Assembly: GCF_011302055.1 (NCBI RefSeq)
Contig: NZ_CP049871.1
Location: forward strand, 888,501-952,500
Length of the DNA: 64,000 nucleotides
Source: Sphingomonas sinipercae
Lineage (GTDB): Bacteria > Pseudomonadota > Alphaproteobacteria > Sphingomonadales > Sphingomonadaceae
Direction: 5' to 3'
The notes under the pieces were generated by a model. The model was not told the DNA's origin. It saw only the letters and a program-made list of their open reading frames with translations, and did no database searches. This document shows positions 1-64,000 of this stretch, piece by piece (the first letter of the stretch is position 1; the number at the start of each line of letters is the position of its first letter). Both the position numbers and the translations under genes were made by a program.

Positions 1-2
1 AC

Positions 3-878
3 TGGCAGAAGCTGCTCGAAGGCTTCTGGCACGACTTCAAGCCCAAGGCGGGCGAGGTGATGGAGCAGCAGCCGTCGGAAGTGACGGCCGCGCTGGACGA
101 ATTCCTGTCGCCCTGGCTGTTCCCGGACAAGGGCGACGGCAGCGACCCGCGGCTATGCCCCAATTGCGGGACCGGGCGGCTAGCGCTTCGCGGCGGCAAG
201 TATGGCGCGTTCGTCGCTTGCTCGAACTATCCCGAATGCAAATACACCCAGCGGTTCGGCCAGAGCGGAAGCGAAACGGCGAGCGGCGAGCCGGTCGACT
301 TCGGTGACGGAATTACGCTGCGCAGCGGACGCTTCGGCCCCTATCTGCAACAGGGCGAGGGCAAGGAGGCCAAGCGCGCTTCGGTGCCCAAGGATGTCGG
401 GACCGACGCGCTGACGCCCGAAATGGCGCAGCGGCTCATCTCCCTCCCGCGCGAAATCGGGCCGCACCCGGAAAGCGGGCTGCCGATCACCGCGTCCATC
501 GGGCGTTATGGCCCGTACCTCGCGCACAACGGCAAATATGCCAAGCTCGGCTCGACCGCCGAAGTGTTCGAGACGGGAATGAACGCGGCGGTCGCCAAGC
601 TGGCGGATGCGGCGACCGGCGGGCGCGAGCGCGGCGCCGCGCGCGAGCCGATTGCGGTGCTTGGCGCCCACCCGGGAAGTGGCAAGGAGATCAAGGTGAT
701 GGAGGGGCGCTACGGCCCCTATGTTACCGACGGGACCACGCACGCGACGATTCCCAAAGGTACCGAGCCCAAGTCCGTGGTGCTGGAAGAAGCGGTACAG
801 TGGATCGACGAACGAGCCGCCAAGGGTCCGGCCAAGAAGAAGGGCCGGGGCGGGCCGAAGCGGAAGAAGAAAGCCTAA
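3..878 (+). CDS. topA: DNA topoisomerase I, C-terminal part (truncated by window edge)
   Basis: The frame is open from base 3 with no start in the window, so only the C-terminal 291 codons are present. Topoisomerase I relaxes negative supercoils. A zinc-ribbon is visible with cysteines at codons starting near 156, 165, 219 and 237 (C-x2-C-x17-C-x5-C, within CPNCG and NYPEC). It is followed by three copies of the topoisomerase C-terminal repeat, recognisable by RFGPYL, RYGPYL and RYGPYV, and a Lys/Arg-rich tail ending KRKKKA that should bind DNA. The catalytic Tyr domain lies outside the window. Confidence 0.93.
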   Translation, partial: WQKLLEGFWHDFKPKAGEVMEQQPSEVTAALDEFLSPWLFPDKGDGSDPRLCPNCGTGRLALRGGKYGAFVACSNYPECKYTQRFGQSGSETASGEPVDFGDGITLRSGRFGPYLQQGEGKEAKRASVPKDVGTDALTPEMAQRLISLPREIGPHPESGLPITASIGRYGPYLAHNGKYAKLGSTAEVFETGMNAAVAKLADAATGGRERGAAREPIAVLGAHPGSGKEIKVMEGRYGPYVTDGTTHATIPKGTEPKSVVLEEAVQWIDERAAKGPAKKKGRGGPKRKKKA

Positions 879-891
879 GGCCGAGCGCGCC

Positions 892-1458
892 TTACAGGCT
901 GCGCACGAGCCGTGAGGCCACCGCGATCCACGGTGGATCGGTGACGACCGACTGGCGCGTGCCTGCACCGGTGGGCAGAAGGTGCAGCTTGTTGCCGTCA
1001 CGGCCGATCAGCCGCCCGAACAGGAAACGCCCGGCGGGGCGCGGGACTAGGACGTCGCGGTTGAGCGCGCGGGCGAAATCGTCGGCCTGGAGCGTGTCGC
1101 ACCAGATTTCGTCGCCCGCCCGATAGTCGCCGGCGCTCACCGCAACGGTGACCGCGACTTGCCCGGCCCTGGGGCGCGCCGCGACGACAATGCTGGCCCG
1201 CTTCGGCGCCGCCGCGCCGTTTGGGCCGATCACCGCCGCAACCTCGATCTCCGCCCGCTCCTGGGCGCTGTGCACTAGGTCCGACGCGTCGGCGCCGAGC
1301 GCCGCCGCGATCCGGTTGAGCCAGTCGACGGAGACGGTCCGAGTGCCGGTTTCAAGCCGGCCGATCGTCTGCGGCGTGGTCGGCGGATCGCAGGCGCGGG
1401 CGACATCCTCGAGGGTCATCTTGCGAGCGCGCCGGACTTCGCGGATTCGGGTTATCAC
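892..1458 (-). CDS. XRE-family helix-turn-helix regulator with C-terminal beta-rich domain
   Basis: 188 aa. Residues about 1-60 form a Cro/CI-type HTH (LEDVARACDPPTTPQTIGRLETG, then a helix ending AAALGADASDLV). The rest has the look of an S24/LexA-like sensor domain (GDEIWCDTLQADDF, FLFGRLIGRDGNKLHLLPTG) but I see no Ser/Lys protease dyad. The GTG start is supported by AGGAG six bases upstream. It ends 13 bp from topA (convergent) and is divergent from the DUF6456 gene, so it may control that 94-bp gap. The ligand is unknown. Confidence 0.72.
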   Translation of the reverse strand: MITRIREVRRARKMTLEDVARACDPPTTPQTIGRLETGTRTVSVDWLNRIAAALGADASDLVHSAQERAEIEVAAVIGPNGAAAPKRASIVVAARPRAGQVAVTVAVSAGDYRAGDEIWCDTLQADDFARALNRDVLVPRPAGRFLFGRLIGRDGNKLHLLPTGAGTRQSVVTDPPWIAVASRLVRSL

Positions 1459-1552
1459 AAGCTGCTCCTGACGAACCGTTCTGGTTTTATCGCTGTCCTA
1501 CACTTTCGCCGTTGTGGCAAGTCCCCGGCGAATCGCAAATGGAGGCAATCGG

Positions 1553-2053
1553 ATGAGCGAAGCGGGCGCGGGAAGGATTTTGGAGGAGCGACGGATCGGC
1601 CGGGACGGCGAGACCCTGCGCGGCCACGGCAAGCAGCGCGGGGTCCGGTCGATTACGGTCAATACGCTGGAATCCCCGCTTGGGTGGCTGCTTGCGCGCA
1701 AGCTGGTGACCCGGCGCCAGTTCGACGCCGGCGAGCAATTGCGCGGCGATTGGGAACGCGCTTCGCTGTCGCGCGGGGTGACGATGAACTGGACGTCGGC
1801 GCCGATGGAAAGCCGTCGTGGCGGATCGGCTGCCGCGCTCGACCATTCGGCGGCGCAGATCGACGCCCGGCGGCGGTTCGATTGCGCGATCGCTGCGGCG
1901 GGGCCGGGATTGGCCGATATCCTGTGGCGGGTGGTCTGTTCGGGCGAGGGGATGCGCGACGCCGAAACCGCGCTTGGCTGGCCGGCGCGGGCGGGCAAGC
2001 TGGTGCTGGTCCTCGCACTCGATCGCGTTGCAGACTACTACCGGATCCGCTGA
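1553..2053 (+). CDS. DUF6456-type protein
   Basis: 166 aa from the ATG at 1553, chosen over an ATG at 1514 because GGAGG sits eight bases upstream. The central segment (ITVNTLESPLGWLLARK, then RRQFDAGEQLRGDWERA) and the C-terminal RRRFDCAIAAAGPGLADILWRVVC and ETALGWPARAGKLVLVLALDRVADYY match what I recall of DUF6456, an alphaproteobacterial domain of unknown function, sometimes fused to or beside HTH regulators. The C-terminal end resembles a phage/RepA-like helix bundle but no catalytic motif is seen. The divergent XRE gene is a plausible regulatory partner. Confidence 0.6.
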   Translation: MSEAGAGRILEERRIGRDGETLRGHGKQRGVRSITVNTLESPLGWLLARKLVTRRQFDAGEQLRGDWERASLSRGVTMNWTSAPMESRRGGSAAALDHSAAQIDARRRFDCAIAAAGPGLADILWRVVCSGEGMRDAETALGWPARAGKLVLVLALDRVADYYRIR

Positions 2054-2075
2054 GTCGTCGCCAGGGAGTCGGGGC

Positions 2076-2726
2076 ATGATCATCTACGGGTCTTCGCTGT
2101 CGCCGTTCGTGCGCAAGGTCGTCGCTTTCGCGACCGAGAAAGGCGTGGCGGCCGAGATGAAGCCGATCGGGCTCGGCGACCCGGATCCCGAATTCCGCAA
2201 GGCGAGCCCGTCCGGGAAGATGCCGGCAATGGTCGACGGCGACTTCATGCTCGCCGATTCCAGCGCGATCGTCCACTACATCGAGGCGAAGCACCCTGAG
2301 CCAGCGCTCATTCCCGCCGATCCGAAGCTTCGCGGCCAATGCATCTGGTTCGAAGAATTTGCCGATACGATCCTAAATGGTTGCGGCGCGAAGATGTTCT
2401 TCAACCGGGTCGTGGCGCCGGTCTTTCTTAAGCGCGAGGGCGATCTCGCGGCCGCCGCGGCGGCGGAGCGCGACGAGCTTCCCAAAATCCTCGACTATCT
2501 TGAGCGGAGCGTGCCGGAGGGGGAGGGTTTCCTGCTCGGCGACCAGATCACGCTGGCCGACCTGGCGGTTGCCAGCCCGTTCGCCAATTTGCGGCACATG
2601 CAGGTGGCGATCGATACCAGCCGCTATCCCAGGACGCTGGCCTACACCGACCGGATCCTCGCGCGCGAAAGCTTTGCCCCGGCAATCGCGCGGGAGGCTT
2701 CGGCGCTGCAGCGGCTGACCGCATGA
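2076..2726 (+). CDS. Glutathione S-transferase family protein
   Basis: 216 aa, two-domain GST fold. Residues about 1-80 are thioredoxin-like: YGSSLSPFVRKV, the cis-proline loop GKMPAMVDG, and DSSAIVHYIE for binding the glutathione gamma-glutamyl group. The all-helical C domain has the capping motif GDQITLADLAVASPF. The active-site position is Ser-rich with no Cys, so a Ser/Tyr-type transferase rather than a Cys-type is likely. The start at 2076 gives a standard GST N-terminus; the longer frame upstream is antisense noise. The substrate is unknown. Confidence 0.85.
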   Translation: MIIYGSSLSPFVRKVVAFATEKGVAAEMKPIGLGDPDPEFRKASPSGKMPAMVDGDFMLADSSAIVHYIEAKHPEPALIPADPKLRGQCIWFEEFADTILNGCGAKMFFNRVVAPVFLKREGDLAAAAAAERDELPKILDYLERSVPEGEGFLLGDQITLADLAVASPFANLRHMQVAIDTSRYPRTLAYTDRILARESFAPAIAREASALQRLTA

Positions 2727-2761
2727 AAAAGCGCCGCGCTCCCGCTGGGGAACGCGGCGCT
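2725..2761 (-). terminator. Rho-independent terminator
   Basis: Nine-base arms 2730-2738 (AGCGCCGCG) and 2753-2761 (CGCGGCGCT) form a perfect stem. On the minus strand the stem is followed by a run of five U, so it should end the transcript of the disordered-protein gene. It also lies directly after the GST stop codon and may act on both strands. Confidence 0.75.
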
Positions 2762-2778
2762 CTCATTGACCCGAAGGC

Positions 2779-3246
2779 TTAGCGGGAGGTGGAGCCGCCG
2801 GAGCTGTCGTCGCCTTCATCCTCCGTGGCGCCGCGGCCCTGCTCGGCGAAGTTCTGGTCCGACGAGCCGTCCTGCTTCTGCAGATATTCGCCAGATTCCT
2901 GACCCTGCGAGCCGACGAAGCCGCTGCTGCTGCCGCCGGCCTGGTTGGAGCCCTGGCCTTCGATCGACTGTTCCGAACCCTGCTGACCGGTTCTGTCCGC
3001 GAGGCTGGTCTGGCCTTCGCTCAGCTGCTCCTGCGAGGAGCCGTAGCCGGCCTGGTTGCCGCTTTCGCCGGAAAAGGCGCCGTCTTGCGACTGGCCGCCC
3101 TGGGCGCTGGGATCCTGGCTGCCGGACTGTCCGCTCGGCTGCTGTTGGCCCTGTTGCCCGGTCGGCTGCTGGTTCTGCTGGCTGGTGGAATCCTGCTTGT
3201 TGCGAGCGTTCTCGCCCTGCATTTCGTCGTCGCGTTCGTTCGCCAT
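2779..3246 (-). CDS. Gln/Ser/Gly-rich intrinsically disordered protein, unknown function
   Basis: 155 aa from the ATG at 3246, which has AAGGAG six bases upstream; an in-frame ATG five codons earlier lacks one. The protein has no signal peptide or membrane segment and almost no hydrophobic residues. It is dominated by Q, S, G, D and E, with loose repeats of GQQGQQQ, SGQSGSQ, GSNQAGG and GSQGQES. This is the composition of hydrophilin-like or condensate-forming proteins. It has its own terminator and follows the rplI operon. I recognise no family, and a stress-protection role is inference only. Confidence 0.65.
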   Translation of the reverse strand: MANERDDEMQGENARNKQDSTSQQNQQPTGQQGQQQPSGQSGSQDPSAQGGQSQDGAFSGESGNQAGYGSSQEQLSEGQTSLADRTGQQGSEQSIEGQGSNQAGGSSSGFVGSQGQESGEYLQKQDGSSDQNFAEQGRGATEDEGDDSSGGSTSR

Positions 3247-3361
3247 CTCAAACTCCTTCACAAGCCCCGCGCTCCTGTCTTCATCAACAGCGGGGCCGGG
3301 GTGACCGTTCCGGGCGAGGAAGGCTGCGTGCGACGAGGCGCAGGATTTGCGACGAACCGAA

Positions 3362-3399
3362 ACGAGAAAGGCCGCCGACCCTTGCGGACCGGCGGCCTT
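3362..3399 (-). terminator. Rho-independent terminator of rpsF-rpsR-rplI
   Basis: Perfect ten-base arms, AAGGCCGCCG (3368-3377) and CGGCGGCCTT (3390-3399). On the minus strand they are followed by TTTCTCGTT. It sits about 27 bp after the rplI stop codon. Confidence 0.75.
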
Positions 3400-3425
3400 C
3401 TTGAATGCCTGGCTGGGCGGAGAGG

Positions 3426-4070
3426 CTAGGCCTCGCTGCCCTCCTCCGTGGCGGCTTCCTCGGCGGCGGGTGCCGCTTCGTCGCCAGCGGGAGCTTCGGT
3501 AGCCTGGACTTCGGCAGTCGCGCCCGGCTCCGCATTCGGATCGTAATCCTCGGTGAAGGCGGCGGTGTCGCGTTCGAACATTTGCGCCATCACGTCGACG
3601 CCCTGCGCCTGCAGGTCGGCTTCTTCCGGCGAACGGGCGACGTTGACCTTGACCGAGACTGCGACTTCCGGATGCAGCGCAACCTTGATCTCGTGCATGC
3701 CGATCGCCTTGATCGGGCGGTCGAGCACGATCTGGCTCTTGGTCACCTTGGCGCCGTCAGCCTCGAGCGCCTCGACGATGTCGCGGGCCGAAACCGAGCC
3801 GTAGAGCTGGCCGGTGTTGGATGCCTGGCGGATGAGCTGGACGGTCTTGCCGTCGACGCCCTTGGCCGCCTTTTCCGCATCGCTGCGGCGATCGGCATTG
3901 TCCGATTCGATCTTGGCGCGGTTGGCTTCGAACAGCTTGCGGTTCGCTTCGTTGGCACGAAGCGCCTTCTTGTTCGGCAGCAGGTAGTTGCGCGCAAAGC
4001 CGTTCTTCACATTGACGACATCGCCAATGTGACCGAGCTTTTCGACGCGTTCGAGCAGGATGACTTCCAT
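3426..4070 (-). CDS. rplI: 50S ribosomal protein L9
   Basis: 214 aa, against about 150 in E. coli. The N-domain opens MEVILLERVEKLGHIGDVVNVKNGFARNYL in all but exact form to the family signature, then a long helix and the C domain with GSVSARDIVEAL. After about residue 170 there is a roughly 40-residue Ala/Glu/Pro-rich acidic tail (APAGDEAAPAAEEAATEEG), which is not part of the conserved fold. It is the last gene of the rpsF-rpsR-rplI operon and sits 12 bp after rpsR. Confidence 0.96.
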   Translation of the reverse strand: MEVILLERVEKLGHIGDVVNVKNGFARNYLLPNKKALRANEANRKLFEANRAKIESDNADRRSDAEKAAKGVDGKTVQLIRQASNTGQLYGSVSARDIVEALEADGAKVTKSQIVLDRPIKAIGMHEIKVALHPEVAVSVKVNVARSPEEADLQAQGVDVMAQMFERDTAAFTEDYDPNAEPGATAEVQATEAPAGDEAAPAAEEAATEEGSEA

Positions 4071-4082
4071 GTGCTCTGCTCC

Positions 4083-4307
4083 TTACTTCACGACATAGGG
4101 AAGCAGGCCGAGATGGCGGGCGCGCTTGATCGCCTTGGCCAATTCACGCTGCTTCTTGGTCGACACCGCGGTGATGCGGCTGGGGACGATCTTGCCACGT
4201 TCGGACACGAAGCCCTGCAGCAGACGGACGTCCTTGTAATCGATGCGGGGAGCGTCCTTGCCGGAGAAAGGGCAGCTCTTGCGGCGGCGGAAGAATGCGC
4301 GGGCCAT
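4083..4307 (-). CDS. rpsR: 30S ribosomal protein S18
   Basis: 74 aa, the full family length. It has [10 protein letters not shown] near the start, [19 protein letters not shown] and the basic C-terminal motif [13 protein letters not shown]18 pairs with S6 on the 30S platform. Its ATG overlaps the rpsF stop (TGATG on the minus strand), giving translational coupling and equal dosage. Confidence 0.97.
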
Positions 4308-4732
4308 CAGATCTGCTCCTCTTCCTGGACGCGCGGGGTGCGCGGGCCGCGATCGTCGCGGTCGCCGCGCGGGCCACGGTCGCCGCGGTCACCGCGCTCG
4401 CCACGGTCACGGTCGCGGCGCATCATCGCCGACGGACCGCCTTCATGCTCATCGACGCGGATGGTCATGAAGCGAATGACGTCTTCGTTGATGTTGGTCT
4501 GGCGCTCAAGCTCGGCCAAAGCGGCCGGCGGGGCGTCGACGTCGAGCATCACGTAATGCGCCTTGCGGTTCTTCGCGATGCGGTAGGCGAGGCTGCGAAG
4601 GCCCCACGTTTCCGTCTTGGCGACCTTGCCGCCATTGTCTTCGATGATCTTGGTTGCGTTTTCCGCAAGCGCATCGACCTGGGCCTGGGCCAGGTCTTGA
4701 CGCGCGAGGAAAACATGCTCGTAGAGCGGCAT
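4307..4732 (-). CDS. rpsF: 30S ribosomal protein S6 with Arg/Asp/Gly-rich tail
   Basis: 141 aa. Residues about 1-95 are the S6 ferredoxin-like fold ([49 protein letters not shown]). After about residue 100 the chain becomes [19 protein letters not shown] and ends QEEEQI. The tail is far from the globular family core and may touch RNA. It is the first gene of the operon; about 300 bp upstream has no other gene on either strand. Confidence 0.96.
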
Positions 4733-5030
4733 GTTCGTTCTCGTCTTGTTGGCCGATCGCTGACGCCGCCCAGTGCGACGCCCCTCCGGCTGTCTTCAAA
4801 AGCAAAGGGCAGCCGAAGCCGCCCTCAACGGCCGCGCCTATAAGCGAAGGCGGCGCCGATTGGAAGAGCCGAGTGGATGAATGCCGCCCTGGCCAGCGCC
4901 GGATTTACGCGACGCTCATTTGAAGTTCACTCGCAGGGCGGTAAAACCGCTTCGTCGAACGCGTCCTTGCGGGCGCTGGCCGCAGCGGCTCCTCGCTGCA
5001 GCGTGAAGATTCAAGTCAAGAGGATGATGC
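4733..5030. promoter_or_regulatory. Divergent intergenic region between rpsF and the M3 peptidase
   Basis: About 298 bp with no supportable ORF. It must carry the rpsF operon promoter and leader on the minus strand and the peptidase promoter on the plus strand. A TTATAG-like -10 lies near 4840-4850 on the minus strand, but I cannot pair it with a convincing -35. An S6:S18-binding leader is known upstream of rpsF in other bacteria. GC-rich stems near 4755-4795 could correspond, but I could not confirm the conserved motif. Confidence 0.35.
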
Positions 5031-7223
5031 ATGAAGTCGATGCTGCTGGCCGGAACGGCCGTACTTTCGCTGGGCGTGGCCGGCTGCGCAACGACCGCCC
5101 CGGGAGACCGGATCGTCACCGGCTCGGCCATCGACAACCCGCAGATCGACTCCTCGCAGGAAGGGCTGACCTTCGTCCCGGCGCCGGTTCCGGACAATGT
5201 CTTGCTGGCGGAGTGGACCGGCCCCTACGGCGGCGTCCCCCCGTGGGACAAGGTCAAGCCGTCACTGTTCCCGGAAGCGTTCAAGTTCGCCATCGACGAG
5301 CGGCGCGGCGAAGTGCTGGCAATTGCCAACAACCCCCAGCCGCCGACGTTCGCCAACACCATCGAAGCCATGGAAAAGGCGGGCCAGCGGCTGGGCCGCG
5401 TCGAAACCTTGTTCAGCGTGATGACGGGCAACATGGCGACGCCGGAATATCAGGCGCTCGACAAGGAATGGTCGCCCAAGCTGTCGGCGGCCTACGACGA
5501 GACGACGCTTAACCCGGAGCTCTTCCAGCGGATCAAGACGCTCTACGACGCCAAGACGACGCTTGGCCTCAACCCCAAGCAGGATCGCTTGCTGACCCGC
5601 TATTACGACAGCTTCGTTCGCGAGGGCGCCAACCTCAACCCAGCGCAGAAGCAGCAATTGTCGGCCATGAACCAGCAATTGGCCGAGCTGTTCGCAACGT
5701 TTTCCGAGCGGGTGCTTGCCGATGAAAGCACCTATTTGTTCGCGACCGAAGCGCAACTGAAGGGCGTGCCGGCGGACATGAAGGCAGCCTATGCCTCGGC
5801 TGCCAAGGCGCAGGGCAAGGCGGGCTTCGCGATCAAGAACACGCGCTCGGCGGTCGATCCGCTGCTCACCTTCGGCGCCAACCGCGACCTTCGTGAAAAG
5901 GTCTGGCGGGCGTTCGTCAACCGCGGCGACAATGGCGGTGCCAACGATACCAACGCAATCATCGCCAAGATCGTAAAGCTGCGCGCCGACCGCGCCAAGC
6001 TGCTCGGCTACGCGAACCATGCCGAATGGCGGATGCAGGATACGATGGCCAAGACCCCGGCCAAGGCGATGGACCTGATGATGCGGGTGTGGCCGGCAGC
6101 GGCCGCGCGGGTGAAGGAAGAGGTTGCCGACCAGCTGAAGATCGCGCGCAAGGACGGCGTTCGGACGATCGAGCCGTGGGATTACCGCTATTACCAGGAG
6201 AAGGTCCGCAAGCAGCGCTACGACCTTAGTCAGGAAGAGATCAAACCCTACTTCAGCCTCAACAACATCATCGACGCGTCCTACTGGGCGGCCGGCGAAC
6301 TCTATGGCCTCGACTTCAAGGAAGTGACGGGAACGGTGCCGGTCTGGCATCCTGACGTTCGCGCATTTTCGGTCACCAAGCGCGGCACGGGCGAGCAGCT
6401 CGGCCTGTTCTATCGTGACGATTATGCGCGTGAGGGCAAGAGGTCGGGCGCCTGGCACTCATCCTACCGGACGAGGAACCGGCTGCTCGACGACAAGATC
6501 GTCCTCAATTCGAACAACAACAACTTCGTGAAGCCTGGACCCGGCGAGCCGGTGCTGATCAGCCTCGACGATGCGGAGACGCTGTTCCACGAGTTCGGGC
6601 ACGGCATCCATTACCTGCACGTCGACGTCGATTACCCGAGCTTCGGCGGGGCGCAGCGCGACTTCGTCGAATATCCGAGCCAGGTGAATGAAAATTGGCT
6701 GCTGACGCCCGAGGTGCTCAACCGCTTCGCCAAGCATTACAAGACCGGCGCCGCGATGCCCAAGTCGCTGGTCGCCAAGATCCAGAAGGCATCGACGTTC
6801 AATCAGGGCTTCGCGACGGTGGAATATCTCGCCGCCGCGATCGTCGACATGAAGCTGCACATGGACCCGAACGGAGTGATCGATCCCGACGCGTTCGAGA
6901 AGCAGGCGCTGGCGGACCTCGGCATGCCCAAGGAAATCGTGCTGAGGCACCGGCTGCCGCAGTTCAACCACCTGTTCTCGTCCGACGCATATTCGGCAGG
7001 CTATTATTCCTACCTGTGGTCGGAAACGATGGACGCCGACACCTGGGCCGCGTTCGAGGAGACCGGCAACGTGTGGGACAAGGCCACGGCCGAGCGCTTC
7101 GCGCGGGTGCTGCTGACGACCGGGAACGAGACCGACCGGATCGAGGCCTATCGCCAGTTCCGCGGGCGCGATCCGGACGTCAACGCGTTGCTCAAGCGGC
7201 GCGGCTTCCCGACCGGCCAGTAA
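5031..7223 (+). CDS. dcp: M3-family zinc peptidase, Dcp-like, predicted lipoprotein
   Basis: 730 aa. M3 peptidyl-dipeptidases remove C-terminal dipeptides from oligopeptides. The zinc motif HEFGH is at about residues 520-524 (ETLFHEFGHGIHYL), followed by the family ligand-Glu region FVEYPSQVNENWL and the substrate loop SDAYSAGYYSYLWS near the C terminus. The N-terminus is a lipoprotein signal (SLGVAGC, lipobox Cys at about residue 19), so the enzyme is predicted to sit in the periplasm, unlike cytoplasmic E. coli Dcp. GAGG-type ribosome binding site seven bases upstream. Monocistronic by context. Confidence 0.92.
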   Translation: MKSMLLAGTAVLSLGVAGCATTAPGDRIVTGSAIDNPQIDSSQEGLTFVPAPVPDNVLLAEWTGPYGGVPPWDKVKPSLFPEAFKFAIDERRGEVLAIANNPQPPTFANTIEAMEKAGQRLGRVETLFSVMTGNMATPEYQALDKEWSPKLSAAYDETTLNPELFQRIKTLYDAKTTLGLNPKQDRLLTRYYDSFVREGANLNPAQKQQLSAMNQQLAELFATFSERVLADESTYLFATEAQLKGVPADMKAAYASAAKAQGKAGFAIKNTRSAVDPLLTFGANRDLREKVWRAFVNRGDNGGANDTNAIIAKIVKLRADRAKLLGYANHAEWRMQDTMAKTPAKAMDLMMRVWPAAAARVKEEVADQLKIARKDGVRTIEPWDYRYYQEKVRKQRYDLSQEEIKPYFSLNNIIDASYWAAGELYGLDFKEVTGTVPVWHPDVRAFSVTKRGTGEQLGLFYRDDYAREGKRSGAWHSSYRTRNRLLDDKIVLNSNNNNFVKPGPGEPVLISLDDAETLFHEFGHGIHYLHVDVDYPSFGGAQRDFVEYPSQVNENWLLTPEVLNRFAKHYKTGAAMPKSLVAKIQKASTFNQGFATVEYLAAAIVDMKLHMDPNGVIDPDAFEKQALADLGMPKEIVLRHRLPQFNHLFSSDAYSAGYYSYLWSETMDADTWAAFEETGNVWDKATAERFARVLLTTGNETDRIEAYRQFRGRDPDVNALLKRRGFPTGQ

Positions 7224-7240
7224 GCGAAGGGGGCGCGGCC

Positions 7241-8308
7241 CTAGAGCCGCGCCTTCGACGCCTCCGCCCAGGCGAGATCGGCGAGCGGCTCAAGCTTGTT
7301 GGCGGTCTCGATCGCGTGCGCCGACGACGCATTGCCGCGCGCGATCCTGCCGCGGATTCCGTGCAGGATCGCCGCCAGCCGGAAGAGGTTGAAGACGATC
7401 AGGTAATCCTTGTTCGGCAGATGGTCGCGGCCGGTGCGCGCGCAATAGGCCGCGACGTAATCCGCTTCGGCGGGAATGCCGAGTTCGTCCACGTCCATGC
7501 CGCCGAGCCCGGCGAACAGGTCGCGCGGCATCCGGTACATCATCAGGTGGTAGGTGAAATCCGAAGCCGGGTCGCCAAGCGTCGAAAGCTCCCAATCCAG
7601 GACCGCGGCAACCCGCGGCTGGGTGGGGGCGAAGATCATGTTGTCGCACCGAAAGTCGCCATGAACCACGCTCGAGCGGCCGCTGTCGCGCGGCAAATGC
7701 TTGCCCAGCCAGTCGACCAGCCGGTCCATCGTTTCGACGCGGCCCGCGTCGGTGTCGGCGAGATATTGCTTCGACCAGCGCGCGACCTGCCGTTCGACGA
7801 AATTGCCCGGCCGGCCATAGTCACCAAGGCCAATCGCCTGCGGGTCGAAATTGTGCAGCCGCGCGATGGTCGCGTTCATCGCTTCGAAGTGAGCCGCGCG
7901 CTGTTCGCGGGAAACGCCGGGCAGCTGCGCTTCCCAGAAAATCCGTCCTTCGACCATATCCATGACGAAGAAGGGCGTGCCGATGACGCCGTCGTCTTCG
8001 CATAGCGCGTGGACCCTGGGCACCGCGAAGCCCTGCGCGCCAAGGGCCGCCATCACGCGATATTCGCGGTCCACCGCATGGGCGCCGGGAAGCAGCGGCC
8101 CAGGCGGCTTGCGCCGCAGGACATAGGTGCCGCTGGCCGCGTCAAGCCGATAGGTCGGGTTGGACTGGCCCCCCTTGAACTGGCTGACCTGCAGCGGGCC
8201 GCGAAAGCCATCGACCTGCGCTTGCATCCAGAGCGCCAGCGCATCCTCGTCGAATCGCAGCCGTTCGGCCACGGTCCTGGTGCCGGTGTTCGCCTCGGTT
8301 CGGTCCAC
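7241..8308 (-). CDS. Phosphotransferase-family (APH-type kinase) protein
   Basis: 355 aa from the GTG at 8308, where GGAGG lies four bases upstream; the ATG at 8371 has no such site. Kinase-like features are a nucleotide-binding lobe (FKGGQSNPTYRL, TYVLRRKPPG), the catalytic loop VVHGDFRCDNMIF and the metal-binding LDWELSTLGDPASDF. The family resembles human ACAD10/11 N-domains and bacterial proteins near acyl-CoA dehydrogenases, where they phosphorylate 4-hydroxy acids. That role here is inference. It is convergent with the M3 peptidase and divergent from the metallophosphoesterase. Confidence 0.83.
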   Translation of the reverse strand: MDRTEANTGTRTVAERLRFDEDALALWMQAQVDGFRGPLQVSQFKGGQSNPTYRLDAASGTYVLRRKPPGPLLPGAHAVDREYRVMAALGAQGFAVPRVHALCEDDGVIGTPFFVMDMVEGRIFWEAQLPGVSREQRAAHFEAMNATIARLHNFDPQAIGLGDYGRPGNFVERQVARWSKQYLADTDAGRVETMDRLVDWLGKHLPRDSGRSSVVHGDFRCDNMIFAPTQPRVAAVLDWELSTLGDPASDFTYHLMMYRMPRDLFAGLGGMDVDELGIPAEADYVAAYCARTGRDHLPNKDYLIVFNLFRLAAILHGIRGRIARGNASSAHAIETANKLEPLADLAWAEASKARL

Positions 8309-8414
8309 CGATCCTCCGTCACCCTGCGCTTGTTCGAGGGCCTTGATCACGCACCAGATGCCCTTGACCAAGATCGATGCTGAAACAAGTTCAGCATGTC
8401 TGGGTTAGAGGTAT

Positions 8415-9257
8415 ATGCCACGGATCATTCATCTCTCTGACCTCCACTTCGGCGCCCACGACGATCGCATCGTGGCTGCGGTCGAGGAACAGGTCGGCGC
8501 CGAGCAGCCGGACCTGGTCGTCATCAGCGGCGATTTCACGCAGCGCGCACGAACCGAGCAATTCCAAGAAGCCTGTCGATTCCTCGATCGGCTGAAGGGC
8601 GCCGGTCATGAGGTGCTGGGCGTTCCGGGCAACCACGACATCCCATTGTATGACGTGCTCCGCCGCTTCCTGTCGCCGCTGACCCGCTACACGCGCTATG
8701 TCGACGACGTGCTTTGCCCGGTGCACGAAATGGCCGGGGCGACGGTGCTGGGCATCAACACCGCGCGCTCGCTCACCTTCAAGGACGGGCGGGTGAGCCA
8801 CGAGCAGATTGACCTCATCCGCAAGACCTTTGAGCGCACCGATTCCGAAGCGATGCGGATTTTGGTGACTCACCATCCCCTGTTCGCGCTGCAAATCGGC
8901 GACGAAGTGACGCCGGCGGCCGGGCGCAGCGAACTTGCGCTCGATGCGATCGGCGACGCCGGCGTCGACTTGCTGCTTGCCGGCCACAACCACCATGCCG
9001 ATGTCCATGACGCCCGGGACCTGGTGACTCGCGCAGGGTCCGCGCTGGTCGTGCAGGCGGGCACCGCGACGTCGATACGGGTGCGTGAGCAGCCACAAAG
9101 CTTCAACCGCATCGATATCGAGCCGGGCACGCTGACCCTGACGGTGCTGGTGTGGAATGGCGACCGCTTCGAAGCCGAAGACGCCAAGCGCTATCGCCAG
9201 CAGGACGGTCGGTGGCGGATGTCGGAGCAGGACGTGCCGTTGGAAGCCGCGCACTAG
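8415..9257 (+). CDS. Metallophosphoesterase, CpdA-like
   Basis: 280 aa. The dinuclear-metal signature is complete: DLHFG at about residues 7-11, ISGDFT, GVPGNHD, a histidine in VTHHPLF and GHNHHADVH. Class III cyclic-nucleotide phosphodiesterases (CpdA/Icc) share this order, but so do other phosphohydrolases, so the substrate is not fixed by sequence. It is not overlapped by neighbours and starts 106 bp from the divergent kinase. Confidence 0.85.
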   Translation: MPRIIHLSDLHFGAHDDRIVAAVEEQVGAEQPDLVVISGDFTQRARTEQFQEACRFLDRLKGAGHEVLGVPGNHDIPLYDVLRRFLSPLTRYTRYVDDVLCPVHEMAGATVLGINTARSLTFKDGRVSHEQIDLIRKTFERTDSEAMRILVTHHPLFALQIGDEVTPAAGRSELALDAIGDAGVDLLLAGHNHHADVHDARDLVTRAGSALVVQAGTATSIRVREQPQSFNRIDIEPGTLTLTVLVWNGDRFEAEDAKRYRQQDGRWRMSEQDVPLEAAH

Positions 9258-9289
9258 CCGTGCCGGCAACGCTCGCTTAGGGCAGGCGG

Positions 9290-10129
9290 GTGATCGACGG
9301 TTTCGACAGCGACGCATTCGTCCGCCGGGTCCTGGACGAGGACCTCGGCAGCGGCGGCGACGTCACCTCCGATGCGACCATCGACGCCGATGCGCGATTC
9401 TCCGCCGAGATCGGTTGCCGAGAACCGATCGTGCTTGCCGGGATCGACCTTGCGGCCGCTTTCTTCCGAGCGCTGGATGAAACTGTGCGGATCGCAATGC
9501 AGGTCGCCGATGGCGAGCGCGTCGATGCGGGCGGCGTGGTGATGACGATGAGCGGCCTGGCCCGCCCGATGCTTGCGGCGGAGCGCTCCGCGCTCAACAC
9601 GCTCCAGCACCTCTCGGGAATCGCGACCTTGAGCCGCCGCTATGCCGACGCAATTTCGGGGACCAAGGCGGTACTGCTCGATACGCGCAAGACCATCCCG
9701 GGGCTTCGCGCGCTGGAAAAATATGCGGCGCGGATGGGCGGCGCGCACAACCACCGGATGCGCCTCGACGACGGGGTGCTGATCAAGGACAACCATGTCG
9801 CAGTGGCCGGCGGCGTCGGCGCTGCCGTGCGCTCGGCGAAGGCGGCCAACACCGGGCTGCAGGTCCAGGTCGAAGTGGACCGCCTCGCGCAGATCGAGGA
9901 AGCGCTGGACGCCGGCGCGGACCGGCTCTTGCTCGACAACATGGACGTACCGACGCTCCGGCACGCGGTTGCGCTGGTGGCCGGGCGCGTGCCGCTGGAA
10001 GCGTCCGGCGGAGTCAATCTGGAGACTATCCGCGGCATCGCCGAAACCGGCGTCGATTTCATTTCCGTCGGCCGGATCACGCAGTCGGCGCCCGCGGTCG
10101 ATATTGGCATGGACTACGCACTGGAGTAG
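9290..10129 (+). CDS. nadC: Nicotinate-nucleotide pyrophosphorylase (carboxylating)
   Basis: 279 aa, the normal length. It converts quinolinate and PRPP to nicotinate mononucleotide in NAD synthesis. Recognised by the N-terminal EDLGSGGDVTSDA, LLDTRKTIPGLRALEKYA, GGAHNHRMRLDDGVLIKDNH, and the barrel motif EVDRLAQIEEALDAGADRLLLDNM, ending ASGGVNLETIRGIAETGVDFISVG. It starts with GTG. It stands alone; nadA/nadB are not in the window. Confidence 0.95.
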   Translation: MIDGFDSDAFVRRVLDEDLGSGGDVTSDATIDADARFSAEIGCREPIVLAGIDLAAAFFRALDETVRIAMQVADGERVDAGGVVMTMSGLARPMLAAERSALNTLQHLSGIATLSRRYADAISGTKAVLLDTRKTIPGLRALEKYAARMGGAHNHRMRLDDGVLIKDNHVAVAGGVGAAVRSAKAANTGLQVQVEVDRLAQIEEALDAGADRLLLDNMDVPTLRHAVALVAGRVPLEASGGVNLETIRGIAETGVDFISVGRITQSAPAVDIGMDYALE

Positions 10130-10191
10130 CGGCGCACCATATCCGCCGTTTAAGCGTTCAGTGTATCGGGTGCTTACCTCTCGGGAGACAT

Positions 10192-11601
10192 GTGTTGTTC
10201 AAGGGCCTGAAGCCCATCACCTACGCCGGACAGGAAGTCTGGCCGCTGATCGAAGGCGGCAAGGGCGTGTCCGCCACCAACCACATGAGCTCGGGCGCGT
10301 GGGCCGCGGCTGGTGGAATCGGCACCGTCTCGGCGGTCAACGCCGACAGCTACGACCCCGAAGGGCGAATCATTCCGCAGGTCTATGCGGGCATGACCCG
10401 CCGCCAGCGGCATGAGGAGCTGATCCATTACGGCATCGAAGGCGCGGTGGCCCAGGTCGAGCGCGCTTATGAGATGGCGGACGGCAAGGGCCTCATCAAC
10501 ATCAACGTGCTGTGGGAAATGGGCGGCGCGCAGCCGATCCTGCACGGCGTGCTGGAGCGCGCGCGCGGCAAGATCGCGGGCGTGACCTGCGGCGCTGGCA
10601 TGCCGTATAAGCTCAGCGAGATCGCCGCTTCCTACGGCGTTTACTACCTGCCGATCGTCAGCTCCGGCCGCGCCTTCCGCGCGCTGTGGAAGCGGGCTTA
10701 TTCGAAGGTCGCCGAATGGCTTGGCGGCGTGGTTTACGAAGATCCGTGGCTGGCCGGCGGCCACAATGGCCTGAGCAACGCCGAGGACCCGCGCCAGCCG
10801 CAGGATCCTTACCCGCGGGTCAAGGAACTGCGCGAAACCATGCGCGAGGGCGGCATTCCGGACAGCGTGCCGATCGTCATGGCCGGCGGCGTCTGGCGCC
10901 TCGACGAATGGGAGAATTGGATCGACAATCCCGAGCTTGGGCAGATCGCCTTCCAGTTCGGAACGCGCCCGCTGCTGACGCAGGAAAGCCCGATCCCGCC
11001 GGGCTGGAAAGAACGGCTGATGACGCTGGAAGAAGGCGACGTCCTGCTGCACAAGTTTTCGCCGACCGGCTTTTATTCCTCCGCCGTCCGAACGCCATTC
11101 CTGCGCAACCTCGAAGCGCGCAGCGAACGGCAGATCGCCTTCACCAAGGACGAGGTCGGCGACCATAGCTTCCAGCTCGACGTCGGCGTCGGCACCAAGA
11201 AGAATTTCTGGGTCACCAAGGGCGACTTGCAGCATGCGCGCGAATGGTTTGCGCAAGGCTTCACCAACGCGATGAAGACCCCGGACGACACGCTGATCTT
11301 CGTCGCGCCGGAGGAAGAAAAGCAGATCCGGATCGACCAGGCGGAATGCATGGGCTGCCTTAGCCAATGCGCCTTTTCGTCATGGGCGGACAATGAGAAG
11401 AACTCGACCGGGCGGCTGGCCGACCCGCGCAGCTTCTGCATCCAGAAGACGCTCCAGGACATCGCCCACGGCGGCGACGTCGACAAGAATTTGATGTTCG
11501 CCGGCCATTCCGCGTTCCGCTTCAAGACCGACCCGTTCTACTCGAACGGATTCGTCCCGACGGTGAAGCAGTTGGTCGACCGGATCCTGACGGGCGCCTG
11601 A
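10192..11601 (+). CDS. Nitronate monooxygenase-like NAD(P)H-dependent flavin oxidoreductase
   Basis: 469 aa, longer than typical 2-nitropropane dioxygenases (about 330-370). The FMN-barrel signatures are GGIGTVSAV, GVTCGAGMP, YLPIVSSGRAF, the glycine/histidine loop LAGGHNG, and PIVMAGGVW with IAFQFGTR. The C-terminal 90 residues add ECMGCLSQCAF (C-x2-C-x3-C, about residues 384-390) with another Cys in RSFCIQ, which could hold a metal or Fe-S centre. It may oxidise alkyl nitronates or act as an enoyl reductase. Its stop overlaps the SH3 gene start (TGATG). Confidence 0.8.
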   Translation: MLFKGLKPITYAGQEVWPLIEGGKGVSATNHMSSGAWAAAGGIGTVSAVNADSYDPEGRIIPQVYAGMTRRQRHEELIHYGIEGAVAQVERAYEMADGKGLININVLWEMGGAQPILHGVLERARGKIAGVTCGAGMPYKLSEIAASYGVYYLPIVSSGRAFRALWKRAYSKVAEWLGGVVYEDPWLAGGHNGLSNAEDPRQPQDPYPRVKELRETMREGGIPDSVPIVMAGGVWRLDEWENWIDNPELGQIAFQFGTRPLLTQESPIPPGWKERLMTLEEGDVLLHKFSPTGFYSSAVRTPFLRNLEARSERQIAFTKDEVGDHSFQLDVGVGTKKNFWVTKGDLQHAREWFAQGFTNAMKTPDDTLIFVAPEEEKQIRIDQAECMGCLSQCAFSSWADNEKNSTGRLADPRSFCIQKTLQDIAHGGDVDKNLMFAGHSAFRFKTDPFYSNGFVPTVKQLVDRILTGA

Positions 11602-12080
11602 TGCGGCTGCGGGGGTCGATCGGCATGGTCCTGGCACTGGCCGTGGCTGCCCCGGCCGCCGCCCAGGACAAGGTCCCGCCTTATTGGGCATCGATCGCAA
11701 GCGGGCAGGCGATGACCCGCAAGGGCCCGGCCAAGACCTATCCCGGCGTCTGGCTCTATCAGCGCCGCGACCTGCCGGTGCGGGTGATCAAGAAGTATGA
11801 AAATTGGCGCCTGATCCGCGATCCCGACGGGGCCGAAGGCTGGATGCTCGTCACTTTGCTGTCCGACCGACGAACCGCGCTGGTCAAGGCCGGCGAACCC
11901 CGGGCGATCCGGATCAAGCCCGAGGCAGGCGCCCGAATCCGCTACCTCGCCGCCCCCGGCGTGGTCGGCCGGATCGAAAAGTGCCGCAACGACTGGTGCC
12001 ACATCAACGTCGGCGACCGCGAAGGCTATATCAGCACCGCCGACATCTTCGGCCTCGCCCCCGGAGAAACGGTCGACTGA
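11601..12080 (+). CDS. Exported SH3-domain protein
   Basis: 159 aa with a Sec signal peptide (MVLALAVAAPAAAQ). Two bacterial SH3-like segments follow: ASGQAMTRKGPAKTYPGVWLYQRRDLPVRVIKKYENWRLI and IRIKPEAGARIRYLAAPGVVGRIEKCRNDWCHINVGDREGYI, taken here as short excerpts of one domain pair. Such proteins bind peptidoglycan or partner proteins in the periplasm. Two Cys (KCRNDWC) may form a disulfide. Coupled to the upstream flavoprotein by a one-base stop/start overlap. Confidence 0.82.
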   Translation: MRLRGSIGMVLALAVAAPAAAQDKVPPYWASIASGQAMTRKGPAKTYPGVWLYQRRDLPVRVIKKYENWRLIRDPDGAEGWMLVTLLSDRRTALVKAGEPRAIRIKPEAGARIRYLAAPGVVGRIEKCRNDWCHINVGDREGYISTADIFGLAPGETVD

Positions 12081-12086
12081 CCGCTC

Positions 12087-12121
12087 TGTAAAGAGCTCTT
12101 GACAGTCAAGAGCTCTTTACA
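12087..12121. promoter_or_regulatory. Perfect inverted repeat, candidate operator of the XRE regulator
   Basis: Two 17-base arms (TGTAAAGAGCTCTTGAC at 12087-12103 and its exact complement at 12105-12121) flank a single central A. Each arm itself contains the palindrome AAGAGCTCTT. The site lies 7 bp after the SH3 gene stop and 13 bp before the GTG of the XRE gene, and holds TTGACA (12099-12104), a good -35. An autoregulatory operator is the simplest reading; as RNA it would also make a long hairpin, but no U-tract follows. Confidence 0.65.
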
Positions 12122-12133
12122 CATCCTTGGCGG

Positions 12134-12346
12134 GTGGAGAATCGGGTCAAGGGTTGGCGCGAGGAGCGTGGATGGAGCCAGGGCGAACTCGCCCGGCGCC
12201 TCGGCGTTTCGCGGCAGACGATCAACGCGGTCGAAACCGACAAATACGACCCGAGTCTCCCGCTGGCGTTGCGCATGGCCAAGCTGTTCGCCGTGCCCGT
12301 CGACGCCTTGTTTATCGATCATTGGAAGCCGGGGGACATCACATGA
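12134..12346 (+). CDS. Small XRE-family transcriptional regulator
   Basis: 70 aa, a single HTH and little else: VKGWREERGWSQGELARRLG, then the recognition helix SRQTINAVETDKYDPSLPLA and LAKLF-like AVPVDALF. It resembles the YozG/YvaO-type regulators that pair with a membrane protein. GTG start; an upstream operator-like repeat suggests self-control. The stop overlaps the next start as ATGA, so both proteins are made together. Confidence 0.88.
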   Translation: MENRVKGWREERGWSQGELARRLGVSRQTINAVETDKYDPSLPLALRMAKLFAVPVDALFIDHWKPGDIT

Positions 12347-12999
12347 ATGATACGAAATCGGAGCGGAGCGCGATGTCGCGGTCGCTGGGGCGGGCGCTTC
12401 TGGGCGCGGTGGTCGGCGCCGTCGGCACCGCGCTTCTGCTGGCGCTCGTTGGCGAGCGCTACATCGACCTTGACGACGGGGCGGCAATGCTGACGCTTGC
12501 CGTTGGAGCGATCTACGCGCTTATCGGCCTGGCCGTCGGCGTCGGAGCGATCGCGCCGGGTGCGGGCGCCCGCTTCCTCAACGTCGAAGATGCCGATGAA
12601 GTCCGCGAGGATCGCCCCCGGATCGCGCTGGGCGCGTTGAGCTGCCTGCTGGTCGGGCTGTTCCTGCTAACCTTGGTGCTTTCCGGCGGGTCCGGGTCGT
12701 TGCTGAGCGCGCAGGCGGCCCTGGTCATCGCTTCCTTCTGCGTCCTTGGGCTGGTTGCGATCGCCCTCCGGTTGCGTGGCGGCGGCGACGAAATGTCTCA
12801 GCAAGTGGGCCGCGAGGCGTCCTCGCTAGCGATGAGCGTGACGACGCTCGTCTTCGGCGGTTGGGCCGGCCTGTGGCACCTTGGGTATGCAGGCCCGATC
12901 CAACCGCTCGTGCTGGTCAGCGGCTTCGCGGCAATCCAGCTGCTTGCGAGCTTCTGGGCGATCGGCCGGAAAGGCCTGATGGCGCCGCGGTTCAGGTAA
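12343..12999 (+). CDS. Six-helix membrane protein paired with XRE regulator
   Basis: 218 aa from the ATG at 12343, coupled to the HTH gene by ATGA. I count six hydrophobic stretches, roughly at residues 15-37, 45-69, 89-109, 116-137, 156-176 and 182-203. A cytoplasmic-looking loop has NVEDADEVREDRP between helices two and three. I recognise no catalytic motif. Similar HTH plus membrane-protein pairs are common in sphingomonads; whether the membrane protein signals to the regulator is unproven. Confidence 0.75.
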   Translation: MNDTKSERSAMSRSLGRALLGAVVGAVGTALLLALVGERYIDLDDGAAMLTLAVGAIYALIGLAVGVGAIAPGAGARFLNVEDADEVREDRPRIALGALSCLLVGLFLLTLVLSGGSGSLLSAQAALVIASFCVLGLVAIALRLRGGGDEMSQQVGREASSLAMSVTTLVFGGWAGLWHLGYAGPIQPLVLVSGFAAIQLLASFWAIGRKGLMAPRFR

Positions 13000-13003
13000 G
13001 CCC

Positions 13004-14200
13004 CTAGACCAGCTCCACCGCAATCGCGGTTGCTTCGCCGCCGCCGATGCAGAGGCTCGCGACGCCGCGCTTCAGGCCGCGATCCTGGAGGGCGGCGATC
13101 AGCGTCGTGGTGATTCGGGCGCCCGACGCGCCGATCGGGTGGCCGAGCGCGGTGGCGCCGCCGTTGACGTTGATCTTGTCGTGCGGAATGCCGACGTCGC
13201 GCATGGCGATCATCGCGACGCAGGCGAATGCCTCGTTGATTTCCCACAGGTCGACGTCGTCGACGCTCCAGCCGGCCTTTTCCAGCACCTTGTGAATCGC
13301 CGGTACCGGGGCGGAGGTGAAGCGGTTGGGCTCCTGCGCATGGGCGGCATGGGCGACGACCCGAGCGATGGGCTTGGCGCCAAGCTTGTCGGCGACGCTC
13401 TGCCGGGTCAGCACCAGCGCCGCGGCGCCGTCGCTGATCGATGACGAGGTGGCGGCGGTGATCGTGCCGTCCTTGGCGAAGGCGGCTTTCAGCTGCGGAA
13501 TCTTTTCCGGGTTGCCCTTGCCCGGCTGCTCGTCGCGGTCGACCGTGACGTCGCCCTTGCGGGTGGCGACGGTGACGGGGACGACTTCCTTGTCGAAACG
13601 GCCGCTGGTGATGGCGTCATTGGCGCGGCGCAGGCTTTCGATCGCATAGTCGTCCTGCTGCTCGCGCGTGAATTGATATTCGCGCGCCGCATCCTCGGCG
13701 AAGGTGCCCATGGCGCGGCCGGGTTCGTAGGCGTCCTCGAGCCCGTCGAGCATCATATGGTCGTACATCGTGTCATGGCCGATGCGGCCGCCGGCGCGAT
13801 ACTTCTTCGATAGGTAGGGCGCGTTGGTCATGCTCTCCATGCCCCCGGCGACGATGACGTCGGCCGAGCCCGCGGCCAGCATGTCATGGGCGAAGATCGC
13901 GGCCTGCATGCCGGACCCGCACACCTTGTTGACGGTCACGGCTTCGGCCGAACGCGGCAGGCCCGCACCGAGCGCTGCCTGGCGTGCCGGCGCCTGGCCA
14001 AGGCCGGCGGGAAGAACGTTGCCCATGAACACTTTTTCGACCTGGCCGGGGTCGATGCCGGCGCGCTCGACCGCCGCCTTGACCGCCGTTGCGCCAAGCG
14101 CGGTCGCACTGACGCCCGACAAGGCGCCCTGGAAGCTGCCCATCGGGGTGCGCGCGTAAGACAGGATGACGACGGGATCGGCGGAAGGAGAGGTGGCCAT
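13004..14200 (-). CDS. Acetyl-CoA C-acetyltransferase (thiolase)
   Basis: 398 aa from the ATG at 14200; the in-frame extension upstream runs into the divergent promoter. Thiolases cleave or form acetoacetyl-CoA and related 3-ketoacyl-CoAs. The acyl-enzyme Cys is in NKVCGSGMQAA (about residue 91), the second active Cys and Gly loop in SLCIGGGEATA near the C terminus, with the NEAFA and GGATALGHPIGASG motifs. Divergent from isovaleryl-CoA dehydrogenase, fitting a role in leucine or fatty-acid degradation. Confidence 0.94.
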   Translation of the reverse strand: MATSPSADPVVILSYARTPMGSFQGALSGVSATALGATAVKAAVERAGIDPGQVEKVFMGNVLPAGLGQAPARQAALGAGLPRSAEAVTVNKVCGSGMQAAIFAHDMLAAGSADVIVAGGMESMTNAPYLSKKYRAGGRIGHDTMYDHMMLDGLEDAYEPGRAMGTFAEDAAREYQFTREQQDDYAIESLRRANDAITSGRFDKEVVPVTVATRKGDVTVDRDEQPGKGNPEKIPQLKAAFAKDGTITAATSSSISDGAAALVLTRQSVADKLGAKPIARVVAHAAHAQEPNRFTSAPVPAIHKVLEKAGWSVDDVDLWEINEAFACVAMIAMRDVGIPHDKINVNGGATALGHPIGASGARITTTLIAALQDRGLKRGVASLCIGGGEATAIAVELV

Positions 14201-14217
14201 GAGACGCTCCGCAGGAG

Positions 14218-14237
14218 TTATGTTGCAGTGCACATAA
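14218..14237. promoter_or_regulatory. Palindromic element in the thiolase/ivd divergent promoter
   Basis: TTATGT at 14218-14223 and ACATAA at 14232-14237 form a six-base inverted repeat with an eight-base spacer, in the 101-bp gap between the divergent thiolase and isovaleryl-CoA dehydrogenase genes. Its spot and symmetry suit a repressor for acyl-CoA genes, but no regulator gene lies next to it. Confidence 0.35.
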
Positions 14238-14301
14238 GACTTGCGGACGCCTTGTCCAAGCCTCTCGGCCGGTGCTAGCGCCATGAGCCAAGGAGATACG
14301 C

Positions 14302-15453
14302 ATGAGCGAGCCCACCCTCGATTTCGGCCTTGGCGAGATGGCGGATGCGATCCGCGAGACAACCCAGCGCTTCGCCTCCGACCGGATCGCGCCGATCGCC
14401 GCCGAGATCGACGAAAAGGACGAATTCCCGACGCAGCTATGGCCGCAGATGGGTGCGCTTGGGCTGCACGGGATCACCGTCGAGGAAGAATGGGGCGGCC
14501 TGGGGCTGGGCTATCTCGAGCATGTCGTGGCGCAGGAAGAAGTGGCGCGCGCCTCGGCTTCGGTGGGCCTCAGCTACGGCGCCCACTCAAACCTGTGCGT
14601 CAACCAGATCCGCCGCTGGGCCAACCCGGACCAGAAGGCGAAATACCTCCCCAAGCTGATCAGCGGGGAGCATGTCGGCGCGCTGGCGATGAGCGAGGCG
14701 GGCGCCGGCAGCGACGTCGTTGGAATGAAGCTGAAGGCGGACAAGAGCGGCAACGGCTATCGCCTCAACGGCACCAAGTTCTGGATCACCAACGGCTCCC
14801 ACGCCGACACCCTCGTGGTCTATGCCAAGACGGGCGAGGGCAGCCGCGGGATCACCGCCTTCCTGATCGAAAAGGGCATGGAGGGGTATTCCACCGGCCA
14901 GAAGATCGACAAGATGGGCATGCGCGGGTCGCCGACTAGCGAGCTGGTGTTCGACGATTGCTTCGTGCCGCCGGAAAACGTGCTCGGCGAGGAAAACAAG
15001 GGCGTCGAAGTGCTGATGAGCGGCCTCGATTACGAGCGCACCGTGCTTGCCGGAATCCAGACCGGGATCATGCAGGCCTGCCTCGACGTGGTCCTGCCTT
15101 ACGTCCGCGAACGCAAGCAGTTCGGCAAGGCGATCGGCAGCTTCCAGCTGATGCAGGCCAAGGTCGCCGACATGTATGTCGCGCTCAATTCGGCGCGGGC
15201 CTATGTCTACCAGGTCGCGCGGGCCTGCGACGCGGGCAAGACGACGCGGTTCGACGCGGCCGGCGCGATCCTGCTGGCGAGCGAGAATGCGTTCAAGGTC
15301 GCGGGCGAGGCGGTGCAGGCCTTGGGCGGCGCGGGCTATACCAAGGACTGGCCGGTCGAACGTTACTTGCGCGATGCCAAGCTGCTCGACATCGGCGCCG
15401 GCACCAATGAAATCCGCCGGATGCTGATCGGTCGCGAGCTGGTCGGCGCGTGA
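14302..15453 (+). CDS. ivd: Isovaleryl-CoA dehydrogenase
   Basis: 383 aa acyl-CoA dehydrogenase. It oxidises isovaleryl-CoA to 3-methylcrotonyl-CoA in leucine breakdown, passing electrons to ETF. FAD-binding signatures are [15 protein letters not shown] and [10 protein letters not shown]; the C domain has [20 protein letters not shown] and [19 protein letters not shown]. Assignment to isovaleryl rather than medium-chain type rests on Glu in [11 protein letters not shown], the catalytic-base site of this subfamily, and on Ala instead of Glu in [10 protein letters not shown]. The mccB/mccA genes downstream do the next step. Confidence 0.92.
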
Positions 15454-16526
15454 GCGTGGAAACCCGCCGGCTCGGGGTAGCCCAGGGGCTGGTTGCGACC
15501 GCGGCGGCCGTCTGGCTTCTTTATTACCTGCGCACGATCCTGATCCCGCTCGTCGTCGCGTTCGTGCTCACGGTGCTGGTCGATGCGTTGGTGCGATCGC
15601 TGCAGAAGCGCTGGCCGCGGTTGCAGTCGTGGGTGGTGTCGTCCCTTGCGGCGCTGGTCATCATCGGTTCGATCGCGAGCGCAATCTACGTCATCGGGCA
15701 GGGTGGGGCGCAGATCGTCAACCAGGGGCCGGCGCTGCTGGCCCGAGTCGAAGGGTTGATCGCGGACATCGGCGCAAGCTGGGGCGCGAAGGAGCAGCTG
15801 AAGCTAAGCGCGGTGATCGGGCAAATCAGCATCCCGCACTTGGCGGGGCAGGTGCTAACCGGGCTGCAAGGGCTGGTCTCGTCCCTGTTCATCGTGCTGG
15901 TCTATTTCGGCTTCATGCTCGCCGAGCGGACCCGGATCCCGAAGAAGGTGCGCAATATCGCCGGTTCGTCGGAGCATTCGATCGCCATCCTCAAGGGCAC
16001 GTCGCGGATCGCGGAGGACATCCAGACCTATGTGTGGGTGCAGACACTGACCGGCGTCATGCTGGCGTTCGTGTCCGCGGTTGCGATGCTTTCGGTCGGG
16101 CTGGACAATGCGTTGTTCTGGACCTTCGTCCTATTCCTACTGTCCTTTATCCCGGTGATCGGCGTGACGGTGGGATCGGTGGCGCCGGCGCTGTTCGCGC
16201 TGCTGCAATTCACCAGCGTCTGGCCGGCGATCATCATCTTCGGCGCGATCCAGATCGCCGCCGCGATCGTCGGCAATGTCATCTATCCCAAGATGCAGGC
16301 GCAGACGCAGAACATCGGTTCGGTCGCGACTCTGCTTGCGCTTGCGTTCTGGACTTTCCTGTGGGGGCTGCCCGGGGCGTTCCTGGCAGTGCCGTTGACG
16401 CTGATGCTGATGATGGTCTTCGCCAATTTCGAAAGCACCCGCTGGGCGGCCGTGCTGCTGTCCAACGACGGCGCGCCCAACTTTCCCAAAATGCTTCCGA
16501 CCGGCAACAGCCCGCACAAGAACTAG
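15450..16526 (+). CDS. AI-2E family transporter (first copy)
   Basis: 358 aa, about eight membrane helices, the family length. The N-terminus has the paired helices ([26 protein letters not shown]) and the C-terminal half the conserved [11 protein letters not shown] and [33 protein letters not shown]. Members export autoinducer-2, or act as Na+/H+ antiporters or permeases of unknown substrate; luxS is not in the window. GTG start overlaps the ivd stop (GTGA), so it is cotranscribed with ivd. Confidence 0.87.
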
Positions 16527-16536
16527 CGGCGGAGCC

Positions 16537-16571
16537 GGCCAGGTCGCGGGAACGAGTCCCGTGACCTGGCC
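16537..16571. terminator. Bidirectional terminator hairpin
   Basis: Fifteen-base arms, 16537-16551 and 16557-16571 (GGCCAGGTCGCGGGA and TCCCGTGACCTGGCC), complementary except one G-T pair, with a five-base loop. It lies between the convergent AI-2E transporter and M13 peptidase. There is no U-run on either side, so it may work with Rho. Confidence 0.6.
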
Positions 16572-16589
16572 AGACCGCGCCTTTGAAGC

Positions 16590-18680
16590 TTAGCCCCAGA
16601 CCTTCACGCGCTTGTCGGGAGCGAGATAGAGCTTCTGCCCCGGCTGGACGTTGAAGGCCGGATACCAGGCGTCGAGGTTGCGGACGGTCAGCGCGCGATA
16701 CTGGCCGGGCGCGTGGCCGTCGGTGGCGATGCGGCCGCGCAGTGTCTCGTCCCGCATCTTGCTGGCCCATGCCTGGGCGTAAGCGATGAAGAAGCGCTGG
16801 TCGGGCGTGAAGCCGTCGATGGTCGGCCCTTCCTTGCCGCCGAGCGAAGCCTTGTAGGCGTCATAAGCCGCGGCGAGGCCGGCGACGTCGGCGATGTTCT
16901 CGCCCAGCGTCAGCTTGCCGTTGACGTGCAAGCCGGGGAGCGGCTCGTAAGCGTCATATTGGGCGGCAAGCGCTGCCCCGGCCTGCTGGAACTTGGCGAA
17001 GTCCGCCGGAGTCCACCAGTTGCGCAGCCGCCCGGTCGAATCGAACAGCGCGCCATTATTGTCGAAGCTGTGACTGATTTCGTGGCCGATGACGCTGCCG
17101 ATCGCGCCATAGTTGAAGGCCGCGTCCGCCTTGGGATCGAAGAACGGCCGAACCAGGATCGCCGCCGGGAAATTGAGCGCGTTCTGCACCGGCAGGTTGA
17201 CGGCGTTGACCAGCTGCGGCGGCATCCACCATTCGGCCCTGTCCATCGGCTTTCCGAGCTTGGCGATCTGATGTTTATACTCGCCAAGCGCCGCCGCCTT
17301 CTGGTTCGCGTAGGCATTGTCGGCGGTGATCGGCACGGCCGAATAATCGCGCCAGCTGTCTGGGTAGCCGACCCCGACGACGATGTTGCGCACCTTCTTG
17401 AGCGCTTCTTCCTTGGTCGATGGCGCCATCCACTGGATCGATTCTACGCGCTTGGCGAAGGCTTCCTTGATCCCGTCGACCATCTTCTGGACTTCGGCCT
17501 TGGCCGAGGCCGGGAAGTATTTGTCGACATAGGCCTTGCCGACCGCGTCCTGCAGCGCGTTGCTGGTCGCGTTCAGCGCCTGCATCTCGCGCGGGCGCTG
17601 CTGCGGCGTGCCCTGCAGCGCGGTGGCGTTGAAGGCGAAACTGGCATCGCGGATCGGCTTTGGCAGCACGTTCGCCTGCTGGTTGAGCGTGTGGAAGACC
17701 AGCCAGTCCTTCCAGGCGTCGAGCGGTTCGGATCCGACCAGTGCCGCAAGCTTCGGGATCGCGGTCGAATGATAGGCCTGGAACTTCTGCGCGCCGCCGA
17801 GCTGCGCGGCGCCCAGCAATGCGCCCCAGTCGATTCCGGGCGCGCGCTTTTCAAGGTCGGCGCGGCTCCATACCTGCGCGCCCTTGGCGAAGTCCTCGCT
17901 TTCCTCGCGGGTCGCGTGGGCCTGGGCAATCTTCATTTCCAGATCCATGATTCGCTTGGCGGAGGCCGCCGCATCGGCGCTTCCGGCGGCCTGCATGACG
18001 GTCTGGATATAGCCGCGATATTTGTCGCGAAGGCCGGCCATCTTGGCGTCGCTCGAAAGGTAATATTCGCGCTCCGGCATGCCGAGCCCGCCCTGCAGAA
18101 TGTAGGGCAGGGTCTCGCCCGGCGTATTCAGACCCTGCGTGACGAAGATCCCGAACAGATTGTCGGTCTGGAAATTGGTCGAGTTGAGCGGATCGACGTC
18201 GGCGCGGATGGTGTTGCCGATCGCCGCCGAAAGCGCGCGCTTGTCGCCGATTCCGGCGATCGAATCGAGGTCGGCCTTGGCCGGGGCCATGCCGGCGCGG
18301 TCGATGGCGTCCGTGTTGAGATAGGCCTTGTAGTAATTGGCGATGCGGCCTTCGTTCGAATTGGCGGCGGGGTTGCCCTTGAGCAATTCGTCGAACAATT
18401 CGCGCGTGTTTTTCTCGCGCACCTGGTCGGCGATGTAGAACGCACCGACACTCGACCGGTCGGCCGGGATTTCGGTGCTCTTCATCCAGCCGCCGTTGGC
18501 GAATTGATAGAAGTCGTCGCCCGGCGCGACGGACTTGTCCATCGCCGCGGGGACGATCCCAAGTTCCGTCCCGGCAGTCGCGGTTTCGGTCGCAGCGGTG
18601 TCGCCGCCCCGGTTGCAGGCAGCGGTGCCCAGCGTGAGGGCAAGTGCGGTGGCGGCAAGGAACAGTGGCGAACGGCGCAT
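16590..18680 (-). CDS. M13-family zinc metallopeptidase (neprilysin/PepO-like), predicted lipoprotein
   Basis: 696 aa. Lipoprotein signal with lipobox LGTAAC (Cys at about residue 22). The M13 N-domain shows VAPGDDFYQFANGGW near the start; the catalytic region has VNAVNLPVQN, the zinc motif HEISH in IGSVIGHEISHSFDNNGALFD, the third ligand in LGENIADVAGL, and the C-terminal FFIAYAQAWASKMR and VRNLDAWYPAFNV. It should cut small peptides in the periplasm. Downstream gene is convergent; the 230-bp upstream gap separates it from a divergent small exported protein. Confidence 0.94.
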   Translation of the reverse strand: MRRSPLFLAATALALTLGTAACNRGGDTAATETATAGTELGIVPAAMDKSVAPGDDFYQFANGGWMKSTEIPADRSSVGAFYIADQVREKNTRELFDELLKGNPAANSNEGRIANYYKAYLNTDAIDRAGMAPAKADLDSIAGIGDKRALSAAIGNTIRADVDPLNSTNFQTDNLFGIFVTQGLNTPGETLPYILQGGLGMPEREYYLSSDAKMAGLRDKYRGYIQTVMQAAGSADAAASAKRIMDLEMKIAQAHATREESEDFAKGAQVWSRADLEKRAPGIDWGALLGAAQLGGAQKFQAYHSTAIPKLAALVGSEPLDAWKDWLVFHTLNQQANVLPKPIRDASFAFNATALQGTPQQRPREMQALNATSNALQDAVGKAYVDKYFPASAKAEVQKMVDGIKEAFAKRVESIQWMAPSTKEEALKKVRNIVVGVGYPDSWRDYSAVPITADNAYANQKAAALGEYKHQIAKLGKPMDRAEWWMPPQLVNAVNLPVQNALNFPAAILVRPFFDPKADAAFNYGAIGSVIGHEISHSFDNNGALFDSTGRLRNWWTPADFAKFQQAGAALAAQYDAYEPLPGLHVNGKLTLGENIADVAGLAAAYDAYKASLGGKEGPTIDGFTPDQRFFIAYAQAWASKMRDETLRGRIATDGHAPGQYRALTVRNLDAWYPAFNVQPGQKLYLAPDKRVKVWG

Positions 18681-18911
18681 CGGACAACCTCGTGAGAAGA
18701 TGAAGCTGCACGGTGGCTGCTCCGAAAGCCCCTGCTTTGCAAGCGTGACTCACCCCGCTAGGCGCTAACGCGCACGTCTGTTCGACGAACGGCCGGTCAG
18801 CGCGCCGCTGGCGCGAGCGATCGGCAGATGTAAGCCCCTTGAGTCTCTGAAATCCTTCGCATACGTTTCGCTCTTCCGGACGAGTGCCGACGTCTGGAGG
18901 GGGAGAGTTTA

Positions 18912-19463
18912 ATGACAGCCTTGATCTGGCTGGGCGGCTTGACTGCCGCTGTCGGCGCGTCTGTGTCTTCGCCAGAAGTCCCGCCGCTACAGAGTCCGTC
19001 GCAGGTGTTGCCGCCTGGTCCATCACCGACCGCGGCTCGATTGCCCAAGGATACCTTGGTCCGGATCACGGTCGATAGAACCTTGCGATCCGACCAGGTC
19101 TCAGCCGGTGACAGATTTCCAATTCATCTTTCCGACCCGGTCGTCATCGACGGTCGGACGGCGCTACCAGCGGGTTTGAAAGGCGAAGGCGAGGTCATCG
19201 ATGCCAAGAAATCAGGCATGGGAGGATCGGGCGGCCGGCTCATTGTCAACGCCCGTTACCTGCAGTGCGGGCAGACTCGCATCTCTCTTGGCAAAATGCA
19301 CCTCATCAGCGCCGGCAATGAAGGTACGGTGGGAGCAGTTGCGCTGGCCGCGGTCGCTGGGCCGTTTGGAATGCTGGTTCGTGGACGCAACGGCGTCATC
19401 GCGCAGGGTGCCGCAGCCGATGCGAAGGTGATCATCGAGATCGAGGTTCCGGCAGCCTGCTGA
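18912..19463 (+). CDS. Exported protein of unknown function
   Basis: 183 aa. The N-terminus (MTALIWLGGLTAAVGASVSS) is signal-like, then a Pro/Ser-rich stretch, then a beta-rich domain: LPKDTLVRITVDRTLRSD, RFPIHLSDPVVIDGRTALPAGLKGEGEV, RLIVNARYLQCGQTRISLG. The pattern of a wall-like barrel that fixes an insoluble limit resembles domains in some secretion-system and lipoprotein-associated proteins, but I do not recognise it firmly. Ends in Cys. GGGGGAGAG precedes the ATG. Base composition is more AT-rich than neighbours. Confidence 0.6.
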   Translation: MTALIWLGGLTAAVGASVSSPEVPPLQSPSQVLPPGPSPTAARLPKDTLVRITVDRTLRSDQVSAGDRFPIHLSDPVVIDGRTALPAGLKGEGEVIDAKKSGMGGSGGRLIVNARYLQCGQTRISLGKMHLISAGNEGTVGAVALAAVAGPFGMLVRGRNGVIAQGAAADAKVIIEIEVPAAC

Positions 19464-19515
19464 GGCGACTGTCCAAACGCAACGTAAAACTTAAAATTTA
19501 AGGGGGAAAAGTCTT

Positions 19516-19995
19516 ATGAAGTTGCTGACATCCGCATTTGTGGTTTTGACCATGATGTCCACCGCATATGCCGCTGCGGAAACCACTCCAATCCAGACAA
19601 AGTCGGGAACGATCGGCGCGGCGCCCGCTGGAATGGGCCAAGTAGTTTTCTTTCGCACCAGCGCGATGGGCGCTCTGTTGGGTTGCACCGTTCGTGAAGG
19701 CACCGAGGAAATCGCACGGCTCGGCGTCGGCAAGTATTACGTTGTCCCAACAGCACCCGGAATGCACGTTTACAACACCAAAAGCCTTGAATCGCGTGAC
19801 CAGCTGCGGCTCGAAGTCGAAGAAGGCGAAACCTACTTTGTGAAATGCTCGATCTCGATGGGTTTCATGTCCGGCAAGGCCAAGCTCGCGCCGGCGGACT
19901 TGAGCCAGTTTGCGAAAAGCGCTGCGGGTTTGAACCTGTGGAACAACCCGAAGAATGCCGTGAATGCTGCAACATCCGCGGGCGCTGCGAAGTAA
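19516..19995 (+). CDS. DUF2846-like exported protein
   Basis: 159 aa with a Sec signal (MKLLTSAFVVLTMMSTAYAA). The body has GMGQVVFFRTSAMGALLGCTVREG, LGVGKYYVVPTAPGMHVYNTKS, LEVEEGETYFVKCSI, which is the DUF2846 pattern of a beta-sandwich with two Cys that could pair. Function unknown. It follows the previous exported gene by 52 bp with a strong GGGGGA ribosome site, so the two are probably one transcript. Lower GC than flanks suggests acquisition. Confidence 0.62.
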   Translation: MKLLTSAFVVLTMMSTAYAAAETTPIQTKSGTIGAAPAGMGQVVFFRTSAMGALLGCTVREGTEEIARLGVGKYYVVPTAPGMHVYNTKSLESRDQLRLEVEEGETYFVKCSISMGFMSGKAKLAPADLSQFAKSAAGLNLWNNPKNAVNAATSAGAAK

Positions 19996-20017
19996 AGCTT
20001 CGAGTTGACTTGATCGA

Positions 20018-20049
20018 TCGGGCGCAGCTGGATGCGCAGCCGCGCCCGA
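20018..20049 (+). terminator. Hairpin after the exported-protein pair
   Basis: Eight-base arms TCGGGCGC (20018-20025) and GCGCCCGA (20042-20049) with an inner GCTG/CAGC stem. It lies 23 bp after the DUF2846 stop and before mccB. No U-run follows, so strength as a terminator is uncertain. Confidence 0.45.
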
Positions 20050-20099
20050 CTATCAACGTCAACTAGGCAAGACGTTTTGCTCCGGCTAGGCGTCTCAAA

Positions 20100-21701
20100 A
20101 TGAGCGCCCCTCGTCTCGATACCAAGGTCAGCGTCGACAGCGACGAATTTCATGCGCGCGCCGCGCATAATCGGGCGCTCGCGGAGCGGCTTCGCGGCGA
20201 TGTGGCGAAGGCCGCGCTGGGCGGGTCTGAAAAGCATCGCGAGCGGCACGTTTCGCGCGGCAAGCTGCTTCCGCGCGACCGCGTCGAGCGGCTGCTCGAT
20301 CCCGGTTCGCCGTTCCTGGAGATCGGCCAGCTCGCCGCCTGCGACATGTATGAAGGCGAGGTGCCCGGCGCCGGGATGATCGCCGGTATCGGGCGCGTCT
20401 CGGGCAAGCAGGCGATGATCGTGTGCAACGACGCCACGGTGAAGGGCGGGACATACTACCCGCTGACGGTCAAGAAGCACCTTCGCGCGCAGGAAATCGC
20501 GCAGGAAAACCGGCTGCCGTGCATCTATCTGGTGGACAGCGGCGGCGCCAACCTGCCGCACCAGGCGGAGGTCTTCCCCGACCGCGATCACTTCGGCCGC
20601 ATTTTCTACAATCAGGCGCAGATGAGCGCCGCGGGCATCGCCCAGATCGCCTGCGTGATGGGCAGTTGCACCGCGGGCGGCGCCTACGTCCCGGCGATGA
20701 GCGACGAGAGCGTGATCGTGAAAAGCCAAGGGACCATCTTCCTCGGCGGTCCGCCGCTGGTGAAGGCCGCGACCGGCGAAGTGATCAGCGCCGAGGATCT
20801 TGGCGGCGGCGACCTGCACGCGCGCAAGTCGGGCGTCGTCGATCACCTGGCCGAGAATGACGAGCATGCGCTGACCATCGTCCGCGATATCGTCAGCACG
20901 CTGCAAGGCGGGCCGGGCGCCGGGATCGAAGTGCGCGAACCGCGCCCGCCCGTCTTCGACCCGGAGGAGCTGTACGGTATCATTCCGGAAGACGTGCGCG
21001 CGCCCTATGACGTGCATGAGATCATCGCCCGCATCGTCGACGGCAGCGAATTTCACGAGTTCAAGCCGCTCTACGGCACGACCCTCGTCTGCGGGTTCGC
21101 GCACATCTGGGGGATGCCGGTCGCGATCCTGGCCAACAACGGCATCCTGTTCAGCGAGAGCGCGGTCAAGGGCGCGCATTTCATCGAGCTTGCGGCGCAG
21201 CGCCGGACGCCGTTGCTGTTCCTCCAGAACATCAGCGGCTTCATGGTCGGCGGCAAGTATGAAGCCGAAGGGATCGCAAAACACGGCGCCAAGCTGGTCA
21301 CGGCGGTTGCGACGGCGCAGGTGCCGAAGATCACGGTGCTGATTGGCGGCAGTTTCGGCGCCGGCAATTACGGCATGTCCGGCCGCGCTTATTCCCCGCG
21401 CTTCCTGTTCACCTGGCCCAACAGCCGCATCAGCGTGATGGGCGGCGAGCAGGCCGCGTCGGTCCTCGCTACCGTCCACCGCGACGCCGACACGTGGACT
21501 CCGGAACAGGCCGAAGCCTTCAAGCAGCCGATCCGCGACGATTACGAAGCGCAAGGCAATCCCTGGCACGCGACCGCGCGGCTGTGGGACGACGGTATCA
21601 TCGATCCCGCCCAGACGCGCGACGTCCTCGGCCTAGCCTTCGCCGCCTGCCTCAACGCGCCGATTCCCGAGCACCCGCAGTTCGGCGTGTTCCGGATGTG
21701 A
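20100..21701 (+). CDS. mccB: Methylcrotonoyl-CoA carboxylase, carboxyltransferase (beta) subunit
   Basis: 533 aa, the usual size of this subunit. It transfers CO2 from carboxybiotin to 3-methylcrotonyl-CoA in leucine degradation. Two crotonase-fold halves are visible: the N half with [37 protein letters not shown] and [14 protein letters not shown]; the C half with [33 protein letters not shown] and [11 protein letters not shown]. The long family with SGGANLP and GNYGMSGRA fits MccB over PccB. Its stop overlaps the start of the next small gene. Confidence 0.93.
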
Positions 21702-22186
21702 TGGCGATGGGCAGGATCAACCTCAAATTTCGGGCCCTGGCGGTCGTGACCCTTTTTCTCTTCGTGGGTGCAGGGCAGGCGACCAGCGATGCGCGGGCCA
21801 AGGTCAGCTCGACCCCGGCCGCGCCGAAGCTGCTGTATCCGATCGGCGACCGCGATCTCATGACAGTGCGCGAGTCGGGCTGCGAGTTTTCCTTTGGTCC
21901 AGGCAGCATTTCTTACGTCTGGACGATCAACTCGACGTTGCTGGTGCGCACTGCGCCGGGCCTGCGCGGACTCAAACGGTGCACGATCCCGGCCAAGCGC
22001 ATGTCCGCTTTCCATAGTGGCACAAAGCTGACCTGCAGCGGCCTGGAGTTGCAGATCAAAAAGGTCGGGAAGATGTCGAGCAGCGTCGAAGCCGACAGTT
22101 CAAGCTGGCCGGCGAGGCTGACGGTCCGCCAAGGCGGGACCGGTCGGCGGGTTACGCTCAAGGGCGAGGCGGGCGTGGCGTGTTAA
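21701..22186 (+). CDS. Small exported protein between mccB and mccA
   Basis: 161 aa from the ATG overlapping the mccB stop (TGATG); an ATG two codons later is also possible. An N-terminal signal (RALAVVTLFLFVGAGQATSDA) precedes a body with Cys in ESGCEFSFGPG, LKRCTIPAK, LTCSGL and the final GVAC, enough for two disulfides. I recognise no family. Its place inside the carboxylase operon, where a methylglutaconyl-CoA hydratase is often found, is odd. It looks unrelated to CoA chemistry. Confidence 0.62.
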   Translation: MAMGRINLKFRALAVVTLFLFVGAGQATSDARAKVSSTPAAPKLLYPIGDRDLMTVRESGCEFSFGPGSISYVWTINSTLLVRTAPGLRGLKRCTIPAKRMSAFHSGTKLTCSGLELQIKKVGKMSSSVEADSSSWPARLTVRQGGTGRRVTLKGEAGVAC

Positions 22187-22202
22187 GGACGATGGGCAAC
22201 CC

Positions 22203-24094
<1,892 letters not shown>

Positions 24095-24098
<4 letters not shown>

Positions 24099-24874
24099 AC
24101 ATCGAGGGAATAGCCGCGGTCGTCACTGGCGGCGCATCGGGTCTGGGCGAAGCAACGGCGCGGGAGCTGGCTCGGCGCGGGGCCAAGGTCGCTATCTTCG
24201 ACCGCAATGCGGAGCTGGGCGAAAAGGTCGCGACCGAGATCGGCGGCACCTTTTGCGAAGTCGACGTGACGTCGGAGGAGAGCGTCGCGGCGGGCTTCGA
24301 AAAGGCTCGCGCGGCCCACGGGCAGGAGCGGGTGCTGGTCAATTGTGCAGGTGTCGCCACTGCCGCCAAGACCGTCGCCCGCGACAAGGAAACGAAGGCG
24401 CCGCGCCTCTATCCGGTGCAGATGTTCGAAACGACGATCGCCATCAACCTGGTCGGCAGCTTCCGCTGCATCGCCCATTCGGCGTTCGGCATGGTCGGGC
24501 TCGATCCGCTTGAGGATGGTGAACGCGGCGTCATCATCAATACCGCGTCGGTCGCCGCGCAGGACGGGCAGATCGGCCAGGTCGCTTACTCGGCGTCCAA
24601 GGGCGGGGTGCTTGCGATGGCGCTGCCGATCGCCCGCGACCTGATGGGCGACGGCGTGCGCGTGAACACCATCCTTCCGGGCGTGTTCAAGACGCCGATG
24701 GTCGCGATGATGCCCCAGAACGTGCAGGACGCGCTCGGCCAGCAAGTGCCGTTCCCCAAGCGGCTCGGCCAGGCCGACGAATATGCCAAGCTCGCCGCCT
24801 TCATCGTGGAAACGCCTTACTTGAACGCCGAGGACATCCGCCTCGACGGCGGCATCCGGATGGCGCCCCGCTAG
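24095..24874 (+). CDS. Short-chain dehydrogenase, 3-hydroxyacyl-CoA dehydrogenase type
   Basis: 259 aa. Rossmann-fold SDR with the cofactor loop TGGASGLGEATA, LVNCAGVATAAK, a long insertion before the active site, and the catalytic set S in NTASVAAQDGQIGQ, then YSASKGG (Tyr/Lys). The C-terminal ILPGVFKTPM and LDGGIRMAPR fit the HSD17B10-like type II 3-hydroxyacyl-CoA dehydrogenase. ATGA overlap with mccA makes it part of the branched-chain acyl-CoA operon. Confidence 0.9.
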
Positions 24875-24879
24875 GTAGC

Positions 24880-25701
24880 TTGGACCACCCGCAGCTCCTC
24901 GAAGATATCGCCATTGCCGCGCGTGAGGCCGGCGAGGCGATTTTGGGGATCGTGCGCCGCGGCTATGCGGTCGAGCACAAGAGCGACAGCTCGCCGGTCA
25001 CCGAAGCCGACCGCGCCGCCGAGCAGATCATCCTCGCCGCATTGGCGAAGGCCGCGCCCGGCATCCCGGTCATCGCCGAAGAGGAAGTGGCCGTCGGCCG
25101 GATCCCCGCGCACGGCGATACCTTTTTCCTGGTCGACCCGCTGGACGGCACCAAGGAGTTCGTTCGCGGCGGCGACGATTACACGGTCAATATCGGGCTC
25201 ATCGTCGGCGGTGCGCCCGTGCTCGGCGCGGTATTCGCACCCGCGACCGGCAAGTTGCACGCCGGGGCGGTGGGGCACGGCGCCTGGCTTGAAGAGCGCA
25301 GCCTTCGGACCCCAATTTCGACCCGCGCCGCGGCGGCGAACCTGACCGCCGTCGCCTCAAAGTCCCATTTCAACCAGCCGACCGCCGATTACCTCTGCGC
25401 GGTCGGCGAGTGCGACTATGTGGCGATCGGCTCCAGCCTCAAATTCTGCATCGTCGCGGAAGGAAAGGCGGACATTTACCCGCGCCTGTCGCCGACCAGC
25501 GAGTGGGACACAGCGGCCGGTCACGCGGTGCTGCTGGCGGCGGGCGGCCGGGTCGACGGCCCCGACGGCGGGCCGCTGCGCTACGGGAAGCCGGCCTTCC
25601 TGAACCGCGGTTTCGTCGCGACCGGTGGGTGGGAGGCGCTTGGGGTGAGCCCGTTCCTGCAGCCGTTTTCAGGCGGCGGCGACCTGCCGCAGGGCGTTTA
25701 G
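24880..25701 (+). CDS. cysQ: 3'(2'),5'-bisphosphate nucleotidase / inositol monophosphatase family
   Basis: 273 aa. Removes the 3' phosphate of PAP made in sulfate assimilation, if it is CysQ. Metal-binding motifs are AEEEV at about residues 68-72, DPLDGTKEFV, and the C-terminal SEWDTAAGHAVLLAAGG. The FVRGG after the metal motif and short length favour CysQ. TTG start placed 5 bp after the SDR stop; a second possibility is a downstream start, but the MDHPQLLEDIAIAAREAG helix is family-like. Confidence 0.85.
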   Translation: MDHPQLLEDIAIAAREAGEAILGIVRRGYAVEHKSDSSPVTEADRAAEQIILAALAKAAPGIPVIAEEEVAVGRIPAHGDTFFLVDPLDGTKEFVRGGDDYTVNIGLIVGGAPVLGAVFAPATGKLHAGAVGHGAWLEERSLRTPISTRAAAANLTAVASKSHFNQPTADYLCAVGECDYVAIGSSLKFCIVAEGKADIYPRLSPTSEWDTAAGHAVLLAAGGRVDGPDGGPLRYGKPAFLNRGFVATGGWEALGVSPFLQPFSGGGDLPQGV

Positions 25702-25906
25702 TCCGGAATGGACTGATCGAGCGTGCCGGTCCAGCCAAGGTGCTGAACCAGCCAGGGTTCCAGTTCTTCGCGCAATTGGGCGCAGCTTGTGCGCAGGGCC
25801 GGCGCCGGGTTTGAGCTGCGCCAGTTCAATCCCGATCGAACGATCGAAATCGGTACGGCCGAGGTCGCGGCGGTGTTCAAAATCCTGGGCGAACTGATCT
25901 AGGCCA

Positions 25907-25982
25907 TGGTGGGCGGTGACGGGCTCGAACCGCCGACCCTCTCGGTGTAAACGAGATGCTCTACCAACTGAGCTAACCGCCC
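25907..25982 (-). tRNA. tRNA-Val (anticodon TAC)
   Basis: A 76-base cloverleaf on the minus strand: acceptor GGGCGGT pairs with ACCGCCC, D arm GCTCAGTTGGTAGAGC, anticodon stem TCTCG/CGAGA around loop TTTACAC (anticodon TAC), T arm with GGTTCGAGCC-type loop, and an encoded CCA. The 205-bp stretch between cysQ and this tRNA holds no gene I can support. Confidence 0.95.
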
Positions 25983-26036
25983 TGCGTAAAGGCACTGCTT
26001 CGCGCACGGACCGGCGTCAAGGTCGCCGCGGACGCT

Positions 26037-26795
26037 TTAAGCGCCGCAGGTTCGGCAGCCGGGATTCTTGGGCAGGCGCAAGGTTCGCCAGTCGAGCGCC
26101 AGGCCGTCGAAGAGGAACAGCTTGCCGGCCGCGTCGCCACCGATTCGGGCGAGTGCTCGGATGGCCATCAGCGCCGCGAAGCTGCCGACGGTCGCGGTAA
26201 GCGCGCCGACCACGCCCTGCTCCGCGCAAGTATCGCAATCCTCGCTGTCGAAAGCGTCGCCGACGAAGCAGCGATAGCAGGGCTGGTCCGCCTCCCAGCC
26301 GCGAAACAGGCCGACCTGGCCCTGGAACATGACTGCGGCCGCGGAAATCAGCGGGATGCGCAAGCGCGTCAGCGTGTCGCCGACCGCAAGGCGGGTGGCG
26401 AAATTGTCGCTGCCGTCGATGACGATCGCGTGGCCGCTAAGCAACTCCTCGGCGCCATTTTCCTCGAGCCGCTGCGCGATCGGCGAAACCTCGACATGTG
26501 GGTTCAGGGCCGTTGCATAGTCCGCGGCCAGCAGCGCCTTGCCTTCGCCCAGTTGGTCGTCGCGAAACATGGTCTGGCGCTGCAGGTTGGACCGGTCGAT
26601 CGTACCGTCGTCGATGATGGTCAACTTGCCGATGCCGGCGCCGGCAAGGGCTGGAATGACGGCGCTGCCGATGCCCCCAGCGCCGATGATCGCTACACTT
26701 GCCGCGCGCAGCTGCCGCTGCCCGATGCCGCCGACCTGCGGCAGCACGATGTGTCGCGCGTAGCGCTCAAGCTCGGCGTCGGAGAGGTGGGTCAC
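26037..26795 (-). CDS. moeB: ThiF/MoeB/HesA-family adenylyltransferase
   Basis: 252 aa. Such enzymes adenylate the C-terminal Gly of a ubiquitin-like sulfur carrier (MoaD or ThiS). The N-terminus has [18 protein letters not shown], nucleotide loop GAGGIGS, and [14 protein letters not shown] (the Arg/Gln that contact ATP). The zinc site uses CYRC and the C-terminal CRTC. An [12 protein letters not shown]ys may be the acceptor. It ends a coupled operon: its ATG overlaps the dut stop by four bases. MoeB versus ThiF is not fixed by sequence. Confidence 0.88.
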
Positions 26796-27229
26796 CGGCC
26801 CGTCGACCCGAAGCCTCCGTCGCCGCGGTCGGTGTCGCCCAGCGCGCCGACCTCGACGAAGCCTGCCTTGGTCACTGCGGCGGGCACCAATTGCGCGATG
26901 CGTTCGCCGCGGCGGACTTCGAACGGCTCCTGGCCGAGGTTGATCAGGATCACCTTCACCTCGCCGCGATAGTCGGCATCGATGGTGCCCGGCGTGTTGA
27001 GGCAGGTGATCCCGTGCTTGAACGCAAGGCCGGAGCGAGGGCGGACCTGCACCTCGTGCCCGGGCGGAATCTCGATCGCGAATCCAGTCGCAACGGCATG
27101 GCGTTGCCCGGGCGCCAGCGTGAGTTCCTCGGCGGCGGTGACGTCGAGGCCGGCGGCTTCGTGCGTGGCATATTGCGGCAACGGCAACCCCTCGCCGTGC
27201 GGCAGGCGGGTCAGCTTGATCTCGATCAT
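26792..27229 (-). CDS. dut: Deoxyuridine 5'-triphosphate nucleotidohydrolase (dUTPase)
   Basis: 145 aa, normal length. It hydrolyses dUTP to dUMP. All trimeric-dUTPase motifs are present: [11 protein letters not shown] (motif 1), [12 protein letters not shown] (2), [22 protein letters not shown] (3), [10 protein letters not shown] (4) and the glycine-rich C-terminal arm [10 protein letters not shown] (5). The ATG at 27229 is preceded by AAGGAG and overlaps the coaB stop as ATGA. dut next to coaBC is a common gene order. Confidence 0.96.
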
Positions 27230-27861
27230 TGAAACTCCTTGGCGATTCTGTCGACGAGGCGGCGCGCCACCGCCTCCTTGGTCATTTCCGGCCAATCCTC
27301 GACACCGTCGGCGGTCACGAGGTGGACGCGATTGTGGCTGCCGCCCATCACGTCGCCGGAAACGTCGTTGGCGACGATCCAGTCGGCCTTCTTGGTAGCC
27401 CGCTTGGCGGCGGCCTGGTCGACGATGTCGGCGGTTTCAGCGGCGAAACCGATGAGGAGGCTGGGCCGGCGCGCGTGCCGGCCAAGTTCGGCAAGGATGT
27501 CGCGGGTCGGGAGGAAGCGCAGCTCCGGCGGTCCGTCGCCTTTCTTGAGTTTGTGGGAGGCCGGCTCGACCCGCCAATCGGCCACGGCGGCGACCAGGAT
27601 GGCGACGTCGGCAGGGAGGGCGCGCTCGACGGTGTTGGCCATCTGCTCCGCGGTTTCGACGTCGATCCGGGTCACGCCGCTTGGCGTCTCCAGCGCAACC
27701 GGTCCCGCGACCAGGGTCACTTTTGCGCCCGCGCCGGCGAGCGCGGCGGCGATTGCAAAGCCCTGGCGGCCGGACGAGCGGTTGGCGATGACTCGAACCG
27801 GGTCGATCGGCTCGTGGGTCGGGCCGGCGGTGACGATGACGTGCTTGCCGGTCAGGCTCAC
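27226..27861 (-). CDS. coaB: Phosphopantothenate-cysteine ligase, stand-alone CoaB
   Basis: 211 aa. It joins cysteine to 4'-phosphopantothenate with CTP in coenzyme A synthesis. Motifs are [57 protein letters not shown] and [10 protein letters not shown]. The chosen GTG at 27861 overlaps the coaC stop (GTGA), so CoaB follows CoaC as its own chain rather than as a fused C-terminal domain. Translation is probably coupled. Confidence 0.93.
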
Positions 27862-28391
27862 TTCAGCAGGTCGCCGAGCGCGTCCATGATCTGCTGCGGC
27901 TCGGGCAGCCGGCCCGGTCCGTATTCGCCGCACGCCATCTCGCCCTCTGCAGGATCGATGACCCGGACGCCGTCCGTTTTCAGTTGCGCGACGTTGCGCT
28001 GGGTCGCGGCGTGACGCCACATGCGAACGTTCATCGCGGGCGCGACGACCACGGGCTTGTCGGTGGCCAGCAGCAGCGTCGTTGCGAGATCGTCGGCGAT
28101 GCCGCTCGCCATCTTGGCCAGCAGGTCGGCGGTGGCGGGGCAGACGAGGACCAGGTCGGCGGCGCGCGAGAGCTGGATATGGCCGATCTCGACTTCATCC
28201 TTGAGGTCCCACAGCGAAGTGTGGACCTGGCTTTCGGCAAGCGTGCCAAGGCTCATCGCAGTGACGAAATGCTCGCCGCCCTTGGTCAGCACCGGCGTGA
28301 CTTGGTGGCCCGCCTTCTTGATCAAGCGCACCAGTTCCAATGACTTATAGGCGGCGATGCCGCCGCCGACGATGAGGAGGACCTTTGCCAT
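27858..28391 (-). CDS. coaC: Phosphopantothenoylcysteine decarboxylase, stand-alone CoaC
   Basis: 177 aa from the ATG at 28391. Flavoprotein that decarboxylates phosphopantothenoylcysteine. Signatures are LLIVGGGIAAYKSLELVR, HIQLSRAADLVLVCPATADLLAKM (with the active His), APAMNVRMW (PASANT-like substrate motif) and the active Cys in GEMACGEYGPGR. The stop falls exactly at the end of the decarboxylase domain. It follows ubiB by 5 bp. Confidence 0.93.
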   Translation of the reverse strand: MAKVLLIVGGGIAAYKSLELVRLIKKAGHQVTPVLTKGGEHFVTAMSLGTLAESQVHTSLWDLKDEVEIGHIQLSRAADLVLVCPATADLLAKMASGIADDLATTLLLATDKPVVVAPAMNVRMWRHAATQRNVAQLKTDGVRVIDPAEGEMACGEYGPGRLPEPQQIMDALGDLLK

Positions 28392-28396
28392 CGGCG

Positions 28397-29944
28397 CTAG
28401 CGTAGCAGAAGCATGGCCGCCGCGGCTATCAGCCCGCCGATAATCGCGGCAAGCGCGTAGCCGCCAAGGCGCGGTCGCTGGATGACCTCGATCTCCGGTA
28501 GCGGCGGTGGAGGCGGCGCGGCGCCCGGCGGCGGGTAGTAATGGTCGAGACGATCGATCAGGTCCGGAATCTTCTTCAGTGCGCGCACGGTGTCGACGAT
28601 TCGGTCGGCGTAATAGGCTTCGGGGCCGAGCTCCGTTCGCATCCAGTCGCGCAGGAACGGGTCGGCGGTTTCCCACATGTTGATGTCCGGATCGAGCTCG
28701 GTCGCGATGCCTTCGTTCATCACCATGGTTTTCTGCAGCAGCAGCAGGTGCGGCTGGGTCGGCATCTCGAAATCGCGGGTGATGGTGAACAGGCTTTCGA
28801 GCATCCGCCCGACGGAAATGTCCTTGACCGGAAGCCCGCGAATCGGCTCGCCGGCGGCGCGCAGCGCGGTTGCGAACTCGTCCACATTGTGATGGCTTGG
28901 GACGTATTGCGCCTCGAAGTGGATTTCGGCGACGCGGCGGTAATTGCCGGTGATCAGCCCGTAGAGGATTTCGGCCAGCCACACCCGCGCGCGCCGGTCG
29001 ACCCTGCCCATGATCCCGAAATCGATTGCCGCAATCCGCCCGTCCGGAAGCGCGAACAGGTTGCCGTGGTGGAGGTCGGCGTGGAAGAAACCGTCGACGA
29101 TCGCCTGGCGAAGGAAGGCGCGAACCAGGATCGCGGCAAGGTCCTTGCAGTTGTGGCCGGCGTCGATCAGCGCCTGGCGGTCGTTGAGCTTGATCCCCGG
29201 CAGCCATTCCAGGGTCAGCACCCGCCGCGCCGTGCGCCGCCAATCGATCTCGGGCACGTAGAAGCCCGGCTCAGCGGTCAGATTTTCCTTCAGCTCGGAC
29301 GCCGACGCAGCTTCGCGCTGAAGGTCCAGCTCCCGCGCGGTCCATTGCTTGAAGTGCGCGACGACCAGTCTCGGGCGCAGCCGCGCGACTTCGCCCCCGG
29401 CGCTCTCGGTCTGCGCGGCGGCCCATTCATATGTCTCGATGGCGCGCGCGAACTCCTGCTCGATGCCGGGGCGAAGCACCTTGACCGCAACCTCGCGGCC
29501 TTCGGTCGTCACCGCCTTGTGCACCTGCGCGATCGATGCCGCGCCGATCGGGTTCGGATCGAACTCGGCGAACAACTGGTCGAGCGACGCGTCGAACGAG
29601 GATTCGATTGCCTGCCGGATCAGCGCAAAGGGCGCTGGCGGGAGATTGTCCTGCAGCCGCGACAGGTTTGCCGCCGCCGCCGCCCCCACCAGATCGGGGC
29701 GGGTCGAAAGCGTTTGGCCAAGCTTGATCGCCGCCGGGCCGATCGCCTGCAGGGCGGCTGCATAGTCCGGGTCCTTGGGCTGGGGCAGGCCGAAGCGGGC
29801 GATGCGCGCGATCCGCCGGACCTGTTTGGGCGTCGCCGGATCGTTCTCGATGCCGCGCAGCGCGCCGTGGCGAGCGAGCGTCCGCCCCCACTTCAACAGC
29901 CGCCAGACGTGGGTCGTCGTCCGGGTCAAATGCGCCAGCCGCAA
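28397..29944 (-). CDS. ubiB: ABC1/UbiB-family atypical kinase, ubiquinone biosynthesis
   Basis: 515 aa. UbiB ATPase supports ubiquinone synthesis, probably by extracting CoQ intermediates from the membrane. The KxGQ motif (AAIKLGQTLSTRPDL), Ala-rich nucleotide loop AAASIAQVH, VAVKVLRPG, FHADLHHGNLF and DFGIMGR are present. A C-terminal hydrophobic helix (ALAAIIGGLIAAAAMLLL) would anchor it. Starts inside the last 19 bp of ubiE, so the two are coupled. Confidence 0.94.
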   Translation of the reverse strand: MRLAHLTRTTTHVWRLLKWGRTLARHGALRGIENDPATPKQVRRIARIARFGLPQPKDPDYAAALQAIGPAAIKLGQTLSTRPDLVGAAAAANLSRLQDNLPPAPFALIRQAIESSFDASLDQLFAEFDPNPIGAASIAQVHKAVTTEGREVAVKVLRPGIEQEFARAIETYEWAAAQTESAGGEVARLRPRLVVAHFKQWTARELDLQREAASASELKENLTAEPGFYVPEIDWRRTARRVLTLEWLPGIKLNDRQALIDAGHNCKDLAAILVRAFLRQAIVDGFFHADLHHGNLFALPDGRIAAIDFGIMGRVDRRARVWLAEILYGLITGNYRRVAEIHFEAQYVPSHHNVDEFATALRAAGEPIRGLPVKDISVGRMLESLFTITRDFEMPTQPHLLLLQKTMVMNEGIATELDPDINMWETADPFLRDWMRTELGPEAYYADRIVDTVRALKKIPDLIDRLDHYYPPPGAAPPPPPLPEIEVIQRPRLGGYALAAIIGGLIAAAAMLLLR

Positions 29945-30657
29945 TGGATCGCGACGAGGCCGCCAAGGATCGGCTCGACCGAAGTGCGCTGGAATCCGGC
30001 ATCCGCGATCATCCGGCGAAACTCCGGCATTTTGGGAAAGCGGCGGATCGATTCGACCAGATACCGGTAACTGGCCTCATCGTTGGCGACCGCCTTGCCG
30101 ACCTTCGGAATGACCTTTTCCGAATAGCGGTCGTAAAGCGCGCCGAAGCCGGGCCATTCGGTGGTCGAGAATTCCAGGCAGTAGAAGCGGCCGCCATGCT
30201 TGAGCACGCGATGCGCCTCGCGGAGCGCGGCCGGGATGTCGGTGACGTTCCGAATGCCGAAAGCGATGGTGTAAGCATCGAAGCCCTGGTCGGGGAAGCT
30301 CAGGCTTTCGGCATTTTCCTGCTTCCAGCTGAGGTTCTCCAGCCCGCGGGCCTCGGCACGCTCCATGCCGACGGCAAGCATGTCGGCATTGATGTCGCTG
30401 ACCGTGACATGGGCGCCGCGCCGCGCCATCCGGAAGGCGACGTCGCCAGTGCCGCCGGCCATGTCGAGGATCTGCTCGCCGGCGCGCGGCTTCACCCGAG
30501 CGACGAAGCGATCCTTCCACAGCCGGTGCATGCCGCCGCTCATCAAATCGTTCATCACGTCGTAGCGGCGCGCGACCGAACTGAAGACCTGCCCGACTCG
30601 GCGCGTCTTCTCGTCCGGGGTGACCAGCTGCTCGCCGAAGTTGACCTGCTCGCTCAT
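29926..30657 (-). CDS. ubiE: Ubiquinone/menaquinone methyltransferase UbiE
   Basis: 243 aa from the ATG at 30657; the earlier in-frame ATG enters mutM. A class I SAM-dependent C-methyltransferase: VFSSVARRYDVMNDLMSGGMHRLWKD at the N terminus, SAM motif DMAGGTGDVAFRMA, then NAESLSFPDQGFDAYTIAFGIRNV and LGGLVAIHCGWRI at the end. It leads the ubiE-ubiB-coaC-coaB-dut-moeB operon. The 46-bp gap to mutM holds both divergent promoters. Confidence 0.96.
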   Translation of the reverse strand: MSEQVNFGEQLVTPDEKTRRVGQVFSSVARRYDVMNDLMSGGMHRLWKDRFVARVKPRAGEQILDMAGGTGDVAFRMARRGAHVTVSDINADMLAVGMERAEARGLENLSWKQENAESLSFPDQGFDAYTIAFGIRNVTDIPAALREAHRVLKHGGRFYCLEFSTTEWPGFGALYDRYSEKVIPKVGKAVANDEASYRYLVESIRRFPKMPEFRRMIADAGFQRTSVEPILGGLVAIHCGWRI

Positions 30658-30703
30658 GGCGCTGCCTCTAGCTGGCTCGGTGAACGTTCGCCATATGGCT
30701 GCT

Positions 30704-31507
30704 GTGCCCGAGCTTCCCGAAGTCGAAACCACCGTGCGCGGGCTAGCCAAGGTGCTCAAAGGGCAGACCATCCGCCATATTGTCGCCAATCGTGCCGACC
30801 TGCGCCGGGCGATTCCGGTCGACCTCGGCCAGCGGCTGACCGGCGCCACGGTCACCAACCTCCACCGCCGGGCGAAATACGGGATCATCGATACCGACCG
30901 CGGCGACAGCCTGGTCTTTCACCTCGGCATGTCGGGCAGCTGGCGGATCAACCGGGACCCGGAAAAGCACGACCATCTGGTGATCGAAACCGGGCGCGGG
31001 GACCGGCTGGCGCTTAACGATCCGCGCCGTTTCGGCTCGGTGGACCTGGTCCGAAGCGAGGCGGTTGGCGACCTGCCCGGGCTGAAGGGCATCGGCCCCG
31101 AACCGTTCGACCTGACCGCGCCCGAACTCGAACGGCGGCTCGATGGGCGCAAGGCAGCGATCAAGCTGCTCCTGCTTGATCAGCGGATCGTTGCGGGCCT
31201 GGGAAATATCTACGTCTGTGAGGCGCTTTATCGCGCACGGATCAACCCCAAGCGCGCCGGCGGTTCCGTGTCGCGAGGACGGCTCGAACGGCTCGTCCCC
31301 GCAATCCACGCCGTCCTCAACGAAGCGATCGACGCCGGTGGGTCGAGCCTGCGCGATTACGCCCAGCCCGACGGCGAGCTCGGCTATTTTTCGAAGAGCT
31401 TTGCCGTCTATGGCCGCGAAGGCGCGCCGTGCGAATGCGGCGGCAGCGTCAAGCGGATCGTGCAGGGCGGGCGATCGACTTTCTATTGTCCCCGCTGCCA
31501 GCATTGA
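30704..31507 (+). CDS. mutM: Formamidopyrimidine-DNA glycosylase
   Basis: 267 aa. It removes 8-oxoguanine and Fapy lesions. The start is set by chemistry: the catalytic residue is the proline after the initiator, so the GTG at 30704 (PELPEVETT) is right and the longer frame is not. Other motifs are HLGMSG, NDPRRFGS, VAGLGNIYVCEALYRARINP and a C-terminal zinc finger with CECGGS and CPRC. Divergent from ubiE and followed by rpsT and dnaA, a common alphaproteobacterial order. Confidence 0.96.
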   Translation: MPELPEVETTVRGLAKVLKGQTIRHIVANRADLRRAIPVDLGQRLTGATVTNLHRRAKYGIIDTDRGDSLVFHLGMSGSWRINRDPEKHDHLVIETGRGDRLALNDPRRFGSVDLVRSEAVGDLPGLKGIGPEPFDLTAPELERRLDGRKAAIKLLLLDQRIVAGLGNIYVCEALYRARINPKRAGGSVSRGRLERLVPAIHAVLNEAIDAGGSSLRDYAQPDGELGYFSKSFAVYGREGAPCECGGSVKRIVQGGRSTFYCPRCQH

Positions 31508-31610
31508 CCCGAATTGCCTCTGGGAGTAGGGGAGCGGCAGATCGGCGCGGAGCTGCGTGCTTCCGGCGCCGTTTTTCATGAGACTTTCCTGAGACGAGGA
31601 CGAGCTAAGA

Positions 31611-31874
31611 ATGGCGAACACGCCGCAAGCCAAGAAGCGCATCCGCCGCAACGCAAACCGCGCGACGATCAACCACGCGCGAATCAGCCGCATCCGGACC
31701 TTCATCAAGGCCGTCGAGTCGGCGGTTGCTTCGGGCAAGAAGGACGATGCGGTCCAGGCGCTTCGCAACGCGCAGCCGGAAATGGCCCGCGGCGTGGCTC
31801 GCGGAGTCCTGCACAAGAATACCGCGTCGCGGAAATTTTCGCGGCTCGCAAAACGAGTTGCGGCGCTCGGCTAA
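31611..31874 (+). CDS. rpsT: 30S ribosomal protein S20
   Basis: 87 aa, full length, almost all helix and very basic: [50 protein letters not shown]. It binds the 5' domain of 16S rRNA. A 103-bp leader separates it from mutM, and a strong terminator follows it. Confidence 0.97.
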
Positions 31875-31899
31875 GACCGCGCCGAAATGGGACGATCTA

Positions 31900-31935
31900 G
31901 CGGGTCGCCGGGTAAGCCGGCGGCCCGCTTTTTTT
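31900..31935 (+). terminator. Strong Rho-independent terminator of rpsT
   Basis: Twelve-base arms GCGGGTCGCCGG (31900-31911) and CCGGCGGCCCGC (31917-31928) with one G-T pair and a five-base loop, then seven T. It starts 25 bp after the rpsT stop and isolates dnaA from the upstream operon. Confidence 0.9.
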
Positions 31936-32240
31936 CGCCCTGTGGAAAAAACCGAGGAATCTCCGCGATTCGCGCGGTGACCCTAAAGTTAACGACGCAA
32001 AAAAGCGCAGTTTTCAGACATTTCAGCGACTTTCCCAGCATTTCCGCTGTCAAGCCAGTTTATTTCACATTTGTGAAAATTCTCATCTTGAAAGCTGCCT
32101 CGCAGGCTTTCAGAAACACTCTTCCGAGGCGCGTTCGGCGCCGGGGGCAAGACAGAAACAGAGCATCAAGCGCGCGACTCGGAAGTCGCGTGCCGGATCG
32201 ACCTGCGTCTTGATGAGGGCAGCGGAGGAGGTGCGAGCCA
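31936..32240 (+). promoter_or_regulatory. dnaA upstream region: AT-richer segment, palindrome and leader stems
   Basis: 305 bp with no gene. Bases about 31981-32100 are clearly richer in A/T than the surroundings. It holds a DnaA-box-like TGTGGAAAA near 31941, and a palindrome at 32063-32078 (TTTCACA, two bases, TGTGAAA). Closer to the start, GCGCGCGACT/AGTCGCGTGC (32170-32193) makes a hairpin enclosed by CATCAAG/CTTGATG (32164-32170, 32209-32215), so the dnaA leader is probably folded. One box is not enough to call an origin. Confidence 0.5.
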
Positions 32241-33629
32241 GTGCACGGCGGCGGGACAGATTTGGTCGACAGCAAGCTCGCGGCACCGCTTGAGGCGGCG
32301 TGGGAGTCGATCCGGTCGGGCCTTCGGCGGGACCTTGGCGCACGTACGTTCGACGGCTGGCTGAAGCCGGCCCAGCTCGGCACCCTCGACCCGGACAGCG
32401 GTGCGCTGGACCTGTTGATGCCAAGCCAGTTCATGGCCGACTGGGTGCGCTCGCACTTCGGCGAACGGTTGACCCTGGCGTGGCGCGCGACCTTGCCGAT
32501 CGTCCGCGAAGTGCGGGTGATGGCGGCCGCCGACGCTCCCAAGCCGGCGCCCCTGCTGATCCTTGAGGAAATCCCGGCGGCATCGCCCGCGGAGCGCGAT
32601 CCTTCGACTCCCAATTTCGACCCGCGTTACCGGTTCGAAACTTTCGTCCTGGGCAAGGCGAACGAGGTTGCGGCGACCGCCGCGCGGACGCTCGCCACCA
32701 GCGAGGAGGTGGGCTTCAACCCGCTATTCATCCATGGCGGCACGGGTCGCGGCAAGACCCACTTGCTTCACGCCATCGGTCACGCGTTTTCGGAGCGTCA
32801 CCGCGGCCGCAAGATCGTGTCGATGTCGGCCGAAAAATTCATGGTCGAGTTCATCCGGGCGCTGAAGGAAAATGACACGATCGGCTTCAAGAGCAGGTTG
32901 CGCGGCGCCGACCTGCTGCTGATCGACGACGTCCAGTTCATCGCCGGCAAGGATTCGACCCAGGAAGAATTCTTCCACACGATGAACGAGATCATCGGCG
33001 CCGGTAAGCGGCTGGTGATCACCTCCGACCGGGCGCCGCAGGACCTGGACGGGATCGCGCCGCGAATCCTCTCGCGCCTGTCGTGGGGCCTGGTTGCCGA
33101 CATCAACTCGGCGGACTTTGAGCTTCGCTACAACATCATCCTCGCCAAGCTTGGCGCGCTGCCGGCGGTCGAGATGCCGCGCAATGTCGTCGAATTCCTG
33201 GCACGGCGGGTGACCTCCAGCGTCCGCGAGCTGGAAGGGGCGCTCAACCGCATCGCCGCTTATGCGATGATGACTGGCCGCGAAATCGACATTGCCTTCG
33301 TCGAGGAAGTGCTCGCCAACGTGCTGCGTGCCAACCAGCGGCGGATTACGATCGACGAAATCCAGGCGCAGGTCGCCGAGCATTACCGGATCCGCAAGGC
33401 CGAGATGACGTCGGCACGGCGCGCCCGCGAAGTCGCCCGGCCGCGCCAGGTGGCGATGTACTTGTCCAAGCAGTTGACCCCCAAGTCGCTGCCCGACATC
33501 GGCCGGCGCTTCGGCGGGCGCGACCACACGACCGTCATCCACGCCGTCCGCCAGATCGAGAAATTGCGCGCGCAGGACACCGAGCTGGACGCCGATATCC
33601 GCCTGCTGACGAGGCAGCTCGAGGGGTAA
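32241..33629 (+). CDS. dnaA: Chromosomal replication initiator protein DnaA
   Basis: 462 aa. It opens the replication origin. Domain I covers about residues 1-85 ([11 protein letters not shown]), a short linker follows, then the AAA+ module: [22 protein letters not shown] (Walker A near residue 165), [27 protein letters not shown] (Walker B), and the Arg-finger region. The C-terminal DNA-binding domain ends with the DnaA-box signature [18 protein letters not shown] start chosen for length and an upstream GGAGGAG. Confidence 0.97.
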
Positions 33630-33681
33630 GAGCGAGCAAGCGGTCAGACGGCGCCGCTCCGACTTTCAACCATACTTCGAA

Positions 33682-34614
33682 CTACCGCCAAGCCGGCCCC
33701 TCGATCTGGAATCCCGAGGCGCGAAGCCTGTCGAGCAGCCCGCCGTTGCTGGCCAAAGCATTGAGCTTGAGCACGGCGAGTGTCGTTCCCCGCGCGTGCA
33801 ATGCCCCTACGGCTCGGTTGAACAGTGTGGCACTGGCCGGCAGCCGTGTGTTCGAAGGCCAGCAGGATTGCCCCAAGGCGCTTGCCGGAGCCGCGAGGGA
33901 TGCCTGGACTTGCTTGTTTGCCCAATCGCGTGAGCGCTTGCGCAACCCGTCGGGGCCGGCCTCGAGGGCGCCGATCGTGGCGCGCAGGCAGGGCAGGTGT
34001 TCCGCCGGCTGGGAAGCAAAGACGCTTCCGAGCATGTAGCTGGCCGAGGTGCGATCAATCGCCACTCTCGGCACCTTATACTTGCTGGCCGCACGCGCGA
34101 CGGTGGTGACCGGCCCTTCCATCAACTTCGTCTGCTTGCGGAGTCGGTCCTGCATGTTGAAGGCGAGGTGAAGCGGGTGCCATCGGTCAAAATCGGCCGG
34201 TACGAAGCCGCTGCGTGCCAAACGCTGCAAGCGGGCTGCGTCCGCGGGACCGAGCATCGCCGACAAGCTTTGCCCTTGTGGCAATCGCGCCCGTCGTTTC
34301 CATTTCGCATAATAGCCAACGATGCTGAACGGCGAGATTCCGACTGACACCATTTGCGGAAACATGACGCGATCCGATTTGCTGACCGTCTCCGCCAGCG
34401 CCTGCGGCCGCCAGTTCGTACCCGCGGCGACGTCGTCGATGGCGCCAACGAGGACCAAGGTCGATCCACCCGAAGTCACGCGCCAGACTGGCGCGCCGGT
34501 ACGCACCGCCGTTACGATAATCTCGTCGGCAGAAGCCGCAGCTGGAGCCTGAGCTTGAGCCGGTACCGTTAAGACGACAAGCGCCGCCGCACAGAGTTTA
34601 GACGACTTCAGCAT
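33682..34614 (-). CDS. TraB/GumN-like exported protein
   Basis: 310 aa from the ATG at 34614; an ATG nine codons earlier lacks a ribosome site. Signal peptide (LCAAALVVLTVPAQAQA). The body resembles the TraB/GumN family: a beta-strand GSTLVLVGAID, then ALAETVSKSDRVMF and alternating helices with NMQDRLRK. The expected conserved metal-like residues are not complete, so it may be an outlier. Three Cys. Convergent with dnaA; lies beside a DUF4136 lipoprotein. Confidence 0.55.
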   Translation of the reverse strand: MLKSSKLCAAALVVLTVPAQAQAPAAASADEIIVTAVRTGAPVWRVTSGGSTLVLVGAIDDVAAGTNWRPQALAETVSKSDRVMFPQMVSVGISPFSIVGYYAKWKRRARLPQGQSLSAMLGPADAARLQRLARSGFVPADFDRWHPLHLAFNMQDRLRKQTKLMEGPVTTVARAASKYKVPRVAIDRTSASYMLGSVFASQPAEHLPCLRATIGALEAGPDGLRKRSRDWANKQVQASLAAPASALGQSCWPSNTRLPASATLFNRAVGALHARGTTLAVLKLNALASNGGLLDRLRASGFQIEGPAWR

Positions 34615-34714
34615 ACCGACCCTTTTCTCAATTCGCTCCAAGGCCGAGCCGCCATCCCTGCGTGGGACAACGATAGTTCGACCGGGGAGTCCTCACGTTC
34701 GACCGGTGGTCGAG

Positions 34715-34746
34715 AAAAAGCCCGCCCGGACCTTGTCCGGACGGGC
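34715..34746 (-). terminator. Rho-independent terminator after the DUF4136 gene
   Basis: Arms GCCCGCCCGGA (34720-34730) and TCCGGACGGGC (34736-34746), paired except one G-T, with a five-base loop. On the minus strand five U follow. It is 27 bp after the DUF4136 stop. Confidence 0.8.
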
Positions 34747-34772
34747 CGCTTCTCCCGCTCTAGTGCGCTTGC

Positions 34773-35474
34773 TTAGCGATGCGCGGGAACGGTGATCCGC
34801 ACAGTCTCGCCATTGCGACCGGGGAAGCCGGTGAACATCGCGTCGACCAGGTTCGGGACGAGGGTGCCGAGCTCGTCGGTCTGCGAACGCGCCCGGGCAT
34901 GGCCTTCGAACAGCGGCGCATTGTCGGCGCGGCGGACGATGTCCATGTCCAGGAAGCTCTGGAAGACGGTGTAGACCCGCACGTCGCCGCCCAGGCCGCC
35001 GCCACGGCGGTACCAGAACGGGTCGTTCCAGCCGTAATAATAAGGCGAGCGCGGGCCCCAATAGCCGTAGCGGCTATAATAAGGGCGGCCGTAATAGACG
35101 CCGAAGCGCGGGTCGTAGAAGCCGCGGTAGAAGGGATCGCCGAACCGGCCGTAGCGGCCGAACGGATCGACCTCGACCTCCTGCTTGCCCTGGTCGACGC
35201 CGTAGCTGACCCGGACGAGCATGTCCGCGGCCTGCGGCGAGGCGGCGGCCCGGTATCCGCGCGCCGCCAGTTGCCGAGTCACGACACCGGCGAAGCTGTT
35301 GAACTGCAAGCCGGACGCGGTGCCGTTGCCGGGAACCACGTAAAAGGACTGGCCGGCCGGGACCGGCATTGCGGAATAGCGCGTAACCTTGGCCGGAAGG
35401 CCGGTCGTGCAGGCGGAAAGGGCGAGCGAAGCGCCGATCAGCGCCGCAGCCCCAAGCTTCTTGATGATGTTCAT
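34773..35474 (-). CDS. DUF4136-type lipoprotein
   Basis: 233 aa lipoprotein, lipobox LSAC at residues about 19-22. It has the DUF4136 layout: a first strand FYVVPGN, then FAGVVTRQLAARGYR and ADMLVRVSYGVD, a Tyr/Arg/Gly-rich middle (GRYGRFGDPFYRGFYDP), and the closing strands VYTVFQSFLDMDIV, LFEGHARA and DAMFTGFPG. The YGP/FYR-rich loop is unusual. Cell-envelope role unknown. Confidence 0.72.
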   Translation of the reverse strand: MNIIKKLGAAALIGASLALSACTTGLPAKVTRYSAMPVPAGQSFYVVPGNGTASGLQFNSFAGVVTRQLAARGYRAAASPQAADMLVRVSYGVDQGKQEVEVDPFGRYGRFGDPFYRGFYDPRFGVYYGRPYYSRYGYWGPRSPYYYGWNDPFWYRRGGGLGGDVRVYTVFQSFLDMDIVRRADNAPLFEGHARARSQTDELGTLVPNLVDAMFTGFPGRNGETVRITVPAHR

Positions 35475-35553
35475 TACGCCTCGACTCGGAAGGAATTTCC
35501 TAGGAACTTCCGCAGTGTAGCACGGACGGCCGCCAACCGTCGATGCGAGGCCC

Positions 35554-36579
35554 TCAGCGCGACAGGCCGACCGCGCGATAGGCTTCGGCCAGCGTCGGCT
35601 CGCTCAAGTCGCGGGCCCTCGCGGCGCCGATTTCCAGCAGCCGGTCGAGTTCGCCGGGATCGCCGCGAAGCTCGACCAGGCGCGTCCGGATCGGCGCGAG
35701 TAGCGCAACCAGCGCATCGGCCAGCTCCGGTTTGAAAGTGCCGAACCCCTGGCCCGAAAAGCGCGCAAGCACCGCTTCGACGCTCTCGCCGACAATTGCG
35801 GCATAGATGCCCACCAGGTTCTTCGCTTCCGCGCGGCCGGCCAGCTCGGCAGGGTCCGCCGGCAGCGGCTCGGGATCGGTCTTCGCCTTGCGCACTTTCT
35901 GGGCGATCGTGTCGTCATCGTCGGTCAGCAGGATCCGGCTAATTTCCGAGGGGTCGGACTTGCTCATTTTCGCAGTGCCGTCGCGAAGGCTCATGACCCG
36001 CGCGGCGGTGCCGCCACCGATGTACGGTTCGGGCACGACGAACAGGTCGACGTTGAAGTCGTTGTTGAACTTGAGCGCGATGTCGCGGGTCAGTTCGATA
36101 TGCTGCTTCTGGTCCTCACCCACCGGCACGTGGCTGGCGTGGTACAGCAGGATGTCGGCGGCCTGCAGCACGGGATAAGTGAAGAGCCCGACCGACGAGC
36201 CTTCCTTGTTCTTCCCCGACTTCTCCTTGAACTGGGTCATGCGGTTCAGCCAGCCGATACGCGCGGTGCCCTGAAGCACCCAGGCGAGCTGGGCGTGGGC
36301 GGGCACGGCGCTCTGGCGGAACAGGGTCGACTTCGCCGGATCGACGCCGCTGGCGATCAGAGCGGCCGCCATTTCGCGGATGTTGGACGCAAGGTCCGCG
36401 GGATCGACGTCGACGGTCAACGCGTGGAGGTCGGCAAGGAAGAACAGGCATTCCGCCTCTTCCTGCATCCGGACCCAACGCAAGATCGCGCCGAGCAGGT
36501 TGCCGAGGTGAAGCCCGCCGGTCGGCTGGATTCCGGAGACGACCCGGGTCACCGGGGTGGGAGAGGGGCTATCCAGCAT
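35554..36579 (-). CDS. trpS: Tryptophanyl-tRNA synthetase
   Basis: 341 aa, class I synthetase. ATP-binding signature as GGLHLGNLLGA (HIGH-like) and KMSKS in TAKMSKSDPSE; VGEDQKQHIELTRDIA is specific for Trp enzymes. The ATG lies within the last 11 bp of murJ, so translation is coupled. The operon reads secB-murJ-trpS. Confidence 0.96.
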   Translation of the reverse strand: MLDSPSPTPVTRVVSGIQPTGGLHLGNLLGAILRWVRMQEEAECLFFLADLHALTVDVDPADLASNIREMAAALIASGVDPAKSTLFRQSAVPAHAQLAWVLQGTARIGWLNRMTQFKEKSGKNKEGSSVGLFTYPVLQAADILLYHASHVPVGEDQKQHIELTRDIALKFNNDFNVDLFVVPEPYIGGGTAARVMSLRDGTAKMSKSDPSEISRILLTDDDDTIAQKVRKAKTDPEPLPADPAELAGRAEAKNLVGIYAAIVGESVEAVLARFSGQGFGTFKPELADALVALLAPIRTRLVELRGDPGELDRLLEIGAARARDLSEPTLAEAYRAVGLSR

Positions 36580-38128
36580 CTTCGACCGGCCTCTTGCGGC
36601 GGAGCAACGTCTTGAAGGCGTCCTTGTCCATGCCGCCCAGCAACCATGCGAGCGGGAAGTAGACGGCCATGCCGACCCCGACGAGGGCGATGACGCCCAA
36701 CAGGCGATGTCCGACGCCGCCGGTGAACCAGTCGCCGATGACGAACCGGACGCCGTAGATGGCGGCGGCCATGGCGGCCGCAGCCAGCAATTGCCTGACG
36801 ATCCGGCTGGCCAGCCAGCGTTCGACCCGGAAATGCCCGCGGCGATGGAGGATGACGTAGAGGATCACGCAGTTGAGCCAGCTGGCGATGGCGATCGCGG
36901 CGGCGAGGCCGGCGATTCCGAACGGCGGGATCAGGATGAAGTTGAGCGCGATGTTGGCGAGCAGCACGAAAGCGGCTGTCTTCACCGGCGTCGCGGTGTC
37001 CTGCCGGGCGTAAAAGCCCGGAGTGAGGACCTTGACCAACACGTAGGCGGGAAGCCCTACGACGATCAGCGTTAGAACGGTGGCGGTGATCGACGCGTCG
37101 GCGGCCTTGAACTCGCCGCCCTGGAACAGGGCGCCGATCAGGGGTTCCGATGCAACGGCGAGTGCGACAGCGGCCGGAAGGCACAGCAGCATCGCAAGCT
37201 CGGCCGCATCGCCCTGGACCTTCGCGGCCCGGGCCGGGTCGTTGGCGCCGACAAACCGGCTGACCTGCGGCAGGATCGCAGTCCCGAGCGCGGCCCCGAT
37301 GACGCCGAGCGGCAGCTGGTTGAGGCGATCGGCATAGTTGAAGATCGCCGGCGCGCCCTCGCTGATTCGGGCGAGGAAGAACGTGTCGATGAAGGCGCTG
37401 ATCTGGTAGACGCCCGCGCCCAGCGTAGCTGGCACGACGACGCGCACGAATTGCCGAACGCCCGGGGTCATCCGCGGCCGCCGCAGCTTCAGGGAAATGC
37501 CGGCGCGCCTGGCGGCGAAGATCAACAGGGCAAGCTGCAGGACCCCGCCGATGGTGACGCCGATCGATAGCGCGGTGGCGGACGGCTGCCCGCCCTCCGG
37601 GACAAGGATCAGCGCCGCGAGCATCGCAAGGTTCAGAAGGGCAGGGGCGAAGGCCGCAGCCGTAAAGCGCGCGAGCGAATTCAGGATTCCCGAAAACAGC
37701 GAGACCAGGCTGATCAGCAGCAGGTACGGAAATGTGATGCGTGTAAGGAAAGTCGTGACCGCGAGCTGCTCGCCCGAATAGCCGGACAAGGCCGCCACGA
37801 AGAGCGGCATGATCAGCTCGAACACCAGTGTAAACAGCACCAGAGTCGGCAGGAAGACCGCCAGCACTTCTTCGCTGAACTGCCGCGCGTCTTTCTCGCC
37901 GCCTTCGCCGTGCAGCCGCTGGCTGAACAGCGGCACGAAGCCCGCCGAGAACGCGCCTTCGCCGAACAGGCGGCGGAATGTGTTGGGAAGCCGGAAGGCG
38001 ATGACGAATGCGGACGCTTCGGCGCTGGCGCCAAGAATCCGGCTCATCAGCATCTCGCGGGCGAAACCCGCGATCCGGCTGACCATGGTCAAGCCGCCGA
38101 TCGTGCCCGTGGCCTTGACGAGGTTCAT
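36569..38128 (-). CDS. murJ: Lipid II flippase MurJ
   Basis: 519 aa, about 14 helices. It flips lipid II across the inner membrane for peptidoglycan synthesis. MATE-type motifs: VSRIAGFAREMLMSRILG at the N terminus, GEGAFSAGFVPLFSQRL, and PGFYARQDTATPVKTAAFVLLANIALN in the C half with charged residues in the groove. Preceded by secB 30 bp upstream and overlapping trpS. Confidence 0.96.
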   Translation of the reverse strand: MNLVKATGTIGGLTMVSRIAGFAREMLMSRILGASAEASAFVIAFRLPNTFRRLFGEGAFSAGFVPLFSQRLHGEGGEKDARQFSEEVLAVFLPTLVLFTLVFELIMPLFVAALSGYSGEQLAVTTFLTRITFPYLLLISLVSLFSGILNSLARFTAAAFAPALLNLAMLAALILVPEGGQPSATALSIGVTIGGVLQLALLIFAARRAGISLKLRRPRMTPGVRQFVRVVVPATLGAGVYQISAFIDTFFLARISEGAPAIFNYADRLNQLPLGVIGAALGTAILPQVSRFVGANDPARAAKVQGDAAELAMLLCLPAAVALAVASEPLIGALFQGGEFKAADASITATVLTLIVVGLPAYVLVKVLTPGFYARQDTATPVKTAAFVLLANIALNFILIPPFGIAGLAAAIAIASWLNCVILYVILHRRGHFRVERWLASRIVRQLLAAAAMAAAIYGVRFVIGDWFTGGVGHRLLGVIALVGVGMAVYFPLAWLLGGMDKDAFKTLLRRKRPVEDAG

Positions 38129-38158
38129 TGGCGCAGCCGCCCTGTCAGAGCCGCCGGT

Positions 38159-38683
38159 TTAGGCGTCGGTCGAACCTTCGACGGCGGGCGTGGCCCCGCC
38201 TCCGGCGCCCTCGCCCTGCTGCGCCTGCACCTGGTTCATGTAAGCGGCGGCGAAGTCGATCGGGTCGAGCAGGAGCGGCGCAAAGCCGGTGTTCTGGATC
38301 GAATCGGCGACGATCTGGCGCGCGAACGGGAACAGCAGGCGCGGCGCTTCGATCAGCAGGAAGGGCGCCATCGCTTCTTCCGGCAGGTTGCGGATGCCAA
38401 ACAGGCCCGCGTAGGTCAGGTCGACGAGGAAGTGGGTCCCTTGCGCCGACGTCGCCTTCACCTCGATCTTGAGCGAGACTTCGTGGACGTCGGTCTGGAC
38501 GTTGTTGACGTTGAGCTGGAACTGGACGTCGAGGCCCGGCTGTTCCTGCCACTGGAAGACCTGGGGAGAGCTTGGGCTCTCGACCGACAAGTCCTTCACA
38601 TATTGCGCGATGGTCGCGACCTGCGGCTGGTCCTCTGCACCGTCGGCGCCGTTGCCAGCGGGGTTCGGATCCTGGTCAGCCAT
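38159..38683 (-). CDS. secB: Protein-export chaperone SecB
   Basis: 174 aa from the ATG at 38683 with an upstream purine-rich site; the frame extending to 38881 crosses the divergent promoter. SecB holds preproteins unfolded for SecA. Recognised by IAQYVKDLSVESPSSP, HFLVDLTYAGLFGI and LLFPFARQIVADSIQNTGFAPLLLDPIDF. The C-tail is Gln/Gly-rich. Its 181-bp upstream gap is shared with the divergent Tim44-like gene. Confidence 0.95.
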   Translation of the reverse strand: MADQDPNPAGNGADGAEDQPQVATIAQYVKDLSVESPSSPQVFQWQEQPGLDVQFQLNVNNVQTDVHEVSLKIEVKATSAQGTHFLVDLTYAGLFGIRNLPEEAMAPFLLIEAPRLLFPFARQIVADSIQNTGFAPLLLDPIDFAAAYMNQVQAQQGEGAGGGATPAVEGSTDA

Positions 38684-38864
38684 GCTATTTCGCCTCAATA
38701 TCTGATGTTGGGGAGCCGGACGGATGCCAGCTGCGTTATCGGCAGGGCGCCTAGCAGCCGGTGAAATGGGGTGCAATGGCGCCGACACGTGCGAACGGCC
38801 ACTTTGAATCCTGTTCGCTTGCGCACTATGTTGATTTGAAACTCTTGGCTCTGGAACCGCTCTT

Positions 38865-39518
38865 TTGACCCTGATTGTCATCCTCGCGCTGATCGCATTG
38901 TTCGTCGGCCTGCGGCTTTACAGCGTGCTTGGCGAACGGACCGGGCATGAACAGCAGCCGATCCTGAAGCCGGCCGATCCCGATGCTCGGGTCGAGCCGC
39001 GGCCGGCCGCACCCTCTGCGATGCCGCAACCGGCGAGCGACCCGGCCGACCTTGCGTACCTGCCGATGGCGGGGCCCGGCGTTCGCGCGCTGCTTGCCGC
39101 CGATCCGGCGTTCGACGTTGCCCGGTTTCTCGACGGCGCCAAGGCGGCTTACCGGATGATCCTGGAAGCTTACTGGAAAGGCGACATGGAGGCGGTTCGT
39201 CCTTACGTGGACGATAATGTGTTCGACACTTTCGCCTCCTCGGTCGAGCAGCGGAAGGCGGACGGCCTGGTCGTCGATAACCGCATCGTCGCCATCGAGC
39301 AGGCGGTGATTGCTTCGGCGACGCTCGAGCAAAGCGTCGCGTTCGTTACCGTCCGGCTTGAAGCCGACATTGCCGCGGTGACCCGCAATGCGGCGGCGGA
39401 AGTCGTCGCCGGGTCGATGAGCGATGCCGTCCAGACGCGCGACCTGTGGACCTTCCGCCGCGACATCGGCGCGCGCGATCCCAATTGGCTCCTGGTCGAA
39501 ACAGACGAGGAAGAGTGA
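38865..39518 (+). CDS. Tim44/TimA-like membrane-anchored protein
   Basis: 217 aa. A single N-terminal helix (TLIVILALIALFVGLRLYSVLG) would anchor it, then a Pro-rich linker and a Tim44-like domain at about residues 80-217 (FDVARFLDGAKAAYRMILEAYWKGD, VRPYVDDNVFDTF, RDLWTFRRDIGARDPNWLLV). In alphaproteobacteria such proteins are thought to assist membrane-protein traffic. TTG start. GTGA overlap with mltA suggests joint expression; secB is divergent. Confidence 0.82.
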   Translation: MTLIVILALIALFVGLRLYSVLGERTGHEQQPILKPADPDARVEPRPAAPSAMPQPASDPADLAYLPMAGPGVRALLAADPAFDVARFLDGAKAAYRMILEAYWKGDMEAVRPYVDDNVFDTFASSVEQRKADGLVVDNRIVAIEQAVIASATLEQSVAFVTVRLEADIAAVTRNAAAEVVAGSMSDAVQTRDLWTFRRDIGARDPNWLLVETDEEE

Positions 39519-40711
39519 GGTTCGCCGCGCGCGCAGCCGCGCTTGCTTCTTTGTTGTTCGTCGCTGCCTGCGCCACCAAGCCGGCGCAGCCGCCGGTCGG
39601 CCAGCCGCCAGTGGTTCAGCCACCGGTGAGCCAACCGCCGGTCGTGCAGCCGCCGCTCGTCGAACCGCCCAAGCCGGCGACGGCGCGGGAAGCGGGAATC
39701 CTGCTTGCTGCTCCGCAACTGATCGGCGCCGAGCAGGCAGCCCGCGCGCTTGCTGCCTTTCGGATCAGTTGCCGGTCGGTCCGCACCCGCGCGGACGCAT
39801 CCGGCCTCGCCAATCCCGCCGATTGGGTGGCGGTGTGTGCGGAAGCGGCAACGATCACGCCGCTGCAAGCGCCGGCCTTCTTCCGGGAGCGCTTCGACTG
39901 GGTCCAGGTCGGGGACGGCAAGGCGTTCGCGACCGGCTATTACGAGCCGGAAATTGCCGGCTCGCCGACGCCGCTGCCGGGCTACGTCCCAATCTATCGC
40001 ACGCCGCCCGATCTCATTCGTTGCACGCGGGCCGACGGGCAGACTGGCCGCGGCCGGATCGACGCCAACGGCGCCTGCGTCTTTTATTACGACCGCCCGC
40101 AGATCGAAGATGGCGCCTTGGTCGGCAAGGGCCTTGAAATCGCCTGGGCCGCCGACCCGATCGAGCTGTTCTTCCTGCAGATCCAGGGCTCCGGCCGAGT
40201 CCGATTCCCGGACGGCAGCATCTTGCGAATCGGTTACGACAATCAGAACGGCCGCGAATATGTCGCCATTGGGCGCCAGCTGCGGGAGCGCGGGATCCTG
40301 CCGCCCGGCGGGGCCAACATGGACGCGATCGTCGCGTGGATGCGCGCCAACCCGGAGCAGGGCCGGGCGCTGATGCGGGAAAACCTGTCCTATATCTTCT
40401 TCAAGGTGCTGACCGGGCCGGGCCCGCTGGGCGCGCTTGGCGTGCCAGTGACGGAGCGGACGACGGTTGCCGCCGATCCGAAATTCGTGCCGCTGGGCGC
40501 ACCGATCTTCATGCGGGTCGACCGCCCGGAGGCGAACGGGCTGTGGGTCGCGCAGGACACCGGCGGCGCCATCAAGGGCGCCAACCGCTTCGACACCTTC
40601 TGGGGCGCCGGCGATTACGCAAAGCGCACCGCCGGCGGCATGTCGGCTTCGGGACAAGCGCTGATCCTCTTGCCCAAGGGCGCAGCCCAGCGTGCGCTCG
40701 CTAGGCCCTGA
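39515..40711 (+). CDS. mltA: Membrane-bound lytic murein transglycosylase A
   Basis: 398 aa. GTG start overlaps the upstream stop. Lipoprotein signal with FVAAC, then a Pro/Gln/Val repeat (PVVQPPVSQPP) as a spacer, then the MltA barrel (FATGYYEPEIAG, VYYDRPQIEDG-like, ELFFLQIQGSG, IGYDNQNGREYVAIG) and the C-terminal 3D domain (LWVAQDTGGAIKG, FDTFWGAG). The three Asp of 3D hold the catalytic site. It cleaves murein with anhydro ends. Confidence 0.95.
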   Translation: MRFAARAAALASLLFVAACATKPAQPPVGQPPVVQPPVSQPPVVQPPLVEPPKPATAREAGILLAAPQLIGAEQAARALAAFRISCRSVRTRADASGLANPADWVAVCAEAATITPLQAPAFFRERFDWVQVGDGKAFATGYYEPEIAGSPTPLPGYVPIYRTPPDLIRCTRADGQTGRGRIDANGACVFYYDRPQIEDGALVGKGLEIAWAADPIELFFLQIQGSGRVRFPDGSILRIGYDNQNGREYVAIGRQLRERGILPPGGANMDAIVAWMRANPEQGRALMRENLSYIFFKVLTGPGPLGALGVPVTERTTVAADPKFVPLGAPIFMRVDRPEANGLWVAQDTGGAIKGANRFDTFWGAGDYAKRTAGGMSASGQALILLPKGAAQRALARP

Positions 40712-41231
40712 AGAGGCCGAGCTCTGGTCGCGGGTGACCGCGACGATCCGACCGCTTTCCCGCGACGCTCCAGAGAAGCCGGCAGCAACGCGCCAATTGC
40801 AGGCTGAGCCCACTGTCGCTGCTGCGCCGCGCGGGCGCACCCCCGCGCCGCGCGCTCCCGTTGCGGTGAAGCAGCGGTCCCGGACGCACGCGGATGCGAC
40901 GCTCGATGCGGCGTGGGACCGACGCCTCCGGTCCGGCACCGTCCAGCCGGACCGGACCATCGACCTACATGGGCGCAATCTCGACCAGGCGTGGCAGGCG
41001 ATTGACGACGGGCTCGACCGGGCGATCGGCGCCGGGGACCGGTTGCTGCTGCTGATTACCGGGCACGCGCGGGCTGGGGCGCCGCCGGTGCAGCGCGGGA
41101 AGATCCGCGCCGCGGTGCACGATTGGCTGGCCGCGTCGCGCCACAGCGGCCGCATCGCCGCGGTCAGGGGCGCGCACCAGCGGCACGGTGGCGGGGGCAG
41201 CCTTTACATCGTCCTTCGCCGCGCTCGCTAG
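40692..41231 (+). CDS. Smr-domain protein (MutS2-like nuclease domain)
   Basis: 179 aa. The N half is low-complexity; the Smr domain covers about residues 85-179: DLHGRNLDQAWQAID, LLLLITGHARAG, RGKIRAAVHDWL and the last strand GGGGSLYIVLRR. Smr domains are nicking or ribosome-rescue endonucleases; the DLHG motif is intact and TGH is followed by Ala rather than the more common Gly. Overlaps mltA by 20 bp. Confidence 0.87.
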   Translation: MRSLGPEEAELWSRVTATIRPLSRDAPEKPAATRQLQAEPTVAAAPRGRTPAPRAPVAVKQRSRTHADATLDAAWDRRLRSGTVQPDRTIDLHGRNLDQAWQAIDDGLDRAIGAGDRLLLLITGHARAGAPPVQRGKIRAAVHDWLAASRHSGRIAAVRGAHQRHGGGGSLYIVLRRAR

Positions 41232-41315
41232 GCACTCCACTTTTTCTTAACCGATCCCGTTTAATCCGCATGTCCGGCGGGAAAGTCCGCCAAGCGGGGC
41301 GCAAGAATACTTCCG

Positions 41316-42998
41316 ATGCAACCAGGCATGGCGCAGAAGATCAGCAACGCGGTGCTGTCGACCGCGGCCGGCGTGGCGTCCTTCGTCTTTTCGCTCGCGA
41401 CCCTGCTGTACCTGACCGAGCTCGACACCAAGATCTTGGCCTCGCTGATTGCCGGTACATTTTGCTTGTTAATCAGCTACATAGCGTCGGAACGCCCCAA
41501 TAGCGAAAGCGCCCGGGCGCTTTCGACGCTGGCCGAACGGCTGCTCGCGGTCGAAGACGGCGACCTGGTCTCCCCTGCACCGCCGGCCGTCCGCAAGACG
41601 ATGCCGAAGCTCGCTGCGGCGGTCGACCGCCTGTTTTCCGAAGTGCGCGCCTCGATCGAAAACGCCCATGCGCTGGGCATGTACGACCCGGTCACCTCGC
41701 TTCCGAACCGACTCCATTTCCGCTCCGAAGCCGACAAGTTGCTTGGGGGCATTCCGGCAGGCGAAATGTCGGCGATGCTGTTCGTCGACCTCGATCGCTT
41801 CAAATCGGTCAATGACAGCCTTGGCCATGCGCGCGGCGACCAGCTGTTGATCATGGTCGCAAACCGCCTGCGGGTGGTCGTGACGAACGAGATGGGGGGC
41901 GGGGCCACCAAGCGGCCGCTGCTTGCGCGCCTTGCAGGCGACGAATTCACGATCTTCTTCCCGGCCGTCAAATCGGCCGATGAGATCGAGCGGGTGGCGC
42001 GCCGGGTCGCGATGGCGATCGCCGAGCCGTTTGAGCTATATGGCCACAGCGTGGATATCGGTGCTTCGGTCGGCGTTTCGATCAGCCCGGAACATGGCGC
42101 CAGCATCGAGGCGCTGATGCGCGCCGCGGATATCGCCATGTACCGCGCCAAGGCCCGTGGCGGCGGCCAGCATTGCTTGTTCAACGAAGAATTGGCGGCC
42201 GAGCACCAGGACAAGATCGAAACCGAGCGCGCGCTGAACGAGGCGCTGCTTCGCGGCGAGCTGGAACTGGCGCTGCAGCCGCAGTTGAGCCTGGTCAGCG
42301 GCGAAGTCGTCGGCGCCGAAGCGCTGCTGCGCTGGAACCATCCGCGCGACGGACTGCGCATGCCCGATACCTTTATTCCGATCGCCGAGCGCACCGGCAT
42401 GATCAGTGAAGTCGGCGATTGGGTGACCAGCGAAGTCGCGCTGATGCTTGCGGGCTGGCAGCGCGATGGTGCCGCACACCGGATTTCTTTCAATGTCAGC
42501 CCGCGCCAGCTCGACCGCGCCGACTTCTTCACGCGCCTGCGCCAATCCTTTGCCGAACGGGACGTGCCGCTATCGCTGATCGAGCTCGAGTTCATCGAGA
42601 GCGCGGCGATGGAAGCGAGCGAGGCTGTGCTGGCCGAGATCGCCGCCCTTCGGCGCGACGGAGCGCGGATCGCGATCGACGACTTCGGGACCGGCTATTC
42701 CAACATCGCGCGCTTGCGCTCGATGCCGCTCGACCGGGTCAAGCTCGACCCATCGCTGATCAGCGACATCGAAACCTGCGAAAAGGCGCGGGTGGTGGTG
42801 CAGGCGGTCATTCACCTGGTCCATGGCGTCGGCTGCGAAATCGTTGCTGAAGCGGTGGAAACCGCCGCGCAGGCCGACATCCTGCGCGCGATGGGCTGCC
42901 AGACCGTCCAGGGCTACGTCTTCGCGCAGCCGATGCGGGAAGGCGAATATCGCTCGTGGGTCCGCCATGCCGGCGGCCTGTCCCGGTCGGTGGCTTAG
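41316..42998 (+). CDS. Membrane GGDEF-EAL protein, probable c-di-GMP phosphodiesterase
   Basis: 560 aa. Two N-terminal helices (VLSTAAGVASFVFSLATLL, ILASLIAGTFCLLISYIA) then GGDEF and EAL domains. The cyclase motif reads AGDEF in LARLAGDEFTIF, not GGDEF, and no RxxD inhibitory site precedes it. EAL motifs are complete: EALLRW, the Asn in NVSPRQL, the Glu in ELEFIE, DDFGTGYSN, the Lys in VKLD and the Glu in IVAEAVE. So phosphodiesterase activity is likely, with the AGDEF domain perhaps only binding GTP. Second ATG four codons later is possible. Confidence 0.92.
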   Translation: MQPGMAQKISNAVLSTAAGVASFVFSLATLLYLTELDTKILASLIAGTFCLLISYIASERPNSESARALSTLAERLLAVEDGDLVSPAPPAVRKTMPKLAAAVDRLFSEVRASIENAHALGMYDPVTSLPNRLHFRSEADKLLGGIPAGEMSAMLFVDLDRFKSVNDSLGHARGDQLLIMVANRLRVVVTNEMGGGATKRPLLARLAGDEFTIFFPAVKSADEIERVARRVAMAIAEPFELYGHSVDIGASVGVSISPEHGASIEALMRAADIAMYRAKARGGGQHCLFNEELAAEHQDKIETERALNEALLRGELELALQPQLSLVSGEVVGAEALLRWNHPRDGLRMPDTFIPIAERTGMISEVGDWVTSEVALMLAGWQRDGAAHRISFNVSPRQLDRADFFTRLRQSFAERDVPLSLIELEFIESAAMEASEAVLAEIAALRRDGARIAIDDFGTGYSNIARLRSMPLDRVKLDPSLISDIETCEKARVVVQAVIHLVHGVGCEIVAEAVETAAQADILRAMGCQTVQGYVFAQPMREGEYRSWVRHAGGLSRSVA

Positions 42999-44122
42999 CC
43001 CACGACCTTGCGCAGGGCGCGCGCGTAAATCCGGGCCAGCGCACGAATATCCTCAACCGCGGCACATTCGCCCACCTTGTGCATGGTCGCGTTCGGCAAG
43101 CCGAAATCGACGACCGGGCAAAGCTGGATCAGAAACCGCCCATCGGACGTTCCGCCACTGGTCGAAAGCTCGGGCTTCGCCCCCGTTTCCTCCTCGATCG
43201 CGCTGACGACGACGTCGAACAGCTCGCCGGGCGGAGTCAGGAACGCTTCGCCCGAGATTCGCGCACGCACCGTCGCTCCTGGCGCCTCGCGTGCCGCAAC
43301 CTCTTCGACCATGCGGACCAGGTCCTCGCCGCGCTGAAGGTTGTTGAAGCGGATATTGAGCTGCGCCGTGGCGCTTCCGGGAATGACGTTGCTGGCGTGG
43401 GTCGGCGTGTCGATGCCGGTGAATTCCAGGTTCGACGGCGGGAAGGCGTCCGTGCCGTCGTCGAGATGAACCGAATCGAGGGCGGCGATGACCCGGGCGA
43501 GCGGGCCGATCGGGTTGGTCGCGCGGTGCGGGTAAGCGACGTGCCCCTGCACGCCCGGGACGTCGATCCACATGTTGGCCGACCCGCGGCGGCCGATCTT
43601 GATCGTATCGCCAAGCCGGTCGACCGAGGTCGGCTCGCCGATCAGGATCATGTCCGGCCGGATGCCGCGTTCATTGAGCCAGTCGATGATCCGCGGGGTG
43701 CCGTAGGTCGCATAGCCTTCCTCATCGCCCGTGATGAGCAATGAGATCGTCCCGCGCGCCTGCCCGATGCTTGCGACTGCGGCGACGAAAGCGGCAATCG
43801 CCGACTTCATGTCGTTGGCGCCGCGTCCGACCAGCAACCCGTCGGCAATGGCCGCGTGGTACGGGTCGCCGACCCAGCCTTCGCCGGCAGGCACGACGTC
43901 CAGGTGCCCGGCAAAGCCGAAATGGGGCGAGCCCTCGCCGCGGATCGCCACCATATTCTCGGTCGGCCCGTCCGGCGCTTCGCCCATCACCCAGCGGTGG
44001 ACGGTGAAGCCGAGCGGAGTGAGCGCTTGTTCCAGCACATCGAACACTTCGCCGCGCGCGGGCGTGACGCTCGCGCAGTTGATGAGTTGCGATGCGAGAC
44101 TTACTGGATCGATATCGGCCAT
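42995..44122 (-). CDS. dapE: Succinyl-diaminopimelate desuccinylase
   Basis: 375 aa from the ATG at 44122. A dizinc M20 amidohydrolase in lysine and meso-diaminopimelate synthesis. Ligands are visible in HLDVVPAGEGW, GRGANDMKSA (bridging Asp) and ITGDEEGYATYG, with the dimerisation lid in the middle and SGGTSDGRFL near the end. It ends within the last bases of the GGDEF-EAL gene (convergent overlap of four bases). Confidence 0.95.
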   Translation of the reverse strand: MADIDPVSLASQLINCASVTPARGEVFDVLEQALTPLGFTVHRWVMGEAPDGPTENMVAIRGEGSPHFGFAGHLDVVPAGEGWVGDPYHAAIADGLLVGRGANDMKSAIAAFVAAVASIGQARGTISLLITGDEEGYATYGTPRIIDWLNERGIRPDMILIGEPTSVDRLGDTIKIGRRGSANMWIDVPGVQGHVAYPHRATNPIGPLARVIAALDSVHLDDGTDAFPPSNLEFTGIDTPTHASNVIPGSATAQLNIRFNNLQRGEDLVRMVEEVAAREAPGATVRARISGEAFLTPPGELFDVVVSAIEEETGAKPELSTSGGTSDGRFLIQLCPVVDFGLPNATMHKVGECAAVEDIRALARIYARALRKVVG

Positions 44123-44157
44123 GCCGCGGCCTAGCAAACGAGCAACGGGGATGCACC

Positions 44158-44604
44158 ATGCCCAAAATCGACCTCGATCGGATCGAACCGACCAACCGGA
44201 CGGGCTATCCCGCGCCATATGACCGGGAGGTCGCGGGACGCTGGCAGCGGCCGCTGGCCCAAGCCGCGGGAATCACCGAGTTCGGCGTCCGCCAGGTCAC
44301 GCTGAAGCCGGGCGCCTGGTCGAGCCAGCGGCACTGGCACGACAATGAAGATGAATTCCTGGTCATGCTTTCCGGGCAGGCGGTGCTGGTCGAGGATGAA
44401 GGGCGGACGGTGCTTGGCGCCGGCGACTGTGTCGGCTGGCGCAAGGGCACCGGAAACGGGCATCATTTGCGCAACGAAAGCGATTCCGACTGTGTGTTCG
44501 TCGTGGTCGGCGGCGGTGAGTGCACGGGCGGCGGCTATTCCGATATCGACATGCTGTTCACCGCCGACGGCACGTACGTCCACAAGGACGGGACGCCCTA
44601 TTAA
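44158..44604 (+). CDS. Cupin-domain protein
   Basis: 148 aa from the ATG at 44158. A single cupin barrel: motif 1 near SSQRHWHDNEDEFLVMLSG (two His and a Glu as metal ligands) and motif 2 near GHHLRNESD. Proteins of this shape include isomerases and regulators, and the substrate is unknown. It lies divergent from dapE and convergent with the GST (four-base overlap). Confidence 0.8.
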   Translation: MPKIDLDRIEPTNRTGYPAPYDREVAGRWQRPLAQAAGITEFGVRQVTLKPGAWSSQRHWHDNEDEFLVMLSGQAVLVEDEGRTVLGAGDCVGWRKGTGNGHHLRNESDSDCVFVVVGGGECTGGGYSDIDMLFTADGTYVHKDGTPY

Positions 44605-45269
44605 GCGGCGTCGTTTTCGCTTTCATATTGGTCGATCACCCAAGGCTCGTCCTGCGCCTTGTCGATCCAGTCGTTCACGTCCGGATGGGACAGCACCGCT
44701 TTCATGTAGAGCGCGGCGAACGGCGGCATCGGCACGCCGTAGGTGATGAAGCGGGTGACGACCGGCGCGAACATGATGTCGGCCGCGCAATACCGCCCGA
44801 ACAGGAAATCGCCGCCGCCGCCGTAACGCGCGCGAGCCTGCGCCCATAGCTGCAGGATGCGGTTGATCTCGTCACGGACATCGTCGGAAAGCTTGATTGG
44901 CGGGTAGGTTCGCCGGACATTCATCGTCAGCTCGCGGCGAAGGTTGGCGAAGCTGGAATGCATTTCCGCAGCCATCGACCGGGCCATTCCGCGTGCCGCC
45001 GCATCTTCCGGCCAGAACACTTCGCTTCCGACCCGGTCGGCGAGGAATTCGATGATCGCCAGGCTGTCCCAGACGACGCAATCGCCGTCCCACAGGATCG
45101 GCACCTTGCCGAGCGAGGGGGCAAATTCGTCACCCTGCCGGTGACGCTCCCATTCTTCGCCGAACATCGGCACGACCAGTTCCTCGAACGACTCGCCCGA
45201 CTGCTTGCAGGCGAGCCAGCCGCGCATCGACCAGCTGGAATAAGCGCGATTGCCGATGATGAGCTTCAA
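44601..45269 (-). CDS. Glutathione S-transferase family protein
   Basis: 222 aa. N domain with NRAYSSWSMRGWLAC, a cis-Pro loop GKVPILWDGD, and WDSLAIIEFLA. The C domain carries FGRYCAADIMFAPVVTRF. The Ser after the Tyr is the likely activating residue. Expressed after engB, nine bases downstream on the same strand. Unrelated in sequence to the GST at 2.1 kb. Confidence 0.83.
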   Translation of the reverse strand: MKLIIGNRAYSSWSMRGWLACKQSGESFEELVVPMFGEEWERHRQGDEFAPSLGKVPILWDGDCVVWDSLAIIEFLADRVGSEVFWPEDAAARGMARSMAAEMHSSFANLRRELTMNVRRTYPPIKLSDDVRDEINRILQLWAQARARYGGGGDFLFGRYCAADIMFAPVVTRFITYGVPMPPFAALYMKAVLSHPDVNDWIDKAQDEPWVIDQYESENDAA

Positions 45270-45278
45270 CGGGCGTTC

Positions 45279-45920
45279 CTATTGGTTGGCGGCTTCGAGG
45301 ATTGCTGTACGCAACTCGGCGATGCCGGCGCCGGTTTCGCTGGAGGTCGCGAATAATTGCGGATGCGCCGCAGGCCGCTTCGCCGCTTCGTCGCGAGTCG
45401 CGGCGAAGACCGTTTCGAGTTCGGTCCGCTTTACCTTGTCGGACTTGGTCAGCACCAAATGGTAACCGACCGCCGCCCCGTCGAGCATGTCCATGACTTC
45501 ACGGTCGACCGGCTTGATCCCGTGGCGCGAGTCGATCAGCACCAGCGCGCGCTTCAGCGCGGCTCGACCGCGCAGGAAGTCGTTGACCAGGAATCGCCAG
45601 CGCTTGACCAGGTCCCTTGGCGCTTCGGCAAAGCCGTAGCCGGGCATGTCGACCAGCCGCATCTGCAGCGGCTCGCCGACGTCGAAGAAATTGAGCTCCT
45701 GCGTCCGTCCCGGCGTGTTCGACGTGCGAGCCAGGCTCTTGCGGTTGGTCAACGCGTTGAGCAGCGAGCTCTTGCCGACGTTCGAACGGCCAGCGAAGGC
45801 GATTTCCGGCGCCGTCGGGTCGGGAATGAACTGCAGCGACGGCGCCGATTTCAAAAAGGCGATCGGCCCCGAAAACAGCTTGCGCGCTGCCTCTGCGAGC
45901 TCTGCCCGGTCGTCTTCCAC
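45279..45920 (-). CDS. engB: Ribosome-biogenesis GTPase EngB/YsxC
   Basis: 213 aa. GTP-binding motifs: GRSNVGKSSLLNAL (G1), the effector Thr in SNTPGRTQELNF (G2), DMPGYG (G3), TKSDK (G4) and FATSSETG (G5). It helps assemble the large ribosomal subunit. One base separates it from yidC. The order rpmH-rnpA-yidD-yidC-engB is conserved across bacteria. Confidence 0.96.
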   Translation of the reverse strand: MEDDRAELAEAARKLFSGPIAFLKSAPSLQFIPDPTAPEIAFAGRSNVGKSSLLNALTNRKSLARTSNTPGRTQELNFFDVGEPLQMRLVDMPGYGFAEAPRDLVKRWRFLVNDFLRGRAALKRALVLIDSRHGIKPVDREVMDMLDGAAVGYHLVLTKSDKVKRTELETVFAATRDEAAKRPAAHPQLFATSSETGAGIAELRTAILEAANQ

Positions 45921-45921
45921 G

Positions 45922-47631
45922 TCAGGTCTTAACCGGATGGGTGTCGGACAAATGCAGGCCGAACCGCCGGTACAGCCACCATTGCTGAGCGATCGTCAGG
46001 ATGTTCGACGTCACCCAGTAAAGCACCAGCCCGGCCGCGAACGGCGCCAGCACGAACATCATGATCCACGGCATCCAGGCGAAGATCGCCTGCTGCGCCG
46101 GGTCCATCTGCTGCGGGTTGAGCTTGAACTGCAGCCACATGGTCACGCCAAGCAGGATCGGCAGCAGGCCCAGCGCAAGGAAGTGCGGCGGCGTGAAGTC
46201 GAGCAGGCCGAACAGGTTGACCGGAGTCAGCGGGTCCGGCGCGGACAGGTCCTTGATCCACAAGGCAAACGGCTGGTGGCGCATTTCCACCGATACCATC
46301 AGCACCTTATACAGCGCATAGAAGACTGGGATTTGCAGAAGGATCGGAAGGCAGCCCGCCGCCGGGTTGATCTTTTCCTGCTGATAAAGCTTCAGCATTT
46401 CCTGCTGCTGCTTCTGCTTGTCGTTCTTGAAGCGCTCCTGCATCGCCTTGATCTTCGGCTGCACCCTGCGCATCGCCGCCATCGACGCGAATTGCTTCTG
46501 CGCGATCGGGAACATCAGCAGTCGGACGATGAAGGTCAGGCAGATGATGGCCACGCCGAAGTTACCGGTGACCTTGAACAGCCAGTTCAAGAGGTCGGCA
46601 ATCGGCCGCATGAACCATTCGAACCAACCCCAATCGATCGACTTGGACAGCTTGGGAATGCCCGCGTCCTCGTAACGGTCGAGCAGCGCCTTTTCCTTGG
46701 CGCCGGCGAACAGGCGAGTCTTGGTCGTTACCGTCGCCCCCGGGGCAACCACCTGCGGCGCGGCCGCATAGTCGGCCTGGTAACCGCCACTCGGCGTGCC
46801 GCGGAAGCTTGCGGCGATCGGCGCATTCCCGGCCGGCGCAAGCGCTGTCAGCCAATATTTGTCGGTGAAGCCAAGCCAGCCGCCATTGCTCGATACGGAC
46901 TTCGACTTGCCGCCGTTAAGCGTGTCCCAATCGACCCCATATTCGGCCGATCCGCCAAGGAAGCCGAGCGGACCGACGTGCATCGTCCAGCTGGTGGCGT
47001 CTTTCGACTTGTCGGCGCGGCTGAGCAGCCCATAGGGACGAACCGCGATGGCGCCCGTGCCGCCGTTGGCGACCTGCTGCTGGACGCTGAATAGATAATC
47101 CTGGTCGACGCCGATGGTGATGGCGAAGCGCTGGCCGGTGGCGTTGCTCGCGGTCAGCGTGACCGGCTTGCCGGGCTCAAGGACCGGCGCGCTTGCCGTC
47201 CAGACCGTGTCGGGACCCGGCAGCTTGGCCCCTTCGCCGCTCCACCCGAACGAAGCGAAGTAAGCGTCGGGTGCGCCGGCGGGCGAGAGCAGCCGGACCG
47301 GCGGCGAATCGGCGCCGATCGACTGCCGCTCGCGCTGCAGGACGAGGTCGTCGATGCGCGCACCCTTGAGGTTGATCGAACCGCTCAGGCGTGGCGTGCG
47401 GATTTGCACCCGCGGCGTTTCGCCAAGCACCTGGGCCCTGGCGCGGATCTTCGGCGGGGTTTGGACCACCGGCCCCGCGCTCGGCTGCTCCACCGGCTTC
47501 ACGGTCCCGTTTTCGACCTTTTGGGTCTGCGGCGCGGCGGTCGGGAAGAACCGGTCGGAAAGGAAGCTCCAGCCGAGCAGCACGAGGGCGCTCAGCACCA
47601 AGGCGAGAATCATGTTGCGATTGTCGTTCAC
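45922..47631 (-). CDS. yidC: Membrane protein insertase YidC
   Basis: 569 aa. N-terminal anchor (MILALVLSALVLLGWSFL), a large periplasmic beta-sandwich up to about residue 340, then the five-helix insertase core: GWFEWFMRPIADLLNWLF, the cytoplasmic helical hairpin QKQFASMAAMRRVQPKIKAMQERF, PAAGCLPILLQIPVFYALYKVL, and the last helix with a conserved hydrophilic groove Arg. It inserts proteins with or without SecYEG. Ends one base before engB. Confidence 0.96.
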   Translation of the reverse strand: MNDNRNMILALVLSALVLLGWSFLSDRFFPTAAPQTQKVENGTVKPVEQPSAGPVVQTPPKIRARAQVLGETPRVQIRTPRLSGSINLKGARIDDLVLQRERQSIGADSPPVRLLSPAGAPDAYFASFGWSGEGAKLPGPDTVWTASAPVLEPGKPVTLTASNATGQRFAITIGVDQDYLFSVQQQVANGGTGAIAVRPYGLLSRADKSKDATSWTMHVGPLGFLGGSAEYGVDWDTLNGGKSKSVSSNGGWLGFTDKYWLTALAPAGNAPIAASFRGTPSGGYQADYAAAPQVVAPGATVTTKTRLFAGAKEKALLDRYEDAGIPKLSKSIDWGWFEWFMRPIADLLNWLFKVTGNFGVAIICLTFIVRLLMFPIAQKQFASMAAMRRVQPKIKAMQERFKNDKQKQQQEMLKLYQQEKINPAAGCLPILLQIPVFYALYKVLMVSVEMRHQPFALWIKDLSAPDPLTPVNLFGLLDFTPPHFLALGLLPILLGVTMWLQFKLNPQQMDPAQQAIFAWMPWIMMFVLAPFAAGLVLYWVTSNILTIAQQWWLYRRFGLHLSDTHPVKT

Positions 47632-47653
47632 GCGGGTCGGATCCTCGAAATGG

Positions 47654-47866
47654 TCATGGGACGGGGTCGAAACCTTGGCCGCCCCAGGGATTGCAGCGAA
47701 GGATTCGCTTCAAGGCAAGCCAGCTGCCCTTGGCCGCCCCGTAGCGCGTCCAGGCAGTGATCGCATAGGCCGAACAACTCGGCTGGAAGCGGCAGCTTGG
47801 CGGGAGCACCTGGCTCGGGCCCTTCTGCCAGCCGCGGGCGACCAGGATCAAAAGCCGGCTGATCAC
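47654..47866 (-). CDS. yidD: Membrane protein insertion efficiency factor YidD
   Basis: 70 aa from GTG at 47866, overlapping the rnpA stop (GTGA). It has the family core: a membrane-associated helix RLLILVARGWQKG, SQVLPPSCRFQPSCSAYA with three Cys, and GSWLALKRILRCNPWG. It supports YidC-dependent insertion and is short as usual for the family. Confidence 0.95.
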   Translation of the reverse strand: MISRLLILVARGWQKGPSQVLPPSCRFQPSCSAYAITAWTRYGAAKGSWLALKRILRCNPWGGQGFDPVP

Positions 47867-48336
47867 GGTGCGACCCGCTGCAAGGCGCGGGTTAGGTCTT
47901 CGCGAAGCAGGCCGAAGTCGCGTTCGATGCCGCTGCTGCGACCGATCATCACATGGTCGGAGCCATCGAAGCCGCGCGCCGGGAGAATTTCGCGGGCAAG
48001 CGCCCGGAAACGCCGCTTCATGCGGTTGCGAACGACGGCGTTGCCGATTTTCTTGGTGACGGTGAACCCGACGCGCTTGGCCGAATCGCCGTCCTTGCGG
48101 TCGCGGACCAGAAGCACGAAGCCAGCAGTCGCCGCTCGCCGGCCCGAGTTGGCGGCGAGGAAATCGGCGCGTTGCTTGAGGATCGAAGGGAAGGCTAGGC
48201 GCTGAGCTTGTTGCGGCCGCGGTTGCGGCGCGCATTCAGGACCTTGCGACCGCCGACCGTCGCCATGCGCGCGCGGAAGCCGTGGCGGCGTGCGCGGACC
48301 AGGTTGCTCGGTTGAAAGGTGCGCTTCATCGCTCAT
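47863..48336 (-). CDS. rnpA: RNase P protein subunit, with rpmH nested in its 5' part
   Basis: RNase P protein, 157 aa if begun at the ATG at 48336. The folded core is the last 100 residues: [24 protein letters not shown], and the RNR motif [19 protein letters not shown]. No ATG, GTG or TTG lies in this frame between 48336 and the strand GFVLLV, so either translation starts at 48336, seven bases before rpmH, reading through the whole of rpmH in another frame, or it uses a rare start such as ATC near the core. AAGG precedes both starts. Confidence 0.85.
48195..48329 (-). CDS. rpmH: 50S ribosomal protein L34
   Basis: 44 aa, too short for a 60-residue cut but plainly real: it begins [18 protein letters not shown] and ends NRGRNKLSA, with the family sequence [15 protein letters not shown]. 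It is wholly inside the rnpA frame, in a different reading frame. AAGGG lies nine bases upstream of its ATG, an ideal distance. Confidence 0.97.
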
Positions 48337-48340
48337 GCCC

Positions 48341-48359
48341 TTGAAAACTTGATTTTCAA
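48341..48359 (-). promoter_or_regulatory. Hairpin at the rpmH/rnpA ribosome-binding site
   Basis: Perfect seven-base arms TTGAAAA/TTTTCAA around a five-base loop. On the minus strand it ends inside the AAGGG that serves rpmH (48338-48342). It could tune translation of both L34 and RnpA by partly hiding the site. Confidence 0.4.
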
Positions 48360-48425
48360 AAATGAAAAGGGCCGCCGTTGGGCAGCCGCTGTCGGTCGCG
48401 CCAGTAGGGCAGGCGACCCGCGAAG

Positions 48426-48757
48426 TCAATCATTACAGGGCTCGCTGGGTAGCTGTTGCTGGCTCTCCCGACGCTTCTGCATTTCCTTGCGCCGCTGCGC
48501 GCTCTTCCGGCGCAGCGCCCAGTCGCCCCAGCGGCCCGCCAGCGGCTGCCAGCGCTTGACCCGCACGTAATTGCGCTTCGCCCACATGCTGGTCTTCAGG
48601 ATCAGCGCCAGCCCGGGGCGATGAAAAAGACCCCGCCGGGCCCGGGAAGCGGCGAAATGATGATCCCGATGATGACGAGGATGATGCCGAAGATGAACAG
48701 CAAAGTCTCGCCAAGCGGCGAGTCGAAAAATGCGCTGAACCGGCTTCGGCGAGTCAT
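48426..48757 (-). pseudogene. PGPGW-type membrane protein, broken by a one-base frameshift
   Basis: The first half begins near the ATG at 48757 (MTRRSRFSAFFDSPLGE), with one helix LLFIFGIILVIIGIIISPLPGPGG, the PGPGW-family signature. At about 48612-48617 the frame is lost: the read gives APGWR then stop, but skipping one base restores APGLALILKTSMWAKRNYVRVK, RWQPLAGRWGDWALRR and a stop at 48426. The C-rich/G-rich run CCCCGGG there could be a true deletion or a read error. Alternative start ATG is at 48766. Function of the family is unknown. Confidence 0.72.
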
Positions 48758-48893
48758 GCCTTTCATGTGGTCGAGCGATGCCCCGCTCGCAAGGGCGCTT
48801 GCGGAAGAACCGTTCCGCGGGCTAGCCGTGCGATGCCGAGCTAGGGGGACAGTTGCGTGCTTGCGAATGGCTGATTGAGCGGGGGCGGCCCTG

Positions 48894-50402
48894 ATGGTCG
48901 CTACCGTCGCCACTGTCGCCTACCTCGGGCTCGAAGCCCGCGCCGTCGAAGTGCAGGTCCAGCTTGCGTCCGGGTTACCGGCCTTCGTCATTGTTGGCTT
49001 GCCGGACAAGGCCGTGGCCGAAAGCCGCGAGCGGGTTCGCGCCGCCCTGGCCGCAATCGGGCTCGCGCTCCCACCCAAGCGAATCACGGTGAACCTCTCG
49101 CCGGCCGACCTGCCCAAGGAAGGCTCCCATTTTGACCTTCCCATCGCGCTTGGCCTGCTCGCGGCGATCGGCGCCGCCGACGCCGAGGCGCTGTCGCACT
49201 ATGTGGCGGTGGGGGAGCTGTGCCTCGACGGCCGGATTGCGTCGTCGCCTGGCGTCCTGCTTGCGGCGCTGCATGCGTCCGGGGCCGACAAGGGCCTGAT
49301 CTGCCCCGCCGCACAGGGCAGCGAGGCAAGCTGGGCCGGGCAGTTGGAGGTGCTCGCCGCGCCCGACCTGCTGGCGCTGCTTGCGCATTTGAAGGGCTCG
49401 GCCCTGCTCGCGGCGCCATCGCCGGCCGAAGCCGAGCCGGCCGACCGTGGCCCCGACCTGGCGCAAGTGAAAGGGCAGGAAGTCGCCAAGCGCGCGCTGG
49501 AGATCGCCGCGGCCGGCGGTCACAATTTGCTGATGAGCGGACCGCCGGGGGCAGGAAAGTCGCTGCTCGCCGCCTGCCTGCCGCGAATCCTGCCGCCGCT
49601 GGAGCCGGCGGAAGCGCTGGAAGTGTCGATGGTCGCGTCGGTCGCGGGCGAACTGGATGGCGGCAAGATCCGGCGTCGCCGTCCCTTCCGCGCGCCGCAT
49701 CATAGCGCGTCGATGCCGGCGCTGGTCGGCGGCGGCCTGAAGGTGCGCCCGGGCGAGATCAGCCTTGCCCATCTCGGCGTGCTGTTCCTCGACGAGCTTC
49801 CCGAGTTCCAGCGCCAGGTGCTGGATTCGCTGCGGCAGCCGCTGGAGACCGGGAATGTCAGCGTCGCCCGGGCCAACACTCACGTCACCTTTCCGGCGCG
49901 CGTACAGCTGGTCGCGGCGATGAATCCCTGCCGTTGCGGGCATCTTGGCGATCCGGCGCTGGCGTGCAGCCGGGCGCCGCGCTGCGCCGCCGATTATCAG
50001 GCGCGGGTCTCCGGGCCCTTGCTCGATCGAATCGACCTGCACGTCGATGTGCAGGGCGTATCGGCCGCCGACTTGACGCTGCCGCCGCCGGCGGAAGGAA
50101 GCGAGCAAGTCGCGTCGCGGGTCGCCGCCGCACGCGCGGTCCAGTCACGCCGCTTCAACGGTTCCGGGGTGAGGACCAACGCCGAGGCCGACGGAGACTT
50201 GCTCGATCGCGTCGCCACGCCGGACGAAGCGGGGCGCAAGCTTTTGGCCGATGCGGCAACCGCGATGCGACTATCGGCGCGCGGCTTCCACCGCGTCCTT
50301 CGCGTCGCCCGCACGATCGCCGACTTGGCGGGCGCGGAGCAGGTCGGCCGAATCCACATCGCCGAAGCGCTGAGTTATCGCCGGCAGGCACCGCGCAATT
50401 GA
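48894..50402 (+). CDS. comM: YifB/ComM-family Mg-chelatase-like AAA+ ATPase
   Basis: 502 aa. The N-terminal Lon-protease-like fold (VQLASGLPAFVIVGLPDKAVAESRERV, VNLSPADLPKEGSHFDLPIALGLLAA) then AAA+ motor: Walker A GPPGAGKSLLAACLP, PFRAPHHSASMPALVGGG, Walker B GVLFLDELPEF, and the zinc site in NPCRCGHLGDPALAC. ComM in naturally competent bacteria drives branch migration. Divergent from the broken PGPGW gene. Confidence 0.93.
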   Translation: MVATVATVAYLGLEARAVEVQVQLASGLPAFVIVGLPDKAVAESRERVRAALAAIGLALPPKRITVNLSPADLPKEGSHFDLPIALGLLAAIGAADAEALSHYVAVGELCLDGRIASSPGVLLAALHASGADKGLICPAAQGSEASWAGQLEVLAAPDLLALLAHLKGSALLAAPSPAEAEPADRGPDLAQVKGQEVAKRALEIAAAGGHNLLMSGPPGAGKSLLAACLPRILPPLEPAEALEVSMVASVAGELDGGKIRRRRPFRAPHHSASMPALVGGGLKVRPGEISLAHLGVLFLDELPEFQRQVLDSLRQPLETGNVSVARANTHVTFPARVQLVAAMNPCRCGHLGDPALACSRAPRCAADYQARVSGPLLDRIDLHVDVQGVSAADLTLPPPAEGSEQVASRVAAARAVQSRRFNGSGVRTNAEADGDLLDRVATPDEAGRKLLADAATAMRLSARGFHRVLRVARTIADLAGAEQVGRIHIAEALSYRRQAPRN

Positions 50403-50441
50403 TCTGGCGAAGGCTCTCGCCTAGCTAAGCCGTGTCGCAGT

Positions 50442-50525
50442 GCCCCTGTGGCGGAATGGTAGACGCGCTCGACTCAAAATCGAGTTCTTCACGGAGTGTC
50501 CGTTCGAGTCGGACCAGGGGCACCA
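50442..50525 (+). tRNA. tRNA-Leu (anticodon CAA)
   Basis: 84 bases including CCA. Acceptor GCCCCTG pairs with CAGGGGC; anticodon stem CTCGA/TCGAG around loop CTCAAAA (CAA); long variable arm of class II (CTTCACGGAGTGTC region); T loop TTCGAGTC. Sits 40 bp after comM. Confidence 0.95.
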
Positions 50526-50569
50526 CTGCTGCTGGTAGCTACAGTGCGACTTGGCTATGCTCAGCCGCG

Positions 50570-51760
50570 ATGGACGCGCGCACCCGAAAAAAAGAGATTG
50601 AGGCGAGCGTCGACGCGCATGTCATCGCCGATGCCTTCACCGCCAAGCGTGACCGCCTGCTGGCCGCATTGGCGCTGATTGCCGGCGTCGGCCTCATCAT
50701 CGCCCTTCCGTTTGCATTGCGCGGCGGCGCCGAATTCTTTTTGCCGGTCACCGCGGCGATGGTCATCGCGATCGCGCTGGTGCCTCTGCTGGAATGGTTC
50801 GAACGGCGCGGCATCCCGCCGGCCTTATCGGCCGCTTTATGCGTATTCCTGTTCCTGACCCTGGTGCTGTTCGCCATCGGGTCGATCGTCATTCCGGCGA
50901 TCGACTGGGTCGCGTTGATCCCGAAGCGGATCGACAAGGTGCGGACGGCGATGGAGCCGTTGCTCGACCTCTACAAAAACCTGGAGCGGTTCGTCGATCG
51001 TACAACGGCCCAGATCGTGACTGCCGAAAGCGGACGCACGGTGCGGCTGGAAACGCCCAATTCGATGCTGGACCTGCTGACGACCTCGGCCCCGCACGCG
51101 ATTATCCAGCTGTTCTTCGCCTTGCTGGTGATCTTCTTTTTCCTTTCCGGCTGGACCGGGATGCGCAAGCGCACGATCGTCAGCCGGGGAAGCTTCGAAG
51201 GCGCGCTGACGACTGCCCGAGTGATCCAGCAGGTGGTGGATTCGACCTCGACCTATCTGGGTACGATCACGCTCATCAATGTCACGCTCGGCGCGCTGAC
51301 CGCGCTGATCATCTGGCAGCTGGGCATGACTTCGCCGCTGATGTGGGGCGGCATCGTCGCGGTTCTGAACTACATCCCTTACCTTGGCCCGATCGCTTCG
51401 GCGGGCCTGCTGTTCTTCGGCGGGCTGATGGTGTTTCCCGACGCCTGGTCGGCGCTATTGCCGCCCTTGGTGTTCGTCGCGCTTCACATGATCGAAGCCA
51501 ACTTCATCACGCCGATGATTGTCGGCAAGCGGCTGACCATCAACCCGTTGGCTATCCTCGTGTCGCTCAGCTTCTGGGCATGGGTGTGGGGCACGACCGG
51601 TGCATTGCTGGCAGTGCCGCTGCTGATCATCATGAAGCAGATCTTTTCGGCTGCCGGAACGCCCGACATCGCCGGCTTCCTGTTCGAACATGGCACGTTG
51701 ACGCATGTCGGCGAGGAAGTTGAAGACGACGCCGTTGACAGTGCCAAGGGCGTCACCTAG
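50570..51760 (+). CDS. AI-2E family transporter (second copy)
   Basis: 396 aa from the ATG at 50570; an earlier frame runs through the tRNA. About eight helices. N-terminal hydrophilic head (MDARTRKKEIEASVDAH) then ALALIAGVGLIIALPFALRGGAEFF, and the family C half PLMWGGIVAVLNYIPYLGPIASAGLLFFG with FWAWVWGTTGALLAVPLLIIMKQIF. Shares the fold with the copy at 15.5 kb but differs in sequence, so not a recent duplicate. Confidence 0.88.
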   Translation: MDARTRKKEIEASVDAHVIADAFTAKRDRLLAALALIAGVGLIIALPFALRGGAEFFLPVTAAMVIAIALVPLLEWFERRGIPPALSAALCVFLFLTLVLFAIGSIVIPAIDWVALIPKRIDKVRTAMEPLLDLYKNLERFVDRTTAQIVTAESGRTVRLETPNSMLDLLTTSAPHAIIQLFFALLVIFFFLSGWTGMRKRTIVSRGSFEGALTTARVIQQVVDSTSTYLGTITLINVTLGALTALIIWQLGMTSPLMWGGIVAVLNYIPYLGPIASAGLLFFGGLMVFPDAWSALLPPLVFVALHMIEANFITPMIVGKRLTINPLAILVSLSFWAWVWGTTGALLAVPLLIIMKQIFSAAGTPDIAGFLFEHGTLTHVGEEVEDDAVDSAKGVT

Positions 51761-51782
51761 GTCGCCCGCCTCAACCCAATAT

Positions 51783-51859
<77 letters not shown>

Positions 51860-51923
51860 TTTTTGGCATCGGCGGCATTGCCGCCGCTTTGGCAATCGCC
51901 GCGTGCCGCGCTAGTTGGGCAGG

Positions 51924-52709
51924 GTGAACGGGTCTCTCGAAGCCGCTTATGCAATGCTTGGCCTGCGCCCGGGCGCCAACCGCGATGCGGTCGAGCGCGA
52001 ATATCGGCGCCTGATCAAGGAATATCATCCTGACCATGCCGGCGGCGACGGCGAGCGGGCGGCGGAAATCAATCGCGCCTACGCGCTGATCCGCAAGACT
52101 CCGGCTCATCCCCCACCCGTTGCGACCTATCCGCAGCATTCGTTGCAGCGGCGCAAACTCACCGGCCTGTCGCCGTTCCTGGGCCTCGCCTTGCTGATCG
52201 CGGCGGTGTTGGTGGGCTGGAACGTGGCCGGCAATGACGAGGTTTCCTGGACGGCCCTCGGCGCCTCGTTCGACGGCTCCGCGGCCAACGAGACCTTCAT
52301 CAATGCCCAGCCGCGCCCGGGCCTCGACGAACCGCTCGCGACCAGGCTGATCGATCTGGCCGTCGCCGACGCAATCCGGTTGCACGAAGCGGCCGAGCCG
52401 CGATCGATGGCGGCCAATAGCGCTGAATGCCTGCGCGCGCTCCGCGCCGACCCGAGCGCGACCCGCTTCGACTCCTGCGCTGCCTTCGACGAGGCGATTT
52501 CCATCCTGGAGACGGGCCGCGCCGGATTCCAGCGCGGTCCGTTCAACGCGGCGTCGGTCTCTGCCCGTCAGGTTGCTGCCGGCCGGCTGCTATCGACCGA
52601 TACGTTCGCGGTGGATTCGCGGCTTCAGCAGATGCGCTCGCGGGTGCAGATGACGCTGTTCCCAAGGATTCCCGATCCGCCGCGGACGGAGCACCGCAAA
52701 GAGGTCTAG
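51924..52709 (+). CDS. J-domain protein with membrane helix
   Basis: 261 aa from the GTG at 51924; TTG at 51915 is an alternative. The J domain at residues about 1-55 has the HPD motif (IKEYHPDHAGGDGERAAEINRAYALI) needed to stimulate Hsp70. A single helix (LSPFLGLALLIAAVLVGWNVAG) then leads to a non-conserved region with Cys pairs (SAECLRA, FDSCAAF). It may recruit DnaK to the membrane, which is inference. It is convergent with the SleB-type hydrolase. Confidence 0.83.
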   Translation: MNGSLEAAYAMLGLRPGANRDAVEREYRRLIKEYHPDHAGGDGERAAEINRAYALIRKTPAHPPPVATYPQHSLQRRKLTGLSPFLGLALLIAAVLVGWNVAGNDEVSWTALGASFDGSAANETFINAQPRPGLDEPLATRLIDLAVADAIRLHEAAEPRSMAANSAECLRALRADPSATRFDSCAAFDEAISILETGRAGFQRGPFNAASVSARQVAAGRLLSTDTFAVDSRLQQMRSRVQMTLFPRIPDPPRTEHRKEV

Positions 52710-53776
52710 TTCGAGGAGGCAGCGCCTGCCGGGGCAGCCGCCTTGCCGAGCGGCGCTTCATCCGAGCTCAGCCCTTTGGACAGGGTCCAGCGCAAATTGT
52801 CCGACGCTCCGGCCTTTTCGATATACGGCTTGTGCGTGGCATTCTCGACCGCCGCCTTGGCGAGGTCGAAGCGAATTGCGATGCGCCCGGCGTCAGCTTT
52901 CTGAATCTTCGCGCCGGGGATTTCCTCGACGGCCTTCTCCGCCTCGGCCTCAAGGTCTGCGACGGCTAGCGGTGTCTCGGCCGAGCGGTTGCCGAACGCG
53001 GCCAACGCGGCGGTGCGAAGCGCCAGCGAATCGGGCTCCTGCTTCGCATAGCGCTGGCTGAATGCCGGCGGGCGGCCCCAGCCGCCGCTCCAGCGATAGA
53101 AAAGGTGCGCGCCGACGACAGCGTTCTTGACCAGGCTCGAAGCCCAATAGGGAAGCACGTAATTGGCGTGATAATGGGTCGCCCAGCCGGCGGGCGCATA
53201 GACCGCGCCGTTGAGCGCCGCATAGGCGACGCGGCTTGCGCGCGCCCAGCCTTCGCTGTCGGGCCGGCGCTGCAGCGAGCCGTCGCAAGTAAAGGTGAAC
53301 TGGCAGCCCGTCGCCCGGGTCGAGCCCTGGTAGACGACGCCGCAGACAGTGGACGGGAAGGCCGGGTGGCGGAGCCGGTTGAGCACGACCTGCGCGACCG
53401 CGCGCTGGCCGTCGTCGCTTTCCTGCCCGGCTTCGTAATAGACTGCGCTGCTCAGGCATTCGAGCGCGCGCGCCTTTGCCGCCGGGGTCAGCCCAGCCAT
53501 CGAAAATGGCGCGGCCGCCGGGTTGGGCCCGCTTGCAACCGGGATCTTGCCGTTGAGCGCCAGCGCCTCTTCCGGGGCGACGTTGCGCACCAGCATGGGC
53601 GGCGGCGCGGGGGTGGCGGCAGCGACCTGTTCGCGGCTGAAGCCGGACAATCCGGGACTCGACCAGGCGGCGCCACCCGCGGTCAGCAAAATCGCCGCGG
53701 CAACGCCGCCCAGCGCGATGAGTTCGCGCGGGTGTTGCTGCCACAGGCGGGCCGGGGAGAGGTTGGTTGCGATCAT
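52706..53776 (-). CDS. SleB-type cell wall hydrolase
   Basis: 356 aa. One N-terminal helix (LIALGGVAAAILLTAGGAAW), then the hydrolase_2/SleB domain at about residues 100-225: CLSSAVYYEAGQESDDGQRAVAQVVLNRL with the catalytic Glu, CGVVYQGSTRATGCQFTFTCDG, and ATHYHANYVLPYW. The C half is unlike SleB and may bind partners. Such enzymes cut peptidoglycan strands during growth or division. Four-base overlap with the J-domain gene. Confidence 0.88.
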   Translation of the reverse strand: MIATNLSPARLWQQHPRELIALGGVAAAILLTAGGAAWSSPGLSGFSREQVAAATPAPPPMLVRNVAPEEALALNGKIPVASGPNPAAAPFSMAGLTPAAKARALECLSSAVYYEAGQESDDGQRAVAQVVLNRLRHPAFPSTVCGVVYQGSTRATGCQFTFTCDGSLQRRPDSEGWARASRVAYAALNGAVYAPAGWATHYHANYVLPYWASSLVKNAVVGAHLFYRWSGGWGRPPAFSQRYAKQEPDSLALRTAALAAFGNRSAETPLAVADLEAEAEKAVEEIPGAKIQKADAGRIAIRFDLAKAAVENATHKPYIEKAGASDNLRWTLSKGLSSDEAPLGKAAAPAGAASSN

Positions 53777-53816
53777 CTTGGAAGGGGCAGTGATATACTC
53801 GGCTAATACGGCGAGT

Positions 53817-54053
53817 TCAATGACCCCCGCCTGAATGGGCCCGCCATTGCCCCGTTTCGGCCCACCGCAGCAGCGGCTTCAACGGCAGTATCCAGACCAG
53901 CCCGAGCGCGAGGTAGAAGACCGATTGCAACAGTACAGGCCAGCTTCCGACGAACCGTGACAAAGCGACGGCGATCAGACCGGTGACCACGATCAGTCCG
54001 ACGATCGCGACGATTGCCGCCGGCTTGCGCCAGGATGGCGTTACCGGAACCAT
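53817..54053 (-). CDS. DUF2842-type small membrane protein
   Basis: 78 aa from the ATG at 54053. Two hydrophobic segments (IVAIVGLIVVTGLIAVAL, LLQSVFYLALGLVWILPL) and the tail PLLRWAETGQWRAH fit DUF2842 of alphaproteobacteria. It begins inside the last 13 bp of fau, so is cotranslated with it. Function unknown. Confidence 0.75.
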   Translation of the reverse strand: MVPVTPSWRKPAAIVAIVGLIVVTGLIAVALSRFVGSWPVLLQSVFYLALGLVWILPLKPLLRWAETGQWRAHSGGGH

Positions 54054-54613
54054 TCGAGGCCGTCCGGGCTGGCAAAGGCATGGAGCGGGATGTCCCACGG
54101 GTCGGATGGAATCAGGACGTCGATTCGCTGCAGCGGCCAGCCGACCCCGATCAGCTTCGCCCCGCCCTTGCGAAGCCGGGTCAGCGCCCGGTCGTAGTGG
54201 CCCTTGCCGCGGCCGAGCCGGGTGCCGCGCTTGTCGATCGCGATCAGCGGGACGAGGATCAGGTCCGGCTCGACCGCCGGCGCCGACAGCTTGGGCTGCA
54301 TCATCCCGAACGGCCCGGGCGAAAGCGGGTCGCCGGCAAGGAAGCGGAACGGCTTTCCGGGATCGTGGAAAGCCGGAAAGGCGACGATCCGGCCGACCGC
54401 GCGGGCTTCCTCCATCGCCAACTGCGGACTTATTTCGCTGCCCAGTGGGGCGTAGCCGCCCACGACCGAGGCGGAGGCGCACAGTGCCGTGAGCCGTTCG
54501 GCAAGCTTTTGTTCGAGGCGCGCCTTCGCCCCGTCGCTAAGCGAACGGACGAATGCCTTGCGCGCGTCCAGGGTCGCTCGGCGAAGCACGTCCTTCTCGA
54601 ACGGAGCGGACAT
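54041..54613 (-). CDS. fau: 5-formyltetrahydrofolate cyclo-ligase
   Basis: 190 aa from the ATG at 54613, which has GGAGG about eight bases upstream. Converts 5-formyl-THF to 5,10-methenyl-THF. Motifs: VVGGYAPLGSEI, VAFPAFHDPGKPFRF, LILVPLIAIDKRGTRLGRGKGHYDR (ATP loop) and the C-terminal KLIGVGWPLQ. It sits directly behind 6S RNA, as ygfA does behind ssrS in E. coli. Confidence 0.93.
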   Translation of the reverse strand: MSAPFEKDVLRRATLDARKAFVRSLSDGAKARLEQKLAERLTALCASASVVGGYAPLGSEISPQLAMEEARAVGRIVAFPAFHDPGKPFRFLAGDPLSPGPFGMMQPKLSAPAVEPDLILVPLIAIDKRGTRLGRGKGHYDRALTRLRKGGAKLIGVGWPLQRIDVLIPSDPWDIPLHAFASPDGLEWFR

Positions 54614-54650
54614 GCCGAGCCCTCCGGTGCCAGCTGGGAAAGGGGGAAGT

Positions 54651-54806
54651 GACGGGACCACCATGGCCGTTTGCCGGAAATCCACTGACGCCACAAACGT
54701 CAGGTGGGAACCATGTGCATCGGACCAGGGTCCGAACAGGGACAGCTCCCTAGGATTTTAGATAGCCTCAGGGATTTTGAAGGCCACGTACCGGGCAGTT
54801 CCCGTC
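54651..54806 (-). ncRNA. ssrS: 6S RNA
   Basis: Between zapA and fau, on the same strand, the arrangement that flanks 6S RNA in many proteobacteria. The RNA (minus strand) closes with GACGGGA (54800-54806) against TCCCGTC (54651-54657). Inner stems are TCGGACC/GGTCCGA and the perfect hairpin CTGACG-loop-CGTCAG, with AAAATCC and the AGGGAG region making the open central bubble that mimics a promoter. 6S binds RNA polymerase in stationary phase. Ends are estimated from the stem, not mapped. Confidence 0.78.
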
Positions 54807-54815
54807 GCTTTCTAT

Positions 54816-55136
54816 TTAGACCTTCGGCGCTTCATTCTCAAGGGCGTCGGCAAGCGACTCGAGGCGGCTGGCGAGCCGCTCCGCGCGCGCTGCAAGTTCC
54901 GGGTCTGGCGTAGACGGCAACGTCGTGCCGCCGCCTTTGTTCTCGATGATCTGGTCGGCCAGCAGGAGGCCGGCGAACAGCAGCTGGCGCGCTTCCGACA
55001 AGCTGCCCAGGCCGGACAGGGCCTCACGGCTTTTGGCGTCGACCATCCGCGCCGCGGCGCGCAGATTCTCTTCCTCTCCCGAGCGGCAGGCGACCCGGTA
55101 CGGCCGGCCGGCGATGATGAGGTCGACTTCAGCCAT
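54816..55136 (-). CDS. zapA: Cell division protein ZapA
   Basis: 106 aa from the ATG at 55136. The FtsZ-stabilising ZapA has a short globular head (VDLIIAGRPYRVACRSGEEENLRAAARMVDAK) then a long coiled coil (LLFAGLLLADQIIENK, LAARAERLASRLESLADAL). Its start overlaps the small upstream gene by eight bases, and it is followed by 6S RNA and fau. Confidence 0.92.
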   Translation of the reverse strand: MAEVDLIIAGRPYRVACRSGEEENLRAAARMVDAKSREALSGLGSLSEARQLLFAGLLLADQIIENKGGGTTLPSTPDPELAARAERLASRLESLADALENEAPKV

Positions 55137-55299
55137 TGGCGGCCCGGACCATTTGATCGAGTTCGGCGATGGCGGCGCCGACCTTCGCGCGCAATTCCTC
55201 GTCGCGGAGCTGCTTCGGGCGTTCGCGGATCGCGCGCTCGATCCTGCCGAGCGCGCGCTCGGCGCGGTCGAATGATGTCGCCAGGCCCCCGTCGTCCAT
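55129..55299 (-). CDS. Small coiled-coil protein upstream of zapA
   Basis: 56 aa from the ATG at 55299. Nearly all helix with heptad spacing (RAERALGRIERAIRERPK, KVGAAIAELDQMVRAA), charged and without signal. Position next to zapA, in the place where other alphaproteobacteria carry a short DUF4164-type coiled coil, suggests a Z-ring or structural partner. It starts 126 bp from the divergent tkt. Not recognised at family level. Confidence 0.58.
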   Translation of the reverse strand: MDDGGLATSFDRAERALGRIERAIRERPKQLRDEELRAKVGAAIAELDQMVRAANG

Positions 55300-55425
55300 G
55301 CCCTTGGGCCTACGCAAAGTGCGGCTGACCCGCAAGCATTGACGCTAAGCGACGCGGCTTCCAAAGGGGCGCGCGACGCCACGGCGAATCCGCCGTTTGC
55401 GGCCACACCCCATTGCGGAGCTCGG

Positions 55426-57414
55426 ATGCAGCCGACCCAACGCCGACTTGCCAACGCCATCCGCGCCTTGTCGATGGATGCGGTGGAGACCGCGAACAGC
55501 GGCCATCCCGGCATGCCCATGGGGATGGCGGATGCCGCGACGGCCTTGTTCACGCGCTACCTGAAATTCGATCCCGCCGACCCCAGGTGGCCGGACCGAG
55601 ACCGCTTTATCCTGTCGGCCGGCCACGGGTCGATGCTGATCTATTCGCTGCTTTACCTCACCGGCTACGACAACCCGACGCTCGAAGAGATCAAGAATTT
55701 CCGCAAGCTCGGCTCGCCGTGCGCCGGGCACCCGGAAAACTTTGAGCTGCCGGGCGTCGAAGTGACGACCGGCCCGCTCGGCCAGGGGCTGGCGATGGCG
55801 GTCGGCATGGCGATGGCAGAGCGGCATCTCAACGCTTGCTACGGCGACGAGCTGGTCGATCACCGCACCTACGTGATAGCCGGCGACGGCTGCCTGATGG
55901 AAGGCGTCAACCATGAGGCCGTCGGCCTTGCCGGCAACCTCAAGCTCGGTCGGCTGATCGTCCTGTGGGACGACAACAAGATCACCATCGACGGTTCGAC
56001 CGACCTGTCGCGCAACGAAGACGTGATTGCCCGTCACGCCGCCTGCGGCTGGCACACGGTCGAATGCGACGGCCTCGACAGCGGCAAGGTGTCGAAGGCG
56101 ATCGAGGAAGCGATTGCCGACGAGCGCCCCTCGCTGATCCGGTGCCGGACGATCATCGGCTATGGCGCGCCCAACAAGCAGGGCACGGCCGCCACCCACG
56201 GCGCAGCGCTCGGCAAGGACGAGGTAGAGGCGGCTCGGAAAGAACTCGGGCTCGACCCGCAGGAGTTCACTGTCCCCGACGACGTGCTCCAGGCATGGCG
56301 CACCGCGGGCCAGCGCTGCCAGCAGGCCCACGCCGAATGGAAACAGCGGCTCAAGCAAAGCGGGAAGGGCGATGAGTTTCTCGCCCGAATGGCCGGCCAG
56401 GCGGACGACAGCTGGCTCAAGCCCTATCTCGACGGACTGATCGCCAATCCGCCCACCGTCGCCACGCGCAAGGCGTCGGAAATGGCGCTGGAGGCGATCA
56501 ACCCGGTGGTCACTTCCACCATCGGCGGTTCGGCCGACCTCACCGGATCCAACAATACCAAGACCAAGGCGCTGCAGCCGCTGACCGACAAGAATTACGG
56601 CGGCCGCTACGTCTATTATGGAATCCGCGAATTCGGGATGGCGGCTGCGATGAACGGGATGGCCCTTCACGGCGGAGTCATCCCTTACGGCGGCACGTTC
56701 CTGGTCTTTACCGATTACGCGCGGCCCGCGATCCGGCTGTCGGCGCTGCAGCGGGCCAAGGTCATCTACGTGATGACTCACGATTCCATCGGCCTTGGCG
56801 AAGACGGGCCGACCCACCAGCCGATCGAGCACCTGCAGAGCCTGCGCGTCATTCCTGGGCTGGAGACCTACCGGCCCGCCGATGCGGTGGAGACGGCCGA
56901 ATGCTGGGCGCTGGCGCTGGCGAGCGAAGGGCCGAGCGTGCTGGCGCTGACCCGCCAGAACCTGCCGCCGGTGCGGACAAAGGCGTCGGGCGAGAATTTG
57001 TGCGCGCGCGGCGCTTACCGGCTGAAGGCGGCCGGCGCGGCGCGGAAGGTCATCCTGATCGCCACCGGTTCGGAGATCGAAATCGCGCTTGGCACGGCGG
57101 CGAAGCTTGAAGCGCGCGGCATCGGTGCCGACGTTGTGTCCATGCCGTCGACCGACCGTTTCGACAAACAGGACGAAGCCTATCGCGAAAGCGTCCTTCC
57201 GGACGTTTCCAACCGCGAGATCCTGCGCGTCAGTGTCGAGGCGGGGACCACGATCGGCTGGGAGCGCTATACCGGCCTGCATGGCCTGCGCATCGGCATC
57301 GACCGCTTCGGCGTCTCGGCGCCGGCGCCGGACGCTTACGAATATTTCGGACTGACGGCTGAAGCGATCGAATCGCGCGTCGTCGACCTCCTGCAAAAAA
57401 GGGAAATGCTATGA
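55426..57414 (+). CDS. tkt: Transketolase
   Basis: 662 aa from the ATG at 55426, with GGAG upstream; the open frame before it is not conserved. Thiamine diphosphate enzyme of the pentose phosphate pathway. N domain: [44 protein letters not shown], and the cofactor motif [13 protein letters not shown] ending DDNKITIDG. Middle: [22 protein letters not shown] domain [14 protein letters not shown]. It heads tkt-gap-pgk-fba and is coupled to gap by ATGA. Confidence 0.97.
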
Positions 57415-58418
57415 CCAAAGTTGCAATCAACGGCTTCGGCCGGATCGGTCGCCTCGTCGCCCGCGCCATCCTGGAGCGTCCCGACAGCGGGCTTGAGCTG
57501 GTCGCGATCAACGACCTTGCGGACGCGAAGGCCAACGCCTGGCTGTTCAAGCGCGACAGCGTCCACGGCATGTTCCCGGGCGAAGTTTCGGCCGACGGCA
57601 ACGACCTCATCGTCAACGGCAAGCGGATCAAGGTGACCGCCGAGCGCGATCCCGCCAACCTTCCGCACGGCGCCAACGGCATCGATATCGCGCTGGAATG
57701 CACCGGCTTTTTCACGGACCGTGCCGGCGGCGAAAAGCATTTGTCGGCCGGCGCCAAGCGCGTGCTGATTTCGGCCCCGGCCAAGGGCGCCGACCTGACC
57801 GTCGTCTACGGCGTCAACGACGACAAGCTGACCGCCGAGCACAAGATCGTCTCCAACGCGTCGTGCACGACCAACTGCCTGGCCCCGGTCGCCAAGGTGC
57901 TGAACGACACGATCGGCATCGAACGCGGGCTGATGACGACCATTCACGCTTACACCAACGACCAGAAGATCCTCGACCAGATCCACCCGGACATGCGCCG
58001 CGCCCGCGCCGCCGGAATGTCGATCATCCCGACCACCACCGGCGCCGCGCGCGCCGTCGGCGAAGTGCTTCCGGAACTGAAGGGCAAGCTGGACGGCTCC
58101 GCGGTGCGGGTGCCGGTGCCCAATGTCAGCCTCGTCGACCTGACCTTCACGCCTAAGCGCGACACGAGCGTCGAGGAAGTAAACGGAGCGCTCCGCGCCG
58201 CCAGCGAAAGCGGCCGGCTGAAGGGCATCCTCACCTATTCGGAAGAACCGCTGGTCTCGATCGACCTCAACCACAATCCGTCGAGCTCGACCGTCGACAG
58301 CCTCGAAACCGCGGTGCTCGAAGGCAAGCTGGTCCGCGTCGTTAGCTGGTATGACAACGAATGGGGCTTCTCCAACCGCATGGTCGATACCGCCGCGGCG
58401 ATGGCCAAGCTGGGTTAG
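57411..58418 (+). CDS. gap: Glyceraldehyde-3-phosphate dehydrogenase
   Basis: 335 aa. NAD-binding [14 protein letters not shown], catalytic Cys at about residue 152 in [12 protein letters not shown], His in [12 protein letters not shown], phosphate site in [21 protein letters not shown] and C-terminal [12 protein letters not shown]. The Asp in AINDLAD favours NAD over NADP. ATG overlaps the tkt stop. Confidence 0.97.
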
Positions 58419-58420
58419 GG

Positions 58421-59623
58421 ATGCCGTTCAAGACCCTCGACGACCTGCCCGACGACCTGACCGGCAAGAAAGTGCTGGTGCGGGTCGACCTCAACGTGCC
58501 GATGGAAGGCGCGTCGGTCGCCGACGACACGCGGCTCCGCGCCATGCTGCCGACGGTGCTGGACCTTAGCGACCGCGGCGCCATCGTGCTGCTGCTGTCG
58601 CACTTCGGGCGGCCAAAGGGGCAGGTGCGGCCGGACATGTCGACTGCGCAGCTGGTGATGCCGATGTCGAAGCTCACCGGCCGGTCCGTCCGTTTCATCG
58701 AGGACTGCCAGGGGCCGGAAGCGCAACGCGCGCTGACGACGATGCTGCCGGGCAACATCGGCATCCTCGAAAATACGCGCTTCCACGACGGCGAAGAGAA
58801 GAACGATCCAGCGCTTGCAAAGGCGATTGCGGCGCTTGGAGATTATTACGTCAACGACGCCTTCTCCGCCGCGCACCGGGCGCATGCCTCGACCGAGGGT
58901 GTTGCGCATTTGCTGCAAAGCTTTGCCGGCAGGGCGATGGAAGCTGAACTCAAGGCGTTGGAGCGCGCGCTCGGCAATCCCGAGCGGCCGGTGGCGGCGG
59001 TCGTCGGCGGCGCCAAGGTGTCGAGCAAGCTCGGCGTGCTCGGTCACCTGATCAGCAAGGTCGATCACCTGATCATCGGCGGCGGCATGGCCAACACCTT
59101 CCTCGCCGCGCGCGGCGTCGATGTCGGCGAGTCGCTGTGCGAGCATGAGCTGACCGGCGAAGCGAACGACATCTTCGATCGCGCCGATCAGGCGGGCTGC
59201 ACGATCCACCTGCCTTACGACGTCGTGGTGGCCAAGGAATTCGCCGCCAACCCGCCGAGCGTCCGCACGTGCAACGTGCACGAAGTCGCCGCGGACGAGA
59301 TGATCCTCGATGTCGGGCCGGCAGCGGTGGAAGCCCTGTCCGACGTGCTGAAGAATTGCCGCACCCTCGTCTGGAACGGGCCGCTCGGCGCGTTTGAGAC
59401 GGAGCCTTTCGACGCGGCCACCGTTGCGCTCGCGCGAACTGCGGCGGCGCTGACGCAGGACGGCAGCCTCGTTTCCGTAGCCGGTGGCGGCGACACGGTC
59501 GCGGCGCTCAATCACGCCGGCGTCGCCGACGATTTCAGCTTCGTCTCGACCGCCGGCGGAGCGTTCTTGGAATGGATGGAAGGGCGCGTGCTGCCAGGCG
59601 TTGCCGCCCTTCAGAAGCAATAG
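58421..59623 (+). CDS. pgk: Phosphoglycerate kinase
   Basis: 400 aa. Motifs: [66 protein letters not shown], and the C-terminal nucleotide loop [16 protein letters not shown] with [14 protein letters not shown]. It starts two bases after gap. Operon order gap-pgk-fba is common in alphaproteobacteria. Confidence 0.97.
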
Positions 59624-59631
59624 GGGAAGTC

Positions 59632-60531
59632 ATGAATTCGTCGGAAATGGCCCGGAAGATCGAACAGGGCCAAGGTTTCATCGCTGCGCTCGACCAGTCC
59701 GGCGGCTCCACGCCCAAGGCACTGGCCGGTTACGGTGTCGAAGAAGGCGCCTGGTCGAATGACGAGGAAATGTTCGGCCTCATCCACGACATGCGCAGCC
59801 GCATCATCACCGCGCCCTCGTTCGGCAGCGGCAAGGTCATCGGCGCGATCCTGTTCGAACGCACCATGGACGGCCAGGTCAACGGCAAGCCGACGCCGCA
59901 GGCACTGATCGATCAGGGCGTGGTTCCCTTCATCAAGATCGACAAGGGACTCGAGGACGAAAGCAACGGCGTCCAGCTGATGAAGCCGATGCCCGACCTC
60001 GACGCGTTGCTGGTGCGGGCCAAGGGCCTGGGCGTCTTCGGCACCAAGGAGCGTTCGGTCATCAACGTCGCCAACCCCGACGGCATCGCCGCAGTGGTCG
60101 CGCAGCAATTCGATGTCGCCCGGGAGGTGCTCGCCCACGGCATGATGCCGATCATCGAGCCGGAGGTAAACATCAAGAGCTCGTCCCGCGACGCCGCGGA
60201 CCGGCTTCTGCTCGAAGCGCTGCTCGGCCAGCTCGATAGCTTGCGCGAAGGCGAGCGCGTGATGCTCAAGCTTTCGATTCCGGCCCAGCCGGGCCTGTTC
60301 CAGCCGCTGGTCGATCACCCCAATGTGCTGCGCCTCGTCGCGCTGTCGGGCGGCTTCAGCCGCGAAGATGCCTGCCGGGAACTTGCCCGCAACCCGGGGA
60401 TGATCGCTAGCTTCTCGCGCGCCTTGCTGTCGGACCTGCGCCACGGCCAGAGCGACGAGGAATTCGACCGCACGCTGGGCGCCGCGATCGATGACATCCA
60501 CCGCGCCTCGACGGAGAAGGTGGCGGCCTGA
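59632..60531 (+). CDS. fba: Fructose-bisphosphate aldolase, class I
   Basis: 299 aa from the ATG at 59632. The N-terminus (KIEQGQGFIAALDQSGGSTPKAL) and WSNDEEMFGLIHDMRSRII match the Staphylococcus-type class I aldolase, and a Schiff-base Lys fits position about 213 in VMLKLSIP. It needs no metal, unlike class II enzymes that often stand here. Eight bases after pgk. Confidence 0.93.
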   Translation: MNSSEMARKIEQGQGFIAALDQSGGSTPKALAGYGVEEGAWSNDEEMFGLIHDMRSRIITAPSFGSGKVIGAILFERTMDGQVNGKPTPQALIDQGVVPFIKIDKGLEDESNGVQLMKPMPDLDALLVRAKGLGVFGTKERSVINVANPDGIAAVVAQQFDVAREVLAHGMMPIIEPEVNIKSSSRDAADRLLLEALLGQLDSLREGERVMLKLSIPAQPGLFQPLVDHPNVLRLVALSGGFSREDACRELARNPGMIASFSRALLSDLRHGQSDEEFDRTLGAAIDDIHRASTEKVAA

Positions 60532-61194
60532 GTGGACGACGAGTTCGATCCGACGCTGTTCACCCCGCCCACACGAACGGCGCCGGCGCAGCTGTATCTG
60601 ATCAGCCCGCAGGATGTCGGCGGCGTCTTCCCGGACCGGCTGAAGGCGGCGCTGGAGGGTGGGTCCGTCGGTGCGTTCCAGCTTCGCGTCAAGGATGTCC
60701 CTGACCACGATCTTGCTCGTCTCGCCGAGCCGCTGCAGCGCATCTGCGCCGACGCGGACGTAGCCTTCATCGTCAACGACAGCATCGCCCTGGCCAAGCG
60801 GCTCGGCGCGGACGGCGTCCACCTTGGCCAGCGTGACGGCGATATCCGCGAAGCGCGCGCCGAGCTTGGACCGGATGCACAGATCGGCAAGACCTGCCAC
60901 GACAGCCGCCACTTCGCGATGGAAGCGGGGGAGGCCGGCGCCGATTATGTCGCGTTCGGCGCCTTCTACCCGACCACGACCAAGCCGAGCGACTACCGCC
61001 CCGATCCGGCGATGTTGAGCTGGTGGTCGTCGCTGTTTGAAATACCGTGCGTCGCGATTGGCGGCATCACCCCCGATAATGCGCGGCCGCTGGTCGCTGC
61101 CGGCGCCGATTTCCTCGCGGTCTGCCAGGCAGTCTGGGGCGCGGGCGATCCCGGCAAGGCGGTCGCCGATTTCGCCGACGTCCTCGCCGGCTGA
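60532..61194 (+). CDS. thiE: Thiamine phosphate synthase
   Basis: 220 aa, GTG start directly after the aldolase stop. Joins the thiazole and pyrimidine halves of thiamine, a cofactor for the transketolase upstream. Motifs: LKAALEGGSVGAFQLRVKD, AFIVNDSIALAKRLGADGVHLGQRD, GKTCHDSRHFAMEAGEAGADYVAFGAFYPTTTK and CVAIGGITPDNARPLVAAGADFLAVC. An 11-residue longer N-terminus than usual. Confidence 0.91.
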   Translation: MDDEFDPTLFTPPTRTAPAQLYLISPQDVGGVFPDRLKAALEGGSVGAFQLRVKDVPDHDLARLAEPLQRICADADVAFIVNDSIALAKRLGADGVHLGQRDGDIREARAELGPDAQIGKTCHDSRHFAMEAGEAGADYVAFGAFYPTTTKPSDYRPDPAMLSWWSSLFEIPCVAIGGITPDNARPLVAAGADFLAVCQAVWGAGDPGKAVADFADVLAG

Positions 61195-61262
61195 GATTGC
61201 GACGGAAACACTTATCCGATCGGTCGTTACACCTCGGCAACAGACAGGGACGCTCGCGAGGC

Positions 61263-61898
61263 ATGAATAGCCGGACCTTCAGCATCATCGCCACCGCGGT
61301 CGTCACGGCGATCCTGACCAGCGCATTCTGGATATTCGCGTTCAACATCGCCAAGGCGCCGAGCGGGCCCCAGCCCGCCGGCAAGGTGGCGAGGATCGAC
61401 ACGCCGCAAGGGCCGGAGGTCGCCATTGCCGAAGGCGTGGTGGTCGGCCCCGCCGGGCTCGCCATCCCGGTTGCAGGCATCAAGCCCGACAATCTGGTCG
61501 ATACGTTCACGCAGGCGCGGGCCGGCGGGGCCCGGGTCCACGACGCAATCGACATCATGGCGGCCGAAGGCACGCCCGTCGTCGCCGCCGCCGACGGCAA
61601 GGTCGAAAAGCTGTACTTCTCCGACGGCGGCGGCGGGGTCACCGCCTACGTGCGCTCGCCCGACGGCCTCTGGTCTTATTATTACGCGCACCTGCAAGGG
61701 TACGCGCCGGGCCTGGCGGAAGGACAGCAGGTCAGGCGCGGCCAGCTGATTGGCCGCGTCGGCCATACTGGCAACGCGAACCCGGCCGGTCCGCACCTCC
61801 ACTTCGCCATCAATCGGATGCAGCAGGGCCAGAAGTGGTACGACGGGGAGCCGGTCAATCCGTACCCGCTGCTTGCCGGGAAGAAGGTCGGCGGCTAG
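61263..61898 (+). CDS. M23-family (LytM) peptidase domain protein
   Basis: 211 aa from the ATG at 61263. One N-terminal helix ([22 protein letters not shown]), then the LysM-less LytM domain at about residues 85-210: [22 protein letters not shown] (metal His/Asp), [12 protein letters not shown], and HLHFAINR. Either an endopeptidase for peptidoglycan cross-links or a regulator of one. Not in an evident operon with efp. Confidence 0.9.
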
Positions 61899-61938
61899 GG
61901 CGCAGCCTGCTCTTTCACACTCTATCACGAGACCGGTC

Positions 61939-62502
61939 ATGAAGATCAGCGGCGTGGACATCCGTCCCGGCAACATCATCGAATATGAAGGCGGCATCTG
62001 GCGCGCGGTGAAGATCCAGCACACGCAGCCCGGCAAGGGCGGGGCCTACATGCAGGTCGAGCTGAAGAACCTCATCGACGGCCGCAAGAACAATGTCCGC
62101 TTCCGCAGCGCCGAGACGGTCGAGCGAGTCCGCCTCGACACGAAGGATTTCCAGTTCCTGTTCGCCGAAGGCGACATGCTGACCTTCATGGACAAGGAAA
62201 ATTACGAGCAGATCAGCTTGCCGCGCGACTTGCTCGGCGACGCCGCGGCCTTCCTTCAGGACGGCATGGACGTGGTGATGGAGCTGTACGACGAACGGCC
62301 GATCTCGGTGCAGCTTCCGGACACCATCGAAGCGATGATCGTCGAGGCCGACGCAGTGGTGAAGGGGCAGACCGCCTCGTCCAGCTACAAGCCCGCGATC
62401 CTCGACAACGGCGTTCGCGTGATGGTGCCGCCGCACATCGGCAGCGGAACCCGAATCGTCGTCGACGTCTACGAGCAGACCTACGTCCGCCGCGCCGATT
62501 GA
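61939..62502 (+). CDS. efp: Elongation factor P
   Basis: 187 aa from the ATG at 61939. It relieves ribosome stalling at polyproline. Three barrels: [18 protein letters not shown], the modified-Lys loop [15 protein letters not shown] with Lys33, and the C-terminal [34 protein letters not shown]. The modifying enzyme (for Lys33) is not in the window. Confidence 0.96.
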
Positions 62503-62516
62503 TCGTGGCAATCTGA

Positions 62517-63329
62517 ATGGTTTCCCACTCCGGCCTCATCACCGTCATGACCCGCGCCGCCCGCAAGGCGGCGCCGCGGCTTCGGCGCGACTTCGGCGAG
62601 GTCGAGCACCTGCAGGTCAGCCGCAAGGGGCCGGGCGACTTCGTGTCGATGGCCGACAAGCGTGCCGAGGAAAGCATTGTCGAGGAGCTTCGCACCGCGC
62701 GTCCCGACTGGGGTCTGCTGCTCGAAGAGGGCGGCGAGATCGCGGGCAACCCCGACAAGCCGCGTTGGGTCGTCGACCCGCTCGACGGAACCAGCAACTT
62801 CCTCCACGGGATCCCGCATTTCTCGATCTCGATCGCGGTAATGGAAAAGCGGCCCGACGGCCGCGAGGAACCGAGCAGCGCGCTCGTCTACCAGCCGCTG
62901 ACGGACGAGACCTTCTGGGCCGAAAAGGGCAGGGGCGCCTGGCTTCACGATCGGCGCCTGCGCGTTTCCTCGCGCCGCGACCTGGCCGATACGGTTATCG
63001 GTACCGGCATTCCCCACCTTGGCCGAAGCGATCCCGCGCGCTGGTCGAGCATCTACGCCGCGGTGGCCCCCGAAGTGGCCGGAATCCGCCGCTTCGGATC
63101 GGCGGCGCTGGACCTTGCCTGGGTCGCCGCTGGTCGGATGGACGGCTTTTGGGAAGACGATCTGGCGCTTTGGGACACCGCCGCCGGCGTCCTCCTGGTC
63201 AAGGAAGCGGGCGGGTTCGTCACCGACTATCGCGGCTCCGACCGCGCGTTCGAGCGCGGCGAGTATGTGGCCGCCGCCGGCAGCATCCACAGCAAGCTGC
63301 AGAAACTCGTCGCCGGAGCGGTTCGATAG
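62517..63329 (+). CDS. suhB: Inositol-1-monophosphatase family protein
   Basis: 270 aa. Metal sites: EEGGEI (Glu), WVVDPLDGTSNFLHGIPHF and ALWDTAAGVLLVKEAGGFV. The family order is intact. SuhB in E. coli also acts in rRNA antitermination; the name here is by similarity only. It begins 14 bp after efp, probably cotranscribed. A second phosphatase of the same superfamily, CysQ-type, lies at 24.9 kb. Confidence 0.9.
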   Translation: MVSHSGLITVMTRAARKAAPRLRRDFGEVEHLQVSRKGPGDFVSMADKRAEESIVEELRTARPDWGLLLEEGGEIAGNPDKPRWVVDPLDGTSNFLHGIPHFSISIAVMEKRPDGREEPSSALVYQPLTDETFWAEKGRGAWLHDRRLRVSSRRDLADTVIGTGIPHLGRSDPARWSSIYAAVAPEVAGIRRFGSAALDLAWVAAGRMDGFWEDDLALWDTAAGVLLVKEAGGFVTDYRGSDRAFERGEYVAAAGSIHSKLQKLVAGAVR

Positions 63330-63401
63330 GCGCTCAGATGGTTGCGACCCGCTACTCGCTGGCCTAAAGCGCCGCCAAGTTCGAAGCCCCTGGAGTTCCC
63401 C

Positions 63402-63779
63402 TTGGCGAGCGTTGCCTTCGGTTACCTGCCGATCCTGCTGTTCCTGCTGGTCGCCCTGGGCCTTTCGGCGGCGTTCGTCGTGCTGCCGATGATCGTGTCG
63501 CGTTTCACCGGCGCGCACCGGCCGGACCCACAAAAGCTCAGCGAATATGAATGCGGCTTCCCGGCGTTCGAGGACAGCCGGTCCCAATTCGACGTCCGCT
63601 TCTATCTCGTCGCCATCCTGTTCATCGTCTTCGACCTCGAAGCGGCCTTTCTGTTCCCGTGGGCGGTTTCGCTCGACGCGACAGGCTGGGTCGGCTGGGG
63701 CGCGATGATGGTGTTCCTCGCCGAGCTCGCGCTTGGGCTGGCCTATGCCTGGAAGAAGGGAGCGCTCGAATGGGAGTGA
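63402..63779 (+). CDS. nuoA: NADH-quinone oxidoreductase subunit A
   Basis: 125 aa from the TTG at 63402, where GGAG lies six bases upstream; the longer frame is not membrane-like. Three helices: [45 protein letters not shown] and [19 protein letters not shown]. The conserved [16 protein letters not shown] loop is complete. First gene of the complex I operon; overlaps nuoB. Confidence 0.92.
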
Positions 63780-64000
63780 TGCTTCGCCCGGGCGAAGACC
63801 CGATGCCGACCGAGGAGGAGATTGCGCGCGCCGCGGGACTGCTCGCCGGCGACGTGGACCAGAAGCTGTTCGAGGAAATGCGGGCCGAGCTGGACAGCAA
63901 GGGCTTTATGGTCGCGAAGACCGAAGACCTGTTCACCTGGGCGCGCACCGGCTCGCTCTGGTGGATGACCTTCGGCCTCGCCTGCTGCGCGGTCGAGATG
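63770..64000 (+). CDS. nuoB: NADH-quinone oxidoreductase subunit B, 5' part (cut by window end)
   Basis: 77 codons to the window edge. The end is [23 protein letters not shown]; the paired Cys are two ligands of the N2 [4Fe-4S] cluster. ATG at 63770 overlaps the last 10 bp of nuoA; an in-frame ATG at 63779 is possible. The N-terminal 40 residues are not conserved. The nuoC and later genes lie outside. Confidence 0.95.

Follow-up and report, generated by a model that had tools for sequence, protein, structure and literature searches.

The rpmH-rnpA locus of Sphingomonas sinipercae raises the question of where the RNase P protein, RnpA, starts when no usual start codon lies close to its conserved core. 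The window, that is the whole stretch of 64,000 nucleotides that was analysed, belongs to a host genome of a single contig of 2.07 Mb, and the features described here all lie on its minus strand. A preliminary description had pointed out that no ATG, GTG or TTG occurs in the rnpA frame from 48336 to the RnpA core, and that the ATG at 48336 stands seven bases ahead of the rpmH ATG and reads through all of rpmH; both points were confirmed in the sequence. Moreover, 23 bases separate the end of the rpmH stop codon (48197-48195) from the codons for the conserved R-A-D-F motif, leaving little room for a separate rnpA start. The nesting of rpmH in rnpA that was first proposed from these features is supported by comparative evidence, which favours it.

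The rpmH gene (48195..48329) encodes ribosomal protein L34 of 44 amino acids and was placed by the open reading frame listing and by profile matches. Its product matches TIGR01030 and PF00468 across residues 1-44, above the curated cut-offs of both profiles (80.4 versus 37.65 bits and 79.8 versus 25 bits, respectively). The extended form of rnpA proposed here (47863..48336) encodes 157 amino acids followed by a stop codon and wholly contains rpmH in another frame; profile matches and a frame that is kept in relatives argue for it. Its proposed start codon, to which relatives also point, is the ATG at 48334..48336, and the two start codons of the locus are arranged ATG AGCG ATG, 7 bases apart. 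Relative to rpmH, RnpA is read in the -1 frame and extends beyond the rpmH stop; its frame ends with a stop at 47863 and is open upstream past 48336, the open reading frame being listed from a TTG at 48429. The 157-residue product begins MSDEAH and is matched by PF00825 and TIGR00188, the matches beginning at residue 52-53 of the protein and position 6-7 of the profiles and again exceeding the curated cut-offs (72.1 versus 22.3 bits and 58.4 versus 38.35 bits, respectively). Codons 1-51 (48184..48336) would form an extension that overlaps rpmH together with its stop codon. Since R-A-D-F begins at residue 56 and the profiles match from 52-53, the earlier estimate of about 55 additional RnpA residues is a fair one.

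For the comparison with relatives, dropping duplicates brought the collection from 289 to 255 loci; the counts leave out 13 loci for which the script located no RnpA core, and also L156, a false core match. The main set comprises 170 unique loci, none of them fetched with the extended protein, and a subset without the loci fetched by the pattern at -7 (seven bases ahead of the rpmH ATG) comprises 127 loci, 31 of them of the own genus. Loci L032-L111, which were fetched with the extended protein, were left out of the counts of frames, start codons, core-near starts, stop avoidance (main rows) and four-fold sites. They were included in the counts of the promoter element and the hairpin and in the alignment used for structure prediction. 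The tree set takes in 15 of these loci and is nearer to one row per genus than the main set. The way in which the collection was fetched enriched it for -7 start codons, and it is also enriched for the own genus. Its totals should therefore not be read as frequencies, for which only the genus, family and class genome samples were used.

An ATG is present at -7 in 76 of the 170 loci, and RnpA is in the frame of this ATG in 75 of them. Stops in the extended frame of relatives had been named as a finding that would speak against nesting; the frame is open throughout, into RnpA, in 74 of the 76 loci. By comparison, RnpA is spread over the three frames (27/22/31) in the 80 loci with a non-start codon at -7, and is in frame and open in 10 of these. 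The remaining 14 loci have TTG at -7, in frame and open in 5 of 9 cases, or GTG, in 4 of 5. In the 127-locus subset, 40 of 41 ATG loci are in frame and open versus 10 of 80 loci with a non-start codon. The bases between the two ATGs vary among relatives (AGCG, AACG, ACCA, ACCG, TCCG). The five GTG loci all belong to one genus, with RnpA in frame in five and open in four; because of their downstream starts they were not counted as nested. A count of ATG at -7 in 76/81 nested and 0/89 other loci was dropped as circular, the ATG being part of the definition of the nested class.

The converse test took loci that were chosen blind to position -7, with an RnpA frame open through rpmH and no ATG, GTG or TTG from -4 to the core. 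Position -7 is ATG in 63 and TTG in 5 of these 71 loci, and no other offset between -31 and -3 carries an ATG in more than 4 of them. The same position is ATG in 36/43 and TTG in 4/43 of the loci of the 127-locus subset. Three loci that are in frame, open and start-less have no start codon at -7 (L206, L210 and L248). An in-frame ATG is found at -25 in L210 and at -22 in L248, and the three loci are possibly nested with another start spacing.

An open frame was rejected as evidence when taken alone, since rpmH is open in that frame in 58 of 75 non-nested sphingomonads. This openness by chance would suit a reading in which the -7 ATG is kept as a decoy start or as a tuner of L34 initiation, with the open frame arising incidentally from high G+C content and L34 codon usage, as would the Shine-Dalgarno-like site that the ATG adjoins. 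Nevertheless, a decoy or tuner leaves unexplained why RnpA is in the frame of the ATG in 75 of the 76 carriers and why starts near the core are scarcer in ATG carriers. It must also face the count of 0/82 for ATG at -7 among the class-sample genomes with the rpmH pattern outside the family, and we regard it as very improbable. In these comparisons, it is the combination of the -7 start codon and the RnpA frame, and not the open frame alone, that goes beyond chance; the start codon, the frame and the co-occurrence of both are supported at the level of sequence.

Starts close to the core differ between the classes as well. An ATG, GTG or TTG no more than 24 codons before the core is found in 11 of 79 nested loci versus 67 of the 79 others whose core was located. 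In this count seven loci fall in neither class (L254, L140 and the five GTG loci), five have no located core, and other families contributed 7 of the 84 other loci. The contrast is weaker in the tree set than in the main set (15 of 46 ATG carriers versus 38 of 49 others), and the 15 ATG carriers, about a third, could initiate at the core-near start, which slightly lowers the confidence in the nested start. A Shine-Dalgarno match near the core does not discriminate, being found in 8/79 nested loci versus before 9/67 core-near starts of the others.

The scarcity of such matches is one point that would fit a start of RnpA at a rare codon, perhaps by re-initiation after rpmH, in which case the ATG at 48336 would be irrelevant: core-near starts elsewhere are mostly without a Shine-Dalgarno site, so that coupling could be usual. 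Non-AUG codons that might serve do exist in the window, namely ATC at 48183, CTC at 48180 and CTA at 48198, the last of them overlapping the rpmH stop. In addition, the range of the script holds no ATG, GTG or TTG ahead of the core in two non-nested loci, L198 and L203, which perhaps use a non-standard start. However, the nested loci share no common codon near the core. An internal ATC or CTC start had been named beforehand as the result to look for against nesting, and no single non-AUG codon is conserved there in the 79 nested loci, which carry ATC (19), CTT (19), CTG (14), CTC (13) or others three codons before R-x-D-F. A rare-codon start would also leave the -7 start codon and the frame relation unexplained, and it appears quite unlikely.

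Two loci are exceptional among those with an ATG at -7. L013, of the same genus, has the -7 ATG and a frame open through rpmH, but RnpA lies farther downstream in another frame, with a GTG ahead of its core. L254 has kept the -7 ATG, and its spacer holds extra sequence and a stop that closes the nested frame, with an ATG ahead of the core; the insert reads like what we take to be a dispersed repeat of these bacteria. Judged from their sequences, both look like cases in which the nested start was lost and another start is used. Separately, RnpA can be read in two frames in L197, which suggests a frameshift or a sequencing error inside the gene.

The spacer between the two conserved regions gives a further view of the frame. 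Measured between the rpmH stop and the R-N motif of RnpA, this spacer takes 14 different lengths among the 74 nested ATG loci, 155 to 248 bases, and every one of them leaves the same remainder on division by three. On a tree built from YidC, the 47 nested taxa have 13 spacer lengths and require no fewer than 25 changes of length, each by a multiple of three, and the remainders of the 35 non-nested taxa are distributed 10, 13 and 12. As the nested label includes the frame, the fair figure for the spacer frame is that RnpA is in frame in 46/46 ATG carriers of the tree set. Taken together, the sequences make it very probable that rnpA starts at the ATG at 48336 and encloses all of rpmH in a different frame; the two genes would share one mRNA and one initiation region.

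Selection on rpmH was examined at third codon positions. Of the sites at which a T would create a stop in the RnpA frame, 0 of 487 carry it in the 82 nested genes, as against 24 of 420 in the 75 others (Fisher p 6.6e-9, a nominal value as the sequences are related). At other third positions, T makes up 16.9% in nested genes versus 26.2% in others. L184, L269 and L279, in which the script found no core, were read by eye as nested and used in this analysis. Avoidance of stops in nested rpmH is clear. Synonymous-site constraint had been suggested as a check on the overlap, and it is borne out in stop avoidance; other constraint is not clearly indicated by entropy or by four-fold differences. Third-position entropy of rpmH is 1.07 in nested versus 1.12 in other loci, with no clear added constraint. 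At four-fold sites, with RnpA distance matched, the two classes show similar differences in the middle bins. Nested loci have the lower values in the smallest distance bin (0.243 versus 0.431; 30 and 192 pairs) and in the largest (0.489 versus 0.603; 55 and 247 pairs).

The same positions bear on a fusion of L34 and RnpA through frameshifting near the end of rpmH. Such a fusion would agree with RnpA being in the -1 frame relative to rpmH and running past the rpmH stop. Yet most third positions at the end of rpmH vary and a fusion would have no need for the -7 ATG, and we find it hardly credible.

Across the 79 nested loci, the extension has a high content of Pro, Ala, Arg and Gln. It is predicted to be disordered, with a pLDDT of 47-58 in this block versus 93-97 in the core (alignment of 50 sequences). 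The roughly 51 extra residues, which may be present in mature RnpA, would be tolerated as a predicted disordered, stop-free and otherwise little constrained segment. In Thermus, an extended RnpA with relaxed constraint and in-frame indels has reportedly been described.

How the two starts would be used is suggested by the only Shine-Dalgarno-like site ahead of both. The single AAGG site noted earlier was found as AAGGG (48338..48342), with a spacing of 1 base to the start codon of rnpA and of 8 bases to that of rpmH. A Shine-Dalgarno match of at least 4 bases is present in 65 of 79 nested loci, with an aligned spacing of -3 to 3 to the first ATG and hence of 4 to 10 to the second. The two genes would be translated from one mRNA through one shared initiation region, in which the position of AAGGG suits the L34 ATG and is poor for the ATG of RnpA. 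With spacings of 8 and 1, most ribosomes would start on L34 and a minority on RnpA. The cell needs more L34 than RnpA, which fits initiation in favour of L34. The outputs of L34 and RNase P would in this way be coupled, and their ratio set by the competing starts. A search of the literature for ribosome profiling in Sphingomonas gave nothing usable.

The nesting of rpmH in rnpA in Thermus (Feltens et al. 2003, PNAS 100:5724) is the only described case according to a 2022 paper (PMC9841429), by whose account the L34 gene lies wholly inside rnpA, with the starts 5'-AUGGAUG-3' at an offset of 4 and one Shine-Dalgarno site. The sphingomonad locus, known here from its sequence, is alike in having the L34 gene fully within rnpA, a close pair of AUGs and one Shine-Dalgarno site. 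If rnpA starts first in Thermus, the frame relation is also the same, offsets 4 and 7 both leaving remainder 1. The likeness to Thermus drawn at the outset stands for nesting, the -1 frame and the shared site, and fails for the start offset, which is 7 (ATG-N4-ATG) and not 4 (AUGGAUG). An ATG at -4 was found in 0 of 81 nested loci. A candidate for an offset of 4 came from the class sample, in which 1 of 337 genomes has an ATG at -4; it was rejected, RnpA being in another frame there. The sphingomonads also differ from Thermus in being Alphaproteobacteria in which many genera have the arrangement, with related genera and single genomes that lack it. In the ordinary rpmH-rnpA arrangement of other sphingomonads and other Alphaproteobacteria, the gene order is the same as here, and RnpA may follow the rpmH stop in any of the frames and usually has a start codon of its own. 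No paper on rpmH/rnpA nesting in sphingomonads was found among open-licence full texts, judged by titles and the beginnings of abstracts.

The genome samples show how widely the -7 start codon is distributed. In the own genus, the rpmH start pattern was found in 67 of 71 genomes and ATG at -7 in 66 of the 67, the 67th (G028, locus L003) having TTG. In the family sample, the pattern was found in 243 of 249 genomes, 84 of which, from 33 of 96 genera, have ATG (70), TTG (9) or GTG (5) at -7. In the class sample, 87 of 337 genomes have the pattern and two have a -7 ATG, both of the sphingomonad family; none was found in the 82 pattern-bearing genomes outside the family, which suggests an origin independent of Thermus. 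Species of Sphingomonas and Sphingobium are among the named nested loci, which belong to the set fetched with the extended protein. In the tree built from YidC, Sphingomonas rhizophila (L041) and S. hankyongi (L032) are the rows nearest to the window.

On this tree, the nested state changes at least five times, on early and late branches, and one large clade has mostly separate rpmH and rnpA genes without nesting. With 95 rows, a quick method and 28 weak forks, gain and loss are not distinguishable on it; an early gain of nesting followed by several losses is plausible. The tree yields only four well-supported independent contrasts (on starred branches), a number too small for significance, and the test on them was not significant. 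We tentatively propose a wider scenario, with somewhat less than an even chance of being right in full. Nesting would have arisen early in the sphingomonad family, independently of Thermus, and would have been kept as a device that sets the ratio of L34 to RnpA through competing AUGs 7 bases apart at one Shine-Dalgarno site. The extension would be a passive by-product, and several lineages would have become un-nested through a start near the core.

Close pairs of start codons are also known from Escherichia coli, in which pqiA, tamA and narQ have ambiguous start sites of the type AUGUG or GUGUG, and the same paper leaves open the cellular expression of the short second frame of pqiA (PMC9841429). 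These sites, as presented there, resemble the sphingomonad pair in having adjacent start codons in different frames that compete for initiation. Unlike pqiA, both sphingomonad frames encode members of conserved families, RnpA and L34. The layout is known, but its start spacing, its distant group and its broad distribution are new. A second, distant nested group, with many genera and with sister lineages without the overlap, turns the arrangement from a curiosity into a comparative system. It opens ways to study how ribosomes are divided between two AUGs at one Shine-Dalgarno site, whether production of the ribosome is coupled to that of RNase P and how complete gene overlaps come and go. Annotated RnpA starts in these genomes may also be wrong.

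Upstream of both genes, a promoter-like element, TTGACT-N17-TACTGG (48401..48429), emerged from an alignment of 18 loci; a generic promoter scan found no promoter and did not list the TTGACT-N17 element, which is known from the alignment. TTGAC is present within -170..-20 in 148/148 nested loci (L032-L111 included) and in 90/91 others. Between this element and the start codons lies a GC-rich hairpin followed by CTTTT (48370..48387). A similar hairpin was found in 132/149 nested loci (L032-L111 included) and in 52/91 others, with 13/149 and 11/91 in shuffled controls (one mononucleotide shuffle each), and in 180 loci the median distance between the starts of TTGAC and of the hairpin is 42 bases. 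Since the hairpin also occurs in non-nested loci, it would be part of the rpmH leader rather than of the overlap. The hairpin and T-run of this leader resemble a promoter-proximal attenuator. An Rfam search of the leader gave one sub-threshold match (E 0.096), on the opposite strand, and no literature pairing rpmH with an attenuator was found. The gene upstream of rpmH (about 48426-48800, minus strand) encodes a membrane protein with a PGPGG stretch and is split by a frame change, which may be real or a sequencing error. This gene is in one frame in L032, L034, L039, L041 and L016.
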